The notes beneath the pieces were generated by a model that was not told where the DNA came from, made no database searches, and saw nothing but the letters and a program-made list of their open reading frames with translations. The translations under genes and the position numbers were made by a program. Of a DNA stretch of 64,000 nucleotides, positions 1 through 64,000 are shown piece by piece (position 1 is the first letter of the stretch; every line of letters starts with the position of its first letter). The stretch comes from Subtercola boreus (lineage in GTDB: Bacteria > Actinomycetota > Actinomycetes > Actinomycetales > Microbacteriaceae), in NCBI RefSeq assembly GCF_003399645.1, contig NZ_NBXD01000002.1:124001-188000 (forward strand). Reading direction: 5' to 3'.

Positions 1-1352
1 ACGTGATCGCGCTCATCCGCGCCTCGTCCACTGTCGACGACGCCCGCACGGGCCTGATGAACCTGCTCGAGGTCGACGAGATCCAGGCGGATGCCATCCT
101 CACGATGCAGCTGCGGCGCCTCGCGGCTCTCGAACGACAGAAGATCGTCGACGAGGCGGCCGAACTGCAGGTCGAGATCGACGGCTTCCACGTCATTCTG
201 GGCAGCCCCGAGCGGCAGCGCGAGATCATCATCGACGAGGTCACCGAGATCGCGGCGAAATTCGGCGACGACCGGCGCACCGAGATCATGTTCGGCTTCG
301 ACGGCGACATGAACATGGAAGACCTCATCCCTGAAGAGGAGATGGTGGTCACGGTGACGCGCGGCGGCTACATCAAGCGAACCCGCAGTGACAACTACCG
401 CAGCCAGCACCGCGGCGGCAAAGGCGTCAAGGGTGCGCAGCTGCGCGCGGACGACGTCGTCGAGCACTTCTTCGTGACGACCACCCACCACTGGCTGCTG
501 TTCTTCACGAACACGGGCCGCGTGTACCGGGCGAAGGCCTACGAGTTGCAGGAGGCCGGTCGCGATGCGAAGGGCCAGCATGTCGCCAACCTGCTGGCGC
601 TGGCACCCGGCGAGCAGATCGCCCAGATCCTCGACATTCGCGACTACAGAGCTGCGACCTATCTGGTGCTCGCCACGCGCGAGGGCCTGCTCAAGAAGAC
701 CGCGCTCAGCGAGTACGACACCAACCGCTCCGGTGGAATCATCGCGATCAACCTCCGGGAGGGCGACGAGCTGGTCTCCGCACTGCTCGTCGAAGAGACG
801 AGCGACGTTCTGCTCGTCTCGAAGAAGGGTATGAGCATCCGGTTCACCGCCTCGAACGAGGCACTTCGCCCGATGGGTCGTTCGACCGCGGGCGTCATCG
901 GAATGAAGTTCAGAGACGACGACTACCTGCTCGACGCCTCAATGGTCTCCGACAACGGCTTCGTGTTCGTCGTCACCGAGGGTGGTTTCGCCAAGCGCAC
1001 CTCTGTCGACCAGTACCGGCTGCAGGGTCGGGGCGGTCTCGGCATCAAGGTGGCCAAGCTGCAGGATGCCCGTGGTGACCTCGCCGGGTCGCTGATCGTC
1101 GAAGAGGAGGACGAGGTCCTGGTGGTTCTTGCCAGTGGCAAGGTGGTACGCTCCTCCGTGGCCGAAGTCCCGGTCAAAGGCCGAGACACCATGGGTGTCG
1201 TCTTCGCGCGATTTGCTGAAGACGACCGAATCATCGCACTGGCCAAGAACACCGAACGCACCGTGGTGGAGGAGATTGTCGAGGCGGAGACCGCCGAGGC
1301 AGATCCCGACACAGCTTCCACAGATGCTGGAGAGGAAAGCGAAGACCTGTGA
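1..1352 (+). CDS. gyrA: DNA gyrase subunit A, C-terminal part (5' end outside window)
   Basis: This is the C-terminal third-to-half of GyrA, the DNA-cleaving subunit of the topoisomerase that introduces negative supercoils. The reading frame is open from the first base, so the start and the catalytic tyrosine lie upstream. The visible part begins in the coiled-coil region ([10 protein letters not shown]) and runs into the beta-pinwheel DNA-wrapping domain, with the GyrA-box-like [11 protein letters not shown] about 135 codons in and repeated GG[YF]-K-type blades. It ends in a Glu/Asp-rich tail, usual for actinobacterial GyrA. The stop TGA overlaps the GTG of the next gene, so the two are translationally coupled. 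Confidence 0.97.
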
Positions 1353-1759
1353 GCAACGTAGCGGAGAAACTCGCCAAGAAGTCGTCCCGGCCCGCCCAGA
1401 CGAAGCAGGTACGCCTGCGCCTGGTGTACATCGACTTCTGGTCGATTCTGAAGCTCTCGTTCCTGTGGTCGATCATCCTCGGCATCATCACGGTGGTGGC
1501 CGCCTTCCTGATCTGGTCGCTGCTCAACCAGACCGGGGTCTTCGACTCGGTCAACAAAGTGCTCACCGAGATCGCGGGTACGGGCAGCAACTTCGACATC
1601 AACTCCTTCGCATCGCTCGGCCAGGTGATGGGCTTCGCGATCATCGTGGCGATCCTCGACGTGATCGTGATCACGGCGCTCGGCGCCATCGCGGCCGTTC
1701 TGTACAACCTCACCGTGAAGATCACAGGTGGAGTGATGCTCGGTTTCACGAACAAGTAG
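1349..1759 (+). CDS. DUF3566 domain membrane protein
   Basis: A 136-residue protein with two predicted membrane segments (about residues 29-60 and 90-125) and a short basic N-terminus. Its family, DUF3566, is found almost only directly behind gyrA in actinobacteria; its function is not known. The GTG start overlaps the gyrA stop (GTGA), which fixes the start and suggests cotranscription with gyrA. The ending [14 protein letters not shown] is typical of the family. Confidence 0.9.
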
Positions 1760-1811
1760 GTTGTGGGTAAGATAGAAAAGTTGCATTCCACGAGTCTGCA
1801 ACCGCCCAAAC

Positions 1812-1888
1812 GGGGGTATAGCTCAGTTGGTTAGAGCGCTTCACTGATAATGAAGAGGTCCCAGGTTCAAATCCCGGTACCCCCACCA
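1812..1888 (+). tRNA. tRNA-Ile (GAT anticodon)
   Basis: The cloverleaf folds by eye. The 7-bp acceptor stem GGGGGTA pairs with TACCCCC, the anticodon loop CTGATAA holds GAT, and the T arm is GGTTCAAATCC. The 3' CCA is encoded in the DNA (1886-1888). It is the first of a pair with tRNA-Ala, the usual arrangement behind gyrA in this group. Confidence 0.97.
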
Positions 1889-1899
1889 CATCCCTCCAC

Positions 1900-1972
1900 G
1901 GGGCCTTAGCTCAATTGGTAGAGCGCCTGCTTTGCAAGCAGGAGGTCAGGAGTTCGATTCTCCTAGGCTCCA
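1900..1972 (+). tRNA. tRNA-Ala (TGC anticodon)
   Basis: Acceptor GGGGCCT pairs with AGGCTCC (one G-U pair). The anticodon loop TTTGCAA carries TGC and the T loop is GTTCGATTC. Unlike the tRNA-Ile 11 bases upstream, no 3' CCA is encoded, so it must be added after transcription. A strong terminator follows directly. Confidence 0.97.
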
Positions 1973-1980
1973 CTCGATCA

Positions 1981-2012
1981 AAAAATGACCGGCCGGTGGG
2001 CCGGTCATTTTT
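1981..2012 (+). terminator. Rho-independent terminator after the tRNA pair
   Basis: A perfect 14-bp stem (1981-1994 with 1999-2012) has a 4-base loop, a GC-rich core GACCGGCC and a run of five Ts at its end. It ends the tRNA-Ile/tRNA-Ala transcript, and the matching A-run would let it act from the other strand too. Confidence 0.93.
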
Positions 2013-2043
2013 CGTTCGAGCGTCGCTTGGTGTTAATTTTCTG

Positions 2044-2108
2044 GCTGCGCCGGTCCTTGCCCGGCGCAGCGCGCAGGGCGCGCCGCGCGCGGGCTCCACG
2101 CCCTGCGC
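2044..2108. other. Two consecutive GC-rich hairpins of unknown role
   Basis: GCTGCGCCGG (2044-2053) pairs with CCGGCGCAGC (2061-2070), and directly behind it GCGCAGGGCG (2071-2080) pairs with CGCCCTGCGC (2099-2108). Neither has a T-run. The rest of 2013-2192 shows nothing recognisable. Confidence 0.4.
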
Positions 2109-2192
2109 TTCGCGGCCACCGCCTCTGGTGAGTGGTGGCGATGGTTTTGGCGTGCCGGTGATTGTTGTTCAAGCTCTGTCCGTGGGGACGGA

Positions 2193-2225
2193 AAAGGCCC
2201 GGTCACCGCGAGGTGCCGGGCCTTT
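2193..2225 (-). terminator. Rho-independent terminator of the 2237-2767 gene
   Basis: AAAGGCCCGG (2193-2202) pairs with CCGGGCCTTT (2216-2225), with an inner CACC/GGTG pairing. Read on the minus strand it sits 11 bases behind the stop of the leftward gene and ends in a T-rich stretch (TTTTCC). Confidence 0.85.
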
Positions 2226-2236
2226 ATCGGTGTGGT

Positions 2237-2767
2237 CTAGACAGTGGGGGCGGTGTCGATCTCGTCTTCGCTGATCCAGAGCTCGTCGTCGGCGCGGAAG
2301 GTCTGCCAGACGGCGTAACCGATTCCGACGAGTGCGGCCGCTGCGGTGGCGAAGGCCACGTAGGTGCCGACGTGCGACTGCTTCTTGGCGGCCTTCGGGC
2401 TCACTTTGGAGATCGCGGTCTTCACCGTCTTGTTGTCGCTGAGACCCACCGCGCCGGCAGCAGAGGCGAGTCCGCCACCGATGGCGGGAAGGACATCGGA
2501 GTTGAACTTCGACTTGGCCTGCTCGCCGGCGACCTTCACGTTCGCCAGGTTGCGGGCCGAGACCTTTGCCACCGTGTCGGAGGCGTTCTTCGTCGCGATG
2601 CGTACGCGCGGCACGACCTCCTCCTTGGTGTACTCACCGAGTTGAAGAGACGCCTCGCGCGCGACGTGGTTGGCGCGGTCGAGAATTTCCTGCTGGTCAT
2701 TCCAGAGTCTGTCGGCACTTGAACGCAAGTTCTTGAGCGCCTTCTGGCGTTTACGGGTGGAACTCAT
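2237..2767 (-). CDS. Conserved small membrane-anchored protein, function unknown
   Basis: A 176-residue protein. The N-terminal two thirds are charged and probably helical (KRQKALKNLRSSADRLWN...), followed by one membrane segment (VGTYVAFATAAAALVGIGYAVW, about 140-162) and a short acidic tail. The ATG at 2767 is chosen because GGAGGT lies 6 bases upstream; the frame stays open further upstream but without a good start signal. I do not recognise an enzymatic motif. Relatives in Microbacteriaceae are, as I recall, sometimes labelled DNA helicase, which nothing in this sequence supports. Confidence 0.75.
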   Translation of the reverse strand: MSSTRKRQKALKNLRSSADRLWNDQQEILDRANHVAREASLQLGEYTKEEVVPRVRIATKNASDTVAKVSARNLANVKVAGEQAKSKFNSDVLPAIGGGLASAAGAVGLSDNKTVKTAISKVSPKAAKKQSHVGTYVAFATAAAALVGIGYAVWQTFRADDELWISEDEIDTAPTV

Positions 2768-2909
2768 CAGAAACCTCCATCGGCTGAGAACGCGGTCGAA
2801 CCCAATCTTGCCACGCAAATCCGAACCGCCGAACATCGAGACCTGACTATCCTCCTTCTTTACGCTGACCCTTGACTGTGTGCTGCGGCCCATGTGTGAG
2901 AATTGAGGC

Positions 2910-3449
2910 ATGGCCAAGCACACCCACGTCGCGACCCTGCACACCAACCTCGGCGACATCTCTGTCAACCTCTTCGGCAACCACGCGCCGCAGACCGTCA
3001 AGAACTTCGTCGGTCTCGCCACGGGCGAGCGCGAGTGGACCGACCCGAAGACGGGTGCCGCCACCAGCGCCAAGCTCTACGACGGCAGCGTCTTCCACCG
3101 CATCATTCCGGGGTTCATGATCCAGGGCGGAGACCCCCTCGGCAACGGAACCGGTGGTCCCGGCTTTCGATTCAACGATGAGATCAACCCCGAGCTGAAC
3201 TTCGCCGAGCCGTACATTCTCGCGATGGCCAACGCCGGCATCCAGGGCGGCCAGGGCACGAACGGTTCACAGTTCTTCATCACCGTCGGCCCGACCACGT
3301 GGTTGCAGGGCAAGCACACCATCTTCGGTGAGGTGGCCGACGACTCTTCCCGGCGCATCGTCGACAAACTCGCTGCTGTCGCCACAGACTCGTACGACCG
3401 CCCCCTCGACGCCATCGTGATCGAGAGCGTCGAGGTCGCCGACGCCTAA
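2910..3449 (+). CDS. ppiA: Peptidyl-prolyl cis-trans isomerase, cyclophilin type
   Basis: A 179-residue single-domain cyclophilin that accelerates isomerisation of Xaa-Pro bonds during protein folding. It carries the signature FHRIIPGFMIQGGD (about 68-81), the active-site GTNGSQFFIT stretch and the W-L-x-GKHTIFG motif. No signal peptide, so cytoplasmic. The gene stands alone between a leftward gene and rhomboid, 44 bases downstream. The position near gyrA matches the PpiA gene of other actinobacteria. Confidence 0.95.
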   Translation: MAKHTHVATLHTNLGDISVNLFGNHAPQTVKNFVGLATGEREWTDPKTGAATSAKLYDGSVFHRIIPGFMIQGGDPLGNGTGGPGFRFNDEINPELNFAEPYILAMANAGIQGGQGTNGSQFFITVGPTTWLQGKHTIFGEVADDSSRRIVDKLAAVATDSYDRPLDAIVIESVEVADA

Positions 3450-3493
3450 GTGCGAATCGAGACACAGCTGCCGCTGACGGAGGTTCGAGCACC

Positions 3494-4378
3494 ATGACCT
3501 CCGTTCCGGTGCCCTCGGCCGGCCACTGCTACCGCCATCCCGACCGGCAGAGCTACATCCTGTGCCAGCGCTGCGGCAAGACGGTGTGCCCCGAGTGCTC
3601 CGTCCAGGCGGCGGTCGGCGTGCACTGCGTCGACTGTGCCCGCGAGGCGAGCCGCTCCCACCCGTCGAACCGCCGCCCGGCGTACGTTCGGGCGGCGCGA
3701 TCGCTGACCCGGTCATCCGGAGCACCCGTCGTGACCTACGGCATCATGGCCGTGACGGTGTTCGTCTTCGTGCTCCAGCTTGTTCCTCTGTTGGGCATCA
3801 CCGACGCACTGCAGTTCGCCGGAGCGTATGTGCAGCCCGACGCTGGTTACGCGGTCGGCCTCGAGCCGTGGCGCATGCTCACGTATGCGCTCGTGCACAC
3901 CCCCTTCTCCATCAGCTCGCCGTTCACCATCCTGCACATTCTCTTCAACATGTACTCGCTGTACATCTTCGGGCGCATTCTCGAGCCGATGATCGGCCGG
4001 TGGCGGTTTCTCGCGCTGTACGTGCTCGCGGCCATCGGCGGGGCCTTCGCCGTCGACCTGCTCAACGACCCGGGCCAGGCTGTCATCGGAGCGTCTGGCG
4101 CGATCTTCGGCCTGATGGCCGCGTACTTCATCATTGCCAGGCGGCTGGGCGGCAATACGTCGCAGCTCGTCGTTCTCGTTGTGTTGAACCTCGCGATCGG
4201 GTTCTTCGTTCCGGGCATCTCGTGGCAGGCGCACGTCGGTGGCCTCCTCGTCGGAGCGCTGGTCGGCGTCATCTACATTGAAACGCGCAAAAAGCAGCAG
4301 CAGTGGATCCAGGCACTGCTGACGGCGGCAGTCTTCGCGGTGATCATCGTCGCCACGGTCGTTCGTTCACTGGTCTGA
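3494..4378 (+). CDS. Rhomboid family intramembrane serine protease with N-terminal zinc-binding segment
   Basis: A 294-residue polytopic membrane protease that cleaves transmembrane segments of substrates. The catalytic dyad is visible: Ser201 in GASGAIFG and His247 in WQAHVGG. The conserved HILFNMYSLYIFG lies at 148-160. Residues 11-48 carry a CxxC/HxxC array (CQRCGKTVCPECS...HCVDC) like a B-box zinc finger, a common addition in actinobacterial rhomboids. About six or seven membrane segments follow. Substrates are not predictable from the sequence. Confidence 0.93.
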   Translation: MTSVPVPSAGHCYRHPDRQSYILCQRCGKTVCPECSVQAAVGVHCVDCAREASRSHPSNRRPAYVRAARSLTRSSGAPVVTYGIMAVTVFVFVLQLVPLLGITDALQFAGAYVQPDAGYAVGLEPWRMLTYALVHTPFSISSPFTILHILFNMYSLYIFGRILEPMIGRWRFLALYVLAAIGGAFAVDLLNDPGQAVIGASGAIFGLMAAYFIIARRLGGNTSQLVVLVVLNLAIGFFVPGISWQAHVGGLLVGALVGVIYIETRKKQQQWIQALLTAAVFAVIIVATVVRSLV

Positions 4379-4394
4379 GTCGGCCGCACAACGT

Positions 4395-4422
4395 CAGTCG
4401 CACTGTGCCAGTCGCACTGTGC
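4395..4422. repeat. 14-bp tandem duplication
   Basis: CAGTCGCACTGTGC occurs twice head to tail (4395-4408 and 4409-4422) just behind the rhomboid stop codon. Confidence 0.85.
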
Positions 4423-4451
4423 CAGCGAGCCGCCGCCAGCGAGCTGCTGAG

Positions 4452-4482
4452 TTATCCACAGGCTTATGCACATTGGGGATAA
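4452..4482. promoter_or_regulatory. Cluster of three DnaA-box-like 9-mers
   Basis: TTATCCACA (4452-4460) and TTATGCACA (4464-4472) match the DnaA box consensus TTATNCACA exactly. TGGGGATAA (4474-4482) is the reverse complement of TTATCCCCA, one mismatch away. They lie within 31 bases in the gap between two convergent genes, so they are not in an obvious promoter. The surrounding A/T-rich stretch is exceptional in this window. Confidence 0.6.
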
Positions 4483-4498
4483 TTACAGTAGTGTAATT
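4481..4498. other. A/T-rich inverted repeat next to the DnaA boxes
   Basis: AATTACA (4481-4487) and TGTAATT (4492-4498) are perfect inverted arms around GTAG. It could be a protein-binding site or a weak bidirectional terminator between the convergent rhomboid and crgA genes. Confidence 0.45.
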
Positions 4499-4536
4499 GT
4501 CGGTCGTTCTAAGGGCGTGCCGTCTTCGATGTGAGG

Positions 4537-4776
4537 TTAACGCCAACGGGTCGTCATGAGAAAGCCGATGAAGGCGATACCGAAGCCGATGAGGATGTTC
4601 CAGCTGCCCAGGTCGGGAATCGGGAGGACGCCCTGGCTGACGTAGAAGACGATGATCCAGATGAGACCGATGAGCATGAAACCGAACATGACAGGCTTGA
4701 ACCACACCGGGTTCGGAGCGGACTCATCGCTCGTTCGCTGAACGGCTTGCTGGGAACGGGTCTTTTCGCGGGCCAT
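4537..4776 (-). CDS. crgA: Cell division protein CrgA
   Basis: A 79-residue protein with the CrgA layout: a short charged N-terminus, then two membrane segments (about 29-47 and 57-74) joined by a short loop with PDLGSWN, ending in TRWR. In actinobacteria CrgA is a small divisome component that interacts with FtsZ- and PBP-associated proteins. It is slightly shorter than the usual 84-93 residues. The ATG is 7 bases behind a TAAGAT hexamer, so the mRNA is probably leaderless. Confidence 0.92.
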   Translation of the reverse strand: MAREKTRSQQAVQRTSDESAPNPVWFKPVMFGFMLIGLIWIIVFYVSQGVLPIPDLGSWNILIGFGIAFIGFLMTTRWR

Positions 4777-4783
4777 GCCGACG

Positions 4784-4789
4784 ATCTTA
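4784..4789 (-). promoter_or_regulatory. Predicted -10 element of crgA
   Basis: TAAGAT on the minus strand ends 7 bases before the crgA ATG, so transcription would start at or next to the start codon. Confidence 0.55.
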
Positions 4790-4867
4790 GCTGGGAATAC
4801 TGGCGGGTTGCAGTATGGCCGCCTTGATACGCTGTGAGTAACTCAGCTTTTCGCAAACCACTTCTTC

Positions 4868-4873
4868 TAAGAT
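4868..4873 (+). promoter_or_regulatory. Predicted -10 element of the sortase gene
   Basis: TAAGAT ends 7 bases before GTG 4881. The in-frame ATG at 4872 lies inside this hexamer and would not be on the transcript. Confidence 0.5.
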
Positions 4874-4880
4874 GACCGGC

Positions 4881-5780
4881 GTGACAGACATATTCTCACT
4901 TTCCCCCGATGAGCCCGACGAGGTGCCCGCGGCCAGGGGCGGGCCCGCCTCCGACAAGCGGCCCCGGCAGCACGGGCGGCGGTCCCGCGTGGCACCGGGG
5001 CCGCGGCCACGCTCCGTGGTGCGGGGGGTCATCGGGGTGGCTGGCGAACTCCTCATCACGGCGGGGGTTCTGGTGTTCCTCTTCCTGGGTTGGCAGCTGT
5101 GGATCCAGGGCATCGCGCTGAACAGCGCGCAAAACAGCGACGCTTCGGGGCTCTCCCAGCAGTGGAACGCCTCGCCCGTCGGACCGGTCGCGCCCGATGG
5201 CTCGACAAAGGGGGCCCCGTCGACGGGTGCTCCGCCTGCGGGTACGGTCGACGCATCCGGAGCGTCCCCGGTGGTCATGGCTGCACCGGCAGAGACGAAA
5301 CAGTTCGCTGTGCTCTACGTGCCGCGGTTCGGTGCAGACTACAAGCGCACCGTTGCCGAGGGCGTCGACGCGAAGGCGGTGCTGAACGCCGGTGGCGCCG
5401 GGCACTACGAGACAAGCCAGATGCCGGGTGACATGGGCAACTTCGCCATCGCCGCACACCGCGACGGGTGGGGCAGTCCTTTCATCAAGATCAACGAGCT
5501 GCAGATCGGCGACCCCATCTACGTCGAGACACAAGACGGCTGGTACACCTACCGTTACCGCGATACCGAGTACGTCACCCCCGAGGGTGTCGATGTGTTG
5601 AGCGCCGTTCCGCAGGTACCGGATGCTGCGCCCACCGATCGGCTGATCACCCTGACCAGCTGCAACCCTCTGTACATCGCCTCCGAGCGCATCATCGCCT
5701 ACGGGGTACTCGAGTCGTTCACCCCGCGGAGTGCGGGTGCGCCCGCAGAGATCGCAGGCCTCACCGGAAAGGGGGCCTAG
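4881..5780 (+). CDS. Class E sortase
   Basis: A sortase, the extracellular transpeptidase that fixes proteins carrying a C-terminal sorting signal to the cell wall. One N-terminal membrane anchor (about 48-75), a Pro/Ala/Gly-rich linker to about residue 135, then the sortase beta-barrel. Catalytic His193 (AAHRDGW), Cys261 (TLTSCNP) and Arg270 (SERII) are all present (numbering from GTG 4881). The alternative ATG 4872 adds three residues but overlaps the probable -10 box. It is followed three bases later by a small membrane protein and trpG, an order I recall as common in Microbacteriaceae. Substrates are not in this window. Confidence 0.9.
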   Translation: MTDIFSLSPDEPDEVPAARGGPASDKRPRQHGRRSRVAPGPRPRSVVRGVIGVAGELLITAGVLVFLFLGWQLWIQGIALNSAQNSDASGLSQQWNASPVGPVAPDGSTKGAPSTGAPPAGTVDASGASPVVMAAPAETKQFAVLYVPRFGADYKRTVAEGVDAKAVLNAGGAGHYETSQMPGDMGNFAIAAHRDGWGSPFIKINELQIGDPIYVETQDGWYTYRYRDTEYVTPEGVDVLSAVPQVPDAAPTDRLITLTSCNPLYIASERIIAYGVLESFTPRSAGAPAEIAGLTGKGA

Positions 5781-5783
5781 CGC

Positions 5784-5945
5784 GTGTACGGTGCTCTCTG
5801 GCGTGGCCTGCCCGGGCCGGTGTGGCTGCGCGTCCTGATGCTGGTCGTTCTGGTGGCGGCTCTGCTGTTCGTTCTGTCGACGTGGGTGTTTCCCTGGGTC
5901 GACGGGGTGTTGACCCCGAGCCAACCGGTTACGGTTGATCCATGA
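5784..5945 (+). CDS. 53-residue membrane protein between sortase and trpG
   Basis: The GTG at 5784 opens a 53-residue frame that starts MYGALWRGLPGPVWLRV, has one strongly hydrophobic segment (about 17-39) and ends VTVDP. It begins three bases after the sortase stop and its TGA overlaps the ATG of trpG (ATGA), so it fills the gap exactly, which argues that it is real. No domain is recognised. It may be a sortase accessory or simply a conserved small protein. Confidence 0.65.
   Translation: MYGALWRGLPGPVWLRVLMLVVLVAALLFVLSTWVFPWVDGVLTPSQPVTVDP
5930..5935 (+). promoter_or_regulatory. Possible internal -10 element for trpG
   Basis: TACGGT lies 6 bases before the trpG ATG, within the end of the preceding small gene. 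It could allow leaderless trpG transcripts independent of the sortase. Confidence 0.4.
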
Positions 5946-6580
5946 CCCATGTGCTCGTCATCGACAACTACGACAGCTTCGTCTACACGCTGAACGGGTA
6001 CCTGCACCAGCTCGGTGCCGAGACCACGGTCGTGCGCAACGACGCCTTCTCCGGTGAAGACGCTGCGGCCGCGATCGAACAGTACGACGCGGTGCTGATC
6101 TCCCCGGGGCCGGGCAAACCCTCCGAGGCCGGGGTCTCGGTCGCCGTCGTGCATGCCGCGGTCGAGTCGGCGACACCCCTGCTCGGCGTGTGCCTCGGGC
6201 ACCAGGCGATCGCCGAGGCGATGGGAGCCACGGTCACGAACGCCGAAGAACTCATGCACGGCAAGACCTCGGTCATCGTGCACGACGGCAGCGCCTTCTA
6301 CGACGGGGTGAACCAGAACTTCACCGCCACCCGGTACCACTCGCTCGCGGTCGTCGACGGCACGGTGCCCGATTCGCTCGTGGTGACCTCGCGCACCCAG
6401 GGAGGCGTCATCATGGGGCTGCGGCACTCGACCGAGCCGGTCTTCGGGGTGCAGTTCCACCCGGAGTCGGTGCTCACCGAGGGGGGCTACCGGATGCTCG
6501 CCAACTGGCTCACGGCCGCCGGTCTCGAGTCGGCGCAGCACGCGGCCGACGGGCTCAGCCCGCTCGTTCGGGTCGGTTAG
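5942..6580 (+). CDS. trpG: Glutamine amidotransferase of anthranilate or aminodeoxychorismate synthase
   Basis: A 212-residue class I glutamine amidotransferase domain that supplies ammonia to the chorismate-aminating subunit, in tryptophan or folate synthesis. The catalytic triad is present: Cys84 (GVCLGHQ), His173 and Glu175 (QFHPES). The oxyanion-loop ISPGPG is at 53-58. The partner TrpE or PabB is not in the window, so trpG versus pabA cannot be decided; in actinobacteria the copy next to pknB often serves folate synthesis. It ends convergently, overlapping the end of pknB by four bases. Confidence 0.92.
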   Translation: MTHVLVIDNYDSFVYTLNGYLHQLGAETTVVRNDAFSGEDAAAAIEQYDAVLISPGPGKPSEAGVSVAVVHAAVESATPLLGVCLGHQAIAEAMGATVTNAEELMHGKTSVIVHDGSAFYDGVNQNFTATRYHSLAVVDGTVPDSLVVTSRTQGGVIMGLRHSTEPVFGVQFHPESVLTEGGYRMLANWLTAAGLESAQHAADGLSPLVRVG

Positions 6581-8346
6581 CCCGCTGTCGGCGTGGCTGT
6601 CGCTGTCGGCGTCGCTGTCGGTGCCGGGCCGGGCGTACCGCCGCTGCTCGGTCCGGTGCAGTACCGCAGCACGATCCGCGAGCCCTGGGGAGCGTCTCCG
6701 GCCGGGATCGACTGGTTGGTGACGATGTTGTCGTCGTTCGACGCACACGAGGGGTCGAGTTCGGCCGCGATGGCGAAGTTCGTGGGCTGAAGCGCCCGCT
6801 GGGCCGACTCGAGCGGCATGTTGACGACGTTCGGAACGGTGACGAGCCCGTTCGACACCACGAACGTCACCGTCGATCCGGCGAAGCTCTGGGCACCCGC
6901 GGTCGGTGCCGTGCTGATGATGACATCGGCGGGAACGGAGGCCGAGTTCTCCTTCGACGTCGCGCCGATGAGGAGCCCCAGCGCGGTGATCGTGGGTGTC
7001 GCCGCCGCGACCGTACTGCCGGCGACGCTCGGCATCGCGACAGGCTTCGGCCCGAGAGAGACGTAGACGCTGACCGTCGTTTTCGGCTGCACCACGGTCA
7101 GCGCGACCGGGTCTGTACGGATGACCTGGCCCAGGGGCACCGTCGGATCGTTCACGTCGAACCGCTGGGTCAGGAGGTCGAGTTGCTGAAGCGTCGCGTT
7201 CGCGGCGTCGTAGGTCTGCCCCGTGGTCGCCGGGATGATGCGCGAGGCCTCAGGGATGATGTTGGTCTCGCGCAGGGAGAAGACCCAGAACAGAATGGCG
7301 ATGAGGATGACGGCCACGCTGGCGATGCCGGCCCAGATCCAGATGACGGGTGGCCGCGACTGGGTGCGCACGGCGTAGTCGTCCCCACCGGCGAGCTGGG
7401 TGAGTGCGGCATCCGACCCTCCCGTCAGTGTCGGCGGGGCGCCGAACAGGGAGGCCTGGAAGTCTTCGGCGGGCAGACGCTTCGACGGGATCTTGCCCGC
7501 GCCGGCGATCTGCAGGTCGACCTTGAAGTCGGCAGCGCTCTGGAAGCGAGCGAACCGGTCTTTCGCCAGGGCGTGTGCGACGACCTGGTCGAGCGCGGGA
7601 GAGACCTTCTGGTTGATCGAACTCGGCGCCACAGGGGCTTCGCTGACGTGCTGGTACGCGACGGCTACCGGAGTCTCTCCCCGGAACGGCGCCCGCCCGG
7701 TGAGGAGCTCGAACAGCACGATGCCCGTGGAGTAGAGGTCGGTGCGCGCATCGACAGACTCGCCGCGGGCCTGCTCCGGTGAGAAGTACTGGGCCGTTCC
7801 GAGGATGGCGGTGGTCTGCGCGACAGTCGCCGAAGAGTCGGAGATCGCGCGGGCGATGCCGAAGTCCATCACCTTCACCTGGCCGGAATTGGTGAGCATG
7901 ATGTTGCCCGGCTTGATGTCGCGGTGAACGACCCCGGCACGGTGCGAGTACTCGAGGGCGGTCAGGATGCCGTCGGTGATACGAACGGCCTCGGCCGGGT
8001 CGACCGGGCCCTGCCTGATCAGATCTTTGAGCAGGATGCCCTGCACGTACTCCATGACGATGAACGGCACGATCTCTTCGCTGCCCCCGGCCTCGGCGAC
8101 GCGCTCCTCGCCGGCATCGAACACCCGCACGATGGTCGGATGCGCCATGCGCGACACAGCCTGCGCCTCCTGGCGGAAACGGGTGCGAAAGATGGGGTCA
8201 CCGGCCAGCGACGACTTCAGCAGTTTGATCGCCACCGGGCGCCCCAGCCGTTCGTCGCGGCCGACGTAGACGTTCGACATCCCGCCGCGACCGATGATGT
8301 CACCGATGCGGTATCGCCCGGCGAGAAGGCGATTGTCATCGGTCAC
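6577..8346 (-). CDS. pknB: Serine/threonine kinase PknB with PASTA domains
   Basis: A transmembrane Hanks-type kinase that senses muropeptides or lipid II and phosphorylates cell-wall and division proteins. The kinase domain spans about 11-275: glycine loop GRGGMSNVY, Lys41, catalytic HRDIKPGN (Asp143) and DFG (Asp161). One membrane segment (about 333-358) is followed by three PASTA-type repeats and a Pro/Thr/Ala-rich tail, 589 residues in all. Mycobacterial PknB has four PASTA repeats, so this one is shorter. It is the last gene of the leftward fhaA-pknB operon, with a 106-base gap behind pknA. Confidence 0.95.
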   Translation of the reverse strand: MTDDNRLLAGRYRIGDIIGRGGMSNVYVGRDERLGRPVAIKLLKSSLAGDPIFRTRFRQEAQAVSRMAHPTIVRVFDAGEERVAEAGGSEEIVPFIVMEYVQGILLKDLIRQGPVDPAEAVRITDGILTALEYSHRAGVVHRDIKPGNIMLTNSGQVKVMDFGIARAISDSSATVAQTTAILGTAQYFSPEQARGESVDARTDLYSTGIVLFELLTGRAPFRGETPVAVAYQHVSEAPVAPSSINQKVSPALDQVVAHALAKDRFARFQSAADFKVDLQIAGAGKIPSKRLPAEDFQASLFGAPPTLTGGSDAALTQLAGGDDYAVRTQSRPPVIWIWAGIASVAVILIAILFWVFSLRETNIIPEASRIIPATTGQTYDAANATLQQLDLLTQRFDVNDPTVPLGQVIRTDPVALTVVQPKTTVSVYVSLGPKPVAMPSVAGSTVAAATPTITALGLLIGATSKENSASVPADVIISTAPTAGAQSFAGSTVTFVVSNGLVTVPNVVNMPLESAQRALQPTNFAIAAELDPSCASNDDNIVTNQSIPAGDAPQGSRIVLRYCTGPSSGGTPGPAPTATPTATATPTAG

Positions 8347-8452
8347 GGTGTGGCTCCATGGTCGGCTGGCTTCGTGCCAGTGCGGGGGGTCAAGGTGGCG
8401 GACGGGGTTGGGGGCTGTTCCGGATGCCCGGCTGCAGGCTCTCGGTGTGGGG

Positions 8453-10285
8453 CTACTTGGTCGGTGTCGGGGTAGGGGTGATCGTGACCGGGGCGGAGAT
8501 GTCGAGCGTCAGCGCGGGAGACGAGGCAGACTGCAGCCCGCTCGACGCACCGGTCGCCGTGCAGGTCACTTTGTACGAGATGTTGATCTGCCCTGGTGTC
8601 TCCGGTGCGGTGAGGGCTGCGGCCGGTGACGTTCCCGGCTGCACGTTCACCGTGGCGCCGCCCGGGTCGAGGTCATAGCTCGTGAGATTAGTACCCGACG
8701 GGCAGCTGTACGCGCCCCACGAGAGTCGGAACTCGGCTCCTGCTGCCACGGTCTTCGGGGTCGACGTCGGGGTGGAGGTGGGTGCCGGCGGGGCGACGGT
8801 GTCGCCGTAGACCGTCAGGCTGATGGTGGTTCCCTTGGTGATGTTGCCGACCGGTGACACGGAGTAGACCACGTCGACCAGATCGGTGCTCGGGGCGGCG
8901 TTCTTGGTGACCCGCTCTGCGGCCAGGCCCTGGCCCTGCAGGATCTTCGCGGCATCGTCGAACTTCTTGCCCTTCAGGTCGCCCTCTGTCACGACGACCG
9001 TGTTCGGGGTCTGCGTGGGAGTGGGCGTCGTGGGCGGTGGAGTGCTGGGTGGAGCCGTGCTCGCGGCGGCCGCGGTGGTGGCGGGGGCGGGGGTGCTGTT
9101 CGCGGTCGTCGTGAGGGCGTAGACGGTTCCCGCGAGAACGAGGGCCAGAATGATGATCAGAACGATGAGCGGCCAGAACCACGGGCTGCGTTTTTTCTCG
9201 ACCTCGCCCTGATCGAGACCGGCGGCGCTGAGGGACGCCGTCGAGGGGCCGTTCAGCGACGCCCCGCTGGCGGTGTTCTGCCCGATGAGCGAGCCGAACG
9301 CGGCCCCCGCACCGGCGGCACCCGCGGCACCACGGGCACCGAGCACGGTCGTCGCGGCGGTGGGATCGACGCCGACGCCCGCGGTCGGCATGAGTACCGT
9401 CGCTGTGTCGGCGGGGGCCTGCCCGCCGCCGAGGATCGCCGGAACGGCTGCGGCCGCCAGAGCGATGTCGCCCTGGCGCAGGGCGGTCGCCGCGCGTGCG
9501 AGCGCCGCTGTGGAGGCCGGACGGTCGACGGGCTTCTTGGCGATGCACGAGAGAACGAGGTTGCGAACAGGTTCGGCGATGGTCACCGGCAGGGGCGGGG
9601 GCGCGTCGTTGATCTGGGCCATGGCGATGGCCACCTGCGACTCACCGCTGAAGGGGCGCTTGCCCGCGAGGCACTCGTAGGCGACGATGCCGAGCGAGTA
9701 GATGTCGGTGGTCGAGGAGGCCGACTGGCCGCTGGCCTGCTCGGGCGAGAGGTACTGCACGGTGCCCATGACCTGGCCGGTGGCGGTGAGCGGAACCTGG
9801 TCGGCGATGCGGGCGATACCGAAGTCGGTGATCTTGACCCGGCCGTCGGGCGTGATGAGCAGGTTGCCCGGCTTGATGTCGCGGTGCACGAGGCCCGCGT
9901 TGTGCGCGGCCTGCAGGGCGGATGCGGTCTGCGCCATGATGTCGAGCACGCGGTCGGTCGAGAGCACGTGCTCCCGCTCGAGGATGACCGAGAGGGCTTC
10001 GCCCGGAACGAGCTCCATGACGAGGTAGGCGCTGCCCTCTTCCTCTCCGTAGTCGAAGACATTGGCGATGCCCTCGTGGTTGACGAGCGCAGCGTGCCGT
10101 GCCTCGGCGCGAAACCGCTCGAGGAAGCCCGGGTCGCCCAGGTACTCGTCTTTCAGGATCTTGATCGCGACGTTGCGGCCGATGACCAGGTCGGTCGCCT
10201 GCCAGACCTCTCCCATTCCACCGATCGCGATGCGCGTGGACAGCTCGTACCTTCCCCCGAAGGTGAGCCCTGCTGTGGGTCTCAT
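8453..10285 (-). CDS. pknA: Serine/threonine kinase PknA with extracellular PASTA and Ig-like region
   Basis: A 610-residue Hanks-type kinase. Kinase motifs: GGMGEVW, Lys42, HRDIKPGN (Asp136) and DFG (Asp154). After a long Ala/Gly-rich juxtamembrane stretch there is one membrane segment (about 370-390), a Thr/Pro linker, one PASTA-like repeat ([18 protein letters not shown]...) and a C-terminal beta-sandwich-like domain with two cysteines. M. tuberculosis PknA lacks a PASTA domain, so the outer part is an addition. The ATG overlaps the pbpA stop (ATGA), so the two are translationally coupled. Confidence 0.93.
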
Positions 10286-11736
10286 TTATTCAGCACCGCC
10301 TCAAGTACTTTTTTGGCGATCGGTGCAGCAACCTCGTTGCCTGAACCGGATTCGCCTAGTCCGCCGCCATTTTGTACCACTACTGCAACGGCAACCTGAG
10401 GGTTGTCTGCAGGAGCGAAACCTGTGAACCAGAGGGTGTACGGATCGCCCGCCCCGTTCTCCGCAGTTCCCGTCTTACCGGCCACTCTGACTCCATCTAT
10501 TCTTGCATTAGTCGCCGCGCCCGAATTGACCGCCTCGACCATCCACGACGAAAGAGTCGAAGCTGTTATAGAAGTGATCGGTTCGGTCAGCTTCTTCGCT
10601 TCGAACTGCTGCAGCACGGTCAGATCGGGTGCCCTGACATCGTCGACGAGGGTCGGCTGCATCACCGTTCCGCCGTTAGCCACAGCCATCGACTGTTCGA
10701 CGATCTGCATGGGCGAGGACCGCACGCTGGCCTGGCCGAACGACGACAGCGCGAGGGTGGCGTCGTCGGTGATGGGCGGGAACTGGCTCGCCTGGACGGG
10801 GATGGGGGAGTCGAACCCGGCGTTGTACCCGTAGGACGCCGCCATGTCGGTCAGTGCCTTGTCGCCGATCTCGACGCCGAGCTCGGCCATCGGGATGTTG
10901 CACGACAGCACGAAGGCGACCTTGATACTGACCGTGTCGCCGGGACCGCAGGTGCCGCCCCCCGCATTCTGCACCGTTCGATCACTCTCGGGCAGGAGGT
11001 ACCGGGCGGGATTGGGCAGTTGGTGATCTTCGGTGAGTCCGGCGTTCTGCAGGGCAGCAGACGAAGTGACGATCTTGAACGTCGAACCGGGCGGGTCGAG
11101 GTTGCCGTCCAGCGTGCGGTTGATCAGAGGATTGCCGGAGTCGTTGATGAGAGCGTTGTACTGCTGGATGACCTGGTCGGTGTCGTGCGCGGCGAGGGCA
11201 TTCGGGTCGTAGTCGGGCTTGGACACCATCGCCAGGATGCGCCCGGTCTTCGGCTCGACAGCGATGACCGCGCCAGTCTGGTCGCCGAGCGCGTCGTAGG
11301 CGGCCTGCTGCACCGCGGGGTCGATGGTGAGTTCGACGGACGCGCCCTGCGGGTTCTGGCCGGTGACGATGCTGTTCAGCTGGCTGAGGAACTGCGAGCC
11401 CGACGTGCCGCTGAGCTCGTCGTTCAGCGCGCTCTCGATACCGCTCGAGCCCTGGTCGAGAGTGAAGTAGCCCGTGATGGCGCTGTAGAGCGGCCCGTTC
11501 GTGTAGGTGCGCTGGTACTTGTACTGATCCGACGACGGCACGCTCTGCGCGATCGGCTGCCCCGCGACGAGGATCGCCCCGCGCTCCTTGGAGTAGCTGT
11601 TGTTGATGGTGCGCGCGTTGCGCGAATCATTGGCCAGCGCATCCGCCGAGAAGAACTGGATGGTGGTGACAGAGAGGAAGAGGGCGGCGAACATCGCCAG
11701 AATGACGATCGTCACGCGCTTCAGTTCACGGTTCAT
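10282..11736 (-). CDS. pbpA: Penicillin-binding protein PbpA, transpeptidase
   Basis: A class B penicillin-binding protein that cross-links peptidoglycan, working with RodA from the neighbouring gene. One N-terminal membrane anchor (about 8-30), a dimerisation region, then the transpeptidase domain with the three motifs SxxK (Ser218-Lys221, STFK), SxN (Ser278-Asn280, SCN) and KTG (421-423). Its 484 residues match PbpA of the pknB cluster. The start is 4 bases behind the rodA stop. Confidence 0.95.
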
Positions 11737-11740
11737 CGGT

Positions 11741-13147
11741 CTAGACCACCAGTCTTGGCTGGTTGCGCACGGTATCGGAGAGTCTCAGCAGCAGGGCGAC
11801 GATGATCCAGTTCGCGACCAGCGACGACCCGCCGGCCGCGAGGAACGGCGTGGTCAGGCCGGTGAGCGGGATGACCCTGGTGACCCCTCCGATGACGATG
11901 AAGCACTGCAGGGCGATGACGAACGTGAGACCGATGCCGAGCAGCCGACCGAAGTCGTCGTTGCCGGCGAAGCTGATGCGGAGCCCGCGGGCGATGAACA
12001 GCAGGTACAGGGCGAGGATGGCGAAGAGGCCGGCCATACCGAGCTCTTCGCCGAGACTCGCGACGATGTAGTCGCTTTGGGCGAGGGGGGTGATGCTCGG
12101 TTGGCCCTGTCCGAGGCCGGTGCCGATCAGCCCGCCATTGGCCAGGCCGAAGAGACCCTGCACGAGCTGGTAGCTGCCGCCGTCGGCGTCGTAGTTGGTC
12201 GGGTCGAAGGGGTTCAGCCAGTTCGAGAACCGATCATTCACGTAGACGAGCACCTGGCTCGCGACGAGTGCGCCCCCGAGGAAGAGACCGACTCCCAGAA
12301 CGACCCAGCTGAGCCGGGCGGTCGCCACGTAGATCATCACGACGAACAGGCCGAAGTAGAGCAGCGCCGTACCGAGGTCGCGCTGGAAGATGATGACCGA
12401 CATCGAGGCCGCCCAGATGACCAGGATGGGGCCGAGGTCGCGCGCCCGGGGGAACCGCATGCCGAGGAACTTGCGACCGACCGCCGAGAGGCTGTCGCGC
12501 CTCGAGACGAGATAGCCCGCGAAGAAGATGGCGAGTGCGATCTTCGCGACCTCGCCCGGCTGGAACGACAGTGGTCCGACGCCGATCCAGACTCGTGCGC
12601 CATAGACCTCCTTGCCGATGCCGGGGAGGAGGGGAAGCAGCAGCAGAAGGCCCGAGATCGCCATGAAGACATAGGTGTAGCGCTGCAGCACACGGTGGTT
12701 TCGCAGCGCGATGATCACCACGAGGGCTGCAACGATCGCGATCGCGCTCCACACCACCTGCCGCACGGCCGTGCTCTCCCAGCCCACGTTGCCGGGCACC
12801 TGCAGGTCGATGCGATAGATCTCGGCGATACCGATCCCGTTCAGCAGTGTCGCAATGGGCAGGATGAATGGATCGGCGTTCGGCGCGACGAACCGCAGCG
12901 CGATGTGGGCGCCGACGACCAGTACGGTCAGCCCGGCGCCGAGCAGCGCGACCTGGTTGTAGTCGACGGCACCGGTGGCCCCCAGCTGCACCATGACGAC
13001 GGCGCCCGCGCTGATCAGGCACGAGAAGAACAGGAGGAAGATCTCGAGGTTCCTGAGTTTCTCGGGCACATGGATGCGCCGAACCGGCCTGTCGGCCGCA
13101 CTCGTCGTCACCGGGGAATCCGCCACACCGGGCCCGCCGCTAACCAC
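11741..13147 (-). CDS. rodA: RodA/FtsW-type peptidoglycan glycosyltransferase
   Basis: A SEDS-family polytopic membrane protein that polymerises lipid II into glycan strands in partnership with PbpA. About twelve membrane segments. Family motifs include FQPGEVAKI (lipid-binding loop), the RDLGTALL catalytic-Asp region and GLLTPFLAAGGSSL-like TTPFLAAGGSS near the end. The start is uncertain: GTG 13147 overlaps the pstP stop and gives 468 residues, GTG 13126 gives 461. Longer versions read into pstP and begin with an Arg-rich stretch that looks out of frame. Central in the fhaA-pknB operon. Confidence 0.92.
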   Translation of the reverse strand: MVSGGPGVADSPVTTSAADRPVRRIHVPEKLRNLEIFLLFFSCLISAGAVVMVQLGATGAVDYNQVALLGAGLTVLVVGAHIALRFVAPNADPFILPIATLLNGIGIAEIYRIDLQVPGNVGWESTAVRQVVWSAIAIVAALVVIIALRNHRVLQRYTYVFMAISGLLLLLPLLPGIGKEVYGARVWIGVGPLSFQPGEVAKIALAIFFAGYLVSRRDSLSAVGRKFLGMRFPRARDLGPILVIWAASMSVIIFQRDLGTALLYFGLFVVMIYVATARLSWVVLGVGLFLGGALVASQVLVYVNDRFSNWLNPFDPTNYDADGGSYQLVQGLFGLANGGLIGTGLGQGQPSITPLAQSDYIVASLGEELGMAGLFAILALYLLFIARGLRISFAGNDDFGRLLGIGLTFVIALQCFIVIGGVTRVIPLTGLTTPFLAAGGSSLVANWIIVALLLRLSDTVRNQPRLVV

Positions 13148-14387
13148 CCGGCACCGTGGCGGCGATGTTCTCCACCGTCGTCTTCGCCGCGTCGATGGAG
13201 TCGGCGCTGATCGTGTTCTCCACCTGGGTCTGCATGTAGGCCGGAAGCTGGCTGACACTGATGCCGGTGTCTTCGTAGACGTGTGACAGGGAGACCGGGC
13301 CGATGGTCTGCTGAACGCCCTGGTAGATGGCCACGTGGCCGTTCGTCTGGCCGACGAAGTACCGGGTCTGGGTCCACTGGTAGGCCAGCAGCAGCGAGAG
13401 GGCGATGGCGATCGCCACGACGATGCTGCCGGCGAGCCAGGTCAGCTTGCGACGGCGGCTGCGGCGACGGTCTTCGTCGATCAACTCGTCGAGGTAGTCG
13501 TCGCTCTGCGCCTCGAAGTGCGAGGGCTCGGTGGAACCCGCCGCCCTCGGGTGCAGGCGGAGCCCGGGCATCCGTGTCGCCTTGCGCCCCTGTGCGCCAC
13601 CGAAGGCGATCGGCCGGGATGCCGCGCCGACGGTCTGGGCGATGTAGGTGCTGCCGGTGAACGACTCGCTGATGTCGACGACCACGACCGTGACGTTGTC
13701 GGGTGCACCGTGGTCGAGGCTTGTCTTGACGAGCAGGTCGGCGACCTCCTGGGGCGACGGATGCTCGGCGAGCGTCTGGGCGATGTCGTCGTTCTCGACC
13801 ACACCGGTCAGCCCGTCGGAGCAGAGCAGCCAGCGGTCGCCCGGGCGGGTGTCCATCACCTGGAGGTCGACATCCGGCGTGGAATCGACGTCGCCCAGCA
13901 CGCGCATCAGCACCGAGCGGCGCGGATGCACCTTGGCTTCTTCGGCAGTGATGCGACCGTTGTCGACCAGGCGCTGCACAAAGGTGTGGTCGGTGGTGAT
14001 CTGCGTGAGCTTGCTGTCGCGAAACCGGTAGATGCGTGAGTCTCCGATGTGCGCCAGGGCGACGCTGTGGCCGACCCGCACGAGGGCGGAGAGCGTCGTG
14101 CCCATTCCGGTGAGCTCCGGATGTTCGTACACCGCTTCGGCGAGAATGGCGTTGGCGCTCACGATCGCCTCCTGCAGCGCGAACTCGGCATCGACGGCAG
14201 AACTGTACTCGCCGTCGATCTCGAGGAGTTTGTTCAGCGCGAGGGCGCTCGCCACGTCTCCGCCGGCATGGCCACCCATCCCGTCGGCGACGGCGAACAA
14301 CGACTGGCCGGCGTACCCGCTGTCCTGGTTGTTCGAGCGCACTCGGCCGACGTGCGAGACCGCCGCGCTCTCTGTGACCAACGCCAT
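13140..14387 (-). CDS. pstP: PP2C-type serine/threonine phosphatase
   Basis: The partner phosphatase of PknA and PknB, removing phosphate from Ser/Thr residues of their targets. The PP2C metal-binding motifs are present: RSNNQDSGY (about 17-25), ADGMGGHAGGD (34-44) and CSDGLTG (about 188). A linker leads to one membrane segment (about 315-340) and an extracellular tail of about 75 residues. 415 residues, within the usual range for the family. It lies 12 bases behind fhaB. Confidence 0.95.
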   Translation of the reverse strand: MALVTESAAVSHVGRVRSNNQDSGYAGQSLFAVADGMGGHAGGDVASALALNKLLEIDGEYSSAVDAEFALQEAIVSANAILAEAVYEHPELTGMGTTLSALVRVGHSVALAHIGDSRIYRFRDSKLTQITTDHTFVQRLVDNGRITAEEAKVHPRRSVLMRVLGDVDSTPDVDLQVMDTRPGDRWLLCSDGLTGVVENDDIAQTLAEHPSPQEVADLLVKTSLDHGAPDNVTVVVVDISESFTGSTYIAQTVGAASRPIAFGGAQGRKATRMPGLRLHPRAAGSTEPSHFEAQSDDYLDELIDEDRRRSRRRKLTWLAGSIVVAIAIALSLLLAYQWTQTRYFVGQTNGHVAIYQGVQQTIGPVSLSHVYEDTGISVSQLPAYMQTQVENTISADSIDAAKTTVENIAATVPGG

Positions 14388-14399
14388 GTCGTGTTCCGC

Positions 14400-15062
14400 C
14401 TAGCGCCGCAGTTCAAAACTGGTCGAACCAATTCTGACCGGGGTGTTCAGGGGTACGGGAGCGGGCTGGGTGATGCGCTTGCCGTCGAGGTAGGTGCCGT
14501 TCGTCGAGTCGAGGTCCTGGATGACCCACTCGTTGTTCCAGTTCAGGAGACGGGCGTGATGGGTGGAGGTGTAGTCATCGCGAATGACGACGCTCGAGTC
14601 GGTGGAGCGACCGATGGTCAGCGGTTCGACGCCCAGCTCGATCTCGGTGCCCGACTTGGTGCCAGAGGTGATGACCAGTTTGTGGGCGTTGCTGGTGGTG
14701 GCTCGCGGATGCACACCCGCACTCGAGCCCTCGAGGGGCGTGAACACCGGAACCTTCGACTGCGGTGCCGGTGTGGGCGGGTGCGAGGGTTCGGGCAGCC
14801 GGGTCGCGCTGGCCGCTGCCCCGACGACGACCCCCTGCACCGCGGGAGCGGCCTGGGCGGGGGCTGCTGCTCCGACAGCGGCTGCGGGCGGCGCCGAGGA
14901 GCTGCCCGCAGCTCCAGCGGCAGCTGTACCCGACGGGTCGCGCATCTTGCGCACACGCTGGCCGAAAAGGTCGGAGCGCATGGCGTAGACGATCACGAAG
15001 ACGAAGACCCAGAGCAGTGCGAGAAAACCGAATCGCAGGACCAGGAGGGTGAGTTCGCTCAT
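14400..15062 (-). CDS. fhaB: FHA-domain protein FhaB (FipA-like)
   Basis: A 220-residue protein with an N-terminal membrane segment (about 3-26), an Ala/Pro-rich linker and a C-terminal FHA domain that binds phosphothreonine (IGRSTDSS...TSTHHARL...LDSTNGTYLDG). In mycobacteria FhaB/FipA links PknA phosphorylation to FtsZ-FtsQ complexes. The ATG at 15062 is chosen because it overlaps the fhaA stop as ATGA; an ATG three codons earlier is also open. Confidence 0.93.
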   Translation of the reverse strand: MSELTLLVLRFGFLALLWVFVFVIVYAMRSDLFGQRVRKMRDPSGTAAAGAAGSSSAPPAAAVGAAAPAQAAPAVQGVVVGAAASATRLPEPSHPPTPAPQSKVPVFTPLEGSSAGVHPRATTSNAHKLVITSGTKSGTEIELGVEPLTIGRSTDSSVVIRDDYTSTHHARLLNWNNEWVIQDLDSTNGTYLDGKRITQPAPVPLNTPVRIGSTSFELRR

Positions 15063-16090
15063 AGATTCCACCGGAACGCGCCGGGCTCGGGAGGCTGGCG
15101 ATCGTCTGGCGCCGGTTCGTCGAGGGGAAAGGCGGGCTTCTCGGCGCGGATCGCCGCTTCGTCGGCGGCGGGTTTCGGTTTGAGCGGAGCGCGCTTGGCG
15201 CGCCGGGGCGGGTCGGCGGAGGGGAAGGACTTGCGCGGAGCCGCCGCAGCGGTCTCTGCGGCGGGGGGCGGCGCAGCCGACTGTGCGGCGGGGAGCGGCG
15301 CAGCCGGCTGTTCGGAGGGTCGGGGTGCGGCTTCGGGGGCCGCCGCCGGCGCGGCGGATTCGCGCCGGGCGGGGGCGGCCGCAGCATCCGGAGCGGGTTT
15401 TGCCTCAGCGAAGGCCGGCGCGTCGGCCGCCTGTGCCAGAACCCGGAACACGACACGGGTTCGACCGATCTGGATGACGGAGTCGGGCTCGACCACCGAG
15501 CGGGTGATCGCCTGCCCGTTCAGCTGGGAGCCGTTCGTCGAGTCGAGGTCGTGCACCTCGGCCCTCTTGCCGTCCCACAGGATCTCGATGTGCTTGCGCG
15601 AGATACCGGTGTCTTCGACCGTGATGTCGGCCTCGCGGCCGCGGCCGATCACGGTTCGCGCGCGGGTGATGGGGTAGCGCTTGCCCGCGACGTCGAGCAC
15701 CGGGCTCCAGGTGACGTCGCGCTGGATGGTCGAGCTCTCGATCTCGAGCAGGCCCGCGCTCAGGCGCGGTTGCTCGACGAGCGTCACACTGACACTGCCC
15801 GCGAACTGGAAGCTCTGGGCGGCAGCGTGCTTCTGCACGACCTGGGTGAGCTCGTCGACCAGGGTCGGCCCGAGGCTCTTCATGCGCGCGAAATCGCTCG
15901 TGCCCACCAGCACGCGAAAGCTGTTGGGAACGAGAATGCGGTCGCGCGAGACCACGGCCGCCTTGGTGTCGAGCTCTCTCTTCAGTGCGGAGCTGATCTC
16001 AACCGGTTGCAGCCCCGAGCGAAAGGTCTTCGCGAATGCGCCGTTCACTGCGCGCTCGAGACCCTTCTCGAAGTTGTCCAGTATTCCCAC
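15059..16090 (-). CDS. fhaA: FhaA: DUF3662 and FHA-domain protein
   Basis: The first gene of the leftward operon, 343 residues. The N-terminal DUF3662 domain (about 1-125, starting MGILDNFEKGLERAVNGAF) is followed by an FHA domain (about 140-215: VIGRGREADITV, SRKHIEI, DSTNGSQLNG). A Pro/Ala/Arg-rich disordered C-terminus makes up the last third. Mycobacterial FhaA binds the pseudokinase domain of MviN (MurJ) and holds back peptidoglycan synthesis. Here the FHA domain precedes the disordered tail; in M. tuberculosis the FHA domain is C-terminal. Confidence 0.92.
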   Translation of the reverse strand: MGILDNFEKGLERAVNGAFAKTFRSGLQPVEISSALKRELDTKAAVVSRDRILVPNSFRVLVGTSDFARMKSLGPTLVDELTQVVQKHAAAQSFQFAGSVSVTLVEQPRLSAGLLEIESSTIQRDVTWSPVLDVAGKRYPITRARTVIGRGREADITVEDTGISRKHIEILWDGKRAEVHDLDSTNGSQLNGQAITRSVVEPDSVIQIGRTRVVFRVLAQAADAPAFAEAKPAPDAAAAPARRESAAPAAAPEAAPRPSEQPAAPLPAAQSAAPPPAAETAAAAPRKSFPSADPPRRAKRAPLKPKPAADEAAIRAEKPAFPLDEPAPDDRQPPEPGAFRWNL

Positions 16091-16288
16091 ACGTCTCCCA
16101 TATTTGGTGTGTCAGACAGTGGGTCTGGCACAAGGCGTCGGCATGAATGCTATGACAGATGTTACTTGCCATGGGCGGCAAAGGGTCGATGTGCACATCT
16201 TCACCGGTCTTTCGCACCTGTGGAGGAGAGGTTCCGGGCGGGCGTCGTTTTCGGGATCAGGGCATTAGGTGCTAACCTCGCTGAGTTG

Positions 16289-16372
16289 GCGCGAGTGGCG
16301 GAATTGGTAGACGCGCACGGTTCAGGTCCGTGTGTTCGTAAGGACGTGGGGGTTCAAGTCCCCCTTCGCGCA
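16289..16372 (+). tRNA. tRNA-Leu (CAG anticodon)
   Basis: An 84-base class II tRNA. Acceptor GCGCGAG pairs with TTCGCGC (one G-U). The anticodon loop TTCAGGT contains CAG, a variable arm follows (GTTCGTAAGGAC), and the T arm is GGGGGTTCAAGTCCCCC. No CCA is encoded. It is divergent from fhaA. Confidence 0.96.
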
Positions 16373-16383
16373 CAGACAGATCA

Positions 16384-16421
16384 CCGCATCACATGCAGAG
16401 TCAGGTGATGCGGGGATTTTT
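16384..16421 (+). terminator. Terminator of tRNA-Leu
   Basis: CCGCATCAC (16384-16392) pairs perfectly with GTGATGCGG (16405-16413), then GGATTTTT follows. It lies 11 bases behind the tRNA. Confidence 0.9.
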
Positions 16422-16556
16422 CATGGGCAGGCCGCACAAGACCGCCGTGCTGTGCTGCTGAACTGCATCTTCCTATGAGGTTCAGAGTCATCAGGTGCAG
16501 AATCACCAGTGATTCAGGCTCTGGTTGCGCAGAATGCGGGCAGGTAGTCATGAGGT

Positions 16557-16859
16557 ATGGCCGAACCCCACTCCGAAGCGGCGAGAATCGTCGGTGAGCG
16601 CATGCGCGAGACCCGACTGCGTCTCGGCCTGAGCCAGGAAGACGTTGCCGAGCTTGCCGAGATGCACGTCACGAACGTGGGCAAGATCGAGCGGGGCCAG
16701 ACCAACCCCAGCCTGTCCACCATCGTGGCGATCGCGGGTTCGATGAACGCCGACCCCGGCGAATGGGTCACAGGTCTGACCGCCGACATGATTCCGGGTC
16801 GCACGCACAAGTTCACCGCCGCCGACCTGATCCGGGAGCAGAAGCGCCGCCAGGGCTGA
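16557..16859 (+). CDS. XRE-family transcriptional regulator
   Basis: A 100-residue protein that is almost entirely one lambda-repressor-like helix-turn-helix domain (about 10-68: MRETRLRLGLSQEDVAELAEM, then VGKIERGQTNPSLSTIVAIA). The short C-terminal extension has no sensor domain. It stands alone, so its targets are unknown; the convergent peroxiredoxin gene ends 21 bases away. The region upstream (16422-16556) holds no gene. Confidence 0.85.
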   Translation: MAEPHSEAARIVGERMRETRLRLGLSQEDVAELAEMHVTNVGKIERGQTNPSLSTIVAIAGSMNADPGEWVTGLTADMIPGRTHKFTAADLIREQKRRQG

Positions 16860-16880
16860 GCCGCAGGCTCAGCGCATCCG

Positions 16881-17549
16881 TCAGCCCAGGATGCCCGGCA
16901 GAGCGTCGAGGATGGTCTCGACCTCGGTGCGGGTCGTGTAGTCGACGTGCACGTCGGCGAAGCCCACGGTGCGGTCAGCGTCGACGATCAGCACGGTGGG
17001 GAACGGGATGTCGCCGGTCGCGTCGGCGTTGCTGTCTGCCACATCGAAACCCAGCGCGGTGTGGGCCCTGCGGGCATCGGCAGAAGGCTCGGTGAGGATT
17101 CCCAGCTGGCGCACGAGCACGTTGGAGGCGTCGGAGAGAACGGTGAACTCGAGCTCACCGCCCTCGACCGCCGCCCGGGACCCGTCGGGAGTCTGCGGGC
17201 TGATCGCGATGAGGGCGACACCCTTCTGGGTCAGGGCCGGGAGCAGGTCACGCTGGTAGGTCTTGAGGGTCAGGTTGCAGTAGGGGCACCAGGCTCCGCG
17301 GTAGAAGACGATCACCGCCGGTCGACCGGCGAGGGCTGCGGTGAGCGTGACACTGTCTCCATCGGGGGTCTGGAGGTCGGCGTCGGGTACCGTGTCGCCG
17401 ATCTTCACAGCGTGGTCCGGGGTGCCGGCGTCGTTGAGGGCGACCTGTTCGTCGGCGAAGACGGAGGAGAGTTCCGGGCCGATCTGGGCTGTGAAGCCCT
17501 CATTGAAGTCGGTGACCTGTGCGGCGATGGTGGCGGGTGCGGTTGACAT
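16881..17549 (-). CDS. Peroxiredoxin-like AhpC/TSA family protein
   Basis: A 222-residue thioredoxin-fold protein with the motif GAWCPYCNLTL (about 90-100), a CxxC that replaces the single peroxidatic Cys of classical Prx. This is the layout of the peroxiredoxin-like family, thought to reduce peroxides or act as a thiol oxidoreductase. The N-terminal 55 residues are a helical extension usual in the family. TACTCT 6 bases before the ATG suggests a leaderless mRNA. Confidence 0.88.
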   Translation of the reverse strand: MSTAPATIAAQVTDFNEGFTAQIGPELSSVFADEQVALNDAGTPDHAVKIGDTVPDADLQTPDGDSVTLTAALAGRPAVIVFYRGAWCPYCNLTLKTYQRDLLPALTQKGVALIAISPQTPDGSRAAVEGGELEFTVLSDASNVLVRQLGILTEPSADARRAHTALGFDVADSNADATGDIPFPTVLIVDADRTVGFADVHVDYTTRTEVETILDALPGILG

Positions 17550-17555
17550 GGGTCG

Positions 17556-17561
17556 AGAGTA
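17556..17561 (-). promoter_or_regulatory. Predicted -10 element of the peroxiredoxin-like gene
   Basis: TACTCT on the minus strand, 6 bases before ATG 17549; leaderless arrangement. Confidence 0.45.
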
Positions 17562-17651
17562 CGTCGGTGCACTGTGCAGGCCACCCGGCGACGTAACAAC
17601 TCGTCATGAGCGCGCCGGGCGCATCCGGCACCCCCCCCACGCCGCCCGCTG

Positions 17652-17695
17652 TGCGGAAAAGCACGCAAACGTGCGGGCTTGGGTGCTTTTGCGCA
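17652..17695 (-). terminator. Inverted repeat behind the HAD gene, possible terminator
   Basis: TGCGGAAAAGCAC (17652-17664) and GTGCTTTTGCGCA (17683-17695) pair with one mismatch. It lies downstream of the leftward HAD gene and upstream of the peroxiredoxin-like gene. The T-run is inside the stem, so termination is only a guess. Confidence 0.35.
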
Positions 17696-17711
17696 AAATG
17701 CGGCCGCGCGG

Positions 17712-17803
17712 GCGGGGCTCAGACCCGAGCGGCGGCGGTCAGACCAGAGCGGCGGTCAGACCAGGGCGGGGCTCAGACCAGAGCGGCGGCGGTCAGACCA
17801 GGA
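17712..17803. repeat. Short tandem repeat overlapping the HAD stop codon
   Basis: About five degenerate copies of a 17-20 bp unit built on GGTCAGACCAGAGCGGC. The last copy contains the stop codon of the HAD gene, so the array looks like repeated duplication of that gene's 3' end. Confidence 0.8.
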
Positions 17804-18470
17804 GGGAGCGGAGCTGGTCGACCGAGTGCACGACCGCGATGGCGCCGGCCGCCTCAGCGGGCGAGCCGTAGCCCCACTCCACCATGATGGGCGGGATGCC
17901 GTGCTCGGCCGCTCCCTCCATATCGTGAATGCGGTCGCCCACGAGCACCAGGTTAGACAGGTCGACTCCGGCTTCACGCAGCCGCACCAGGGCCTCAGCG
18001 ATCACGTCGCCCTTGGCGCTTCGGCTCTCGTCTTCGCTCGACCCCGTGATGACCACGAAGGCCTCTTCGAGGCGGAGGTGCTCGAGGATGCGGTGTGCCT
18101 GCACCTCGGACTTCGAGGTGGTGATGGCCAGGGGAACCCCGGCCTTGTGCAGGAACCTCACCAGCCCGACCATGCCCGGGAACGTGACCGCGTCGTCCTG
18201 CGGTCCCTCGCTGGCCGCCAGCGCGCGGTAGATACCGAGCGCTTCGGTGGCCTCGGTCTGGTTCATGCCCGCGACGAGCTCGAATCCCTCGAGAATGGGG
18301 GGCCCCACGAAGTGCACCAGCTCGGCGGGCAGCGGCACCGGGCGACCCAGGGCGATGAGCGTTCGCGAGAGTCGGCCGATGATGCCCGGGGCCGAGTCGG
18401 TGATCGTTCCGTCGAGGTCGAAGAGGATGCACGACCACGGTTTCTGGGGTGACGGGGCTGGGGTAGTCAT
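17793..18470 (-). CDS. HAD-superfamily phosphatase, phosphoglycolate-phosphatase-like
   Basis: A haloacid-dehalogenase hydrolase with the nucleophile motif LFDLDGTITDSAPG near the N-terminus, TTSKSE (motif II Thr/Ser), a Lys in RSAKGD and the acidic motif VGDRIHDMEGA. A helical cap domain lies between the first two motifs. This is the Gph/PpaX type; the substrate could be phosphoglycolate, pyrophosphate or a sugar phosphate. ATG 18470 gives 225 residues; a TTG three codons earlier is open but too close to the predicted -10 box. Confidence 0.88.
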   Translation of the reverse strand: MTTPAPSPQKPWSCILFDLDGTITDSAPGIIGRLSRTLIALGRPVPLPAELVHFVGPPILEGFELVAGMNQTEATEALGIYRALAASEGPQDDAVTFPGMVGLVRFLHKAGVPLAITTSKSEVQAHRILEHLRLEEAFVVITGSSEDESRSAKGDVIAEALVRLREAGVDLSNLVLVGDRIHDMEGAAEHGIPPIMVEWGYGSPAEAAGAIAVVHSVDQLRSLLV

Positions 18471-18478
18471 CACCGACA

Positions 18479-18484
18479 ATCCTA
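18479..18484 (-). promoter_or_regulatory. Predicted -10 element of the HAD gene
   Basis: TAGGAT on the minus strand lies 8 bases before ATG 18470 and 5 before GTG 18473. Confidence 0.45.
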
Positions 18485-18548
18485 GGGCGCGGCTGTGAGC
18501 GGAGCTCGCCTTGGCGCCCGCCCCGTTGGCACATAGGATCGGCTCATC

Positions 18549-19799
18549 GTGAACACCGGCTCCGTCGACGCACCGCGCAAGCGACCCTCCACCGCGGTCA
18601 TCCTGACGCTGGTGCTCGTTGTCGTCGCGGCGGTCGTGGTGCTGACGGGCATCCTGCCCCTCGCCGACTCGCTCGCGCTCGCCGACCGGGTCGTTCCGGT
18701 GCTGGGGTTTGTGGTGGGCATCACCATCGTCACGGAACTCGCGGCCGAGGCGGGCCTCTTCTCCGTCGTTTCGGGCTGGCTGGCCCGGTGGGGTCGACGC
18801 CGGGTGTGGATGCTCTGGCTCTTCGTCATCGTGCTGGCCACCCTGAGTACGATCTTCCTCTCGCTGGACACGACCGCCGTGCTCGTGACACCGGTCGTCG
18901 TGCTGCTGGCGCTCGACGCCGGGCTGCCGCCCGTGCCGTTCGCGCTCGCCACGGTCTGGCTCGCGAACACGGCGTCACTGCTGCTGCCCATTTCGAATCT
19001 GACCAACCTGTTGGCCGCGACAGAGCTCGCGAGTGTGGCTCCGGATGCTGCGACCATCGATCTGACGAGCCCGCTGGGGTTCGCGTCGCTGGTGTGGGCT
19101 CCCGCCCTCGTGGGCATCGTCGTACCCGTGATTCTGCTGTCGCTGCTGTTCCGCCGGCAGCTTCGCGGAACGTACAGGGTGCCGGAACGGGCATCCGTCG
19201 TCGACCGGCCCTTGCTCGTGGTGTCGGCCGTCGTCGTCGTGGTGCTGCTGCCGCTGTTGGTCTCGGGGATTCCGGTGTGGATTCCGGCAGCGGCCGGAGC
19301 GGTGGTCCTGGTGATCGCGTTCGCATGGCGGCGACCGGCGGCGCTCGGTGTGGGGCTCGGTGTGGGGCTCGTACCGTGGTCGCCCGTCGCCATCGCGTCG
19401 GGGTTGTTCGTGCTGGTGGAGGCTCTGCAGGTGCACGGGCTGGGCGCGGCCGTGTCGGCGGTTGCGGGCTCGGGATCGTCGTTCGCGGCCCTGCTGCAGC
19501 TCGCAGGGCTCGGCGTCGTCTCGGCGAACGGCATCAACAACCTGCCCGCCTATCTGGTGCTGGAGCCCGCGGCGGGATCGCCGGTGAGGCTCGTCGCGCT
19601 GCTGATCGGGGTGAACCTCGGCCCGCTCGTCACACCGTGGGCGTCACTCGCGACCCTGCTGTGGCACGAGAAGGTCACCGCGCAGGGCGTGTCGATCCGC
19701 TGGGGCCGCTTCGTGTTTGCCGGGCTGGTGGCGGTCGTGGTGACGGTGCCGCTCGCTGTACTGGCGCTCTGGCTGAGCGCCGGTGCGCCCCAGATGTGA
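18549..19799 (+). CDS. ArsB/SLC13-type ion transporter
   Basis: A 416-residue protein with about ten to eleven membrane segments and the fold of the ion transporter superfamily that includes ArsB and SLC13. Characteristic are the half-helix sequences LDTTAVLVTPVVVLL (about 108-122) and SANGINNLPAYLVLEP (about 323-338), which resemble the TAVLLTPV and ANNxPA motifs of arsenite or anion permeases. The substrate is not clear; no arsenic genes lie nearby. Starts with GTG. Confidence 0.85.
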   Translation: MNTGSVDAPRKRPSTAVILTLVLVVVAAVVVLTGILPLADSLALADRVVPVLGFVVGITIVTELAAEAGLFSVVSGWLARWGRRRVWMLWLFVIVLATLSTIFLSLDTTAVLVTPVVVLLALDAGLPPVPFALATVWLANTASLLLPISNLTNLLAATELASVAPDAATIDLTSPLGFASLVWAPALVGIVVPVILLSLLFRRQLRGTYRVPERASVVDRPLLVVSAVVVVVLLPLLVSGIPVWIPAAAGAVVLVIAFAWRRPAALGVGLGVGLVPWSPVAIASGLFVLVEALQVHGLGAAVSAVAGSGSSFAALLQLAGLGVVSANGINNLPAYLVLEPAAGSPVRLVALLIGVNLGPLVTPWASLATLLWHEKVTAQGVSIRWGRFVFAGLVAVVVTVPLAVLALWLSAGAPQM

Positions 19800-19810
19800 G
19801 CATTGTTCGC

Positions 19811-19816
19811 TAATGT
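19811..19816 (+). promoter_or_regulatory. Predicted -10 element of the 19823 gene
   Basis: TAATGT, 6 bases before ATG 19823; leaderless arrangement. Confidence 0.45.
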
Positions 19817-19822
19817 GATGCG

Positions 19823-20203
19823 ATGGACCTCGACGACGGCATAGCTGAACTCGACGATCGTGCAGACCTCGCCGACCTCACCGACCTCGATCGCCTCGCG
19901 GAGGAGCTCTGCGGGCTTCTGGCCAGCCAGGGGGACGAAGCGTGGCGGCAATTCCTCACCCGGTGGGCGGTCGGTTTGCGCACAGGCTCCATCGAGCCGG
20001 AGCAGTTCTTCTGGGGCTGGGGCGGCATGGGAGGTTTCTCGGACTACTACATCGATCCCGTCGACGCCGACAGAAACCGAAGTGAGACCGTTGATGCCTT
20101 CAACCGGGCGTTTCGCGACCTGCAGGGCAGACTCATGCTGACGGCCGAAAAGATCCGGGCGGCGCGAACGGCGCCAGCGGGCGGCAGTGGCGACTCAGAA
20201 TAG
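19823..20203 (+). CDS. Hypothetical acidic protein
   Basis: A 126-residue soluble protein of no family I recognise. It begins with an acidic Asp/Leu-rich stretch ([16 protein letters not shown]...), has a Trp/Gly-rich centre ([15 protein letters not shown], about 62-76) and a helical C-terminal part. Codon use is like its neighbours. It ends convergently with nucS, overlapping by nine bases. A leaderless promoter supports expression. Confidence 0.6.
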
Positions 20204-20890
20204 CCTGCTCTCGCTGTCGTCGAGGCCGCGCATGGCGTCGTAGTCGAGCAGCAGGGTACGGATGCCGCGGTCGTGCGCGAGCGTTCGGGCCTGCGGCTTG
20301 ATCTCCTGGGCCGCGAAGATTCCGGTCACGGGAGCGAGGTGCGGATCGCGGTTCATTAGTTCGAGGTACCGCGTCAGCTGTTCGACCCCGTCGATGTCTC
20401 CGCGGCGTTTCAGCTCGACCGCGACCGCGGCCCCCTTCGCATCTCGGGCGAGGATGTCGACCGGCCCGATCGCGGTCATGTATTCGCGACGTACCAGCAC
20501 GTGGCCCTCGCCCAGCAACTCGATCTGCTCGGCCAGCAGCTTCTGGAGATGGGCTTCCACTCCGTCCTTCACCAGACCGGGATCGACTCCGAGATCGTGC
20601 GACGCATCGGAGAACACCTCGTGGATCGACACCACGAGAAGATCAGCCGTCTTCGCATGGGTGACCTTCCAGAGCTGGGTGATACCGGCATCCCGCTGCT
20701 CGTCGTCTGGCTCCAGAATTTGGAGCGTGCACGGCGGGCTCATCCAGTTGAGGGGCTTGTAGGAGCCGCCGTCGCTGTGCACGAGGATGCTGCCGTCGTT
20801 CTTCAGCATCAACAGGCGGGTCGCGAGGGGCAGGTGAGCGCTCAGTCGACCGGCGTAGTCGACGGCGCATCGGGCTATGACAAGACGCAC
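20195..20890 (-). CDS. nucS: Mismatch-specific endonuclease NucS (EndoMS)
   Basis: The 231-residue nuclease that replaces MutS/MutL mismatch repair in most actinobacteria and many archaea: it cuts both strands at mismatches. The N-terminal DNA-binding domain begins [16 protein letters not shown]. The C-terminal RecB-like catalytic domain shows GPVDILARD (Asp) and [10 protein letters not shown] (Glu, Lys), then [10 protein letters not shown]. The length matches the family. GTG start, 6 bases behind TAAACT. Confidence 0.95.
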
Positions 20891-20896
20891 CCCCCG

Positions 20897-20902
20897 AGTT
20901 TA
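20897..20902 (-). promoter_or_regulatory. Predicted -10 element of nucS
   Basis: TAAACT on the minus strand, 6 bases before GTG 20890; leaderless arrangement. Confidence 0.5.
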
Positions 20903-20911
20903 GGCGTGGGT

Positions 20912-22267
20912 TCAGGGCCGAACGAAGCGCCCCGAACGCTCGCGGGCGGCGGGGGAGGCCAGCGCGGCGAGGATGAGCAGCGCCAGAATCACGTAGAGGG
21001 CGTTCAGGATGCCGAACTGCTGACCGAGAAAGCCGAGCAGGGGCGGTCCCGCGAGAAACGCGAGATAGCCGATCATCGCGACGGCGCTGACGCGCGCGGT
21101 GGCCTTCACGGGGTCGTCTGCGGCCGCAGACATGCCCACGGGGAATCCGAGCGAGGCGCCGAGGCCCCACAGCACAGCTCCGACCACAGCCATCCAGAAG
21201 CTCGGCGCGAGGATGAAACCGAGCAGGCCGATCGCGCCGAAAAGCGCCGACCAGCGGAGGATCGGCACGCGCCCGAAACGGTCGAGGAGGGGCCCGCCGG
21301 CTACGCGGCCGAGCGTCATTGCCGCGACGAAGACGCCGAAGACGAGGGCGCCGGTCGTGTTGCTCTGGTGATGCCCGTCGACCGTGGCGATGGCCAACCA
21401 GTCGTTCGCCGAACCCTCGGCGAACGCCATCCCGAGCATGATGAGGCCGATCAACAGCAGGCGGGTGTCGGCCCAGACCGAGAGGTTCTCCCGCATCCGC
21501 ACCGCCAGGGGGGCCTGGGGAGTATCGACCGCCGCTTTCGCATCGATGTGCTCGGGGATGTACCTCACGATGACGACCCCGGTCACCGCGATCAGCACGG
21601 CCATCACCCCGAGGTGCCAGGCGACGGGGATGTCGAGGGCCGAGGCGGCCGCGCCGATCCCTGCGCCCGCCACCGTGCCGAAGCTGAAGAAGGCGTGCAT
21701 GAGGGGGAGGAGCGTTCGTCCGACGGCGCGTTCGACCGCGGCGCCCTCGACGTTGATCATGACGTCGGCGGCGCCGTTGCCGAAGCCGAGGATGGCGAGG
21801 AAGATCATGCCCAGCGCGAGCTCGGGGAAGAAGGTCGCCGTGACCCCGACGCCGGCGATGCCGACAGCGACGAGGGCCATGCTGAACGCAATGCCCCGAC
21901 GCGGGCCGAGGTGGGAGAGCAGCTGCTGGGAGGCGATGAGGCCGATCACCGCGCCGCCGGAGAGGCCGAGGATGAGCAGGCCCACCTGAGAGGTGTCGAG
22001 GCGCAGGTCATCGCGAACGGCAGGAAGACGGGAGACCCAGGTTGCGATCGCCAGACCGCTGAGAGTGAAGACGACGAAGATCGCGTTTCGCCAGGCGCGG
22101 AGGCCGGGGGTGCTCGAGAGCTTCGCGACGGCGCCCTGGGTTGCGTCGGCTGTGCCCCGGGGTGTTTCGGCTGTGCCCCGGGGTGTTTCGGCGGTGTCCG
22201 GGGTTGCGTCGGCTGTGCCCGGGGTTGCGTCGGCGGCCGGTGCGGTGAAGTCGGCGGGCTTCGGCAT
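20912..22267 (-). CDS. MFS transporter
   Basis: A 451-residue major facilitator with about twelve membrane segments starting near residue 62 (WRNAIFVVFTLSGLAIATWVSRLP). The N-terminal 50 residues are a Thr/Ala/Pro-rich repeat (see 22135-22245), absent from most relatives. The layout resembles the YbjJ/Fucose-permease-like group; the substrate is unknown. The divergent LacI-type regulator 84 bases away is the likely controller, which hints at a sugar or nucleoside substrate. GAGGAA lies in front of the ATG. Confidence 0.87.
   Translation of the reverse strand: MPKPADFTAPAADATPGTADATPDTAETPRGTAETPRGTADATQGAVAKLSSTPGLRAWRNAIFVVFTLSGLAIATWVSRLPAVRDDLRLDTSQVGLLILGLSGGAVIGLIASQQLLSHLGPRRGIAFSMALVAVGIAGVGVTATFFPELALGMIFLAILGFGNGAADVMINVEGAAVERAVGRTLLPLMHAFFSFGTVAGAGIGAAASALDIPVAWHLGVMAVLIAVTGVVIVRYIPEHIDAKAAVDTPQAPLAVRMRENLSVWADTRLLLIGLIMLGMAFAEGSANDWLAIATVDGHHQSNTTGALVFGVFVAAMTLGRVAGGPLLDRFGRVPILRWSALFGAIGLLGFILAPSFWMAVVGAVLWGLGASLGFPVGMSAAADDPVKATARVSAVAMIGYLAFLAGPPLLGFLGQQFGILNALYVILALLILAALASPAARERSGRFVRP
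22135..22245. repeat. In-frame repeats in the 5' end of the MFS gene
   Basis: Units near GGCTGTGCCCCGGGGTGTTTC, about 24 bp each, recur four to five times and encode TPRGTAET-like octapeptides at the transporter N-terminus. Confidence 0.75.
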
Positions 22268-22328
22268 GGGGGTTCCTCGGGGCTCTGATGCTGTGGGTTC
22301 AGGGGGAATGCGGTGCGGGAGGGCCGCT

Positions 22329-22344
22329 ATCGAATCGATTCGAT
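22329..22344. promoter_or_regulatory. LacI-type operator, perfect 16-bp palindrome
   Basis: ATCGAATCGATTCGAT is a perfect palindrome with a central CG, the usual form of LacI/GalR operators. It lies between the divergent MFS and LacI genes, inside GGGCCG...CGGCCC arms (22321-22326 and 22345-22350). The regulator probably controls itself and the transporter. Confidence 0.7.
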
Positions 22345-22350
22345 CGGCCC

Positions 22351-23469
22351 ATGACTAGGCTATGGGATGTGGGTGCAGACAATCAACCTCATGTCGACGG
22401 CGACGTGGTGACGAAGGCGGGCCAGGCTCGGCCGACCCTCGCAGACGTTGCGAAACGTGCCGGGGTTTCGGGTTCCACCGCGTCCATCGCGTTCAGTGGC
22501 GTCGGCTCCATCTCCGAGGCGACGCGCTCGCGCGTGCTGCGGGCGGCCGATGAGCTGCGGTACTTCGGGCCCGATCCGCGCGCACGCTCCCTGCGGCAGG
22601 GTCGGTCGGGCATCGTGGGCGTGGTGCTGGAGGATCGTGTGCTGCACTCCTTCCGAGATCCCATGACGATCGCAGTGCTCGACGGAATCTCGCAGGAACT
22701 CGATGCGGAGCACGGCGGGATGCTGCTGCTCACGTCGACCGGTGTCGGGGAGTCGACAATCCAGAGCGCGGTCTTCGATGCCGCCGTCTTTCTCGGCTGC
22801 AGCCCTCACCTCCGGCGGTCGATCGAGGTGATGCGGCAGCGCAACATCCCGATGGTCGCGATCGAGGGCCAACCATTCGACGGGGTTTTGAGCGTCGCGC
22901 TCGACAATCGCGAGGCATCCGCTCGCCTGGCAGCGCACCTGCACGGTCTTGGGCACCGTGCAGTTGCCACCGTGACCCTGCCGATGGATGCCCGGCGGGA
23001 GCTGCTGGAACTCGATGCGTCGGTCGTCGCCGGGGCCACGACGGCGGTGAGTATCGACCGGCTGGCCGGTGCGCGTGAGGTGTATCCCGCGCTGGGCGGG
23101 TTCGTGGCGGCGAACTCGTCGAGCGACGAGGGGTATGCGGCTGGGTTGAGGGTGCTCGGGGCGGGCGGCGGCTCGGGGCGCCCCACCGCGATCATGGCAC
23201 AGAGCGACCTGCTCGCCGTGGGGGTCATCCGCGCGGCGGAGTCGCTCGGCCTCCGCGTGCCCGCCGACCTGACTGTGGTCGGTTTCGACGGTGCCCGTAT
23301 CGAGGGCCTCAGCGACCACGACCTGACGACCATGGTTCAGCCCGCGACCGAGAAAGGCCGTGCCGCCGGGCGTGCGGTGACCGAGCTGCTGGCGGGCGAG
23401 CACCCGCCCGACGTCGCCTTCACCTGCGACCTGCACATCGGCACGACCTCCGGGCCGCCGCACCGCTGA
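22351..23469 (+). CDS. LacI-family transcriptional regulator
   Basis: A LacI/GalR repressor: N-terminal helix-turn-helix (RPTLADVAKRAGVSGSTASIAFSG, split by the turn at RAGVS), a hinge, then a periplasmic-binding-protein-like sensor domain (GIVGVVLEDRVL... ending TSGPPHR). Several starts are open. ATG 22351 abuts the palindrome; GTG 22369 lies 7 bases after TAGGCT and would give a leaderless mRNA; GTG 22405 and 22408 are closer to the domain. The divergent MFS gene and the operator between them indicate local regulation. The effector is unknown. Confidence 0.88.
   Translation: MTRLWDVGADNQPHVDGDVVTKAGQARPTLADVAKRAGVSGSTASIAFSGVGSISEATRSRVLRAADELRYFGPDPRARSLRQGRSGIVGVVLEDRVLHSFRDPMTIAVLDGISQELDAEHGGMLLLTSTGVGESTIQSAVFDAAVFLGCSPHLRRSIEVMRQRNIPMVAIEGQPFDGVLSVALDNREASARLAAHLHGLGHRAVATVTLPMDARRELLELDASVVAGATTAVSIDRLAGAREVYPALGGFVAANSSSDEGYAAGLRVLGAGGGSGRPTAIMAQSDLLAVGVIRAAESLGLRVPADLTVVGFDGARIEGLSDHDLTTMVQPATEKGRAAGRAVTELLAGEHPPDVAFTCDLHIGTTSGPPHR
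22356..22361 (+). promoter_or_regulatory. Possible -10 element of the LacI-type gene
   Basis: TAGGCT, 7 bases before GTG 22369 and next to the palindromic operator, so a bound repressor would block it. Confidence 0.4.
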
Positions 23470-23684
23470 TGACGGCGACCCGTTGATGCCGCAGTGCCAC
23501 TGATCTCCCGCCCCACCGACGCGGCGCGGAGGCGTCAACTCTGACTTTTTTCTCATCGATTCTGCAGAGTGACGTAATAGTGCGGCTCACAACGACTCTC
23601 TGTCTGTGACAGGCCAGCGGGTCGCCGTCACACATCGTGACTGAGTTCGTGCGCTGGTGAAGAACCAACCCGAAAGAGACCTCC

Positions 23685-23843
23685 GTGAAGATCAATCACT
23701 CGTTTGCACGCAAAGCCGTCGTCGTTGCCACCACGCTCGCCCTCACCGCAGCCATCTCTGCGTCTGGTGCGGGCGCGGCGAATGCCTTCACCTGCAGCGC
23801 CCACGGCACGACCGGGCCCATCTGCATACCTGCGAAGCGTTAG
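23685..23843 (+). CDS. Small secreted peptide precursor with two cysteines
   Basis: The GTG at 23685 opens a 52-residue frame: positive N-terminus (MKINHSFARK), a hydrophobic core (AVVVATTLALTAAISA) and an AxA signal-peptidase site (ANA). Cleavage would leave FTCSAHGTTGPICIPAKR, 18 residues with two cysteines nine apart and a basic end. A weak GAAAGAG lies 6 bases upstream of the GTG. The longer overlapping frame (from 23657) runs into the next gene and lacks these properties. No homologue is recognised; role open (signal, bacteriocin-like or wall peptide). Confidence 0.6.
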   Translation: MKINHSFARKAVVVATTLALTAAISASGAGAANAFTCSAHGTTGPICIPAKR

Positions 23844-23905
23844 GTCAACGCGCATTCAGACCGTGCGCAGAGGCCTGGGAGAAGCGCGCACGGCAGGATG
23901 GGTGC

Positions 23906-24730
23906 ATGCTTCTCACCGTTCTCGGAACAGCCAACCCCTTCCCCGTGCCCGGCAACGCCTGCTCGGGATACCTGTTGCGGTCGGCGGCGGCTCCGGATGC
24001 CCGCCCGACCGCCCTCTGGATCGACGCCGGTTCGGGCACTCTCGCCGAGCTGCAGCGGCACATCGCCCTCGATGAACTCGACGCGGTGTTCGTCTCGCAC
24101 CGGCATGCAGACCACACGTCCGACCTCCTCGTGGCCTCGTATGCGCTGAGGTTCGGGGTTGAGGGGGCGGCTGACGCCGCCGCCGGCGGTGTCGGCGGGT
24201 CGGGGCTGGCCCGGCGCGTGCGGGTGTTCGGCCCCGAGGGTCTTGCGGAGCGGCTGGCCGATTTTCTCGGTCCGGGCTCGCTCGCGGGACTTCTGACGGT
24301 GTTCGAGTTCGTCGAGTTGCACGGCTGGGGCGAAGCGGTGGTCGGAGAGCTCGGACTCGCGTGGGGTCCGGTGTCGCACGGCGTGCCGGCGTTCGGGCTG
24401 ACCGTTCGCGGCGCCACCACCGCCAGCGCTGCCCCGCGCAGCGGGTTCACGTACTCCGGCGACACGGCGCCCTGTATCTCGCTCGTCGAGCTGGCGGAGG
24501 AGTCGTCGACGCTGCTCTGCGAGGTCGGGTACTCTGTGGCGCCGGACGACGAGTACGTGCACTGCACGCCCGAAGACGCCGGGCGCCAGGCGACCGAAGC
24601 CGGCGTCGAAACCCTCATCCTCACGCACCTCGCTCAGGGCCTCGAGGCGTCAGCCGCCGTCGAACGCGCGCGCACCACCTTCGAGGGGACCGTGCAGGTG
24701 GCGACACCCGGCGCGACCTTCGCCGTCTGA
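23906..24730 (+). CDS. MBL-fold metal-dependent hydrolase (RNase Z-like)
   Basis: A 274-residue metallo-beta-lactamase-fold protein starting MLLTVLGTANPFPVPG. The metal-binding motif is SHRHADHTSDLL (HxHxDH with Arg in place of the usual residue), with further ligands in YSGDTAPC (Asp) and a late TH (LILTHLAQG). The lay-out is that of the RNase Z/AtsA-like group. The true substrate is unknown. The start at 23906 excludes 83 upstream codons that overlap the secreted peptide gene. Confidence 0.87.
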   Translation: MLLTVLGTANPFPVPGNACSGYLLRSAAAPDARPTALWIDAGSGTLAELQRHIALDELDAVFVSHRHADHTSDLLVASYALRFGVEGAADAAAGGVGGSGLARRVRVFGPEGLAERLADFLGPGSLAGLLTVFEFVELHGWGEAVVGELGLAWGPVSHGVPAFGLTVRGATTASAAPRSGFTYSGDTAPCISLVELAEESSTLLCEVGYSVAPDDEYVHCTPEDAGRQATEAGVETLILTHLAQGLEASAAVERARTTFEGTVQVATPGATFAV

Positions 24731-24879
24731 ACCGGCACCCTATGGGGCCCACTGTGCGGCGACACGCGTACATGCCCCGTCCGCCAGCGACCCCGCCCCG
24801 CCGACGCCTTCGCCCCGCCAGCGACCCGACCGCCAGCGACTCCGCCCCGCCGCCGACCAGCGGTGCGCCGACGCCGGCG
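24731..24879. repeat. C-rich degenerate repeats between MBL and MATE genes
   Basis: CCGCCAGCGAC-like units recur at about 24781-24868 in the gap between the two convergent genes. No hairpin with a T-run is seen. Confidence 0.5.
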
Positions 24880-26211
24880 CTACGCGGGCGCCCCGGCGAT
24901 CATCCAGCGCTCCGTGCGCGCCCGAAGCCCCAGCGTCAGCGCACGCGCGCCGATGTACCCGTACCCGAACGCCGCCCACAACCACACCAGCGCCGCATCG
25001 CCACCCGGCGCCAGCACCACTGCGAGTCCGAGCAGCGGAGCGTAGACCGCCAGGTTCACGAGCCCGCTGATCGCCAGGTAGCGCGCGTCGCCCGCCCCGA
25101 TCAGCACCCCGTCGAGCACGAAGACGTATCCCGCGAGCGGGATGCCCGCCGCCATCGCCAGCGCCGTCACCCCGAGGGCCCGCTGCACCTCGCTGCTCGA
25201 TGTGAAGACAGGCCCCAGAAGTCCCAGCGCGGCGACCAGCGCCAGGAGCCCTCCGAGCACGGCACCCGCGGCCAGCCCCCAGAGCACGAGCCGCCGCGTG
25301 ACCTCCCTCACCCGCGCGACATCGCCGGAGCCGAGACCGTGGCCCACCATCGCCTGCCCGGCGATCGCCAGAGCGTCGAGAATGAACGCCAGCGTCGTGA
25401 ACAGCGTCAGCGCGATCTGGAAGGCGCCGAGTTCGACGACGCCGAGCGTCGCTGCGACGGCGACCGTGGCGAGGATGGCTGCCCGGAGGCTCACCGTGCG
25501 AACGAACAGCCAGGCTCCGGATGCTGCGGCCGACCCCACTCCGTCGAGGCCCGGTCGGAGGCTCGCGCCACTGGCCCGGGCCGCTCGCACAGCGATGACG
25601 AGGTAGACCGCTGCCATCCCCCACTGCGCGATGACCGTTCCGGCCGCGGAGCCGGCGATTCCCCACCCGAATCCGTAGATGAACAGCGCGTTCAGGCCCG
25701 CATTCGCGGCGAAGCCGGCGACCGCGACCACGAGCGGAGTTCGGGTGTCCTGCAGGCCTCGCAGCAGCCCGGTCGCCGCGATGACCAGCAGCATGGCGGG
25801 CAGACCGGCCAGCGAGACGGTGAGGTAGGTGACGGCATCCGATGCCACGGCAGTATCGGCGGTGAACAGGCCGACGACGGGCCGCGCGAAGAGGAGGCCG
25901 AGCAGAACCACGACCACACCGAGGCCCAGCGCGAGCCAGAGCCCGTCGACACCGGCCCGGATGGCCCCCGTGCGGTCGCCGGCCCCCAGGCGCCGGGCCA
26001 CCGCGGGGGTCGTCGCGTATGCGAGGAAGATCAACAGCCCGATGACCGTCTGCACGATTGCGCTCGCGATGGAGAGGGCCGCCAGCGGTACCTCCCCCAG
26101 GTGACCGATGAGAGCCGTGTCGGTGAGCAGGAACAGAGGCTCGGCCACGAGGGCGCCGAGCGCGGGCACGGCGAGACCCAGGATGTCGCGGTCGAGGCTC
26201 GGAACGGGCAT
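24880..26211 (-). CDS. MATE-family efflux transporter (DinF-like)
   Basis: A 443-residue multidrug and toxin extrusion protein with about twelve membrane segments. The N-terminus (DRDILGLAVPALGALVAEPLFLLTDTALIGHLGE) is the classic MATE start, and the second half repeats the pattern (ELGAFQIALTLFTTLAFILDALAIAGQAMVG). The DinF subgroup exports cationic drugs or oxidation products. TACGTT lies 6 bases before the ATG. It is divergent from the M13 peptidase gene. Confidence 0.92.
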   Translation of the reverse strand: MPVPSLDRDILGLAVPALGALVAEPLFLLTDTALIGHLGEVPLAALSIASAIVQTVIGLLIFLAYATTPAVARRLGAGDRTGAIRAGVDGLWLALGLGVVVVLLGLLFARPVVGLFTADTAVASDAVTYLTVSLAGLPAMLLVIAATGLLRGLQDTRTPLVVAVAGFAANAGLNALFIYGFGWGIAGSAAGTVIAQWGMAAVYLVIAVRAARASGASLRPGLDGVGSAAASGAWLFVRTVSLRAAILATVAVAATLGVVELGAFQIALTLFTTLAFILDALAIAGQAMVGHGLGSGDVARVREVTRRLVLWGLAAGAVLGGLLALVAALGLLGPVFTSSSEVQRALGVTALAMAAGIPLAGYVFVLDGVLIGAGDARYLAISGLVNLAVYAPLLGLAVVLAPGGDAALVWLWAAFGYGYIGARALTLGLRARTERWMIAGAPA

Positions 26212-26217
26212 CCACCA

Positions 26218-26223
26218 AACGTA
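26218..26223 (-). promoter_or_regulatory. Predicted -10 element of the MATE gene
   Basis: TACGTT on the minus strand, 6 bases before ATG 26211; leaderless arrangement. Confidence 0.45.
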
Positions 26224-26303
26224 GCCATCACCGCCGACACCCGGTGCAACGGGGTCTTCGGATGCGCGGAGCCCCCGCTCTGCCGAGTGTCAGACGGCGT
26301 CGG

Positions 26304-26309
26304 TAGTGT
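26304..26309 (+). promoter_or_regulatory. Predicted -10 element of the M13 peptidase gene
   Basis: TAGTGT, 7 bases before ATG 26317; leaderless arrangement. Confidence 0.5.
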
Positions 26310-26316
26310 GGGGGGT

Positions 26317-28302
26317 ATGAGCGAAACCGGCATCGACACCACCGAACTCGACCCCGAGACCCGTGCGCAGGACGACCTGTTCAGGCACGTCAACGGCCGC
26401 TGGATCGAGCGCACAGAGATCCCCGCCGACAAGGCGCGGTACGGCTCCTTCTACGAGCTCGCCGAAGAGGCCGAGAAGGCCGTGCAACAGATCATCACCG
26501 AGGCCCAGGCGGCGTCGGAGGGTACTGAAGAGCGCAAGTTCGGCGACCTCTACACGAGCTTCATGGACGAGCAGCGCATCGAGCAGCTCGGCACGGCGCC
26601 GATCGACGGGCAATTGGCGCTGGTCGCCGGCATCCACTCGATCGAGGATTTCATTCGTACGGTCGGGCGCCTCGAACGCCAGGGTGTGGGCGGCTTCTTC
26701 CACCTGTTCGTCGACAACGACCCCGGCAACCCTGAGCGCTACCTCGTCTTCGTCGAGCAGGGCGGCATCACGCTGCCCGACGAGAGCTACTACCGCGAGG
26801 AGAAGTTCGAGAGCATCCGGGAGGCGTACGTCGCGCACATCCAGCGCATGTTCGAGCTGGTCAGCGCGTCCGGGCCGGAAAGCGCTGCCGACCGCGCCCG
26901 GCTCGTCTTCGACCTCGAGACCGCCGTCGCGGGCAAGCATTGGGACAACGTGAAGACCCGCGACGCCCAGGCCACGTACAACCTGTTTTCGTGGGCCGAC
27001 CTGCTGGCCCTCTTCTCCGGTGCGGCCGGTGACGACTCCCCCGCCGGCGCCCTCACCCTGTGGCGCGATGCCCTCGATGCGCCGGTGGGCGTGCTCGACG
27101 AGGTCGTGGTGCGCGAGCCCAGCTTCCTCGAGGGCCTGTCGTCGCTCCTCACCGAAGACCGCCTGGAGCAGTGGAAGAGCTGGCTGTCGTGGAAGATCAT
27201 CCACGGCGCAGCGGCCTTCCTCCCCTCGGTCTTCGTGGAGGAGAACTTCGAGTTCTACGGCCACGCCCTCACCGGAACGCCGTCGATCCGAGCCCGCTGG
27301 AAGCGCGGCGTCTCGCTCGTCGAGGGCTCCATGGGTGAGGCCGTCGGGCGCATCTACGTCGAGCGTCACTTCGGCGGCACGGCCAAGGCCGCGATGGATG
27401 TCCTGGTGGCCAACCTCATCGAGGCCTACCGCCGGTCGATCACCGAGCTCGCCTGGATGACGCCGTCGACCCGCGAACGCGCACTCGAGAAACTGACCAA
27501 GTTCACGCCGAAGATCGGTTTCCCGGCGAAGTGGCGCGACTACTCGGCTCTCGACCTCGATGCGTCGAGCCTGTTCGACAACGTTCGCGCGACAGCCGAG
27601 TTCGAGTTCCAGCGTGAGCTCGGCAAGGTCGGCAGACCGCTCGACCGTGACGAATGGTTCATGACCCCGCAGACGATCAACGCGTACTACAACCCCGGGT
27701 TCAACGAGATCGTGTTCCCGGCGGCCATTCTGCAGTATCCGTTCTTCGACGAGACGCGTGATGCCGCGGCCAACTACGGTGCGATCGGCGCTGTCATCGG
27801 GCACGAGATCGGCCATGGGTTCGACGACCAGGGTTCGCGCTTCGACGGAGGCGGCCGCCTCACCGACTGGTGGACATCCGAAGACCGGGAAGCCTTCGAG
27901 AAGCTCACCGCCTCGCTGATCGCGCAGTACGACGCCCTTGCCCCGGCACAGGTGCCCGACAATCACGTGAACGGTGCGTTGACAATCGGGGAGAACATCG
28001 GCGACCTCGGCGGGCTGGGCATAGCGTGGAAGGCGTATCTGATCTCGCTCGACGGCGCAGAGCCGCCGGTGATCGAGGGGCTGAGCGGCGCCCAGCGGTT
28101 CTTCCTGTCGTGGGCACAGGCCTGGCAGCAGAAGTCGAGAGACGAAGAGGTGATCCGTTTGCTCGCGATCGATCCGCATTCGCCGAACGAGTTCCGGTGC
28201 AACCAGATCGTGCGCAACATCGGTGAGTTCTACGAAGCATTCTCGGTCGTCGAGACCGACGGGCTCTGGTTGGCACCGGATGATCGGGTGACCATCTGGT
28301 AG
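26317..28302 (+). CDS. M13-family metallopeptidase (neprilysin/PepO type)
   Basis: A 661-residue zinc endopeptidase. The zinc motif HExxH is in VIGHEIGHGFDDQG (about 493-506); the third ligand Glu is in GENIGDLGG (about 558), which also holds the conserved Asp. The substrate-site NAYY motif (QTINAYYNPGFNEI) precedes it. There is no signal peptide, so the enzyme is probably cytoplasmic, like PepO, and degrades short peptides. The frame stays open far upstream, but ATG 26317 has the -10 box and matches the family N-terminus (DPETRAQDDLFRHVNGRW). Confidence 0.95.
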   Translation: MSETGIDTTELDPETRAQDDLFRHVNGRWIERTEIPADKARYGSFYELAEEAEKAVQQIITEAQAASEGTEERKFGDLYTSFMDEQRIEQLGTAPIDGQLALVAGIHSIEDFIRTVGRLERQGVGGFFHLFVDNDPGNPERYLVFVEQGGITLPDESYYREEKFESIREAYVAHIQRMFELVSASGPESAADRARLVFDLETAVAGKHWDNVKTRDAQATYNLFSWADLLALFSGAAGDDSPAGALTLWRDALDAPVGVLDEVVVREPSFLEGLSSLLTEDRLEQWKSWLSWKIIHGAAAFLPSVFVEENFEFYGHALTGTPSIRARWKRGVSLVEGSMGEAVGRIYVERHFGGTAKAAMDVLVANLIEAYRRSITELAWMTPSTRERALEKLTKFTPKIGFPAKWRDYSALDLDASSLFDNVRATAEFEFQRELGKVGRPLDRDEWFMTPQTINAYYNPGFNEIVFPAAILQYPFFDETRDAAANYGAIGAVIGHEIGHGFDDQGSRFDGGGRLTDWWTSEDREAFEKLTASLIAQYDALAPAQVPDNHVNGALTIGENIGDLGGLGIAWKAYLISLDGAEPPVIEGLSGAQRFFLSWAQAWQQKSRDEEVIRLLAIDPHSPNEFRCNQIVRNIGEFYEAFSVVETDGLWLAPDDRVTIW

Positions 28303-28390
28303 GTTCGACGTTCCGACAGCGGGGGTTGAGCGACCCCGGCAAGGTGCTTGCGATGCGGCTGGCGACGACTGCAGACAAGGGAAGACAACG

Positions 28391-29299
28391 GTGGTACAGG
28401 CGATGCGAAAAGACCGGCGGAGGGCCCAGTCCGGTCTTCCGAGCGGGCGACGATCGAGCGCATCACACGACACCGAGACGTTCAAGCGCGGCTTCGTCTC
28501 GCTGACGAAGCTTGCCCTGTCGGGCGTTCAGATCACCGCGTCGGCGCTCGACGTCACCTCGGAGAAGGTGCTGTTCTCGATCGACGACCACCTGTCGGTT
28601 CCGACCGCCAGCCTGGGCAAGGTGCTGCTGCTGATCGAGGTGGCCGCGCGACTCACCCAGCGCGACATCTCGGCACACGGGCTCCTCGACCGCACGGTGG
28701 TCGACTCGGCCGCAGACACCGGGCTCTGGCAGCACCTGCAGGTGCCCACCCTCCCGGTCGCCGATCTCGCCGTTCTGGTCGGAGCGACGAGCGACAACCT
28801 CGCCACGAATGTTCTGCTCCGGCACATCGGGCTCGACGCGGTGCGGGCGCGCGGTGAGGCGCTGGGGCTGCACCGCACTTTTCTGCTCGACAAGGTGCGC
28901 GACTTCCGTGGCCCCGACGACGCCCCGCACTTCTCTGTCGGTTCGGCGCGCGAACTGGCCACGCTGTTCCGCAACCTCGCCGAGGGCAGCGTGGTCGATG
29001 TCGCGACCAGCCAGCAGGTGCTCGCCTGGCTCGGGCTCGGCAGCGACTTGTCGATGGTGGCCAGCGCGTTCGGGCTCGATCCGCTGTCGCACCAGCACTC
29101 CGATCACGGGTTGCTGCTCATCAACAAGACCGGCTCGGGCGAGGGCATCCGTTCGGAGGTCGGCGTTCTCCGCGGCCAGCGCGCGAGCGTGGCCTACGCC
29201 ATCACCATGCGGTTCAACGACTCGGAGCTCACCGGTCGCCTCGCGGTGCTCGAGGGCATGCGAACCCTGGGCACCGACATCCTGGAGTACGTGTACTGA
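28391..29299 (+). CDS. Serine hydrolase, class A beta-lactamase fold
   Basis: A 302-residue protein with the three active-site motifs of penicillin-recognising enzymes: SxxK (Ser74-Lys77, SLGK), SDN (134-136) and KTG (about 243, NKTGSGEGIRSEVG). The order and spacing are those of class A beta-lactamases, but there is no signal peptide and the omega-loop motif is not clear. It may be a cytoplasmic or membrane-associated esterase or peptidase rather than a resistance enzyme. GTG start; ATG four codons on is also possible. Confidence 0.8.
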   Translation: MVQAMRKDRRRAQSGLPSGRRSSASHDTETFKRGFVSLTKLALSGVQITASALDVTSEKVLFSIDDHLSVPTASLGKVLLLIEVAARLTQRDISAHGLLDRTVVDSAADTGLWQHLQVPTLPVADLAVLVGATSDNLATNVLLRHIGLDAVRARGEALGLHRTFLLDKVRDFRGPDDAPHFSVGSARELATLFRNLAEGSVVDVATSQQVLAWLGLGSDLSMVASAFGLDPLSHQHSDHGLLLINKTGSGEGIRSEVGVLRGQRASVAYAITMRFNDSELTGRLAVLEGMRTLGTDILEYVY

Positions 29300-29336
29300 C
29301 GCATCGCCCCGGCCGCCGCGCGCACTCTCTTCAAGC

Positions 29337-29361
29337 AGGCAAGCAGGCAGGCAGGCAGCGC
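29337..29361. repeat. Short GGCA-type microsatellite
   Basis: AGGCA/GGCA units repeat about five times between the convergent serine hydrolase and Nudix genes. Confidence 0.7.
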
Positions 29362-29429
29362 TGCGGCGCTCGTGGTGGCTTCGTCGTCGCCCTCTGCCTG
29401 AATTGCGGTGCGTCAGGGTGCGGCCCTCA

Positions 29430-29837
29430 TCAGTCGATCAGGGAGAGGGCGCGCAGGCGGGCCAGGGTTTCGACGCCGGCCGGGGGGCAGCGGTGCGCGT
29501 CGGCGGAGGTCACCCAGTGCACGGAGTCGACCTCCGCCGACGCGGTGGGCTCGTCGGGTGTCGTGGCGGCGAAGAGTTCCATCTCGACCATCCTCCCTTC
29601 GGGTTCGCCGTGCGCCTGCACGGTGACGGTGAAGAGGCTCCGGATGCTCGGCTGATCGAGTGCGACCGCGATCTCCTCGCGGCACTCACGCACGAGCGCA
29701 GCGGCGGAGGTCTCGCCGGGATCGATCTTGCCGCCGGGGAGGTACAGCACGTCGCGGGCGCGGGCGGTGACCATCAGCACGCAGCGCTCCCGCAGCAGCA
29801 CGACGGCGGCCACGCGGATCGGCGCCAGGGCGCTCAC
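29430..29837 (-). CDS. Nudix hydrolase
   Basis: A 135-residue protein with a complete Nudix box (GKIDPGETSAAALVRECREEI, residues about 40-60), which hydrolyses nucleoside diphosphates linked to another moiety. The small single-domain form resembles MutT-like housecleaning enzymes; the true substrate cannot be told. The ATG overlaps the stop of the upstream GNAT gene (ATGA), so the two form an operon. Confidence 0.9.
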   Translation of the reverse strand: MSALAPIRVAAVVLLRERCVLMVTARARDVLYLPGGKIDPGETSAAALVRECREEIAVALDQPSIRSLFTVTVQAHGEPEGRMVEMELFAATTPDEPTASAEVDSVHWVTSADAHRCPPAGVETLARLRALSLID

Positions 29838-30574
29838 GTGTTGCCCGCGCTCGCTGCGCTGCCCGCGTGATCCACGCTGCCCGCGCCAGCTGCGTTGTCC
29901 GCGTGATCCACGCTGCCCGCGCCAGCTGCGTTGTCCGCGTGATCCACGCTGCCCGCGCCAGGCGCGCCGCCTGAGCCGCCTGCGCCCGCGTCCCCCTGCG
30001 AACGCCCCGCGACGCGTGTCGCGCGCTCGTGACGCAGGATGCCGTAGACCGCGGTGTCACCCCAGGCACCCTTGAACAGGAGGTTCTCGCGGAGCAGGGC
30101 GTCCCGCTGCATCCCGAGCCGCAGGCACACCGCCGCCGAGGCCGCGTTGTGGGGATCGAGGTGGGCCTCGATCCGATGAACGTCGAGCTCGGCGAAGGCC
30201 CAGTCGAGCATCCCGCTCGCCGCCTCGGAGGCGAACCCGTGGCCCTGGAAGTCGGGATGGAACGCCCAGCCGATCTCCGCCTGACCGTTTGCGACGCTGT
30301 GCAGGAAGAGGGTGATCTCGCCGATCAGGCGGGCCGGATGCTCGGGGCCCGCCAGCTCGACCCCGACGACCAGCACATCGCCATCGTTCTCGAGCGCCGT
30401 CGTGAGCAGACGCTTTTCGAGATGCTCACGGGTCTCGGCGAGGGTGCGCACCTCCCAGAACATGTACTGAACCACCTCGGGCAGGCTCTGGTAGGAGTTG
30501 ATGGCCTCGGCGTCGTCCGCTCGCAGGGGCCGCAGCAGGAGGCGTTCGGTGCGCACCGACGGGAAGGAGGTCAT
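29834..30574 (-). CDS. GNAT-family N-acetyltransferase with repeat tail
   Basis: Residues 1-185 form an acetyltransferase of the RimJ/RimL type (TERLLLRPLRADDAEAI... GHGFASEAASGMLDWAF...LDPHNAASAAVCLRLGM), which transfers acetyl from acetyl-CoA to an amine. The Q/RxxGxG/A cofactor loop is seen as FQGHGFA. The last 60 residues are a Gly/Ala/Asp tail from a 36-bp tandem repeat, unlikely to be part of the enzyme fold. Substrate unknown. Cotranscribed with the Nudix gene. Confidence 0.87.
   Translation of the reverse strand: MTSFPSVRTERLLLRPLRADDAEAINSYQSLPEVVQYMFWEVRTLAETREHLEKRLLTTALENDGDVLVVGVELAGPEHPARLIGEITLFLHSVANGQAEIGWAFHPDFQGHGFASEAASGMLDWAFAELDVHRIEAHLDPHNAASAAVCLRLGMQRDALLRENLLFKGAWGDTAVYGILRHERATRVAGRSQGDAGAGGSGGAPGAGSVDHADNAAGAGSVDHADNAAGAGSVDHAGSAASAGNT
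29867..29964. repeat. 36-bp tandem repeat in the 3' end of the GNAT gene
   Basis: Two full copies (29867-29902, 29903-29938) and most of a third (from 29939) of a 36-bp unit starting GTGATCCACGCTGCCCGCGC. It keeps the reading frame and encodes a 12-residue ADNAAGAGSVDH repeat. Confidence 0.92.
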
Positions 30575-30596
30575 GACCCCACCCTGCCAGACCGGT

Positions 30597-31913
30597 TCAG
30601 GAGGCGGCGGATTCCCCGTCGGCGGGTGTCGCTGCGGGAAGGATCGCGAACGGAGCGACCGCAGAGGCCGGCTTCACGCCGTACAGCGACTCGAGCGCGG
30701 CCACGAAGGCCGGGCCGTTGCCGGAGCGTGCGAGGTCGCGGGCGCGTACCGAGGGGGTGTGCAGCAGCACTCCCACGAGATGGCGGAGCGCCGCCTCGGT
30801 CTCGGGCGAGTGGTCTCCGCGGGCGTGGGCCCGCGCGAGTTCGGCGTCGAGGGCGTCGAAGAAGTGCGAGCGCAGGGCCACGACGGCCGGGGTGACCTCG
30901 GATTCGACGCGGGCCGCGCTGTACTCGGCAGCCGCCTCATCCACCATCGCCCGTGCGCTGGTGGTGGAGGCGAATTCGTCGATCGGGGCGTGCAGGCTGA
31001 TTGTTTCGAGATCGAGAAGCTCGACTCCGGCGAGGGAGGCCACCGCCGCGTCGACGTTGCGGGGCAGGCCGAGATCGATGACGAGGCGGCGCTGCAGGGC
31101 ATCCGGAGCCGCAGCCGCCCGGACGAAGTGGGCGGCCGTGAGAACCGCGACGGGTGACTGGCTGGCGGTGACGATCACGTCGGAGCGGCCGATCGCCGCG
31201 GCGAGACCCTCGGCCCAGACCTGTGGAATGCCGAGGCGGGCGGCGAACGGCGCGGTGCGACCCGAGGGTGAGTAGACCGTGAAGTCGGTGGCGCCGCGCT
31301 CCTGCAGGGCGGTGAGGCTGACCCGGGCGTACTTGCCGGTGCCGACGACCAGCACGCGCGTCTGGGACCAGTCGGTGACGCGGCTCTCGGCCAGCTCGAG
31401 GGCGAGGCGTACGAGCGATCGGCCCGCTCCACCGACGCCGGTCTTCGTCTTGACGTCGCGGGAGGTGTGTGAGGCGCGCTGGAACAGGCGCTCGAGAGCC
31501 GACGATGTGGTGCCCTCGACGCGGGCGGTCTGCAGCGCGCGCCTTACCTGGCCGGCGATCTCGTCTTCGCCGACGACGACCGATTCGAGTCCGCTCGATA
31601 CCGAGAAGAGGTGTTCGGCGACAGTGTCGCCCGAGAGAACGGTGACGACGTCGAACACGTCGGCCGCTTCGACTCCGGATGCCCGGCTCACGGCCTCGAT
31701 GACCTCGCTGGCCGCGAGGGCACTGCCGGCGGTGAGAGGCTCGTCGACATCGAGGTAGGCCTCGAAGCGGTTGCAGGTCGCCAGCACGACGGCGCCCTGG
31801 ATGAAATCGCTGTCACCGACGAGCGACGGAGCCACGGACGGTGCGCCGATGGACAACTTCTCCAGAAGGGTGAAGCTGGCGTTGCGATGGCTCGCAGTCA
31901 GGCAGATCAGCAC
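30597..31913 (-). CDS. hemA: Glutamyl-tRNA reductase
   Basis: First committed enzyme of the C5 route to haem: it reduces glutamyl-tRNA(Glu) to glutamate-1-semialdehyde with NADPH. The N-terminus [19 protein letters not shown], the catalytic Cys in [12 protein letters not shown] (about residue 47) and the NADPH-binding [12 protein letters not shown] are typical. 438 residues from GTG 31913; a TTG one codon earlier is also open. The GTG fits best because the family begins (M)LIC and TACGAT sits 6 bases before it. It is divergent from hemE. Confidence 0.95.
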
Positions 31914-31919
31914 CAATAC

Positions 31920-31925
31920 ATCGTA
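31920..31925 (-). promoter_or_regulatory. Predicted -10 element of hemA
   Basis: TACGAT on the minus strand, 6 bases before GTG 31913; leaderless arrangement. Confidence 0.5.
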
Positions 31926-32007
31926 TGCGACGAAAGCCGCCCACTACGACGTCTTGTAGAACTCACACACAGGATCCCCCCTTCGCCCGCGTGAGACACT
32001 GGAGCAC

Positions 32008-33195
32008 GTGACTTCTCCGACGATTGACGCCGACCTGCGGGTGCTGCCGGCCTCGCATCCGCTTCAGGCCGGCCGAACATCGGGCAGCGCGCTCGTGTCG
32101 ACCTACCAGGGCGTTCGCGGGCCCGTGACGCCGGTGTGGATGATGCGCCAGGCCGGCCGCTCATTGCCCGAGTACCGCGCGCTGCGAGTCGGTACCGACA
32201 TGCTCGACGCCTGCCTCGACCCTGCGATGGCTAGCGAGATCACCCTGCAGCCGGTGCGGCGCCACGGTGTCGACGCAGGCATCTTCTTCAGCGACATCGT
32301 CGTACCGATCAAGCTCGCCGGGGTCGATGTCTCGATCGTCGCCGGCAGGGGCCCGGTGCTGCCGCATCCGGTGCGCACGGCCGACGACGTGCGAAATCTG
32401 CCCGAGCTCGACGAATCCGCACTCTCTCCCATCTCCGAGGCCGTCGCCCTAACCGTCGCGGCTCTGGGACAGACCCCGCTGATCGGGTTCGCCGGAGCGC
32501 CCTTCACTCTGGCGGCCTACCTCGTCGAGGGCGGTCCGTCGAAGGACCACCTCGCCGCGCGCACGATGATGCACTCCGACCCCGACACCTGGCAGGCGCT
32601 GATGCGCTGGACCGCCACGATCACCGGTGCGTTCCTCCGCGCTCAGATCATCGCGGGCGCCAGCGCCGCGCAGCTCTTCGACTCCTGGGCCGGTGCGCTC
32701 TCGCTCGCCGACTACACGGCCCATGTCGCGCCCGCCTCCGCGCTCGCCCTTTCGCGCGTGCACGGTCTGCAGTACACGGCTCCGGATGCTTCGACCCGCA
32801 CGGTTCCGATGGTGCACTTCGGCGTGGGAACGGGCGAGCTGCTCGGTGCGATGCACGACGTCGGCGCTGACGTGATGGGCGTCGACTGGCGCATCCCCCT
32901 GGACGAGGCATCGCGTCGTCTCGGCGGCACGGTTCCGCTGCAGGGCAACATCGATCCCGCGTTCCTCAGGGCACCCTGGTCGGTGCTCGAGGCGCACGTG
33001 CTCGACGTGCTCGCGCGGGGCAAGGCGGCGCCGTCGCACGTGCTCAACCTGGGGCACGGGGTTCCGCCCGACGCAGACCCCGACGTGCTCTCGCGCGTCG
33101 TGCGGTTCGTACACGACGTCGCCGGCGAGGGGCATGCCGCCGCTGGCGCCGCCGCCGGTGGGTCTGCTCCCGCGTTCGCCGGCCCGGTCGCCTGA
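32008..33195 (+). CDS. hemE: Uroporphyrinogen decarboxylase
   Basis: Decarboxylates the four acetate side chains of uroporphyrinogen III to give coproporphyrinogen III. Family signatures are visible: PVWMMRQAGRSLPEYR near residue 35 (substrate-binding Arg) and the IFFSDIVVP and GFAGAPFTLAAYLVEGGPS motifs. 395 residues, including an Ala/Gly-rich C-terminal tail. GTG start; GACACT 7 bases upstream is a possible weak -10. First gene of the rightward haem run; hemY starts four bases after the stop. Confidence 0.95.
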   Translation: MTSPTIDADLRVLPASHPLQAGRTSGSALVSTYQGVRGPVTPVWMMRQAGRSLPEYRALRVGTDMLDACLDPAMASEITLQPVRRHGVDAGIFFSDIVVPIKLAGVDVSIVAGRGPVLPHPVRTADDVRNLPELDESALSPISEAVALTVAALGQTPLIGFAGAPFTLAAYLVEGGPSKDHLAARTMMHSDPDTWQALMRWTATITGAFLRAQIIAGASAAQLFDSWAGALSLADYTAHVAPASALALSRVHGLQYTAPDASTRTVPMVHFGVGTGELLGAMHDVGADVMGVDWRIPLDEASRRLGGTVPLQGNIDPAFLRAPWSVLEAHVLDVLARGKAAPSHVLNLGHGVPPDADPDVLSRVVRFVHDVAGEGHAAAGAAAGGSAPAFAGPVA

Positions 33196-33199
33196 GCCC

Positions 33200-34915
33200 A
33201 TGCCGACAGGGCAGAGCGTGGTCGTGGTCGGCGCGGGGGTCGCCGGGCTCGTGGCCGCTCGAACGCTCGCGCGCTCAGGTTTTCGCGTCACGGTGGTCGA
33301 TTCCGCGCCCACACCCGGCGGCTGCGTCGCCACCCACACTGTGGCGGGCATCCGGCTCGATGCGGGGGCCGAGAGTTTCGCGACCCGGGGCGGAACTGTG
33401 GCAGCCTACCTGGCCGGCCTGGGGCTCGGCGGGGCGGTCGTCACCCCCAACCCGAAGGGCGCGTGGGTACAGCTCGACGGCGATGCCGCACCGCTTCCGA
33501 AGAACACGGTGCTGGGCATCCCCGGCGTTCCGCTCGCCGATGACGTGCGCCGCATCATCGGCTGGTCGGGTGCACTGCGCGCGCAGCTCGACCGCTACAT
33601 CCCGCTCGTGCGGGTGAAGAAGTCGACCGATCTCGGCGACCTCGTCCGTCGCCGCATGGGCCAGAAGGTGCTCGACCGTCTCGTCGCGCCCATCGTCTCC
33701 GGCGTGCACTCGGCGCATCCCGACCTGATCGACACCGACGCCGTCGCACCCGGACTGACCGCTGCGATGGGCGTGCAGGGCTCTCTCTCGGGCGCTGTGA
33801 TGTCGCTCATCGCACGTCGCGGTACGCATGGCGTTCGCCCGGCCGCCTCGAAGGCACCCGGGGGCAGCCCGAGCGACGCCGAGACAGTGCGCGGATCTGA
33901 GACGAGTGGCGGGCGCCCGCATGCCGCCGGGACAGAGGGTGCGAGGGCCGGCTCCGCGGTGGGCGGGATCGACGGGGGCATGTTCCGCCTCGTCGAGGCT
34001 CTCGTGGCAGACTGCGAGCGGCTCGGCGTCGACCTGCGGTTCGGGGTCGAAGTGCGGAGCATCCGCCGCGTCGACATGTCGCACTCCTCTGCTGGTGCGC
34101 CGGCGTCCGCTGACGCTGACGCTGACGCACTCGGGCCCGCGAGAGGACTCGAAGGGCTCGAAAGTGACGGTGCGGGTGCGGGCGAGGGCAGTGCGGGCGA
34201 GGGCAGGCCGGCCGAGTGGATGACCGTGCTCGACGATGGCCAGGTGCTGGGGTCGAACGGGGTGATCGTCGCGGCCGGGTTCCGCGCAGCGCTGACGCTG
34301 CTGCAGGGTTTCGACGGCCTGCGCGATCAGAGCACGGATGCGGCCTGGCCCGGTTCCTCGGCCGTCACACTCGCGACTCTGGTGCTGGCCGCCCCGGAGC
34401 TCGATGCCGCCCCGCGCGGAACCGGCGTTCTGGTCGCCGAAGACGTCCGGACGGTCGGGGCGAAGGCTCTGACGCACGCCACCGCGAAGTGGTCGTGGCT
34501 GGCTTCGGCCGCCGGCCCGGGCCGGCACGTCGTGCGCCTCTCCTATGGGCGCGGTGCGCCCGCCGCCACCGGTCGGCGCGTCGCGGCTGCCGGCGCGACA
34601 ACCGCCGCTGCCCCGCACGACGCCCCCGCGCCCACCGTCTCCGAGGCCCAGGCGCTCCGGGATGCGAGCATCCTGCTCGGCATCCCACTCCGCCCCGAGC
34701 AGGTGGAGGGGTTCGCTCTGTTTGAATGGCGCGATTCGCTGGCGTTCGCGACCGGCGGCCACCGCGCGCGGGTCGACGCTCTCGTCGAAGCGGTGCACGA
34801 GCATCCGGGGCTCGAAGTCGTGGGTGCCTGGATCTCGGGAACCGGCCTGGCCTACGTCATCGACGGATCAAGCGTCAAGGCCTCGGAGCTTGCTGTCAGC
34901 CTGCTCAGTTCATAG
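33200..34915 (+). CDS. hemY: FAD-dependent coproporphyrinogen/protoporphyrinogen oxidase
   Basis: Oxidises coproporphyrinogen III to coproporphyrin III in the branch used by Gram-positive bacteria. The N-terminus has the FAD-binding Rossmann motif VVVVGAGVAGLVAARTLA. The C-terminus GAWISGTGLAYVIDGS is the second FAD contact. 571 residues, longer than the usual 450-490, because of two low-complexity inserts (about 216-255, Gly/Ser/Pro; and about 300-340, Ala/Asp/Gly). ATG 33200 follows the hemE stop; a longer frame upstream overlaps hemE and is not needed. Confidence 0.93.
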   Translation: MPTGQSVVVVGAGVAGLVAARTLARSGFRVTVVDSAPTPGGCVATHTVAGIRLDAGAESFATRGGTVAAYLAGLGLGGAVVTPNPKGAWVQLDGDAAPLPKNTVLGIPGVPLADDVRRIIGWSGALRAQLDRYIPLVRVKKSTDLGDLVRRRMGQKVLDRLVAPIVSGVHSAHPDLIDTDAVAPGLTAAMGVQGSLSGAVMSLIARRGTHGVRPAASKAPGGSPSDAETVRGSETSGGRPHAAGTEGARAGSAVGGIDGGMFRLVEALVADCERLGVDLRFGVEVRSIRRVDMSHSSAGAPASADADADALGPARGLEGLESDGAGAGEGSAGEGRPAEWMTVLDDGQVLGSNGVIVAAGFRAALTLLQGFDGLRDQSTDAAWPGSSAVTLATLVLAAPELDAAPRGTGVLVAEDVRTVGAKALTHATAKWSWLASAAGPGRHVVRLSYGRGAPAATGRRVAAAGATTAAAPHDAPAPTVSEAQALRDASILLGIPLRPEQVEGFALFEWRDSLAFATGGHRARVDALVEAVHEHPGLEVVGAWISGTGLAYVIDGSSVKASELAVSLLSS

Positions 34916-34961
34916 GTCTACGATTTACACCACAGGCAATTCACGACTGATCGGAGTAATC

Positions 34962-35324
34962 ATGCGCGGAAAGCTGCTTTTCGTGGTCGGCATCGGTGCG
35001 GGCTACGTTCTCGGCTCACGAGCCGGCCGCCAGCGGTACGAGCAGATCAAGGCGGGTGCCGACAGAGTATGGCAGTCCCAGCCGGTGCAGGCGGGTGTCA
35101 CCCAGGTTCACGGCTTCGCGAACCAGCGTCTCGACGCCGCGTCGGGCAAGATCGCCGACCAGGTTCGGAAGGGTCTCGGTGCTGTTCTCCGGCTCGACAA
35201 GAACGCGGCAAGCGCGTCGAAGCGTTCGGCGAGCTCCCCGTCGACGAAGGCTCCCACGCGATCGGGTGCCGCGTCGCCCGACTCCGACGCTGTCATTCCC
35301 CCGCTGACCGGCTTCGTCGAGTAG
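34962..35324 (+). CDS. Small membrane-associated protein, YtxH-like
   Basis: A 120-residue protein starting with one glycine-rich hydrophobic segment (MRGKLLFVVGIGAGYVLGSRAGRQRYEQIK), a pattern shared with YtxH-type proteins, followed by a helical region and a Ser/Ala/Lys-rich tail. GGAG lies 5 bases before the ATG. It is the first of three small envelope-type genes inserted between hemY and hemQ, an arrangement I recall from other Microbacteriaceae. Function unknown. Confidence 0.75.
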   Translation: MRGKLLFVVGIGAGYVLGSRAGRQRYEQIKAGADRVWQSQPVQAGVTQVHGFANQRLDAASGKIADQVRKGLGAVLRLDKNAASASKRSASSPSTKAPTRSGAASPDSDAVIPPLTGFVE

Positions 35325-35332
35325 TCGACACC

Positions 35333-35767
35333 ATGGCTGAACCCGGCGCTTCGCTCACGAAACCGAGCAACCCCAAGACGAAACAGTCCCTGCCCGAACT
35401 CATCAGCGCGCTTCCGAGCCTGTTGACCACCCTCGTCAAAGACGAAATCACCCTGCTCAAGTCCGAGGTCATCAGCCGCGTCTCGAAGCTGGGTATCGGT
35501 GCCGGGCTCATCGCTGCGGCCCTCTTCCTGCTGTTCTTCGTGTTCGCCGTGCTGGTCGCGGCCGCGGTGCTCGGCATCGCCACGGCGCTGCCGGCCTGGC
35601 TCTCGGCGCTGATCGTCGCGGGTGCGCTGCTGATCGTCGCGATCATCCTGATTCTCATCGGCATCAGATCGATCAAGAAGGGCGTGCCTCCCGTGCCCGC
35701 CGAGTCGATCGAAAGCCTCAAGAAAGACGTAAACGCCGTGAAGGGACTGGGTGAGACCCATGAGTGA
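35333..35767 (+). CDS. Phage-holin-3-6-like (actinobacterial holin-X) membrane protein
   Basis: A 144-residue protein with two adjacent membrane segments (about 50-75 and 82-108) flanked by amphipathic helices (LPELISALPSLLTTLVKDEITLLKSEV and the C-terminal IESLKKDVNAVKGL). This is the Actinobacterial putative holin-X family; the name reflects similarity only, and there are no phage genes here. It starts 8 bases behind its neighbour and overlaps the next gene by 8 bases. Confidence 0.82.
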   Translation: MAEPGASLTKPSNPKTKQSLPELISALPSLLTTLVKDEITLLKSEVISRVSKLGIGAGLIAAALFLLFFVFAVLVAAAVLGIATALPAWLSALIVAGALLIVAIILILIGIRSIKKGVPPVPAESIESLKKDVNAVKGLGETHE

Positions 35768-36119
35768 CAAGAAGGCCCCCAGCGCCGGCGCACGAACGAT
35801 GAAGGCGTCGAAGGCCGCGTCGAAGAGCATCCGTAAGAACGCTCCCGACGCCGTCGAGAAACCGGAGGACACACGTTCGCACGACGAGATCAAGAACGCG
35901 GTCGTCAAGAACCGCGACGATCTGGCTATGACCCTCGACGCCATCGAGTTCAAGCTGAATGTGCCCAGGCAGGTGCGGTTCAGGGTCGACAGGGTCAAGG
36001 CCCGGCTCGTGACGCTTCGCGACGAACAGCCTGCTGTTCTGGTTGCCGGGGCAGCGGGAGTCGTGGCGCTGCTCGGCACGGGCGTTTTCCTCGGCATCCG
36101 TGCAGCCCGGCGAGACTGA
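35760..36119 (+). CDS. DUF3618 domain protein
   Basis: A 119-residue protein: a basic N-terminal stretch (MSDKKAPSAGARTMKASKAASK), the DUF3618 core (IKNAVVKNRDDLAMTLDAIEFKLNVPRQV, about 46-75) and one C-terminal membrane segment (VLVAGAAGVVALLGTGVFLGI). DUF3618 often sits next to a holin-X-like gene and a YtxH-like gene, as here. Function unknown, likely an envelope component. The overlap with the previous gene supports this start. Confidence 0.82.
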   Translation: MSDKKAPSAGARTMKASKAASKSIRKNAPDAVEKPEDTRSHDEIKNAVVKNRDDLAMTLDAIEFKLNVPRQVRFRVDRVKARLVTLRDEQPAVLVAGAAGVVALLGTGVFLGIRAARRD

Positions 36120-36289
36120 CACCCCCCGCACGACCGGCCCGCACGACCACCGGCCCGCACGACCACCGACCCGAACGACCGGCGACAGACAACACGACAG
36201 CACGACAGCACGAAAGCACGACCGCACCAAGCGGGGGAGACCTCCCACCGAATCAGCGGGCCGGGGTGGCCCGCTTACGAAAGAAGACA
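36120..36289. repeat. Gap before hemQ with short CGACCACCGG-type repeats
   Basis: GCACGACCACCGGCC-like units (about 36130-36185) and GACAGCAC units (36190-36215) recur. No gene or terminator with a T-run is seen. Confidence 0.5.
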
Positions 36290-37084
36290 ATGACAATCCC
36301 GACATCCGATCGGGCTGACAGCCCGGCCGAGTCCGCCGCTCCCGGAGCGGAATCACCCACCCAGACGGGCCCTGCGCCCAGCACCATCGAATCGACAACC
36401 GAACCCGTCATGGTGACGGCGTACGCCCTGTGGGCGGTCTTTCGTCGAAATCCCGCGTCGCCCTTCGAACTCGACGGCTATGACGTTCCCTCCGCCGTCG
36501 CCGAACTGGATGATGCGGTGCTCAGCCTCGAGGCCGAAGACGTCACCGTGCGCGGCTTCTACGACGTCTCGGGCCTCCGTTCCGACGCCGATGTGATGGT
36601 CTGGATCCACGGCGAGACGCCCGAGACACTGCAGTGGGGCCTCCGGCAGCTGCGTCGCTCCACTCTGCTGAAGGGGCTCCTGCCGGTCTGGAACGCGCTC
36701 GGCGTGCACCGCGACGCAGAGTTCAACAAGCGCCACATGCCCTCGTTCATGCTCGGCAAGCCGCCGCAGGGCTGGGTCACGGTCTACCCGTTCGTGCGCT
36801 CCTACGAGTGGTACCTGTTGCCCGAAGAGGAGCGCAGCGCCATGCTGCGCGACCACGGCATCAAGGGTTCGGCCTTCCGCACCACACTCGCCAACACTGT
36901 CGCGAGCTTCGCGCTCGGCGACTACGAGTGGATCCTTGCGCTCGAAGACGACGAGCTGCTCAACCTGGTCGACATGATGCGAGACCTCCGGCAGACAGAC
37001 GCCCGGCGGCACGTACGCGAAGAAGTTCCGTTCTACACCGGGCGCCGTATCACGAGCGCCGAGATCGTGGAGGTTTTACAGTGA
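36290..37084 (+). CDS. hemQ: Coproheme decarboxylase HemQ
   Basis: A chlorite-dismutase-fold enzyme that decarboxylates coprohaem to haem b, the last step of the coproporphyrin-dependent pathway. The core begins around residue 43 (VMVTAYALWAVFRR); MPSFMLGKPPQGWVTVYPFVRSYEWYLLPEEER and the following helix are typical, with the Tyr used as a radical site in the WVTVYPF stretch. 264 residues including a 40-residue disordered N-terminus. Its stop overlaps the GTG of hemH, so the two are coupled. Confidence 0.94.
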   Translation: MTIPTSDRADSPAESAAPGAESPTQTGPAPSTIESTTEPVMVTAYALWAVFRRNPASPFELDGYDVPSAVAELDDAVLSLEAEDVTVRGFYDVSGLRSDADVMVWIHGETPETLQWGLRQLRRSTLLKGLLPVWNALGVHRDAEFNKRHMPSFMLGKPPQGWVTVYPFVRSYEWYLLPEEERSAMLRDHGIKGSAFRTTLANTVASFALGDYEWILALEDDELLNLVDMMRDLRQTDARRHVREEVPFYTGRRITSAEIVEVLQ

Positions 37085-38343
37085 GCGACGCAACAGCAGT
37101 AGACGCGGCCGTGCCCGTCGCCCCGGCGACGGATGCGGCCCCTGCCGCAGACCCGAACGCCTTCCCCGAGGGCGTGCTCGTTCGCGCAGCGACCCCGGCC
37201 GCAGCATCCGGAGCAGAGCACGTCGAGGAGGCCGTCGCCTACGACGCCATCCTGCTCGCGTCGTTCGGCGGGCCTGAGGGGCAGGACGACGTCATCCCGT
37301 TCCTCCGCAACGTCACGCGCGGCCGGGGTATCCCCGACGAGCGCCTAGAAGAGGTCGCGCACCACTACCGCGCGTTCGGCGGCATCAGCCCGATCAACGA
37401 GCAGAACCGTGAGCTGAAGGCGGCCCTCGAGGCCGAACTCGCCCGTCGCGGCATCGACCTGCCCGTGCTCTGGGGCAACCGTAACTGGGCGCCCTACCTG
37501 CCCGAAGCTCTTCGCGAGGCGAACGAGCGCGGGTTCACCAAGCTCATCGCCATCGGTACCAGCGCCTACAGCTCCTACTCGAGTTGCCGCCAGTACCGCG
37601 AGGACTACGCGAAGGCCCTCACCGAGACCGGGCTCGAGGGCACCCTGCAGATCGACAAGGTGCGCCAGTTCTTCGACCACCCCGGTTTCGTGGCGCCGTT
37701 CATCGACGGCGTCGCCGCAGCGTTCGACCAGATCGAGGCGGCGCTGCCCGGCATCGACCTGGGCTCCGAGGTCGAGGTGCTGTTCTCGACGCATTCCATT
37801 CCGTCGACGGATGCCGACCGCTCGGGCCCGCCCGAACGTGGCTTCGGTCCGGGCGGTGCATACCAGGCTCAGCACCGTGCCGTGGCCGAAGTGGTCATGG
37901 AGGCGGTCGGCGTCGGCCGGTCATCCATGCCGCAGTGGCAGCTGGTCTTCCAGAGCCGCAGTGGCCCGCCCACCCAGCCGTGGCTCGAGCCCGACGTGAA
38001 CGACGCGATCGGCGAGCTGCCCGCGCGGGGCATCAGGGCCGTCGTGATCGTTCCACTCGGCTTCGTCAGCGACCACATGGAGGTGAAGTGGGACCTAGAC
38101 AAGGAGGCCACCGACACGGCCAATGAGAACGCGCTGTACAGTGTTCGCGTTCCGACGCCGGGTGTTCACCAGAAGTACGTCAGCGGCCTCATCGACCTCG
38201 TTCTCGAGCGTGTCAATGGCGTGAAGACCGCCGACCGGCCATCGTTGACCGAGCTCGGGCCCTGGTACGACGTGTGCCGCACCGGCTGCTGCGAGAACGT
38301 GCGACTCGGGTTCAGGCCTGCCCTCGCCGGTTTGGCCCCATGA
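37081..38343 (+). CDS. hemH: Coproporphyrin III ferrochelatase
   Basis: Inserts ferrous iron into coproporphyrin III. Recognisable motifs are YDAILLASFGGPEGQDDV (N-terminus, about 52-68), the catalytic His in FSTHSIP and VPLGFVSDHMEVKWDLDKEA (Glu). A Cys in SSYSSCRQYRED and the C-terminal cluster VCRTGCCENVR are placed like the [2Fe-2S] ligands of mycobacterial ferrochelatase. GTG 37081 overlaps the hemQ stop; the protein is 420 residues with an Ala/Pro-rich N-terminal extension of about 45 residues. Confidence 0.93.
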   Translation: MSDATAVDAAVPVAPATDAAPAADPNAFPEGVLVRAATPAAASGAEHVEEAVAYDAILLASFGGPEGQDDVIPFLRNVTRGRGIPDERLEEVAHHYRAFGGISPINEQNRELKAALEAELARRGIDLPVLWGNRNWAPYLPEALREANERGFTKLIAIGTSAYSSYSSCRQYREDYAKALTETGLEGTLQIDKVRQFFDHPGFVAPFIDGVAAAFDQIEAALPGIDLGSEVEVLFSTHSIPSTDADRSGPPERGFGPGGAYQAQHRAVAEVVMEAVGVGRSSMPQWQLVFQSRSGPPTQPWLEPDVNDAIGELPARGIRAVVIVPLGFVSDHMEVKWDLDKEATDTANENALYSVRVPTPGVHQKYVSGLIDLVLERVNGVKTADRPSLTELGPWYDVCRTGCCENVRLGFRPALAGLAP

Positions 38344-39311
38344 CCCGAAAGCTCAGGATCGCGACGAGGGGCAGCGCTCTCGCTCTGGCCCAGACCGGGA
38401 TGATCGGGGCCGAGCTCACACGACTCACCGGTGTCGACGTGACGATCACCGTCATCACGACCGAGGGTGACACGTCGCGGGCCTCGCTCGCGAGCATCGG
38501 CGGTACCGGAGTCTTCGCGAGTGCGCTGCGCGCGGCGCTGGTCGAGGGGTCGTGCGACCTCGTCGTGCATTCGCTGAAAGACCTGCCGACGGCGAACTAT
38601 CCGGGTCTCGTGCTCGGAGCGATTCCGCGGCGCGAAGATCCGCGCGACGCGCTGTGCGCCCGCGACGGCCTCACACTTGCGGAGCTCCCACCGGGCGCGC
38701 GCATCGGAACGGGCTCGCCCCGGCGAGTCGCCCAGCTGCTTAGTCTGCGCCCGGATGTCACGGTGGTCGACATTAGAGGTAATGTCGACACCAGGTTGGC
38801 AAAGGTGTCGAGCGGGGAATTGGACGCTGTGGTGCTTGCTGCCGCCGGTCTGACGAGGCTTCAGAGGCTTGACGCCGTGTCTGAGTTCTTCGATCTCGCC
38901 ATCTGGCCCACCGCACCCGGTCAGGGGGCTCTGGCCATCGAAGCGCGCGAGGAGGACAGCATTCCCGAGTTGATGACGATCCACGACGCGAACACAGGCC
39001 TGTCGATCGCTGCGGAGCGCGCCGTGCTGGCCGCCCTCGAGGCTGGCTGCAGTGCGCCGGTCGGAGCTTCCGCAGTGCTGGAGGGCTCGTCGCTGAATCT
39101 TTCGGCCGTCGTGTACGCGGCGGATGGATCTTCGGAGCTGGAAAGCAACCGCAGTGCCGTTCTGCCTTCCGGGGTGTCGGCGGGCGTCTCTTCGTCTGGC
39201 CTTTCGCGCTCGGCGGGCGAGGCCGCCGCGGCAGAGCTCGGCTCGGCGGTCGCGCGGCAGCTTCTCGACGGCGGCGCTGGCGAGCTCGCGGCGCTGGGGG
39301 CGGCATCCTGA
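38340..39311 (+). CDS. hemC: Hydroxymethylbilane synthase (porphobilinogen deaminase)
   Basis: Condenses four porphobilinogen units into hydroxymethylbilane. The start MTRKLRIATRGSALALAQ, the SLKDLPT motif and the dipyrromethane-cofactor cysteine in LEAGCSAPVGASA are present. 323 residues. The ATG overlaps the hemH stop (ATGA), and its own TGA shares a base with the hemD start. Confidence 0.96.
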   Translation: MTRKLRIATRGSALALAQTGMIGAELTRLTGVDVTITVITTEGDTSRASLASIGGTGVFASALRAALVEGSCDLVVHSLKDLPTANYPGLVLGAIPRREDPRDALCARDGLTLAELPPGARIGTGSPRRVAQLLSLRPDVTVVDIRGNVDTRLAKVSSGELDAVVLAAAGLTRLQRLDAVSEFFDLAIWPTAPGQGALAIEAREEDSIPELMTIHDANTGLSIAAERAVLAALEAGCSAPVGASAVLEGSSLNLSAVVYAADGSSELESNRSAVLPSGVSAGVSSSGLSRSAGEAAAAELGSAVARQLLDGGAGELAALGAAS

Positions 39312-40096
39312 TGGGCGTCTCGACCGGCTCGACCCCCAAACCCCTCGCCGGTTGGCGCGTCCTCGTTCCGCGCGGCGGGCCCTGGGGCCACGGAGTCGCC
39401 TCCGACCTCCGAACCGTCGGGGCCGTGCCCATCGTGGCGCCCCTCATCAACTTCGCCCCGACGGCGGATTCGGCGGCGCTCGAGAGTGCGCTCGAACGTC
39501 TGGCGGCCGGTGACTTCGACTGGCTCACGGTGACCAGCGCCACGACGGTCGACGTGCTCTCGGCGCACCAGGCCGAGGTGCCCGCATCCACGCGGATTGC
39601 CGCGGTCGGCGAGACGACGGCAGCAGCGCTGTCGTCGGCGGGCTACCGGGTCGATCTCGTGCCGCTCGAAGACAACTCGGCGAAGGGCCTGCTCAGCGAG
39701 ATGAAGCAGTTCGAGGAGGCGGGTGCGTCCCTTCGCATCCTGACCCTCCGCAGCGAGATCGCGAAGCCGGTTCTCAGCCTCGGGCTCGCGCAGCGCGGGC
39801 ACGCCGTCGAGTCGGTCGTGGCCTACCGCACCATCGGGGTCGCCGTCGACCCGGCCCTCCGCGAAGAGGTCGAGGCGGGCCTGATCCGCGCCATCCTCGT
39901 CACGTCGGGCAGCGTCGCGGAGCAGGTCCAGCTTCAGCTCGGGCCCATCCCCGAGTCGACGATCGTGGCGTGCATCGGCCCGGTGACGGCACAGGATGCC
40001 CGCAGCTACGGTCTGCGCGTCGACCTCATCGCGGCGAAGCGCTCGGCCGAGTCGCTCATCGAGTCCCTCATCGGCGCGGCGGCCGCCCTGCGCTGA
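39311..40096 (+). CDS. hemD: Uroporphyrinogen-III synthase
   Basis: A 261-residue HemD that closes the linear tetrapyrrole with ring D inversion. The two-domain pattern is visible: GWRVLVPRGGPWG at the start, the TVTSATTVDVL stretch, and in the second domain ILVTSGSVAEQV and IVACIGPVTAQDA. HemD is poorly conserved, but position directly behind hemC, with a one-base overlap, makes the call firm. Confidence 0.93.
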   Translation: MGVSTGSTPKPLAGWRVLVPRGGPWGHGVASDLRTVGAVPIVAPLINFAPTADSAALESALERLAAGDFDWLTVTSATTVDVLSAHQAEVPASTRIAAVGETTAAALSSAGYRVDLVPLEDNSAKGLLSEMKQFEEAGASLRILTLRSEIAKPVLSLGLAQRGHAVESVVAYRTIGVAVDPALREEVEAGLIRAILVTSGSVAEQVQLQLGPIPESTIVACIGPVTAQDARSYGLRVDLIAAKRSAESLIESLIGAAAALR

Positions 40097-40246
40097 CGCG
40101 GCCGTGCTGACGCCGTTTCGTCTGGCACCGCAGGAACGGACACAGTTTCCGGGGTCCGAGCCGCATAGGGGTGCGGATCGCCCAGACCGTATCCGTTCGG
40201 CGTGCCGGGGTGCGTCTGCCGAGGTGTTCGAGGCTCGGGTTCGGGG

Positions 40247-40675
40247 TCAGTTCGCGGCGGGGGCGAACAGCTCGAGGGCGATGTTATCGGGGTCGCGGAA
40301 CTCGAGGATGAAGCCCGATCCGATGTCCTTCACTCCCCCGTGCTCGATGCCGAGCCCATCGAGCAGCCCGGCTGCATCGTCGAGGTCGGAGCGGGCCGGC
40401 ACGGCGAAACTGAGGTGGTCGAGCCCGACCCGGTCTTCGTCGTAGCGGTCACCCGCGGGCGCGACGGGGCGAAGACCCAGAACCCCGCCGCCGAACTGGT
40501 AGATCACCCCGCCGAAGACGAAGGCAAGCTGGTCTTTCGTGGCCTGGTCCGCGTCGGCGGGAGGTGCCTCGACGAGCACATCGAACCCGAACACCGCGTC
40601 GTAGAACCTGCGGGAGACGGCGATGTCGGTGACAGTGAGACGGAGGTGGGCATAGTCCACGGCGGCGACGGGCAT
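40247..40675 (-). CDS. VOC-family (glyoxalase-like) protein
   Basis: A 142-residue vicinal-oxygen-chelate fold protein with two beta-alpha-beta-beta-beta modules: YAHLRLTVTDIAVSRRFYDAVFGFD at the start and the second module with LDHLSFAVPARSDLDDA. The likely metal ligands are His10, His85-type and the Glu in FILEFRDPDNIALELF. Substrates range from methylglyoxal to antibiotics and aromatic compounds, so the role is open. It points against the haem genes and is not part of their operon. GGAG lies near its start. Confidence 0.82.
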   Translation of the reverse strand: MPVAAVDYAHLRLTVTDIAVSRRFYDAVFGFDVLVEAPPADADQATKDQLAFVFGGVIYQFGGGVLGLRPVAPAGDRYDEDRVGLDHLSFAVPARSDLDDAAGLLDGLGIEHGGVKDIGSGFILEFRDPDNIALELFAPAAN

Positions 40676-40851
40676 AGTGGGGTGCTCCTTGGGGTGGGCG
40701 ATGGATGATCGTGGGCGTCGGGCTGCGCCCCGGCCTCGTTCGACCGACTATGCCAGCGGAGGCTGGGAGCGACCAGACCCTTGCGCATGACCCCTGGAAC
40801 GGGCATCCTGAGCCCTGGCAGCCCCGCGGAAGCATTCCCAGCGACGAAGCG

Positions 40852-40857
40852 TAGGCT
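40852..40857 (+). promoter_or_regulatory. Predicted -10 element of hemB
   Basis: TAGGCT, 6 bases before ATG 40864; leaderless arrangement. Confidence 0.55.
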
Positions 40858-40863
40858 TGCGGT

Positions 40864-41868
40864 ATGACTTCTCACGGGAACGGCCCCTCGGCCGGTCTGA
40901 CTGTTCGACCCCGGCGCCTGCGTGCGACGCCCGCGATGCGGCGGCTCGTCTCCGAGACGCGTCTGCACCCGGCCGACCTCATCCTTCCGATCTTCGTCAA
41001 GGAGGGTGCCGAGCCGCGTGCCCTGAACTCCATGCCCGGCATCATGCAGCACACGACCGAGAGCGTGCGTGCCGCCGTGAACGAGGCGGCTGACCTCGGG
41101 CTGGGTGGGGTGATGCTCTTCGGTGTTCCCGACGCGAAGGATGCGATCGGGTCGGGGGCCACAGACCCAGACGGCATCCTGAACCAGGCGACGCGCGTCG
41201 TGGTCGCCGAGGTGGGCGATGCGCTGGTGGTGCAGACCGACCTCTGCCTCGACGAGTTCACCGACCACGGTCACTGCGGTGTGCTCGACGCTGACGGGCG
41301 CGTCGACAACGACGCGACACTGCTGAGGTATCGCGACATGGCGGTGGCGCAGGCCTCGGCCGGGAGCGAGTTGCTGGGCCTGTCGGGAATGATGGACGGC
41401 CAGGTCGCTGCCGTTCGCGACGAGCTCGACGCCCACGGCTTTCAGAACACCGCGATTCTGGCGTATACGGCGAAGTATGCGTCGGCGTTCTACGGCCCGT
41501 TCCGCGAGGCCGTCGGATCCACACTGCGCGGCGACCGCAAGACCTATCAGCAAGACCCGGCCAACCGGCGCGAGGGCATGCGCGAGACCCTGCTCGATCT
41601 GGAGGAGGGTGCTGACATCGTCATGGTGAAACCTGCCATGAGTTACCTCGACGTGCTTGCCGACGTGGCGGCCATGTCTCCTGTTCCGGTGTGGGCCTAC
41701 CAGGTGTCAGGCGAGTACGCGATGATCGAGGCGGCCTCGGCCAATGGCTGGATCGACCGCGAACGGGCGATCCTCGAATCGGTGACCGGCATTCGCCGTG
41801 CCGGCGCCGACGCGGTGCTGACGTATTACGCGCCCGAGATCGCGCGCACGCTGCGCGAGCAGCAGTGA
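40864..41868 (+). CDS. hemB: Porphobilinogen synthase (delta-aminolevulinate dehydratase)
   Basis: Condenses two 5-aminolevulinate molecules to porphobilinogen. The two Schiff-base lysines are visible in [15 protein letters not shown] and [11 protein letters not shown], with the metal-site region [13 protein letters not shown] and the N-terminal [16 protein letters not shown]. 334 residues, the usual length. Own promoter; hemL follows directly and is probably cotranscribed. Confidence 0.96.
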
Positions 41869-41888
41869 CATATTCCCCAACCGTTTTT

Positions 41889-41894
41889 GAAAGG
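41889..41894 (+). promoter_or_regulatory. Ribosome binding site deciding the hemL start
   Basis: GAAAGG ends 6 bases before GTG 41901. This favours that start over the GTG at 41865, which overlaps the hemB stop and has no such site. Confidence 0.6.
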
Positions 41895-41900
41895 CCTGAC

Positions 41901-43241
41901 GTGTCCGAGTCCGACGTTCTGTTCGCCCGTGCGAGCGTTTCCATTCCGGGTGGGGTCAATTCCCCGGTGAGGGCGTTCCGTTCGGTAGGAGGTACGCCGC
42001 GTTTCCTGGTCGCGGCCAAAGGCGCCCATGTGACCGACGCCGACGGGATCGAATACGTCGACCTCGTGAACTCGTGGGGCCCGGCGATCCTGGGGCACGC
42101 GCATCCGGAGGTTGTCACAGCAGTTCAGGATGCTGCCGCCCGCGGTCTGTCGTTCGGTGCGTCGACCCCCGGCGAGACCGAACTGGCCGAGGCGGTGCGG
42201 GCGCGGATCTCTGCGGCGGGCCTCTCGCCCGTCGAGAAGGTCCGGCTTGTGTCGACCGGTACCGAAGCGACGATGACGGCCATCCGTCTGGCACGGGGTT
42301 TCACCGGTCGCGATCTGCTCGTCAAGTTCGCCGGGCACTACCACGGTCATTCGGATTCGCTGCTCGCCGAGGCGGGTTCTGGGCTGGCGACGCTCGCGCT
42401 GCCGGCTTCGGCCGGGGTGACCGCGGCGACCGCGGCCCAGACGCTGGTGCTCCCCTACAACGATCTCGAGGCGGTGCGGGAAGTCTTCGAAGCCCACCCG
42501 GGGCAGATCGCTGCGGTGATCACCGAGGCTGCGGCGGCGAACATGGGCGTGGTGGCTCCAGACGCCGGGTTCAACGCGGCACTCGCCGGCATCGTGCACG
42601 AGAACGGCGCTCTGCTCATCGTGGATGAGGTGCTGACCGGGTTCCGTGTCGGGCCGGCCGGGTGGTGGGGCCTCGAGGTGTCGGGGGCGCCCGACCAGCC
42701 CTACGCGCCCGACCTGTTCACCTTCGGCAAGGTGGTGGGCGGGGGTCTTCCCCTCGCGGCGCTCGGCGGGCGGTCCGACGTGATGGACTACCTCGCGCCC
42801 CTCGGGCCGGTCTACCAGGCGGGAACGCTGTCGGGCAACCCGGTCGCGGTCGCCGCCGGACTCGCGACTCTAAGACTCGCCGACGACACCGTCTACGCGA
42901 AGCTCGACAGCACGGCATCCGTTCTCTCCAACGCCGTGTCTGAGGCGCTCGCCGCAGAAGGTGTCGCGCATTCGGTCCAGCGCGCCGGGAGCCTGTTCAG
43001 CTTCGCCTTCGGCGACTTCCCGGTCGGCGGACCCCGCACCTATGCCGAGGTGCAGTCGCAGGAGTCGTTCCGCTACGCCCCGTTCTTTCACGCGATGCTC
43101 GACGCGGGCGTGTCGCTTCCTCCATCGGTGTTCGAGGCGTGGTTCGTGTCTGCGGCGCTCGACGACTCGGCAATCGAGCGGATCGTGTCGGCGCTCCCGG
43201 GCGCGGCTCGTTCCGCTGCGGCGGTTTCGCGGGCACACTAG
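41901..43241 (+). CDS. hemL: Glutamate-1-semialdehyde 2,1-aminomutase
   Basis: A PLP-dependent class III aminotransferase-fold enzyme that converts glutamate-1-semialdehyde to 5-aminolevulinate. The N-terminus [23 protein letters not shown] and the PLP lysine in [14 protein letters not shown] are typical. 446 residues from GTG 41901. With hemA it completes the C5 start of the pathway; hemA and hemL lie at opposite ends of the locus. Confidence 0.95.
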
Positions 43242-43245
43242 ACCC

Positions 43246-43632
43246 ATGGCTGTTCTGTTCGTTCACCCCGATCGTCTTGAGATCAGGTTGACGCGGGCCG
43301 AGAAGATCCTCTCGCTTCGGCGGAGCGATATCGAGGTACCGCTGGAGAACATCCGTTCTGCGGTGCTGACCGACGACCCGTGGATCTGGGTGCGGGGCAT
43401 CCGGGCACCCGGTACGGCCGTACCGCTGACGCTCGCGGTGGGCTCGTGGAAGTTTCATGACGGCAAAGACTTTCTGCTGATCAAGGGAACGCGCACGTCG
43501 GTGGTCATCGACATCGAGGGGGCCGAGTTCTCCCGCATCATCGTGACGACCCGGCACTCGCTGACGCTGTTGCGGGCGCTGCGTCTCCCGCCCGTGGAGT
43601 CGGCCGCCGCGACGGAGATCGCCGCGGACTAG
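43246..43632 (+). CDS. Conserved PH-like hypothetical protein
   Basis: A 128-residue, mainly beta-strand protein (MAVLFVHPDRLEIRLTRAEKILSLRRSDIEVPLENI...) with a C-terminal helix (HSLTLLRALRLP). The pattern resembles bacterial PH-like domains; nothing catalytic is visible. The ATG is 4 bases behind the hemL stop, so it is probably at the end of the hemB-hemL transcript. It overlaps the end of the convergent large gene by four bases. Function unknown. Confidence 0.72.
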   Translation: MAVLFVHPDRLEIRLTRAEKILSLRRSDIEVPLENIRSAVLTDDPWIWVRGIRAPGTAVPLTLAVGSWKFHDGKDFLLIKGTRTSVVIDIEGAEFSRIIVTTRHSLTLLRALRLPPVESAAATEIAAD

Positions 43633-46600
43633 GGCGTCACTGCCGCTGCGGCGCCAGCGGGTGGCGCGACGCGTGCCCCGATTGCCCGAAACTCCGCCAC
43701 GGCCAGCTCGACGACCGGTGTCTCGAGGGGGAGAAGGTCCAGAGCCCGGCGATACACCGGCAGAGCCTCGTCGAAGCGGCCCAGCGTCACGAGCAGTCGC
43801 GCCGTGAACAAGTGCGCGTGGCCCGCGGATGCCCGGTCTGACAGTCGCTCGTACAACCGCGCCGCTCGTGCTGCCGTCACCAGGGCATCCTCGTCTAAGC
43901 CGAGGTTGTCGAGCGCCCGCGCCCGCGACTCAGTGACGGTCGCCAGCAGCGCGTCGATGTCGAAGGAGTATTGCGCAGCACGATCGAGCGCACGATCGAA
44001 GGTCTGCAGCCCCTCCACGTCGCCGAATGCACATTGCGCGATGCCGTAGAGGTGCAGCGCGTCGACCTCGGCTGACGGTTCGTCGGGGATGCGTCGCGCC
44101 TGGGCGAGAGTGTGTTCGAGCACGTCGAGACTGTCGGGGTCATCGCGCTCGAGCAGCAGCCGCCCGAGCGCGAGGCCCGCCCTAACGGCTGCCCGAGCAT
44201 CCCGGGCCAGCGAGCAGAGGGTGAGCGACAGGCTCCACGATGCGTAGGCGGCGTCATCGTCGTCCTCGAGCCGGTAGGCGTGCCCCAGCCAGAACAGCAG
44301 CTCGGCGCGCTCGGCCGGCACGTCGGTCGGGGCCGCGTCGAGGATGCGGTGCAGTTCGGCGGCGGCCTCGGATCCACGCTCCGACGCGATCAGCGCGCGG
44401 GCCAGCCTGAAACGCAGGCCCAGCAGGTCGGGATGATCGGCGGCGCCGTGATCGAAACCCGTTGTCGCCTCGGTGACAGCCATTCGCCAGGCTTCGACGA
44501 CCCCGGGCCGCACCTTGAGGTGCTCGAGCAGCGAAGCGAGGTTGGCACACGCGGCGATCGTGCCTGCACCGTCGTGCAGCTCGAGAGAGAGCGAGAGAGC
44601 ACGATCTGCGTCGTCGAGTGCGGCGCGCGCTTCGTCTGCGCCCAACAGGAGAGAGGCGCGCAGCAGCAGGGCATCGGCACGCATCGCCCTGTCGAGGTCG
44701 TGACGCAGCAGCCGGTCGAGGGTCGCCCGGGCCCAGACCGGTTGTTCGATGGCGACCTGTGCGCGGGAGAGAAGCATGAGCGGACGCTGTACGGCGACAC
44801 AGTCGGGATCGTGCCCGCAGAGGGTGACAGACGAGAGGAGAAACTCGATCGCCTCCCTCGGACGCTGCTGTTTCAGCCGCAGTTCGCCGAGCGCGTTCAG
44901 GACGCTCACCTGTGCCTCGGGGTCGACCGCACCCCTCCGGGCCGCGGTCAGCTCGCGTTCCAGGTCTCCGCGGCGGCGCTCCGGCTCGACACCGAACAGC
45001 AGGAGTCCGAGCTCGAGTTCGACTTCGGCCAGGTCGAGGCGATCCTCGGCGATGAGCTGGTCGACCCGCCACGCCGCGACCTTCTCGGCCCGGGCGAGGT
45101 CGCCGCGTTCGATGGCGAGCCGGACCTCGAGGTCGTAGAGGGCGACCCGGACGCCGCGGGCGGGATCGGGTGGGGCGGGGGTGCCGTCGGCAGGTCCGGG
45201 CCGGGCGAGCGTTCGCAGAGCGCGGTCGCCTGGGGCGGGGGTGCGCCTGCCGGGGGTGCTGTGCGGTGGCGCGACCGGCGAAACGGTTGCGCCGGTGACG
45301 AGATCGTCGAAGGCGGGGGTCGTCTTCCGACGGGCGGCAGCCCCGCGTGCTCGCGGTTTGTTCGACGGCCCGGGGTTCGCCGGCGCGGAGTTCACGAGAG
45401 GCCGTGGCTTCGCGCGTGCCAGGCTGCGGGCGCTGTCGTCGTGCGGCAGGAGTTCGGCCGACGATTCCCGGTCGAGCATGTCGTGGGCCTGCTGGATCGC
45501 CCAGAGTGCCCCGGCCGGATCTGCCACACTCGCCCGTTCCCGCGCCGCCCGCAGCCACTGGATGCTCGGCAACATGCTGTGGGGATCGATCGTTCGAAAG
45601 GCGGCCGGCGTCTCGTGCGTGACGGCGCGAGTGCCCTGCCGGGCATCCGTCTCGGCGAGGGCGGCGCAGCGAACATCGCTCCGTGCTTCTGCGGCGGCGC
45701 AACGATCAAGAAAAGTGCTCGACCCATTGCGATCGTCGAACCGCTGAGCCACCGTGCGGGCGAGGGCCCAGCATGCGTCGGAGAGGCTCTCCGCCGTCAC
45801 GGCCCCCGTGGGCATCCCGAGCAATAGGCGAAGGCCCGGATGCTCGGCCGCCCCCACCCGTACGTCGGGCCCGTGCCCCTCGGCGTCAGACTCGCAGACG
45901 AGGTCGAGCAGGCATCCCACGGCGAGCAGTGCATCGAAGCGCGCGAGTTCGTCATGCGGATCCACGACGAGCCAGTGCAGGTGCCGACCGACGAGCTGGA
46001 GTCCGCGGGTGAGGTCCCCGATGTCAGCGCAGTACTCGATGTGCATCGCGATCTCGGCGAGATGGCGTGGGTCGTGGCGCACCAGCTCGTATCCGCGAAG
46101 ATGCGCGAGTCGGGCATCCGACAGCTGGCCTCTCTGCAGCAGGGGTAGGAGGCTCTCGGCGATGCGACGAGGGGGAGGGGGATGATCGGCAGCGCCGTCG
46201 CCGCGGGCATCGTCGTGGTGGGTGGGGTCGTCGGCGTGGGCGGGGTCATCGTGGTGCGTGGGAGTGTCGGCATCGGCGTGGGCGTGTCCGGCGGGGTGGG
46301 ATTCGTCGCCGGCAGCGGTGCGGAGCAGGCGTAGCCGGCTCAATGCCGTGCGCTGGCTCGCGGCTTCCCGGTGGCGACCGGTGGCCTCTAACACGTGCCG
46401 GCGGGCGCGGGTGAGGAGAAAGTCGGAGTCGAGGCGGGTGGTGGCCGCGCCGCTGCTGTCGGGAGGATGCGTCGAAAGCGCTCGCTCGTCTGGCTCGTCT
46501 GGCTCGTCTCGCAAGTCTCGCTCGGCGAGCAGCTGTTGCAGCTCGGAGAGCGACTGGTCGATCGTGGCGAGCGAGAAGCTCGGGCTGGCGGCGAGAGTGG

Positions 46601-46895
46601 GCGGTACGGCTGCGAACACCGCCGCCAGTTCGACGGGTCCACTGCGTGCGGCGAAGCGCTCGGAATCGGTGAGGTGCCGCTCGAGGCACCACTCGATGTT
46701 GTCCAGGAGTTCTGTGCTTCGAGCACTCATCCCCGCAGCCGCCGCAAGCCGCAGCCGAGCACAGTATTCGAGCTCCTCGCTGCCCGCGGCCACGGCGACC
46801 CGGGCGGCTTCGACCAGAAGGGCGTGCTGGAACACGCCCCGGTCACGTCGATCGGCCTCGTCGATCAGGCGCCTCGCGTGCGTCTCATGCTGCAT
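43629..46895 (-). CDS. Very large TPR-like repeat protein, unknown function
   Basis: A 1088-residue, almost all-helical protein. The C-terminal 450 residues show TPR-like spacing (for example AEKVAAWRVDQLIAEDRLDLAEVELELGLLLFG, ALNALGEL-type helices, FDEALPVYRRALDLLP near the end). Residues about 195-235 are an Asp/His-rich low-complexity stretch (HHDDPAHADDPTHHDD), and about 470-560 are Pro/Ala/Arg-rich, so it seems to be two helical blocks joined by linkers. No membrane segment, signal peptide or enzyme motif is seen. GGGAGA lies 7 bases before the ATG. Probably a scaffold; no confident homologue comes to mind. Confidence 0.7.
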   Translation of the reverse strand: MQHETHARRLIDEADRRDRGVFQHALLVEAARVAVAAGSEELEYCARLRLAAAAGMSARSTELLDNIEWCLERHLTDSERFAARSGPVELAAVFAAVPPTLAASPSFSLATIDQSLSELQQLLAERDLRDEPDEPDERALSTHPPDSSGAATTRLDSDFLLTRARRHVLEATGRHREAASQRTALSRLRLLRTAAGDESHPAGHAHADADTPTHHDDPAHADDPTHHDDARGDGAADHPPPPRRIAESLLPLLQRGQLSDARLAHLRGYELVRHDPRHLAEIAMHIEYCADIGDLTRGLQLVGRHLHWLVVDPHDELARFDALLAVGCLLDLVCESDAEGHGPDVRVGAAEHPGLRLLLGMPTGAVTAESLSDACWALARTVAQRFDDRNGSSTFLDRCAAAEARSDVRCAALAETDARQGTRAVTHETPAAFRTIDPHSMLPSIQWLRAARERASVADPAGALWAIQQAHDMLDRESSAELLPHDDSARSLARAKPRPLVNSAPANPGPSNKPRARGAAARRKTTPAFDDLVTGATVSPVAPPHSTPGRRTPAPGDRALRTLARPGPADGTPAPPDPARGVRVALYDLEVRLAIERGDLARAEKVAAWRVDQLIAEDRLDLAEVELELGLLLFGVEPERRRGDLERELTAARRGAVDPEAQVSVLNALGELRLKQQRPREAIEFLLSSVTLCGHDPDCVAVQRPLMLLSRAQVAIEQPVWARATLDRLLRHDLDRAMRADALLLRASLLLGADEARAALDDADRALSLSLELHDGAGTIAACANLASLLEHLKVRPGVVEAWRMAVTEATTGFDHGAADHPDLLGLRFRLARALIASERGSEAAAELHRILDAAPTDVPAERAELLFWLGHAYRLEDDDDAAYASWSLSLTLCSLARDARAAVRAGLALGRLLLERDDPDSLDVLEHTLAQARRIPDEPSAEVDALHLYGIAQCAFGDVEGLQTFDRALDRAAQYSFDIDALLATVTESRARALDNLGLDEDALVTAARAARLYERLSDRASAGHAHLFTARLLVTLGRFDEALPVYRRALDLLPLETPVVELAVAEFRAIGARVAPPAGAAAAVTP

Positions 46896-47066
46896 GGGTG
46901 CTGTCTCCCAAGTGGGTGGTGGGTGGTGAGTGGTGGGTCGGGGTGCGGGTTGCAGAGCGGAGTGGGTCCGCGGGTCGGGGTGCGGGTTGCGCAGTGCGGT
47001 GCGGTGCGTCGGTGTCGGTGTCGCGAGCGGAGTTGCGGCCCGAACCCGTCACCGCCGGCCCCCGGC
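46896..47066. repeat. G-rich gap with a 17-bp direct repeat
   Basis: GGGTCGGGGTGCGGGTTGC occurs twice (near 46938 and 46974), among GTGGGTGGT and GGTGTCGGT microrepeats. No gene is seen. Confidence 0.6.
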
Positions 47067-49190
47067 TCAGTAGGGCAGCCTGCCGAGCGACTGGCCGGGG
47101 TTCCACTTCGTTATCGACGGCGCCCGGGGCGTTTCGGCGCCAGGGATGGGTTCGTACGTCTCAGGTTCCGGGGGGCGTCTGGCCCCGCGACCCGATCGGC
47201 CCGTCTGCTGCGGTCTCTGCCGCGGCGCGGGAGGCTGCTCGTACTCGGGTCTCGCGGCGGTCGATCGTCGCTCACGAGGAGAGGCGGTCTCGGCCGCCTG
47301 CCCATCTCGAACGGTCTGCCTTCTCGCGTCACGATCCTCTCGCCGCTCACGAGCCCGTGCGTCCCGCGCAGCGCGGCGGCGGTGGGCGCCCTCCTCACGG
47401 TCGGCGCGTCGGCTGGCCGCGCCTTCCCCTCGCCCCGCCCGTCGATCACCGGCATCGTCACGCCGATCGGTGCTCGTTCGACGTGGCTCCCTACCCCCGA
47501 TCGAGTATCGACTGCCCGGAGCCAGGCTGTCTCCCGGAGCCAGGCTGTCGCCCGGAGACCGGCTGTCGCCCCTAGGCCGGCCGTCGCCCGGAGACCGGTC
47601 CGCGTTATCCGCCGGCAACCGCCAGTCGAAACCGCGCGAGTGATCCGGGCCCGACGTCGCGCCGATGTCGCCACCCACCTCTTCCGCGAATTCCGCACCG
47701 CGGTCGCTCGCAGTCCCGGGCTCGGTGCGGCGCACGGCGTCGGTACCGGTCTCGGGGCCGCTCTCATGCGCACTGCGGCTGGTGCGTGCGACGAGGCCGC
47801 CGCTCGCGGTGAAGAGCCGTTCGATGGGGCCGGCGGCGAAGATCGCACGCCACAGAGTCGTCGTCAGTGCCACGCCCGCCATCACGACGAACAGCGACCC
47901 CACCGGGAGGATCGCCGCGGTGTCCCTGATGCCCAGCGGGGCGAGCAGGGCGCTGGTCGCCTGCGCGAGACGTGTGCCCGCGTCCGGGGCGAGGAGGCAG
48001 GTGGCGAGGATGGCCGCCGACACCGTCAGAGCCTGCGATCCGAGGGCCGACAGGGGCAGGAGCAGCCAGCGCAGGGGCTGCCCGACGAGCAGGCACAGCG
48101 CGAGGATCGCCAGCGCGAGGGTGGATGCGCCCAGCACGTCGACAACGCCCGGCGAGGTAGCGAACAAGATTTCGGAGGCGGAGAGGTCCGCGGCTCTGCC
48201 AATGCCCGCGGCGTCGAAACCCAGCCCGGAGGCGAAGAGGAGGTGCAGGCTGCTGCCGCGCGGGGCGCGATCCAGGGCTGCTCCAGCGGCGGCCGCGAAG
48301 AGGGTGCCACTGGCGGCGAGCAGGGTGAATGCGCACCGGGCGCGGTCGTGAGGGAGGCGCCCGACAGCCATCCCGCAGAGGAACGGTGAGCACCAGGTCA
48401 GCACGGGAAACGTGCCGGAGCAGACCATCGAGCCGAGCACCCGGACAGTGGGCGAGGGTTCGGGCGTCGCAAGCCACAGTTGGAGGAGGACATTGGCGCT
48501 CGGGAGTGCGACCAGGCAGACGCCCGCGACCAGGAAGAGGGTTCTCGCCCGCAGGCGCTGCAGCAGGAGGGCGAGCAGACTGAGCGTCGCGACGAGCTGC
48601 AGTATCTCGGCAGGCATCGCCGTGCCCGCTGTACCGAGCGATGCACACACTCCACCCGTCGCGAACAGCAGCACGGCCCGTACGGCAACGCGCAGGCTCC
48701 TGGCTGCGCCCGGCGCAGCGACAGGGCCCGCGCCGAGCGCCAGCGTCACCGCGACCCCCGACACCACCACGAAGAGGGCGGCGGAGGCGAGCCCTGTGAG
48801 CGGAACCGCCGCACCCATCAGGCCGCCCGCAGCGCCACCACTCGTAAGACCCGCACTTCCCACAGCGTCACCGCCCGCACTGCTCGCTGCCACGAACCAG
48901 CAGAACAGCAGCCCGACGACGGCGACGCCGCGGGCGACGTCGACTCCGATCATCCGGCCCGCTCCACCGAACAGGCGCTCGGGCATTCTCGCCAGCCACC
49001 CCCGTCGACCCTCGAAGGGCGCATCCGTCACGTCGCCACCCCGGTGCCCAGACGCCGGCGACGCTGCGGGTGCTGGGCCCTCGCGACCGCGTCGCGGGGG
49101 CCGCTCGCGAACCACCGCCACACCGACCGAGTACGACCCGGAGGAACGGTATGGCTCGCGGGAGGGTGAGCGGGTGGCGGTGCTCGTCAT
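47067..49190 (-). CDS. HGSNAT/DUF418-type acyltransferase-like membrane protein with Arg-rich tail
   Basis: A 707-residue protein. After about 75 disordered residues the core starts with GRMIGVDVARGVAVVGLLF, the signature of heparan-alpha-glucosaminide N-acetyltransferase-like and DUF418 membrane acyltransferases, followed by about ten membrane segments to around residue 450. The last 230 residues are hydrophilic, rich in Arg, Asp and Glu, with repeated SPGDSLAPGDS-type units. Such enzymes transfer acetyl groups to sugars across the membrane; activity is not proven here. AAGGAAA lies in front of the ATG. Confidence 0.72.
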   Translation of the reverse strand: MTSTATRSPSREPYRSSGSYSVGVAVVRERPPRRGREGPAPAASPASGHRGGDVTDAPFEGRRGWLARMPERLFGGAGRMIGVDVARGVAVVGLLFCWFVAASSAGGDAVGSAGLTSGGAAGGLMGAAVPLTGLASAALFVVVSGVAVTLALGAGPVAAPGAARSLRVAVRAVLLFATGGVCASLGTAGTAMPAEILQLVATLSLLALLLQRLRARTLFLVAGVCLVALPSANVLLQLWLATPEPSPTVRVLGSMVCSGTFPVLTWCSPFLCGMAVGRLPHDRARCAFTLLAASGTLFAAAAGAALDRAPRGSSLHLLFASGLGFDAAGIGRAADLSASEILFATSPGVVDVLGASTLALAILALCLLVGQPLRWLLLPLSALGSQALTVSAAILATCLLAPDAGTRLAQATSALLAPLGIRDTAAILPVGSLFVVMAGVALTTTLWRAIFAAGPIERLFTASGGLVARTSRSAHESGPETGTDAVRRTEPGTASDRGAEFAEEVGGDIGATSGPDHSRGFDWRLPADNADRSPGDGRPRGDSRSPGDSLAPGDSLAPGSRYSIGGREPRRTSTDRRDDAGDRRAGRGEGAASRRADREEGAHRRRAARDARARERREDRDARRQTVRDGQAAETASPRERRSTAARPEYEQPPAPRQRPQQTGRSGRGARRPPEPETYEPIPGAETPRAPSITKWNPGQSLGRLPY

Positions 49191-49307
49191 GCCGGGTTTC
49201 CTTCTCGTCGTGGGTTACCCCCCGACAAGAGTAAACGAGTTTCACTCAGTAATGAAGTTTGCTCAGCCCAGGTCGATCGTTTGTTCAGCTGTCACCGGGA
49301 AAGGGGC

Positions 49308-50285
49308 TCAGCGGCGCACGTCGACGACCGTGCGGCCCCGGACCGTTCCGGCGAGAATCCGGTCGGCGACGCCGAAGACCTCCGCGAGCCCGACCGTCGT
49401 GGTCATCGAATCGAGCAGCACTCCGTCGAGCTCCTCGGCCAGTGCCGCCCAGGCGCGCTCCCGTAATTCGATCGGCGCATTCACCGAGTTCGCTCCGGTC
49501 AGGGTGACGGCGCGCAGGATGAACGGCAGCACCGTCACGGGCAGATCGCTACCCTGGGCGAGCCCGCACGCGACGACCGTGCCTTTGTACTTCGTCTGTG
49601 CGAGCACATTCGCGAGGGTCGCGCTGCCGACAGAATCGATGGCCCCGGCAAAGCGCTGCGTCTGCAGTGGCTTGCCCGGCTCCGAGAACTCCGCCCGGTC
49701 GATCACGTCGGAAGCCCCCAGTGTGCGGAGGTACGCACCGTGCTCCTCGAGGCGACCCGTCGATGCGGTGACCGTGTAGCCGCGTGCGGCCAGCAGCGCG
49801 ATCGCGATCGATCCGACTCCGCCCGCGGCTCCGGTGACGAGCACGGGCCCGTCGGAGGGCGAGACTTCCGCGTCGCCCAGCGCGAGCACGGCGATCATCG
49901 CGGCGAACCCCGCGGTGCCGATGGCGGCGGCACGCTCGGGCGTGATCGCCCGAGGCAGAAGGAGCAGAGCATCCGGTCGCACCTTCGCCCTCTCGGCGAG
50001 ACCTCCGAACCGCGTCTCGCCGATGCCGTCGCCGTTCAGAACCACCCGATCACCCGGCGTGAAGCGCGGCGACTTCGAGGCGGTGACCGTACCCACGAGA
50101 TCGATGCCCGGAACGAGCGGCAGAGTGCGCACGATCGAACCCTTGCCGCGCAGCGCGAGCCCGTCTTTGTAGTTGATGCTCGAGAACAGGACGTCGATCG
50201 AGACCTCGGCGTCGGGCAGGGAATCGTCATCGATCTCTGTGAGTGCGGCGGGCAGGTCTTCGGCGACCACGATGGCTCGGAACAT
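49308..50285 (-). CDS. MDR-family oxidoreductase (acryloyl-CoA reductase/YhdH type)
   Basis: A 325-residue zinc-independent medium-chain dehydrogenase. Signatures: SSINYKDGLALRGKG and PGIDLVGTV in the catalytic domain, and the NADPH-binding VTGAAGGVGSIAIALLAARGYTV (about 149-171). The YhdH/AcuI group reduces acryloyl-CoA or related enones with NADPH. TAGGGT lies 6 bases before the ATG. Divergent from the LssY-domain gene. Confidence 0.9.
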   Translation of the reverse strand: MFRAIVVAEDLPAALTEIDDDSLPDAEVSIDVLFSSINYKDGLALRGKGSIVRTLPLVPGIDLVGTVTASKSPRFTPGDRVVLNGDGIGETRFGGLAERAKVRPDALLLLPRAITPERAAAIGTAGFAAMIAVLALGDAEVSPSDGPVLVTGAAGGVGSIAIALLAARGYTVTASTGRLEEHGAYLRTLGASDVIDRAEFSEPGKPLQTQRFAGAIDSVGSATLANVLAQTKYKGTVVACGLAQGSDLPVTVLPFILRAVTLTGANSVNAPIELRERAWAALAEELDGVLLDSMTTTVGLAEVFGVADRILAGTVRGRTVVDVRR

Positions 50286-50291
50286 GCCTTC

Positions 50292-50297
50292 ACCCTA
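50292..50297 (-). promoter_or_regulatory. Predicted -10 element of the MDR oxidoreductase gene
   Basis: TAGGGT on the minus strand, 6 bases before ATG 50285. It lies only 15 bases from the rightward -10 element at 50313. Confidence 0.5.
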
Positions 50298-50312
50298 GCC
50301 CGGCCAGTGCTT

Positions 50313-50318
50313 TACGGT
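50313..50318 (+). promoter_or_regulatory. Predicted -10 element of the LssY-domain gene
   Basis: TACGGT, 6 bases before ATG 50325. The two divergent promoters must overlap face to back, so polymerases would compete. Confidence 0.5.
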
Positions 50319-50324
50319 TGAGGC

Positions 50325-51809
50325 ATGACGCACAGCGGGCTGCAGCAGACCGGGACGAGCCCCACGCCCTTCGTGCCGCGATCGACGCGGGCGCTGCCGG
50401 CGCCCGAGCGACGCCGCGCCTCGCTCATGGTCATTCTCGACAACGTCTTCTTCTTTCTCGGGGCCGTCGCCGCGGGGTGGCTCGCCTACCTGATCCTCAC
50501 CGAGACGTTCAGTCGCGGGTTCCAGTACGTGTGGTTCCTTCTGGTGTTCTGGCTGTTGCTCGCCTACCTGCTGCTGCCTCGCATCCACAGCATGCTGACC
50601 CTGATCTATGTTCCCGACTATTTCATCGGGCGGGCGCGCACGCACGAGGGCCTGCTGGGCGACCCGGTCAATCTCGCGCTGTTCGGCTCCGAGGCGCAGC
50701 TGCACACGGCGATGCTGGCGGCCGGATGGCACAGGGCCGACGAGGTCGGCTTTCGCAGTGCGCTCCGCATTGTCACGTCGACGATCTTTCGTCGCAGCTA
50801 CTCCGATGCGCCGGTGAGCCCGCTCTACCTCTTCGGCAACATCCAGGACTTCACGTACCAGCAGGAGGTCGCGGGCAACCCGGCGAAACGCCACCACGTG
50901 CGGTTCTGGAAGACGCCGCCCGGCTGGCTTCTGCCCGGCGGATATTCAGCCGAATGGATGGCCGCCGGCACGTACGATCGCAATGTCGGACTCTCGCTGT
51001 TCACTCTGCAGGTGACGCACCGCATCGAGCGCGAGACCGATATCGAGCGCGACCACATCGTGACCACGCTGGAGCAGGCGAACCCCGAGGGCGTGTTCAC
51101 GGTCATCCGCAACTTCTCGACCGGGTACCACGCCGTCAACGGCGGTGGCGACGCGATCACGACCGACGGTGACCTGCCGATCATCGACCTGGGCGCGGTG
51201 ACGCCGTCTGCCGCGGGAATGTCGAGCGCGGCGATCGTTGACTCGTCCCTCCTGCCCGCCGATGCCTCGCTGCTCGGGCAGAAGGTGATGAAGACGGCAC
51301 GGGACTCGGGGGCGTCGAACCGCGTGAAGCGGCCGATCACCATCTACGTGAGCTACCTGCTGATGATCGCGCGCGGGGCGATCGGTGTCGCCTCGGTGAT
51401 CTCCGTGCTGACGACCTGGGCGGATTCGGTACAGACCGTCACCATCGACGTGCCGGTCGGCCCGGATGTGAACACGCAAGAGGTGGCGAACGCGGTGCTC
51501 TGGGCAGTGATCATCGTCTCGATCGGAGGGTTCGCAGCGTACCTGCTGCTGGCGCAACTGATCTTCGCAGGGTTCAACGGCGCACGCTTCTTCGCGATGA
51601 GCGTCAGCCTGCTCGGTGCGGCCGCTGTTGCCGTGGACTACTTCACCAATGGAACGGCGATCACTCTCACGACGGGGCTCGTGAACCTGTCGTTCGACAT
51701 TCTCGTGCTGTTCGCTCTGTCGAGTGCCGATGCCCGCACCTTCGCCCGGCAACGCCGCGCGCGCCGCCTGTCCCGGAACGGCGTGGGCCGCGAAGCACTC
51801 GGCGGCTGA
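50325..51809 (+). CDS. LssY C-terminal domain membrane protein
   Basis: A 494-residue protein with two N-terminal membrane segments (about 36-57 and 66-88), a soluble LssY_C domain (about 95-260: PVNLALFGSEAQLHTAMLAAGW... SPLYLFGNIQDFTYQQEV), and four C-terminal membrane segments (about 345-470). LssY_C is found with PAP2 phosphatases and DedA-type proteins in envelope lipid or secretion contexts; its activity is not known. Leaderless promoter. Confidence 0.82.
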   Translation: MTHSGLQQTGTSPTPFVPRSTRALPAPERRRASLMVILDNVFFFLGAVAAGWLAYLILTETFSRGFQYVWFLLVFWLLLAYLLLPRIHSMLTLIYVPDYFIGRARTHEGLLGDPVNLALFGSEAQLHTAMLAAGWHRADEVGFRSALRIVTSTIFRRSYSDAPVSPLYLFGNIQDFTYQQEVAGNPAKRHHVRFWKTPPGWLLPGGYSAEWMAAGTYDRNVGLSLFTLQVTHRIERETDIERDHIVTTLEQANPEGVFTVIRNFSTGYHAVNGGGDAITTDGDLPIIDLGAVTPSAAGMSSAAIVDSSLLPADASLLGQKVMKTARDSGASNRVKRPITIYVSYLLMIARGAIGVASVISVLTTWADSVQTVTIDVPVGPDVNTQEVANAVLWAVIIVSIGGFAAYLLLAQLIFAGFNGARFFAMSVSLLGAAAVAVDYFTNGTAITLTTGLVNLSFDILVLFALSSADARTFARQRRARRLSRNGVGREALGG

Positions 51810-51859
51810 GGAACGCTTCAAGGTGCGCCGGGCGCTGGCTCATGCGCTCGCGCAGGTGC

Positions 51860-51865
51860 TACAAC
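51860..51865 (+). promoter_or_regulatory. Predicted -10 element of the 51873 gene
   Basis: TACAAC, 7 bases before GTG 51873. A weak match (last base C). Confidence 0.35.
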
Positions 51866-51872
51866 TGACGAT

Positions 51873-52305
51873 GTGTCGGGTTATGAGGTGCAGTTGAGCG
51901 GTGCGGCCGCCTCACGCCTCGTCGTGCATGACGAGATCGTTGACCGCCTGGTCTTCGATGCGCCCGGCCATCGCCTGATGATCGGCCTGAGAGCGGCCAT
52001 CCTTCCCGGATGCCGCCCCATCAGCGCGGGACGGCATCCGGGTTCTCGACGACTCCCCGCCGCAACACCTGACGTACGTTCGTCTGAGTGTGTCGAGCTG
52101 GAGTGAGCTGAATCTTCGGCAGTACAGCAGACAGACGGATCAGTCGTGCTCCCCAGAGACCGTCGACTTCCTGGAACTTAGCTGGTTCGAGACGACAAAA
52201 CGGTCGGTCACGGTGAGCGGCCCCACGAGAATCCCAGGCGATCTGCAGCATCTGACGGTGAGCGGCCCGAACCTGCGAATCGAGGTGCGGGCGGGGCTCA
52301 GTTGA
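51873..52305 (+). pseudogene. Small hypothetical gene split by a frameshift
   Basis: Two overlapping frames read as one protein if one C is removed from CCC at 52005-52007. The first gives MSGYEVQLSGAAASRL...GLRAAILP; the second continues DAAPSARDGIRVLDDSPPQ... to VRAGLS. The joined product is 143 residues, mainly beta-strand. No family is recognised. The frame-0 tail after the shift (ISAGRHPGSRRLPAATPD) looks like shadow sequence. It may be a decayed gene or a sequencing error. Confidence 0.5.
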
Positions 52306-53074
52306 GGGGGCGGGTGCCGCCGGGGAGTTCGCCGTTTGCGTAGAGGTCGATGGCGAGGTCGGCGAGGGCGGTGAGGGCGACCCGCTGGGTCCAGGGGCCG
52401 TACGAGATACGGGCCACGCCGAGCTTCTCGAGGGTGGCGGGTGCGAGTGACCCGGGAACGCCGATGACGCTCACGCGGTACTGGCCGATGCCCTCGACCA
52501 GGCGCTCGACGGTGGTGAGGTCGAGCTTGCCGGGCACGAAGACGCAGGCCGCGCCCGCGTCGAGGAACGCCCGCCCGCGCTCGATCGCATCGGCGACGAC
52601 GTCGTCTACCGGGCGGTCGCCGGCCTTCACGAACGCATCGGTGCGCGCGTTGAGCACGAAGTTCACGTTCTCTGCCCGGCCCGCGGCGACCACGGCTTTG
52701 ACAGCTGCGACGGCCTCGTCGAGCGGCTTCATCTGGTCTTCGAGGTTCGCGCCGACGATGCCCACGCCGATCGCCCTGCGCGTCGTCTCACCCGCGTTGC
52801 CGTAACCCGCCTCGAGGTCGGCGCTGACCGGGAGATCGGTCGAGCCCGCGATGCGCCCGATCATGTCGATCATGAGCTCGACCGGGATGTTCTCGCCGTC
52901 TTCGTACCCGTACAGCGCTGCGATGCTGTGGCTCGCCGTAGCCAGCGCCGTGGTCTCGGGAATGTCGGCTACCGCGCGGGCGCTGATCACATCCCACACG
53001 TTCACGACAGAGAGAAGTTCGGGCGAGGTGTGCAGGCGGAGGAGTTCATCGGCCTTGGTCTGGATCGAAGTCAT
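52298..53074 (-). CDS. Isocitrate lyase/PEP mutase family enzyme
   Basis: A 258-residue TIM-barrel enzyme of the PEP mutase/isocitrate lyase superfamily. Motifs: VVNVWDVISARA, LPVSADLEAGYGN (metal-binding Asp and Glu, about 85-97), ANLEDQ and NARTDAF. It is the short form that cleaves carbon-carbon or acts as an oxaloacetate/carboxyphosphonoenolpyruvate-like lyase; the substrate is unknown. TAGGCT sits 6 bases before the ATG. Downstream member of the corA-trhO run. Confidence 0.87.
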   Translation of the reverse strand: MTSIQTKADELLRLHTSPELLSVVNVWDVISARAVADIPETTALATASHSIAALYGYEDGENIPVELMIDMIGRIAGSTDLPVSADLEAGYGNAGETTRRAIGVGIVGANLEDQMKPLDEAVAAVKAVVAAGRAENVNFVLNARTDAFVKAGDRPVDDVVADAIERGRAFLDAGAACVFVPGKLDLTTVERLVEGIGQYRVSVIGVPGSLAPATLEKLGVARISYGPWTQRVALTALADLAIDLYANGELPGGTRPLN

Positions 53075-53080
53075 GGCCCC

Positions 53081-53086
53081 AGCCTA
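53081..53086 (-). promoter_or_regulatory. Predicted -10 element of the PEP-mutase-like gene
   Basis: TAGGCT on the minus strand, 6 bases before ATG 53074; leaderless arrangement. Confidence 0.55.
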
Positions 53087-53095
53087 GAACCGCCC

Positions 53096-54028
53096 TCAGA
53101 ATGTGAGCGTGGCGCTTGACAGATCTGTGTGCAACCGGCAGAAAAGGTCGGCTGTGGAGGAGCAGTCACCGCACACGACGAGTTGGGTGCGGCAGGCCAG
53201 GTCGCGACAGTTCTGCATGTGACTCGTGGGGGAACCACAGCGGTGACACGAGCCGATCGGCCGGGCATCCGGAGTGAAATCGATCGACATCCGCTCGTCG
53301 AACACGTAGAGCGATCCTTTCCACAGGCCGGCGTCGCCGAACGTCTCGCCGTAGCGCACGATGCCCCCGTCGAGCTGGAATACGCTGCCGAACCCGCGCG
53401 CGAGCATCAGCGACGACAACACCTCGCAGCGGATGCCGCCGGTGCAGTAGGTCACGATCGGCCTGTCTTTGAGGTGGTCGTACTTTCCGTTGTCGAGCTC
53501 GGCCACGATGTCGCGGGAGTTGCCGACCTCGGGTACGACTGCGCCGTCGAAACGGCCGATCTGGGCCTCGAACGCGTTGCGAGCGTCGAAGAAGACGACC
53601 TCGTCGCCGGCATCCTTCTGCTGGTCGACCAGCTCGTGCAGTTCGCTGGGCGAGAGCCTGGTTCCTCCTCCGACGACCCCCCGATCATCCACTCGCAGCT
53701 CGTCGGAAGCGCCGAAACTGACGATCTCGTCACGCACTCGCACGCTGAGACGGGGGAAGTCGAGCGAGACACCGGCCTCGTCGAGGGTGCTTCCTTCGCT
53801 CCACTTCACATCGATCGTCGAGAACGGCGGATAGTCGCGCGTCTTGCGCAGATAGGTCTTCACGGCGTCGATCTCGCCGCCCAGGGTTGCGTTGATGCCG
53901 TGCGACGAGAGGATGATGCGGCCCCGGAGCCCCAGGCCCTCGCAGAGGTCGCGCTGCCAGAGGCGCAGTGCTTCAGCGTCCGGCAGGGGCGTGAAGACAT
54001 AGAAGAGGATGATCTTCGAAACGGCCAC
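53096..54028 (-). CDS. trhO: tRNA uridine 5-hydroxylase TrhO (rhodanese family)
   Basis: A 310-residue YceA/TrhO protein, which hydroxylates U34 of tRNA to 5-hydroxyuridine with oxygen. The N-terminal domain ([24 protein letters not shown]) and the rhodanese domain with the catalytic Cys in [15 protein letters not shown] (about 190-204) are typical. The Cys-rich C-terminus (SCHRCGSP...[19 protein letters not shown]) is the usual zinc-like end. GTG start, 6 bases after TAAAAT. Confidence 0.92.
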
Positions 54029-54034
54029 TCTCCG

Positions 54035-54040
54035 ATTTTA
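54035..54040 (-). promoter_or_regulatory. Predicted -10 element of trhO
   Basis: TAAAAT on the minus strand, 6 bases before GTG 54028; leaderless arrangement. Confidence 0.55.
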
Positions 54041-54066
54041 CCGGAGCGCCTTCGCACCGGCCTCGC

Positions 54067-55080
54067 TCACAGCCACCCCCGCTTCTTGAACGCGAAGTAC
54101 AGCGCCACCCCCGACCCGAGCATGAGAGCCAGTGCGAACGGATAGCCGAAGTACCAGTTCAGTTCGGGCATGTTGGTGAAGTTCATCCCGTAGATCGCCG
54201 CCACCAGTGTCGGTGCGAACAGCACCGCTGCCCACGACGAGATCTTCTTGACCTGTTCGCCCTGTGCCAGGCTCGTCTCGGTCATGCGCGTCATCTCGTC
54301 GTTCTGACGCTCGGCGACAAGTGTCGAATGCACCGTCAGGGCGTTTTCGAGCAGCGACCTGAACGAGTCCGCACGATCGGTGACCCGCGTGACGTGGTCG
54401 GCGACATCGCGGAAGTGCCGCTTCATCTCCAGCTCCGCCTCACCGGTCAGCCCGTCGACCAGCCGCGCCATCATGTCGTCGAGCGGCCTCGTCGCACGCT
54501 GAAAGTCGATGACCTCCCGCAGCAGATCGTAAATGCGCTTCGACACCTCGCGATCGCCGCTGAAGAGCTGGTCTTCGATCTCGTCGATGTCGTTCTGCAG
54601 CCCGTCGAGAACGGGCGCATACTCGTCGACGATGAGATCGAGGATGCCGTACAGAATCATGTGAGGACCCTCAGCGAGCAGATCGGGGTGAGCCTCCAAA
54701 CGCTTCCGAACCGTGCCGATGTCGGGAAAGTCGGAGTGGCTCACCGACACCATGAAGTCGGGACCCATGAACACGTGCACCTCCCCGAACTTCACCTTCT
54801 CGACGTCGTCGAGGTATTCGGCCGGCCGCAGCACGACGAACAGCGTCTCGCCGTAGCGTTCGAGTTTGGAGCGCTGGTGGCCGGTGAGTGCGTCCTCCAC
54901 CGCAAGGTGATGCAGGTTCAGCTCGTCGGCGACGGCCCGCAGCTCCGTCTTGTCGGGGTGCAGCATGTCGATCCACGCGACTCCCTGGTGCTCGCGCATC
55001 ACCTCGAACGTCTCGTCGAGGGTCTTCGGCTCGGCCGTGCGCCGGCCGCCGACGTACACCGCGTTGTCTGTGATGGTCAC
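54067..55080 (-). CDS. corA: Magnesium/cobalt transporter CorA
   Basis: A pentameric CorA channel for Mg2+ or Co2+. The long N-terminal cytoplasmic domain ends in the stalk helix; two C-terminal membrane segments follow, with the signature YGMNF at the end of the first and a basic tail (FKKRGW). GTG 55080 gives 337 residues and a start (M)TITDNAVYVGGRRT like other actinobacterial CorA. GTG 55137 adds 19 residues. No Mg2+ riboswitch is possible, since the upstream oxidoreductase gene runs up to it. Confidence 0.9.
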   Translation of the reverse strand: MTITDNAVYVGGRRTAEPKTLDETFEVMREHQGVAWIDMLHPDKTELRAVADELNLHHLAVEDALTGHQRSKLERYGETLFVVLRPAEYLDDVEKVKFGEVHVFMGPDFMVSVSHSDFPDIGTVRKRLEAHPDLLAEGPHMILYGILDLIVDEYAPVLDGLQNDIDEIEDQLFSGDREVSKRIYDLLREVIDFQRATRPLDDMMARLVDGLTGEAELEMKRHFRDVADHVTRVTDRADSFRSLLENALTVHSTLVAERQNDEMTRMTETSLAQGEQVKKISSWAAVLFAPTLVAAIYGMNFTNMPELNWYFGYPFALALMLGSGVALYFAFKKRGWL

Positions 55081-55138
55081 TGGATGCCCGTTCTTCTCTT
55101 CGTCTGACTGTCGGCGCACCGCGTGGGGTACCCGCACC

Positions 55139-56863
<1,725 letters not shown>

Positions 56864-56895
56864 CCGTCGAGCATACGACCCGGGCCGGCGCAGGC

Positions 56896-56901
56896 TAGAG
56901 T
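56896..56901 (+). promoter_or_regulatory. Predicted -10 element of the DAHP synthase leader
   Basis: TAGAGT, 6 bases before ATG 56908, so the leader peptide would be translated from a leaderless mRNA. Confidence 0.55.
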
Positions 56902-56907
56902 GTGAGC

Positions 56908-56964
56908 ATGCACAGTCGTTGGTATGCGTATTTCGGGTCGGCTCTGGGAGGGCCGACGCTGTAA
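56908..56964 (+). CDS. Aromatic-rich leader peptide of the DAHP synthase gene
   Basis: An 18-residue frame, MHSRWYAYFGSALGGPTL, with Trp, Tyr, Tyr and Phe within five residues. These three amino acids are the end products of the pathway started by the DAHP synthase gene 105 bases downstream. It would let translating ribosomes stall when any of them is scarce, the logic of trp-type attenuation. The gene position, lone promoter and mutually exclusive hairpins behind it support the call. Confidence 0.75.
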   Translation: MHSRWYAYFGSALGGPTL

Positions 56965-57069
56965 GCGCGCACCACCCCCCAGAGCCACCCGGCAGAGACA
57001 ACGGTCTCTGCCTTTCGCCTTTAAATGGCGGGTCGGCCGGGTGGTCGCTCGCCGGAACGGAACCGTTTC
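56936..57069 (+). promoter_or_regulatory. Attenuator structures in the DAHP synthase leader
   Basis: Competing pairings are visible. GGCTCTGGG (56940-56948) pairs with CCCAGAGCC (56978-56986). GTCGGC (56937-56942) pairs with GCCGAC (56952-56957). GGCAGAGAC (56991-56999) pairs with GTCTCTGCC (57004-57012), followed by TTTCGCCTTT, a terminator-like hairpin. CCACCCGGC (56985-56993) pairs with GCCGGGTGG (57036-57044) and competes with both neighbours. The first two share bases and overlap the peptide, so ribosome position decides between them. Confidence 0.65.
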
Positions 57070-58179
57070 ATGAGTACCACCGGCACTGCCGCATCCACCG
57101 AAGACCTGCGGGTCACCCGTTTCGCGCCGCTGCCCACCCCGGCCGACCTGCGCACCGAACTGCCGCTCTCGGCCGCGCAGGCCGAGCTCGTGTCCTCGAC
57201 GCGCGAGCAGGTCGAGGCGATCGTCGCCGGGCGCGATCCGCGGCTTCTGCTCGTGGTCGGGCCCTGCTCGGTGCACGACCCCGAAGCGGCGCTGGAGTAC
57301 GCCCGGCGCCTCGCACCGCTCGCGCACGAAGTGAGGGAGTCGGTGCTCGTCGTGATGCGGGTGTACTTCGAGAAGCCCCGATCCACGGGCGGATGGAAGG
57401 GGCTCATCAACGATCCGTACCTGAACGGTACGCACCGGGTGGCCGACGGATTGCGCATCGCCAGGCTGCTGCTCCGCGACATCCTGAGCCTCGGACTGCC
57501 GGTGGGATGCGAGTTCCTCGAGCCCACGAGCCCGCAGTACATCGCCGATGCCGTGAGCTGGGGCGCGATCGGTGCGCGCACGACCGAGAGCCAGATCCAC
57601 CGGCAGCTCGCGTCGGGGCTCTCGATGCCGGTCGGCTTCAAGAATGCAACCGACGGTGACGTGCAGGTGGCGGTCGACGGATGCGTGTCGTCGGCCCAGC
57701 CGCACGTCTTCTTCGGAATCGATGAGCACGGTTTGGCGGCTGCGGTCGAGACGACCGGCAATGCGGCGGGGCACGTCATCCTCCGCGGCGGGCGCCAGGG
57801 GCCGAACTCGTCGTCGGAGTCGGTCGCAGCCGCAGCCGCCCTGCTCGCGCGGGCCGGCCTCGAGCCACGGATGATCGTCGACGCGAGCCACGCCAACAGC
57901 GGCAAGGACCACGTGCGCCAGGTGGCGGTCGTGCGTGAGCTGGCCGCACAACTGGAGTCGGGCGATCCGATCTCGGGAATCATGATGGAGAGCTTTCTCG
58001 TCGGCGGGGCGCAGAAGCTCGATGCACAGGCGCTCGGGTCGCTCATGTTCGGGCAGAGCGCGACGGATGCGTGCATCGACTGGGCCACGACCGAGGTTCT
58101 CGTGCGGGAGCTCGCGGTGGCGGCATCCGCTCGCCTGCCCGTACCCCTCCCCCTGCCCCTGACCGTGCCCGCCTCCTGA
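57070..58179 (+). CDS. aroG: 3-deoxy-7-phosphoheptulonate (DAHP) synthase, class I
   Basis: Condenses phosphoenolpyruvate and erythrose-4-phosphate, the first step of aromatic amino acid synthesis. Class I signatures: LLVVGPCSVHDPEAALEYARRL, EKPRSTGGWKGLINDP, GARTTESQIHRQLASGLS, NAAGHVILRGGRQGPN and the DASHANSGKDH metal region. 369 residues, typical of AroF/G/H. ATG 57070 matches the family; 15 extra codons upstream lie in the attenuator. Feedback by Phe, Tyr or Trp cannot be told, but the leader senses all three. Confidence 0.94.
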   Translation: MSTTGTAASTEDLRVTRFAPLPTPADLRTELPLSAAQAELVSSTREQVEAIVAGRDPRLLLVVGPCSVHDPEAALEYARRLAPLAHEVRESVLVVMRVYFEKPRSTGGWKGLINDPYLNGTHRVADGLRIARLLLRDILSLGLPVGCEFLEPTSPQYIADAVSWGAIGARTTESQIHRQLASGLSMPVGFKNATDGDVQVAVDGCVSSAQPHVFFGIDEHGLAAAVETTGNAAGHVILRGGRQGPNSSSESVAAAAALLARAGLEPRMIVDASHANSGKDHVRQVAVVRELAAQLESGDPISGIMMESFLVGGAQKLDAQALGSLMFGQSATDACIDWATTEVLVRELAVAASARLPVPLPLPLTVPAS

Positions 58180-58297
58180 ATCGGCCACTGAGGGGCCGGA
58201 ATCGTTCCCTAGGCGCACGGGATCCACGATTCGGGTCCCCTCGCTACGCTCCGCGGGTTCGCGAGTGTCGGGCGGGCGAACTAGGGTGGCGGGCAGA

Positions 58298-59260
58298 ATG
58301 AGAATGGATGCTCTGCGCGCCGGTTCGCGGCCCCTGACAATGACGTATTCACCGGCGCGCCCGGTGAATCTGCGCCAGACCGTCGGTCCGCTGCTGCGAG
58401 GGCAGCACGAGCCCACCATGCGGTTCACGGCGAACGGGTTCTGGCGGGTGTTCCTGACGCCGTGCGGCCCGGCGACGCTTCACGCCGAGGAGCGCGGTGG
58501 TTCGATTGCCGCGACGGCGTGGGGCGAGGGCGCCGAATGGGTGCTGGATGCTCTGCCCGAACTGCTGGGCAGGGGCGACGACTGGAGCGAGCTCGACCTG
58601 TCGCGGGTGCCGCCGCTCGCGGAGGTGCGGCGGCAGCATCCGGGGCTGTGGCTCACGTCGACCTCGCTCGTGTTCGAGGTGCTCGTGCCCGCGATTCTCG
58701 AGCAGAAGGTCACGACGCTCGAGGCCCGGCGGGCGTGGCGGTACCTCGTGCTGAAGTACGGGCAGGTGCCGCCGGGGCCTGCGCCCGAGGGTATGCGGGT
58801 GCAGCCGAGCCCCCGCGAGTGGCAGCTCATTCCGTCGTGGGAGTGGCACCGGGCGGGAGTGGGGCCCGAGCGGTCGCGGGCGGTGCTGGCGGCGGCGGCG
58901 GTCGCGGCGGGGTTGGATCGGCTGTGCGCGGGTGGCGCGGGCGGTGCGGGCGGTGCTCGGCTCGTCGAGGGCGTGCTCGAGAAGCTGCAGAGCGTGCGTG
59001 GCATCGGACCGTGGACCGCCGCGGAGACGAGCCAACGCTCCCACGGGCATCCTGATGCCGTCAGTGTCGGCGACTACCACCTCGCGGCGCACGTCGGCTG
59101 GGTGCTGATCGGCGAGCCCGTCGACGACGCCGGAATGCTCGAACTGCTGGAGCCGTGGCGCGGGCATCGACAGCGGGTGGTGCGCCTGATTCTCGCCAGC
59201 GGCGTCGCAAAGCCCCGGTTCGGTCCGCGGGCCACGATCCAGGATCATCGCTGGCACTGA
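58298..59260 (+). CDS. DNA-3-methyladenine glycosylase-like (AlkA type) protein
   Basis: A base-excision glycosylase of the HhH-GPD superfamily. The helix-hairpin-helix is in LQSVRGIGPWTAAETSQRS (about 232-250), and the catalytic Asp in DAVSVGDYHLAAHVG follows. The N-terminal 100 residues form an AlkA-like beta domain. It removes alkylated bases; the substrate range is unknown. Several starts are possible (GTG 58265, ATG 58298, ATG 58304); MTYSPARP a little further in could also be one. It is followed after 78 bases by the PutA-like gene. Confidence 0.82.
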   Translation: MRMDALRAGSRPLTMTYSPARPVNLRQTVGPLLRGQHEPTMRFTANGFWRVFLTPCGPATLHAEERGGSIAATAWGEGAEWVLDALPELLGRGDDWSELDLSRVPPLAEVRRQHPGLWLTSTSLVFEVLVPAILEQKVTTLEARRAWRYLVLKYGQVPPGPAPEGMRVQPSPREWQLIPSWEWHRAGVGPERSRAVLAAAAVAAGLDRLCAGGAGGAGGARLVEGVLEKLQSVRGIGPWTAAETSQRSHGHPDAVSVGDYHLAAHVGWVLIGEPVDDAGMLELLEPWRGHRQRVVRLILASGVAKPRFGPRATIQDHRWH

Positions 59261-59326
59261 CGCATCCATCGGCGGCGACCATCGGCGGCGCGGTCTGTCG
59301 TCACCGGCTGCGGGTGACACCGGCGT

Positions 59327-59332
59327 TATCCT
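59327..59332 (+). promoter_or_regulatory. Predicted -10 element of the PutA-like gene
   Basis: TATCCT, 6 bases before ATG 59339; leaderless arrangement. Confidence 0.5.
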
Positions 59333-60425
59333 CAGGGCATGGTCGAGAAGGTACTTCCGAACGGCTCGGTCCGCGAGGCCCACGGCGACGAAGCGGTCGG
59401 GGGTGCCGACGGGGCGGTAGCGGCGCACCCAGGCGGAGTGGGCGTAGCGGCAGCGGTGTGGCCCGATGCGGTGGGCGGCGCCTATCGTGGCGGCGATCGC
59501 AGCGCCGACCGCAGCGCCGATCGTGGTGAGTTCGCGGGGCTCGGGCCTGAGGTTGTCGCGCTCGTGCGGCGGTGGCTCGACGAGGGCCCGCAAGCCGAGA
59601 CATCCGCGGCCCGACTGGCGACCGTGCTCCGTGACCCCCGGGGGCTCGAGTTCACGACGGAGTTCGTCGATGGGGTCGTGCGTCCCGAAGACAGCGTCGT
59701 CGCTGCGAAGAACCTCGAGCGGCTCGCTGCCCTCAGACCGGAGTTTCTGCCACGGAGCCTCCGAACGGCCATCCGTGTCGCCAGTTCTGTCGGTGAAGCG
59801 CTGCCGTGGGCGGTCGTCCCCACGTCCAGACGCGTGCTCCGACGGATGACCGGTCACCTCATCGCCGACGCCACGCCGTCCAAGCTCGGCCAGACGATCG
59901 CCGAGCTCCGTGCCGACGGATCGCGCGTCGACCTCGACCTCGTGGGCCCGGCAGTGCTGGGGAACTCCGGGGCCGCACGGCGCCTGCGCGGGATCTGCGA
60001 ACTCCTCGCCCGCGACGATGTCGACCGTGTGTCGCTCAGGGTGTCGTCTGTGGCGTCCGGCCTCTCGCTGTGGGCGTTCGACGAGACGGTCGAGCGGGTC
60101 GCCGAGTCACTCGTTCCGCTCTTCGAGCTGGCCCTGCCCCGGGCATCCGGTGCCGGCGGACTGGTCGGCTGGTCGAAACTCGTCACCCTCGTCATCCAGA
60201 CGCCCCGTGATGCCGAGCTGACGGTCGCCGTGCTGCAGAACATCCTCGCTCGACCGAAGTTCGCTGCACTCGAGGCCGGAATCGAGCTTCCGGCCTCTCT
60301 TCCCGGAGCTTTCGGCGTGCTGCAGGGGGTGCAGGCGTGGGCTGCGGCCCGCGTGGAGAAGGGGAATGCGGCGGTGCGGGTACGGCTTGTCGAGGGCGAC
60401 CGCCCGGCGGAACAGCGAGATGCTG

Positions 60426-60520
60426 CAGAACAGCGAGAGGCTGCGGAACTGCGAGAGGCTGCGGAACTGCGAGAGGCTGCGGAACTGCGAGAGGCTGCGG
60501 AACTGCGAGAGGCTGCGGAG
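60426..60520. repeat. 18-bp tandem repeats in the PutA-like gene
   Basis: About five units of GAACTGCGAGAGGCTGCG encode repeated ELREAA hexapeptides between the two catalytic modules. Two diverged units precede them (CAGAACAGCGAGAGGCTG). Confidence 0.9.
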
Positions 60521-60790
60521 CGGGGCGATGCGGCGGCGGGGCGCGAGGCGGGGGAGCGGGGCGATGCGGCGGCCAGGCGCGATGACGCGCTCGGCGGCCC
60601 GATCGGGGGCGACGCGAATTACCTGAGCCTGTTGGAATGGGCGCTGCGGCCGGAGCACCTGCGGGCTGTACACCTCGGGGTGGCGACACGAAACCTCTTC
60701 CACAGTGCTTTTGCATGGCTGCTGGCCGAGCAGCGCGGGGTGGTGACCGGTGGGGCGGGTATCCGCGATACGGCCGGTACCGCGGATACT

Positions 60791-60890
60791 GGAGCATCCG
60801 CAGCATCCGCAGCATCCGCGGCATCCGCGGCATCCGCGGCACCCGCACCCACACCCGCACCCGCACCCGCATCCGCAGCGCCCGTCGGCG
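60791..60890. repeat. GCATCCGCA and CCCGCA microrepeats in the PutA-like gene
   Basis: Five copies of a 9-bp unit near GCATCCGCA, then CACCCGCA-type 6-bp units, encode an Ala/Ser/Pro stretch just before the second domain. Confidence 0.9.
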
Positions 60891-62188
60891 ACCGCGAGGC
60901 CGCGGCACACCTCGAGTTCGAGGTGCCGCCCGGCGCAGACGGTGCGCAGGTCGACGCGATGCGGCACCAGGTGGGTCCGGTGGTGCTCACCGTTCCGATC
61001 GTGCAGCCTCACGACATTTCGTTCGTGACCGCGCGGCTGAGTGCGCTGCTCCGTGCGGCTGCCCGCGACGACAACTTCCTGGCCGATGAACGGGTCTTCG
61101 ACCGTGAGCGAGCTCGGTTCGTCGCCTCCCTCGCTGGGCTGAGCGCCGGCTGGAACCGTCCTGAGCCGCTCGATGAAGGCGCCGGAGCATCGACGTCCAC
61201 ACCCGACAACAGCCCGATGTCACCCGCTCCTCGGGAGTGGGCCAGGCGCATCCTCGCCCGGGTCGCGTCATCGCAGGATGGCGCACAGACGATAGCGACC
61301 GCCCGCGTCATCGATGCCGCAGACCTCGATGGGCTCGTCGCCTGGGCGGCCGCGGCCGGAACCCGGTGGGGCAGCGAACCCACCTCTGCTCGCGTGTCAG
61401 CCCTCCACCGCGCAGCGGTATCGATCGAGGCGAACCGCGACCGTCTGATTGTGGTCTCGGCGGGCGAGACCGGAACCACGCTCGCAGAGGGAGACTCCGA
61501 GGTGAGTGCGGCAATCGCGCTCGCGGCCGAGTACGCACGGCGTGCTCCCGAACTCGAGTCGATCGAGGGCGCCCGCTTCGAGCCGGCGGGGCTGGTCGCC
61601 GTACTGCCGTCATGGCGATCCCCTCTGGCAGATGCCGCAGCGGGAGTGTTCTCGGCCCTCGCGGCCGGTTCGGCGGTGATCCTCTCGCCGGCGCCGGAGT
61701 CGGCGCGCTCCGCCGCGGTCCTGGCCGAGGCGCTCTGGGAGTCCGGCATCCCGCGCGACCTCCTCGTACTGGTCGATCTCGCCGGCGCGGCGGCGTCTGA
61801 GCTCGCTGGGGCGGATCTCGATGGGGCGGATCTCGCTGGGGCGTCCGATCTCGCCGGCGCGGCGGCGCCTGATCTCGCGGGCGCGCCCGCCGGGCCGGGC
61901 TCCGGCACCCTCACCCATCACCTCATCACCGATCCCCGGGTCGCCCGCGTTGTCGTGAGCGCGTCGCCGACGATCGCAGCCCGCTACCACTCCTGGCGCC
62001 CCGATCCGTCGCTCATCGTGCACGCGGATGGCGGCCCGAACTCCTTCATCGTGACGCCCAGCGCCGACATCGACCTCGCCGTGGCCGATATCGTCGCCAG
62101 CGCTTTCGACCGCGCGGGGCAGCGCAGCACGGCAGCGAGCCTTGTCATCCTCGTCGGGTCGGTCGCCACGTCTCAGCGCTTCGTTGCA

Positions 62189-62191
62189 TAA
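62189..62191 (+). other. In-frame TAA in the PutA-like gene
   Basis: The codon TAA stands where PutA relatives have Gln or a similar residue (...SVATSQRFVA*LADAVTAL). The frame is otherwise intact on both sides, so a single C-to-T change (CAA to TAA) would explain it. Confidence 0.85.
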
Positions 62192-62203
62192 CTGGCCGAC
62201 GCC

Positions 62204-63295
62204 GTGACAGCGCTTCGTGCGGCCGCGGCGGATGACCTCGCGGCCGACGTCGGTCCGATCATCCGGCCCGCCAGTGGCACGACCCGTGACGCCCTCACCC
62301 GCCTCGACGCCGGCGAGCACTGGCTCGTCGAACCCCGCCCCACGGATGAAAGCGGCACTCTGTGGTCTCCCGGCGTGCGCACGGGAGTCACCCCTCTGTC
62401 GCCGTTCGCTCTGACGGCACACCCCGCGCCTGTGCTCGGCGTCGTGCACGTCTCGACCCTGGAGGAGGCGATCGCGGTGCAGAACGGCAGCGGAGCCGCT
62501 CTCGCCGCGGGGCTGCACTCCCTCGATCCGATGGAGGTCGCCCAGTGGCTGGCAGGTGCCGAGGCCTCGAACCTCGTCATCAATGCGGCTTTCAGCGGGG
62601 GTGCCGGGCAGATGGATCCGCTGGACGGTCGCAGGCGAGCATCCGTGATTCCGTTCGATGGGAATGCCCTGCTGCAACTCGGCGACTGGAGGGCCGAACC
62701 CGGCACCGAAAGCGCCGACATCAGCCTGGCCGGGCTCGACGACAGAGTTCGAGAGCTGCTCGAATCCACGATCGACGTGCTCGATTGGCGCCAGTTCGAC
62801 GGCGTGCGGAGTGCGGCACTGAGCGACCAGGACGCCTGGGGCGACGTGTTCGGGGCCGCCGGGGTGAGCGAGCCGGGAGCCGAGCCGGCCGTGCTGCGGT
62901 ACCGCCCGGTTCCCGTGGTCGTTCGGTTGGCCGAAGGCGAGCCACTCGAGAAGCTCGTGCGTGTGCTCGCGGCGGGAACGCGGGCACACGCATCCCTCGG
63001 CGTGACGACAGCGTTGAAGCTGCCGCGGCCCCTGCGCGCCCTCCTCAAGGAGCGGCGGGTGCGCGTGTTCGTCGAGAACGACGCGGCCTGGCTCGAACGT
63101 GCGTCCAAGGTCGGCGCAGGTTCCTCACGCATCCGGATGATCGGGGGCGACGTTCGCGCACTCGCAGACGCCCTGGCAGGAAGCCCCGACGTGGCCGTGT
63201 TCGCCGGCGAGGTCACGGGCGGAGGCCGCATCGAGCTGCTGCCGTTCCTCCGCGAGCAGACGGTGAGGGCCGGGAACGCACCTACCTCTCGGTGA
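62204..63295 (+). pseudogene. putA: PutA-like gene, part 2, C-terminal dehydrogenase fragment
   Basis: The same frame goes on for 363 residues from GTG 62204. It resembles the end of PutA dehydrogenase domains: LDAGEHWLVEPRPTDESGTLWSPGVRTGV, PVLGVVHVSTLEEAIAVQN (the usual EVFGPVLG Glu and Gly are lost), AGLHSLDPMEVAQWL and the extended C-terminal region. A GTG could restart translation, but no ribosome site is seen. Best read as the 3' part of the interrupted gene. The stop lies 12 bases from the stop of the convergent lrp. Confidence 0.75.
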
Positions 63296-63306
63296 GGCGG
63301 ACGCAC

Positions 63307-63735
63307 CTACCTCTTGATGAGGTTCGACAGTACGATCGCGCTTCGCGTGTGGTCGACGTTCGGCGCGATGCGCACCCGCTCGAGGGCGAGTTCGAGGCTC
63401 GGGATGTCGCGCGAGCGCATGTGCACGATCGCGTCGGCGCTGCCCGTCACCGTGCCCGCGTCGACGACCTCCGGTACGCCCGACAGGATGCGCTTCAACT
63501 CCGCCGGCGCGACCGTGCCCCTGCAGAAGAGTTCGACGTAGGCCTCGGTCACCTTGCCGTCGAGCGAGGTGTCGAGCAGCACCGTGAACCCGCGGATGAT
63601 TCCGTCTGCGATCAACCGGTCTATCCGCCGTTTCACCGCTGAGGCCGACAGCCCGATGACCTGGCCGATGTCGCCGTATCCCGTGCGGGCATTGAGCTTC
63701 AGGAGGTCGATGATACGAAAGTCGAGGTTGTCCAT
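63307..63735 (-). CDS. Lrp/AsnC-family transcriptional regulator
   Basis: A 142-residue feast/famine regulator: N-terminal winged helix-turn-helix (MDNLDFRIIDLLKLNARTGYGDIGQVIGLSASAVKRRIDRL, read in sections), then a RAM ligand-binding domain (VTEAYVELFCRGT, ending VLSNLIKR). ATG 63735 matches the family start and lies 7 bases after TAGGCT. It is divergent from ddaH and convergent with the PutA-like gene, so it probably senses arginine, ornithine or proline. Confidence 0.92.
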   Translation of the reverse strand: MDNLDFRIIDLLKLNARTGYGDIGQVIGLSASAVKRRIDRLIADGIIRGFTVLLDTSLDGKVTEAYVELFCRGTVAPAELKRILSGVPEVVDAGTVTGSADAIVHMRSRDIPSLELALERVRIAPNVDHTRSAIVLSNLIKR

Positions 63736-63742
63736 TCCAGGA

Positions 63743-63748
63743 AGCCTA
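63743..63748 (-). promoter_or_regulatory. Predicted -10 element of the lrp gene
   Basis: TAGGCT on the minus strand, 7 bases before ATG 63735; leaderless arrangement. Confidence 0.55.
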
Positions 63749-63804
63749 TGACGTTTTCTTGCATCTTGCAGGTATCGACGCACATTTCCAGCGCCATTCG
63801 ACCA

Positions 63805-63821
63805 CCTGTTGCCATAACAGG
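63805..63821. promoter_or_regulatory. Possible operator between lrp and ddaH
   Basis: CCTGTT (63805-63810) and AACAGG (63816-63821) form an inverted repeat with a 5-base spacer in the divergent promoter region, a suitable site for the Lrp-type regulator. Confidence 0.4.
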
Positions 63822-63893
63822 CGTGCCAGACTGGAGGCCTGGCGTGCTCTTCGGGGCCTCAGGACGACGTCCGCCATCCGTCACTCACGAAGG

Positions 63894-64000
63894 ATGCCCG
63901 TGTCTACACAGTTGCCCCTGCCCCTCGCCGCCGAGCGTCGCGAACGCCTGGCCAAGCCGCACACCTACCTCATGTGCCGCCCCGACTACTTCACGGTCAC
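63894..64000 (+). CDS. ddaH: Dimethylargininase / arginine deiminase-family enzyme, N-terminus only
   Basis: Runs off the window. The frame reads MPVSTQLPLPLAAERRERLAKPHTYLMCRPDYFTV, with LMCRPDYFTV close to the LMCPPTYFTV start of actinobacterial dimethylarginine dimethylaminohydrolases, which yield citrulline (or ornithine-linked products) from methylated arginine. GTG 63900 may be the true start, as GAAGGA lies just before it. The Lrp gene beside it and the arginine/proline context agree. Confidence 0.75.
   Translation, partial: MPVSTQLPLPLAAERRERLAKPHTYLMCRPDYFTV

Follow-up and report, generated by a model that had tools for sequence, protein, structure and literature searches.

A probable attenuation leader with tryptophan, tyrosine and phenylalanine codons upstream of type I DAHP synthase in Subtercola boreus and other Actinobacteria

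The window, the whole 64,000-nucleotide stretch of Subtercola boreus DNA analysed here, contains a gene for DAHP synthetase I that is preceded by a short leader open reading frame with codons for all three aromatic amino acids. The start of the enzyme was placed at 57070 and not at an in-frame ATG at 57025, because close relatives start there; the leader ORF ends 105 nt upstream of this position. A type II DAHP synthase is also encoded in the genome, on another contig, and the enzyme behind the leader is therefore a second isozyme. The leader ORF and its gene have the following features:

56896-56901, + strand: -10 hexamer TAGAGT (from the sequence; TANNNT lies 6-8 nt from an in-frame start in 142/142 leaders)
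56908-56964, + strand: leader ORF of 18 codons, MHSRWYAYFGSALGGPTL, with ATG at 56908 and stop codon at 56962-56964 (from the sequence; conserved in relatives)
56920-56934, + strand: control codons TGG TAT GCG TAT TTC (from the sequence), encoding W5 (56920), Y6 (56923), A7, Y8 (56929) and F9 (56932)
57070-58179, + strand: type I DAHP synthase (Pfam PF00793, E 8.9e-84; aroFGH model TIGR00034 passed over its cut-off)

A preliminary description of this DNA had reported a peptide in front of DAHP synthase, and its peptide, coordinates and gene all agreed with the sequence check. Its proposal that one leader peptide holds all three end products also agreed with the codons present. The Trp-Tyr-Tyr-Phe that it gave omits an Ala between the two Tyr (W-Y-A-Y-F). 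An aromatic cluster is not unique by itself, since six ORFs with W, Y and F within 6 codons, the leader ORF included, occur among the ATG/GTG ORFs of 10-45 codons on both strands of the 64 kb. The case for the leader rests on position and conservation and not on the cluster itself. Elsewhere in the window, a PutA-like protein (59339-62191; Pro_dh and Aldedh matches) contains a run of REAAEL repeats near 60350-60600.

Of 229 DAHP synthase genes, 160 had an upstream aromatic cluster in a loose ORF test, compared with 15 in shuffled sequences and 18 on the other strand; the leader ORF is therefore not a chance occurrence. We kept 142 of these leaders and removed 18 by name (11 from outside Actinobacteria, of which Limnohabitans and four Xanthomonadaceae resemble genuine leaders, and 7 from Actinobacteria in which the ORF is unrelated), using a list of 22 ids, 4 of which had no ORF-test match. 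Conditional on this name filter, Trp, Tyr and Phe were all present in 130/142 leaders, within 6 codons in 126. Eight additional loci were found by model R1 alone (L090, L162, L168, L175, L176, L178, L199 and L209), none of which shows all three residues, giving 130/150. One locus outside the 142 (L299 in G497) has W, Y and F. The aromatic residues are kept while their order and codons vary (WYAYF, WYWRF, WFTY, YWRF, YFWF). A pattern, TGGTAYGCNTAYTTYGRG, had a match in 7/398 genomes, the match in G167 being locus L107, and L137 carries a frameshift behind the control codons.

Within the family, 22 of 24 loci had the leader by the ORF test and 23 with model R1, a count that omits two gene fragments of G079 (L105, L106). 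The preliminary description had proposed to compare upstream regions of relatives; the peptide and the hairpins both proved to be conserved there, and the hairpins covary. Among 71 order loci, defined as lying outside f4 and absent from the family set, the leader preceded 64 by the ORF test and 69 with R1; the two remaining loci (L142, L144) are extra copies in G663, which has three type I DAHP synthase genes with a leader only before the third copy, L143. In the class, 32 of 50 loci had the leader by the ORF test and 34 with R1, and all 16 others belong to f32. No leader was present before the 5 loci fetched for the f4 sample. Among 80 named loci, 34 were actinobacterial by title, and 25 of these carried the leader, including members of Mycobacterium, Gordonia, Dietzia, Streptomyces, Arthrobacter, Rhodococcus, Nocardia and Amycolatopsis; no leader was found at named actinobacterial loci L002, L014, L018, L023, L029, L040, L042 and L048, and that of L013 is broken. 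In L013, from a Streptosporangiaceae MAG, the leader stop reads TTA versus TGA in relatives, such that the stop is lost and the frame continues. Type I enzymes without a leader are thus those of L093, L142, L144, 16/16 f32 class loci, 5/5 f4 loci and 9/34 named loci (L013 counted). Type I DAHP synthase itself occurs in only 5/12 genomes of the genus and 25/398 of the family. Judging from these occurrences, the leader usually accompanies the enzyme where it is found in Actinobacteria.

The hexamer TAGAGT ends 6 nt upstream of the leader ATG. Over the 142 leaders, the spacing between TANNNT and the start was 6 nt (49 leaders), 7 nt (88) or 8 nt (5). When every in-frame ATG/GTG start up to 75 nt upstream was admitted, such a motif stood 6-8 nt before a start in all 142 leaders versus 1.75/142 at shifted control positions. 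Because the predicted -10 spacing is fixed to this extent, a leaderless start, with transcription beginning at the A of the leader ATG, is likely; the preliminary description had suspected as much. In the accessible text of PMC8079986, S. lividans promoters carry a TAnnnT motif and several amino acid leader peptides of this organism are transcribed leaderless.

Codon usage in the leaders is skewed. Tyr is encoded by TAT 198 times and by TAC 4 times, and Phe by TTT 117 times and TTC 40 times, in counts that are not independent since the 142 leaders are related. The five ORFs around the leader, DAHP synthase included, have TAT 5, TAC 28, TTT 7 and TTC 57. Pairing of the control codons (O, below) or slower decoding may be reasons for the TAT/TTT preference.

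The transcript of the window could form several hairpins between the control codons and the enzyme, and the leader is more stably folded than every one of 200 shuffled sequences (z -3.74). The arms are as follows:

56920-56928, + strand: O5, the control-codon strand able to pair with O3 (complementarity by eye; cognate above swapped partners, 0.64)
56937-56948, + strand: arm a (GTCGGCTCTGGG), within the ORF (helix a:b)
56952-56957, + strand: arm a' (GCCGAC), pairing with the start of a (8-pair a:a', 3 covarying pairs in 58 leaders)
56966-56974, + strand: O3 (CGCGCACCA), 3' of the stop codon (cognate versus swapped comparison of O)
56978-56986, + strand: arm b (CCCAGAGCC), partner of a (8/13 a:b pairs change on both sides)
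56985-56992, + strand: 5' arm of helix D (CCACCCGG) (b:d coevolution over the family, 0.67 and 0.69)
56991-57012, + strand: hairpin T, GGCAGAGAC-AACG-GTCTCTGCC, terminator-like (8/8 modelled pairs change on both sides in 75 rows)
57013-57022, + strand: tail TTTCGCCTTT behind T, a weak U-tract (from the sequence and a terminator scan)
57016-57030, + strand: hairpin E, CGCC (57016-57019) with GGCG (57027-57030) (2/4 pairs change on both sides)
57037-57044, + strand: 3' arm of helix D (CCGGGTGG) (b:d coevolution)
57048-57053, + strand: 3' arm of hairpin F (CTCGCC), possible partner GGCGGG at 57027-57032 (8-pair F, 3 covarying pairs in 58 leaders)

Pairings a:a' and a:b are mutually exclusive because they have strand a in common, and a:b and b:d compete for b. 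Hairpin T has no strand in common with a:a' or a:b and overlaps the D arm by 2 nt. The preliminary description had counted at least four arms that exclude each other, one of them resembling a terminator; the exclusions around a and b hold, and that of T is not supported, as T evolves independently and no competing partner was found for either of its arms.

Structure tests were based on the 106 leaders in which T and the b core were detected (102 once duplicates were removed); the 36 leaders dropped include the Rhodococcus/Nocardia type. An unguided scan of 58 aligned leaders ranked T first (10 pairs, 7 covarying) and a:b next (14 pairs, 6 covarying), followed by F, a 4-pair TTGGT/ACAGG match and a:a' with 3 covarying pairs each. 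RNAalifold missed T on the first alignment because T stood there in two registers. After realignment with R1, 96.7% of cells in 75 distinct rows were paired, compared with 42-49% in slid controls, and 18/25 pairs changed on both sides (16/21 for a:b and T combined), with 192 both-side-changed cells, a value reached in 0/500 shuffles; this alignment, A3, is biased towards the modelled structure, to which it was fitted, and it includes the source rows of R1. In an alignment-free comparison, pairing was stronger between cognate than between swapped arms in T (0.94), a:b (0.87), b:d (0.67 and 0.69 in two runs) and O (0.64), compared with 0.40-0.50 for six other pairings; swapped pairs were restricted to rows below 60% identity, and relatedness partly remains. 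An E-like 4-bp hairpin was present in 83/102 leaders, a count made without a control. Sequence comparison supports helices B (a:b), T and E and, more weakly, D (b:d) and O.

Nucleotide conservation is strong around CGTTGGTAT, which could point to an RNA structure recognised by a protein or ligand and to an ORF that is there only by coincidence; that TAT makes up 198/202 Tyr codons also suggests that the RNA itself may be under some of the constraint. We consider this explanation very improbable, since the aromatic residues are kept despite changing order and codons, the start and -10 spacing are fixed, the leader residues match the downstream gene (see below) and no Rfam family matches. Rfam covariance models detected only three tRNAs in the window and nothing over the gathering score in the leader region, where the best match reached 16.4 bits versus 35.8 needed and lay on the other strand.

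The leader shares two traits with trp-type attenuators: an ORF with end-product codons 5' of a biosynthetic gene and mutually exclusive hairpins with conserved pairing. An attenuation switch that senses aminoacyl-tRNAs for all three products at DAHP synthase is the best explanation of these observations, and from sequence comparison and folding models we regard it as probable. The 18-codon peptide would be translated as soon as the mRNA begins. Shortage of charged Trp, Tyr or Phe tRNA would stall the ribosome on W-Y-A-Y-F, just 5' of arm a; the stalled ribosome would keep the control codons out of the combined hairpin O+A, allowing a to pair with b (helix B), and DAHP synthase would be expressed. 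If all three are plentiful, the ribosome would move on and leave, a would be captured by a' and O, and the freed b would pair with downstream d, giving a closed form around T and E with lowered expression. Control of the committed step by all three products could in this way rest with one leader. We infer that the ribosome stalls, which state is on and which is off, and what the output is (either termination at T or closure of the DAHP synthase ribosome site). Helix B was read as the expressed state partly because arm b in Rhodococcus/Nocardia-type leaders resembles an arm of the downstream hairpin and because the Xanthomonadaceae segment CCGCTGGCGG, which stands behind the aromatic codons, can base-pair with the 5' side of a hairpin that has a good U-tract (both by eye). 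In YFWF-type leaders (L020, L022, L030, L044, L059), the anatomy differs: arm b itself forms part of the hairpin that follows the ORF, and a U-tract is absent (by eye).

Folding under different ribosome positions fits the proposed attenuation switch in part. As means over 32 leaders, a ribosome on the Trp codon changed the expected pairs of B from 8.8 to 12.4 and those of D from 2.3 to 0.28, and with the ribosome at the stop codon B had 6.3. When the ribosome stalls on the last aromatic codon it covers a, with the opposite effect (B 3.0, D 5.2); Phe sensing is therefore not predicted by the folding model, which accounts better for stalls at Trp and the first Tyr. In the window alone, B had 8.99 pairs without a ribosome and with one on W5, 8.9 on Y6, 6.2 on Y8, 2.7 on F9 and 3.3 at the stop codon, and D was near zero in every state.

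The output step may take either of two forms, which correspond to two rival readings. In trp-type transcription attenuation, an antiterminator made on stalling would take an arm of T, which would otherwise end transcription. The hairpin T is conserved, five or more T in a row stand behind it in 13/14 chorismate-mutase-type leaders (see below), and aroR of Corynebacterium glutamicum is described as attenuation in the accessible part of PMC11802643. This form nevertheless appears rather unlikely. No upstream segment paired with either arm of T (t5, t3) clearly beyond swapped partners, and a search of the 102 distinct leaders in which T was detected gave no antiterminator sharing a strand of T. 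Candidates for t5 and t3 were rejected, the cognate pairing being at most about 0.65 kcal/mol better than swapped ones (t5 with the a region, -6.47 versus -5.87 kcal/mol), as was O3 (CTGACC) with t5 (GGGCAG), since a CTGACC-like motif near the stop occurs in 26/102 leaders and is absent from the window. In addition, pairing of t5 with upstream segments before t3 exists was 0.24 on stalling versus 0.54, opposite to antitermination, whereas E. coli trpL, the sole positive control, showed stall-induced capture (0.33 and 0.64 versus 0.06). Only this measure was used for antitermination; equilibrium folding was dropped as a test of T because T forms in every state but does likewise in E. coli trpL. 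Finally, the tail in the window, TTTCGCCTTT, has only 4 T in its first 8 nucleotides, group means of this count behind T are 3.3-4.4, and a terminator scan of the window (at least 5 T in 8) listed nothing.

In translational attenuation, the B/D switch would open or close the ribosome site of DAHP synthase via F, and T would serve mainly in a three-way junction closed by D. This form, too, appears less likely than not, if slightly more likely than the first. It is consistent with the coevolution of b and d, with the frequent E-like hairpin, with the 3 covarying pairs of F and with the Rhodococcus/Nocardia-type b, which resembles, by eye, one side of a downstream hairpin that lacks a U-tract; moreover, the accessible text of PMC7356990 calls aroR a translational regulatory leader peptide. 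On the other hand, coevolution of F (0.57) and of the start-region pairing (0.59) is weak relative to controls (0.41-0.49), and the start region barely changes between states: its unpaired fraction was 0.40-0.50 across 32 leaders, highest on the last-codon stall, and 0.34 throughout in the window, which did not respond.

Residues of the leaders vary with the gene behind them. We observed W+Y+F before DAHP synthase, Y and/or F before DAHPS-like/chorismate-mutase proteins and Tyr alone before one tyrosyl-tRNA synthetase; this match, like the ORF and the fixed promoter spacing, is evident from the compared sequences. R1 was searched against 249 genomes of the family, 158 of the class and 41 others, with some overlap between the sets. 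In f32, 15 leaders with Y and/or F (L275, L277, L281, L284, L286 and L288-L297; that is, L281 and 14 of 17 loci read by residue pattern, the other 3 giving none) precede a protein related to the one at L278; W is present in 1/15, behind the cluster, and nearly all have a strong U-tract behind T. Two of the f32 downstream proteins were tested; both exceeded the Pfam cut-offs for DAHP_synth_1, in a match spanning only about 85 residues, and for chorismate mutase type II, and both were far below the cut-offs of the NCBIfam models of the bifunctional enzyme. The Tyr leader, VIAPASTYRPALARAGSA, lies in G050 (L256, 1517-1633), with one Tyr, no W or F and TACGCT 7 nt before a GTG; the gene behind it matches tyrS (TIGR00234, 256.7 bits, cut-off 113.8). 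This leader is known from one genome, the only one of its genus examined, at an R1 E-value of 1e-4. Other R1 matches were in G026 (E 0.001), in G123, where the second match is a contig end, and in G141 (E 0.006), in which inspection found no leader. These sequences would fit one old leaderless actinobacterial RNA switch with a programmable aminoacyl-tRNA set (W+Y+F, Y/F or Y) and a B/D switch around a three-way junction in which no antiterminator captures an arm of a terminator, an idea that we offer with considerable reserve. Outside Actinobacteria, four Xanthomonadaceae loci (L057, L066, L067, L073) carry upstream of DAHP synthase an aromatic leader that reads FYFWYYGF or nearly so and continues with P.PLAEEG; together with its hairpin, CCGCCAGCG..CTGGCGG, and the TTTTTT behind it, this resembles a classical attenuator.

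The primary description of aroR in Corynebacterium glutamicum is reportedly that of Neshat et al. 2014. AroG of this organism is a type II enzyme. In the available text of PMC11802643, AroG is called dominant over AroF. The preliminary description was aware of trp-type attenuators and of no published family with this exact form; aroR, a Phe-Tyr-Phe leader before aroF, had already been reported (PMC4046766, PMC11802643, accessible parts). The leader in the window is most likely, to judge from its sequence, a feedback switch akin in kind to aroR: both are aromatic leader peptides before a DAHP synthase gene, that of C. glutamicum being described as attenuation (same sources). The two differ in that aroR has Phe-Tyr-Phe and the window has W-Y-A-Y-F with Trp, a comparison at the level of the peptide, and the accessible text of a review states that aroR responds to limitation of Phe and not of Tyr (PMC11802643).

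Corynebacterium and Streptomyces trpL likewise have a control-codon leader peptide followed by hairpins, and S. lividans trpL1 and trpL2 yield leaderless transcripts (PMC8079986); in the parts of the sources available, however, these leaders have Trp only, stand before trp operons or trpS, and are described with a poly-U terminator and an antiterminator (PMC1262725, PMC8079986). In E. coli trpL the control codons also stand directly before competing arms, but its stall-induced capture of the terminator 5' arm was not seen in the DAHP synthase leaders. Actinobacterial ilv/leu leaders are similar as leader peptides, several of them leaderless and often with an unclear output, and differ in having branched-chain residues and other genes (PMC1262725, PMC8079986, PMC5784534, accessible text). 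The available portion of a 2005 comparative study gives no conserved RNA structures before Phe/Tyr operons of Actinobacteria (PMC1262725). The search of the accessible open literature, which did return aroR, gave no report of the wider family, the inclusion of Trp, the constant -10 spacing or the B/D anatomy.

With no antiterminator visible, one must ask by what mechanism leaderless attenuators of Actinobacteria work. Since leaders built on a common scaffold carry residues that match their genes, simple codon swaps could test what governs stalling and output. If the proposed attenuation switch is correct, the entry step of aromatic amino acid biosynthesis in many Actinobacteria would be under the control of one sensor of all three products.
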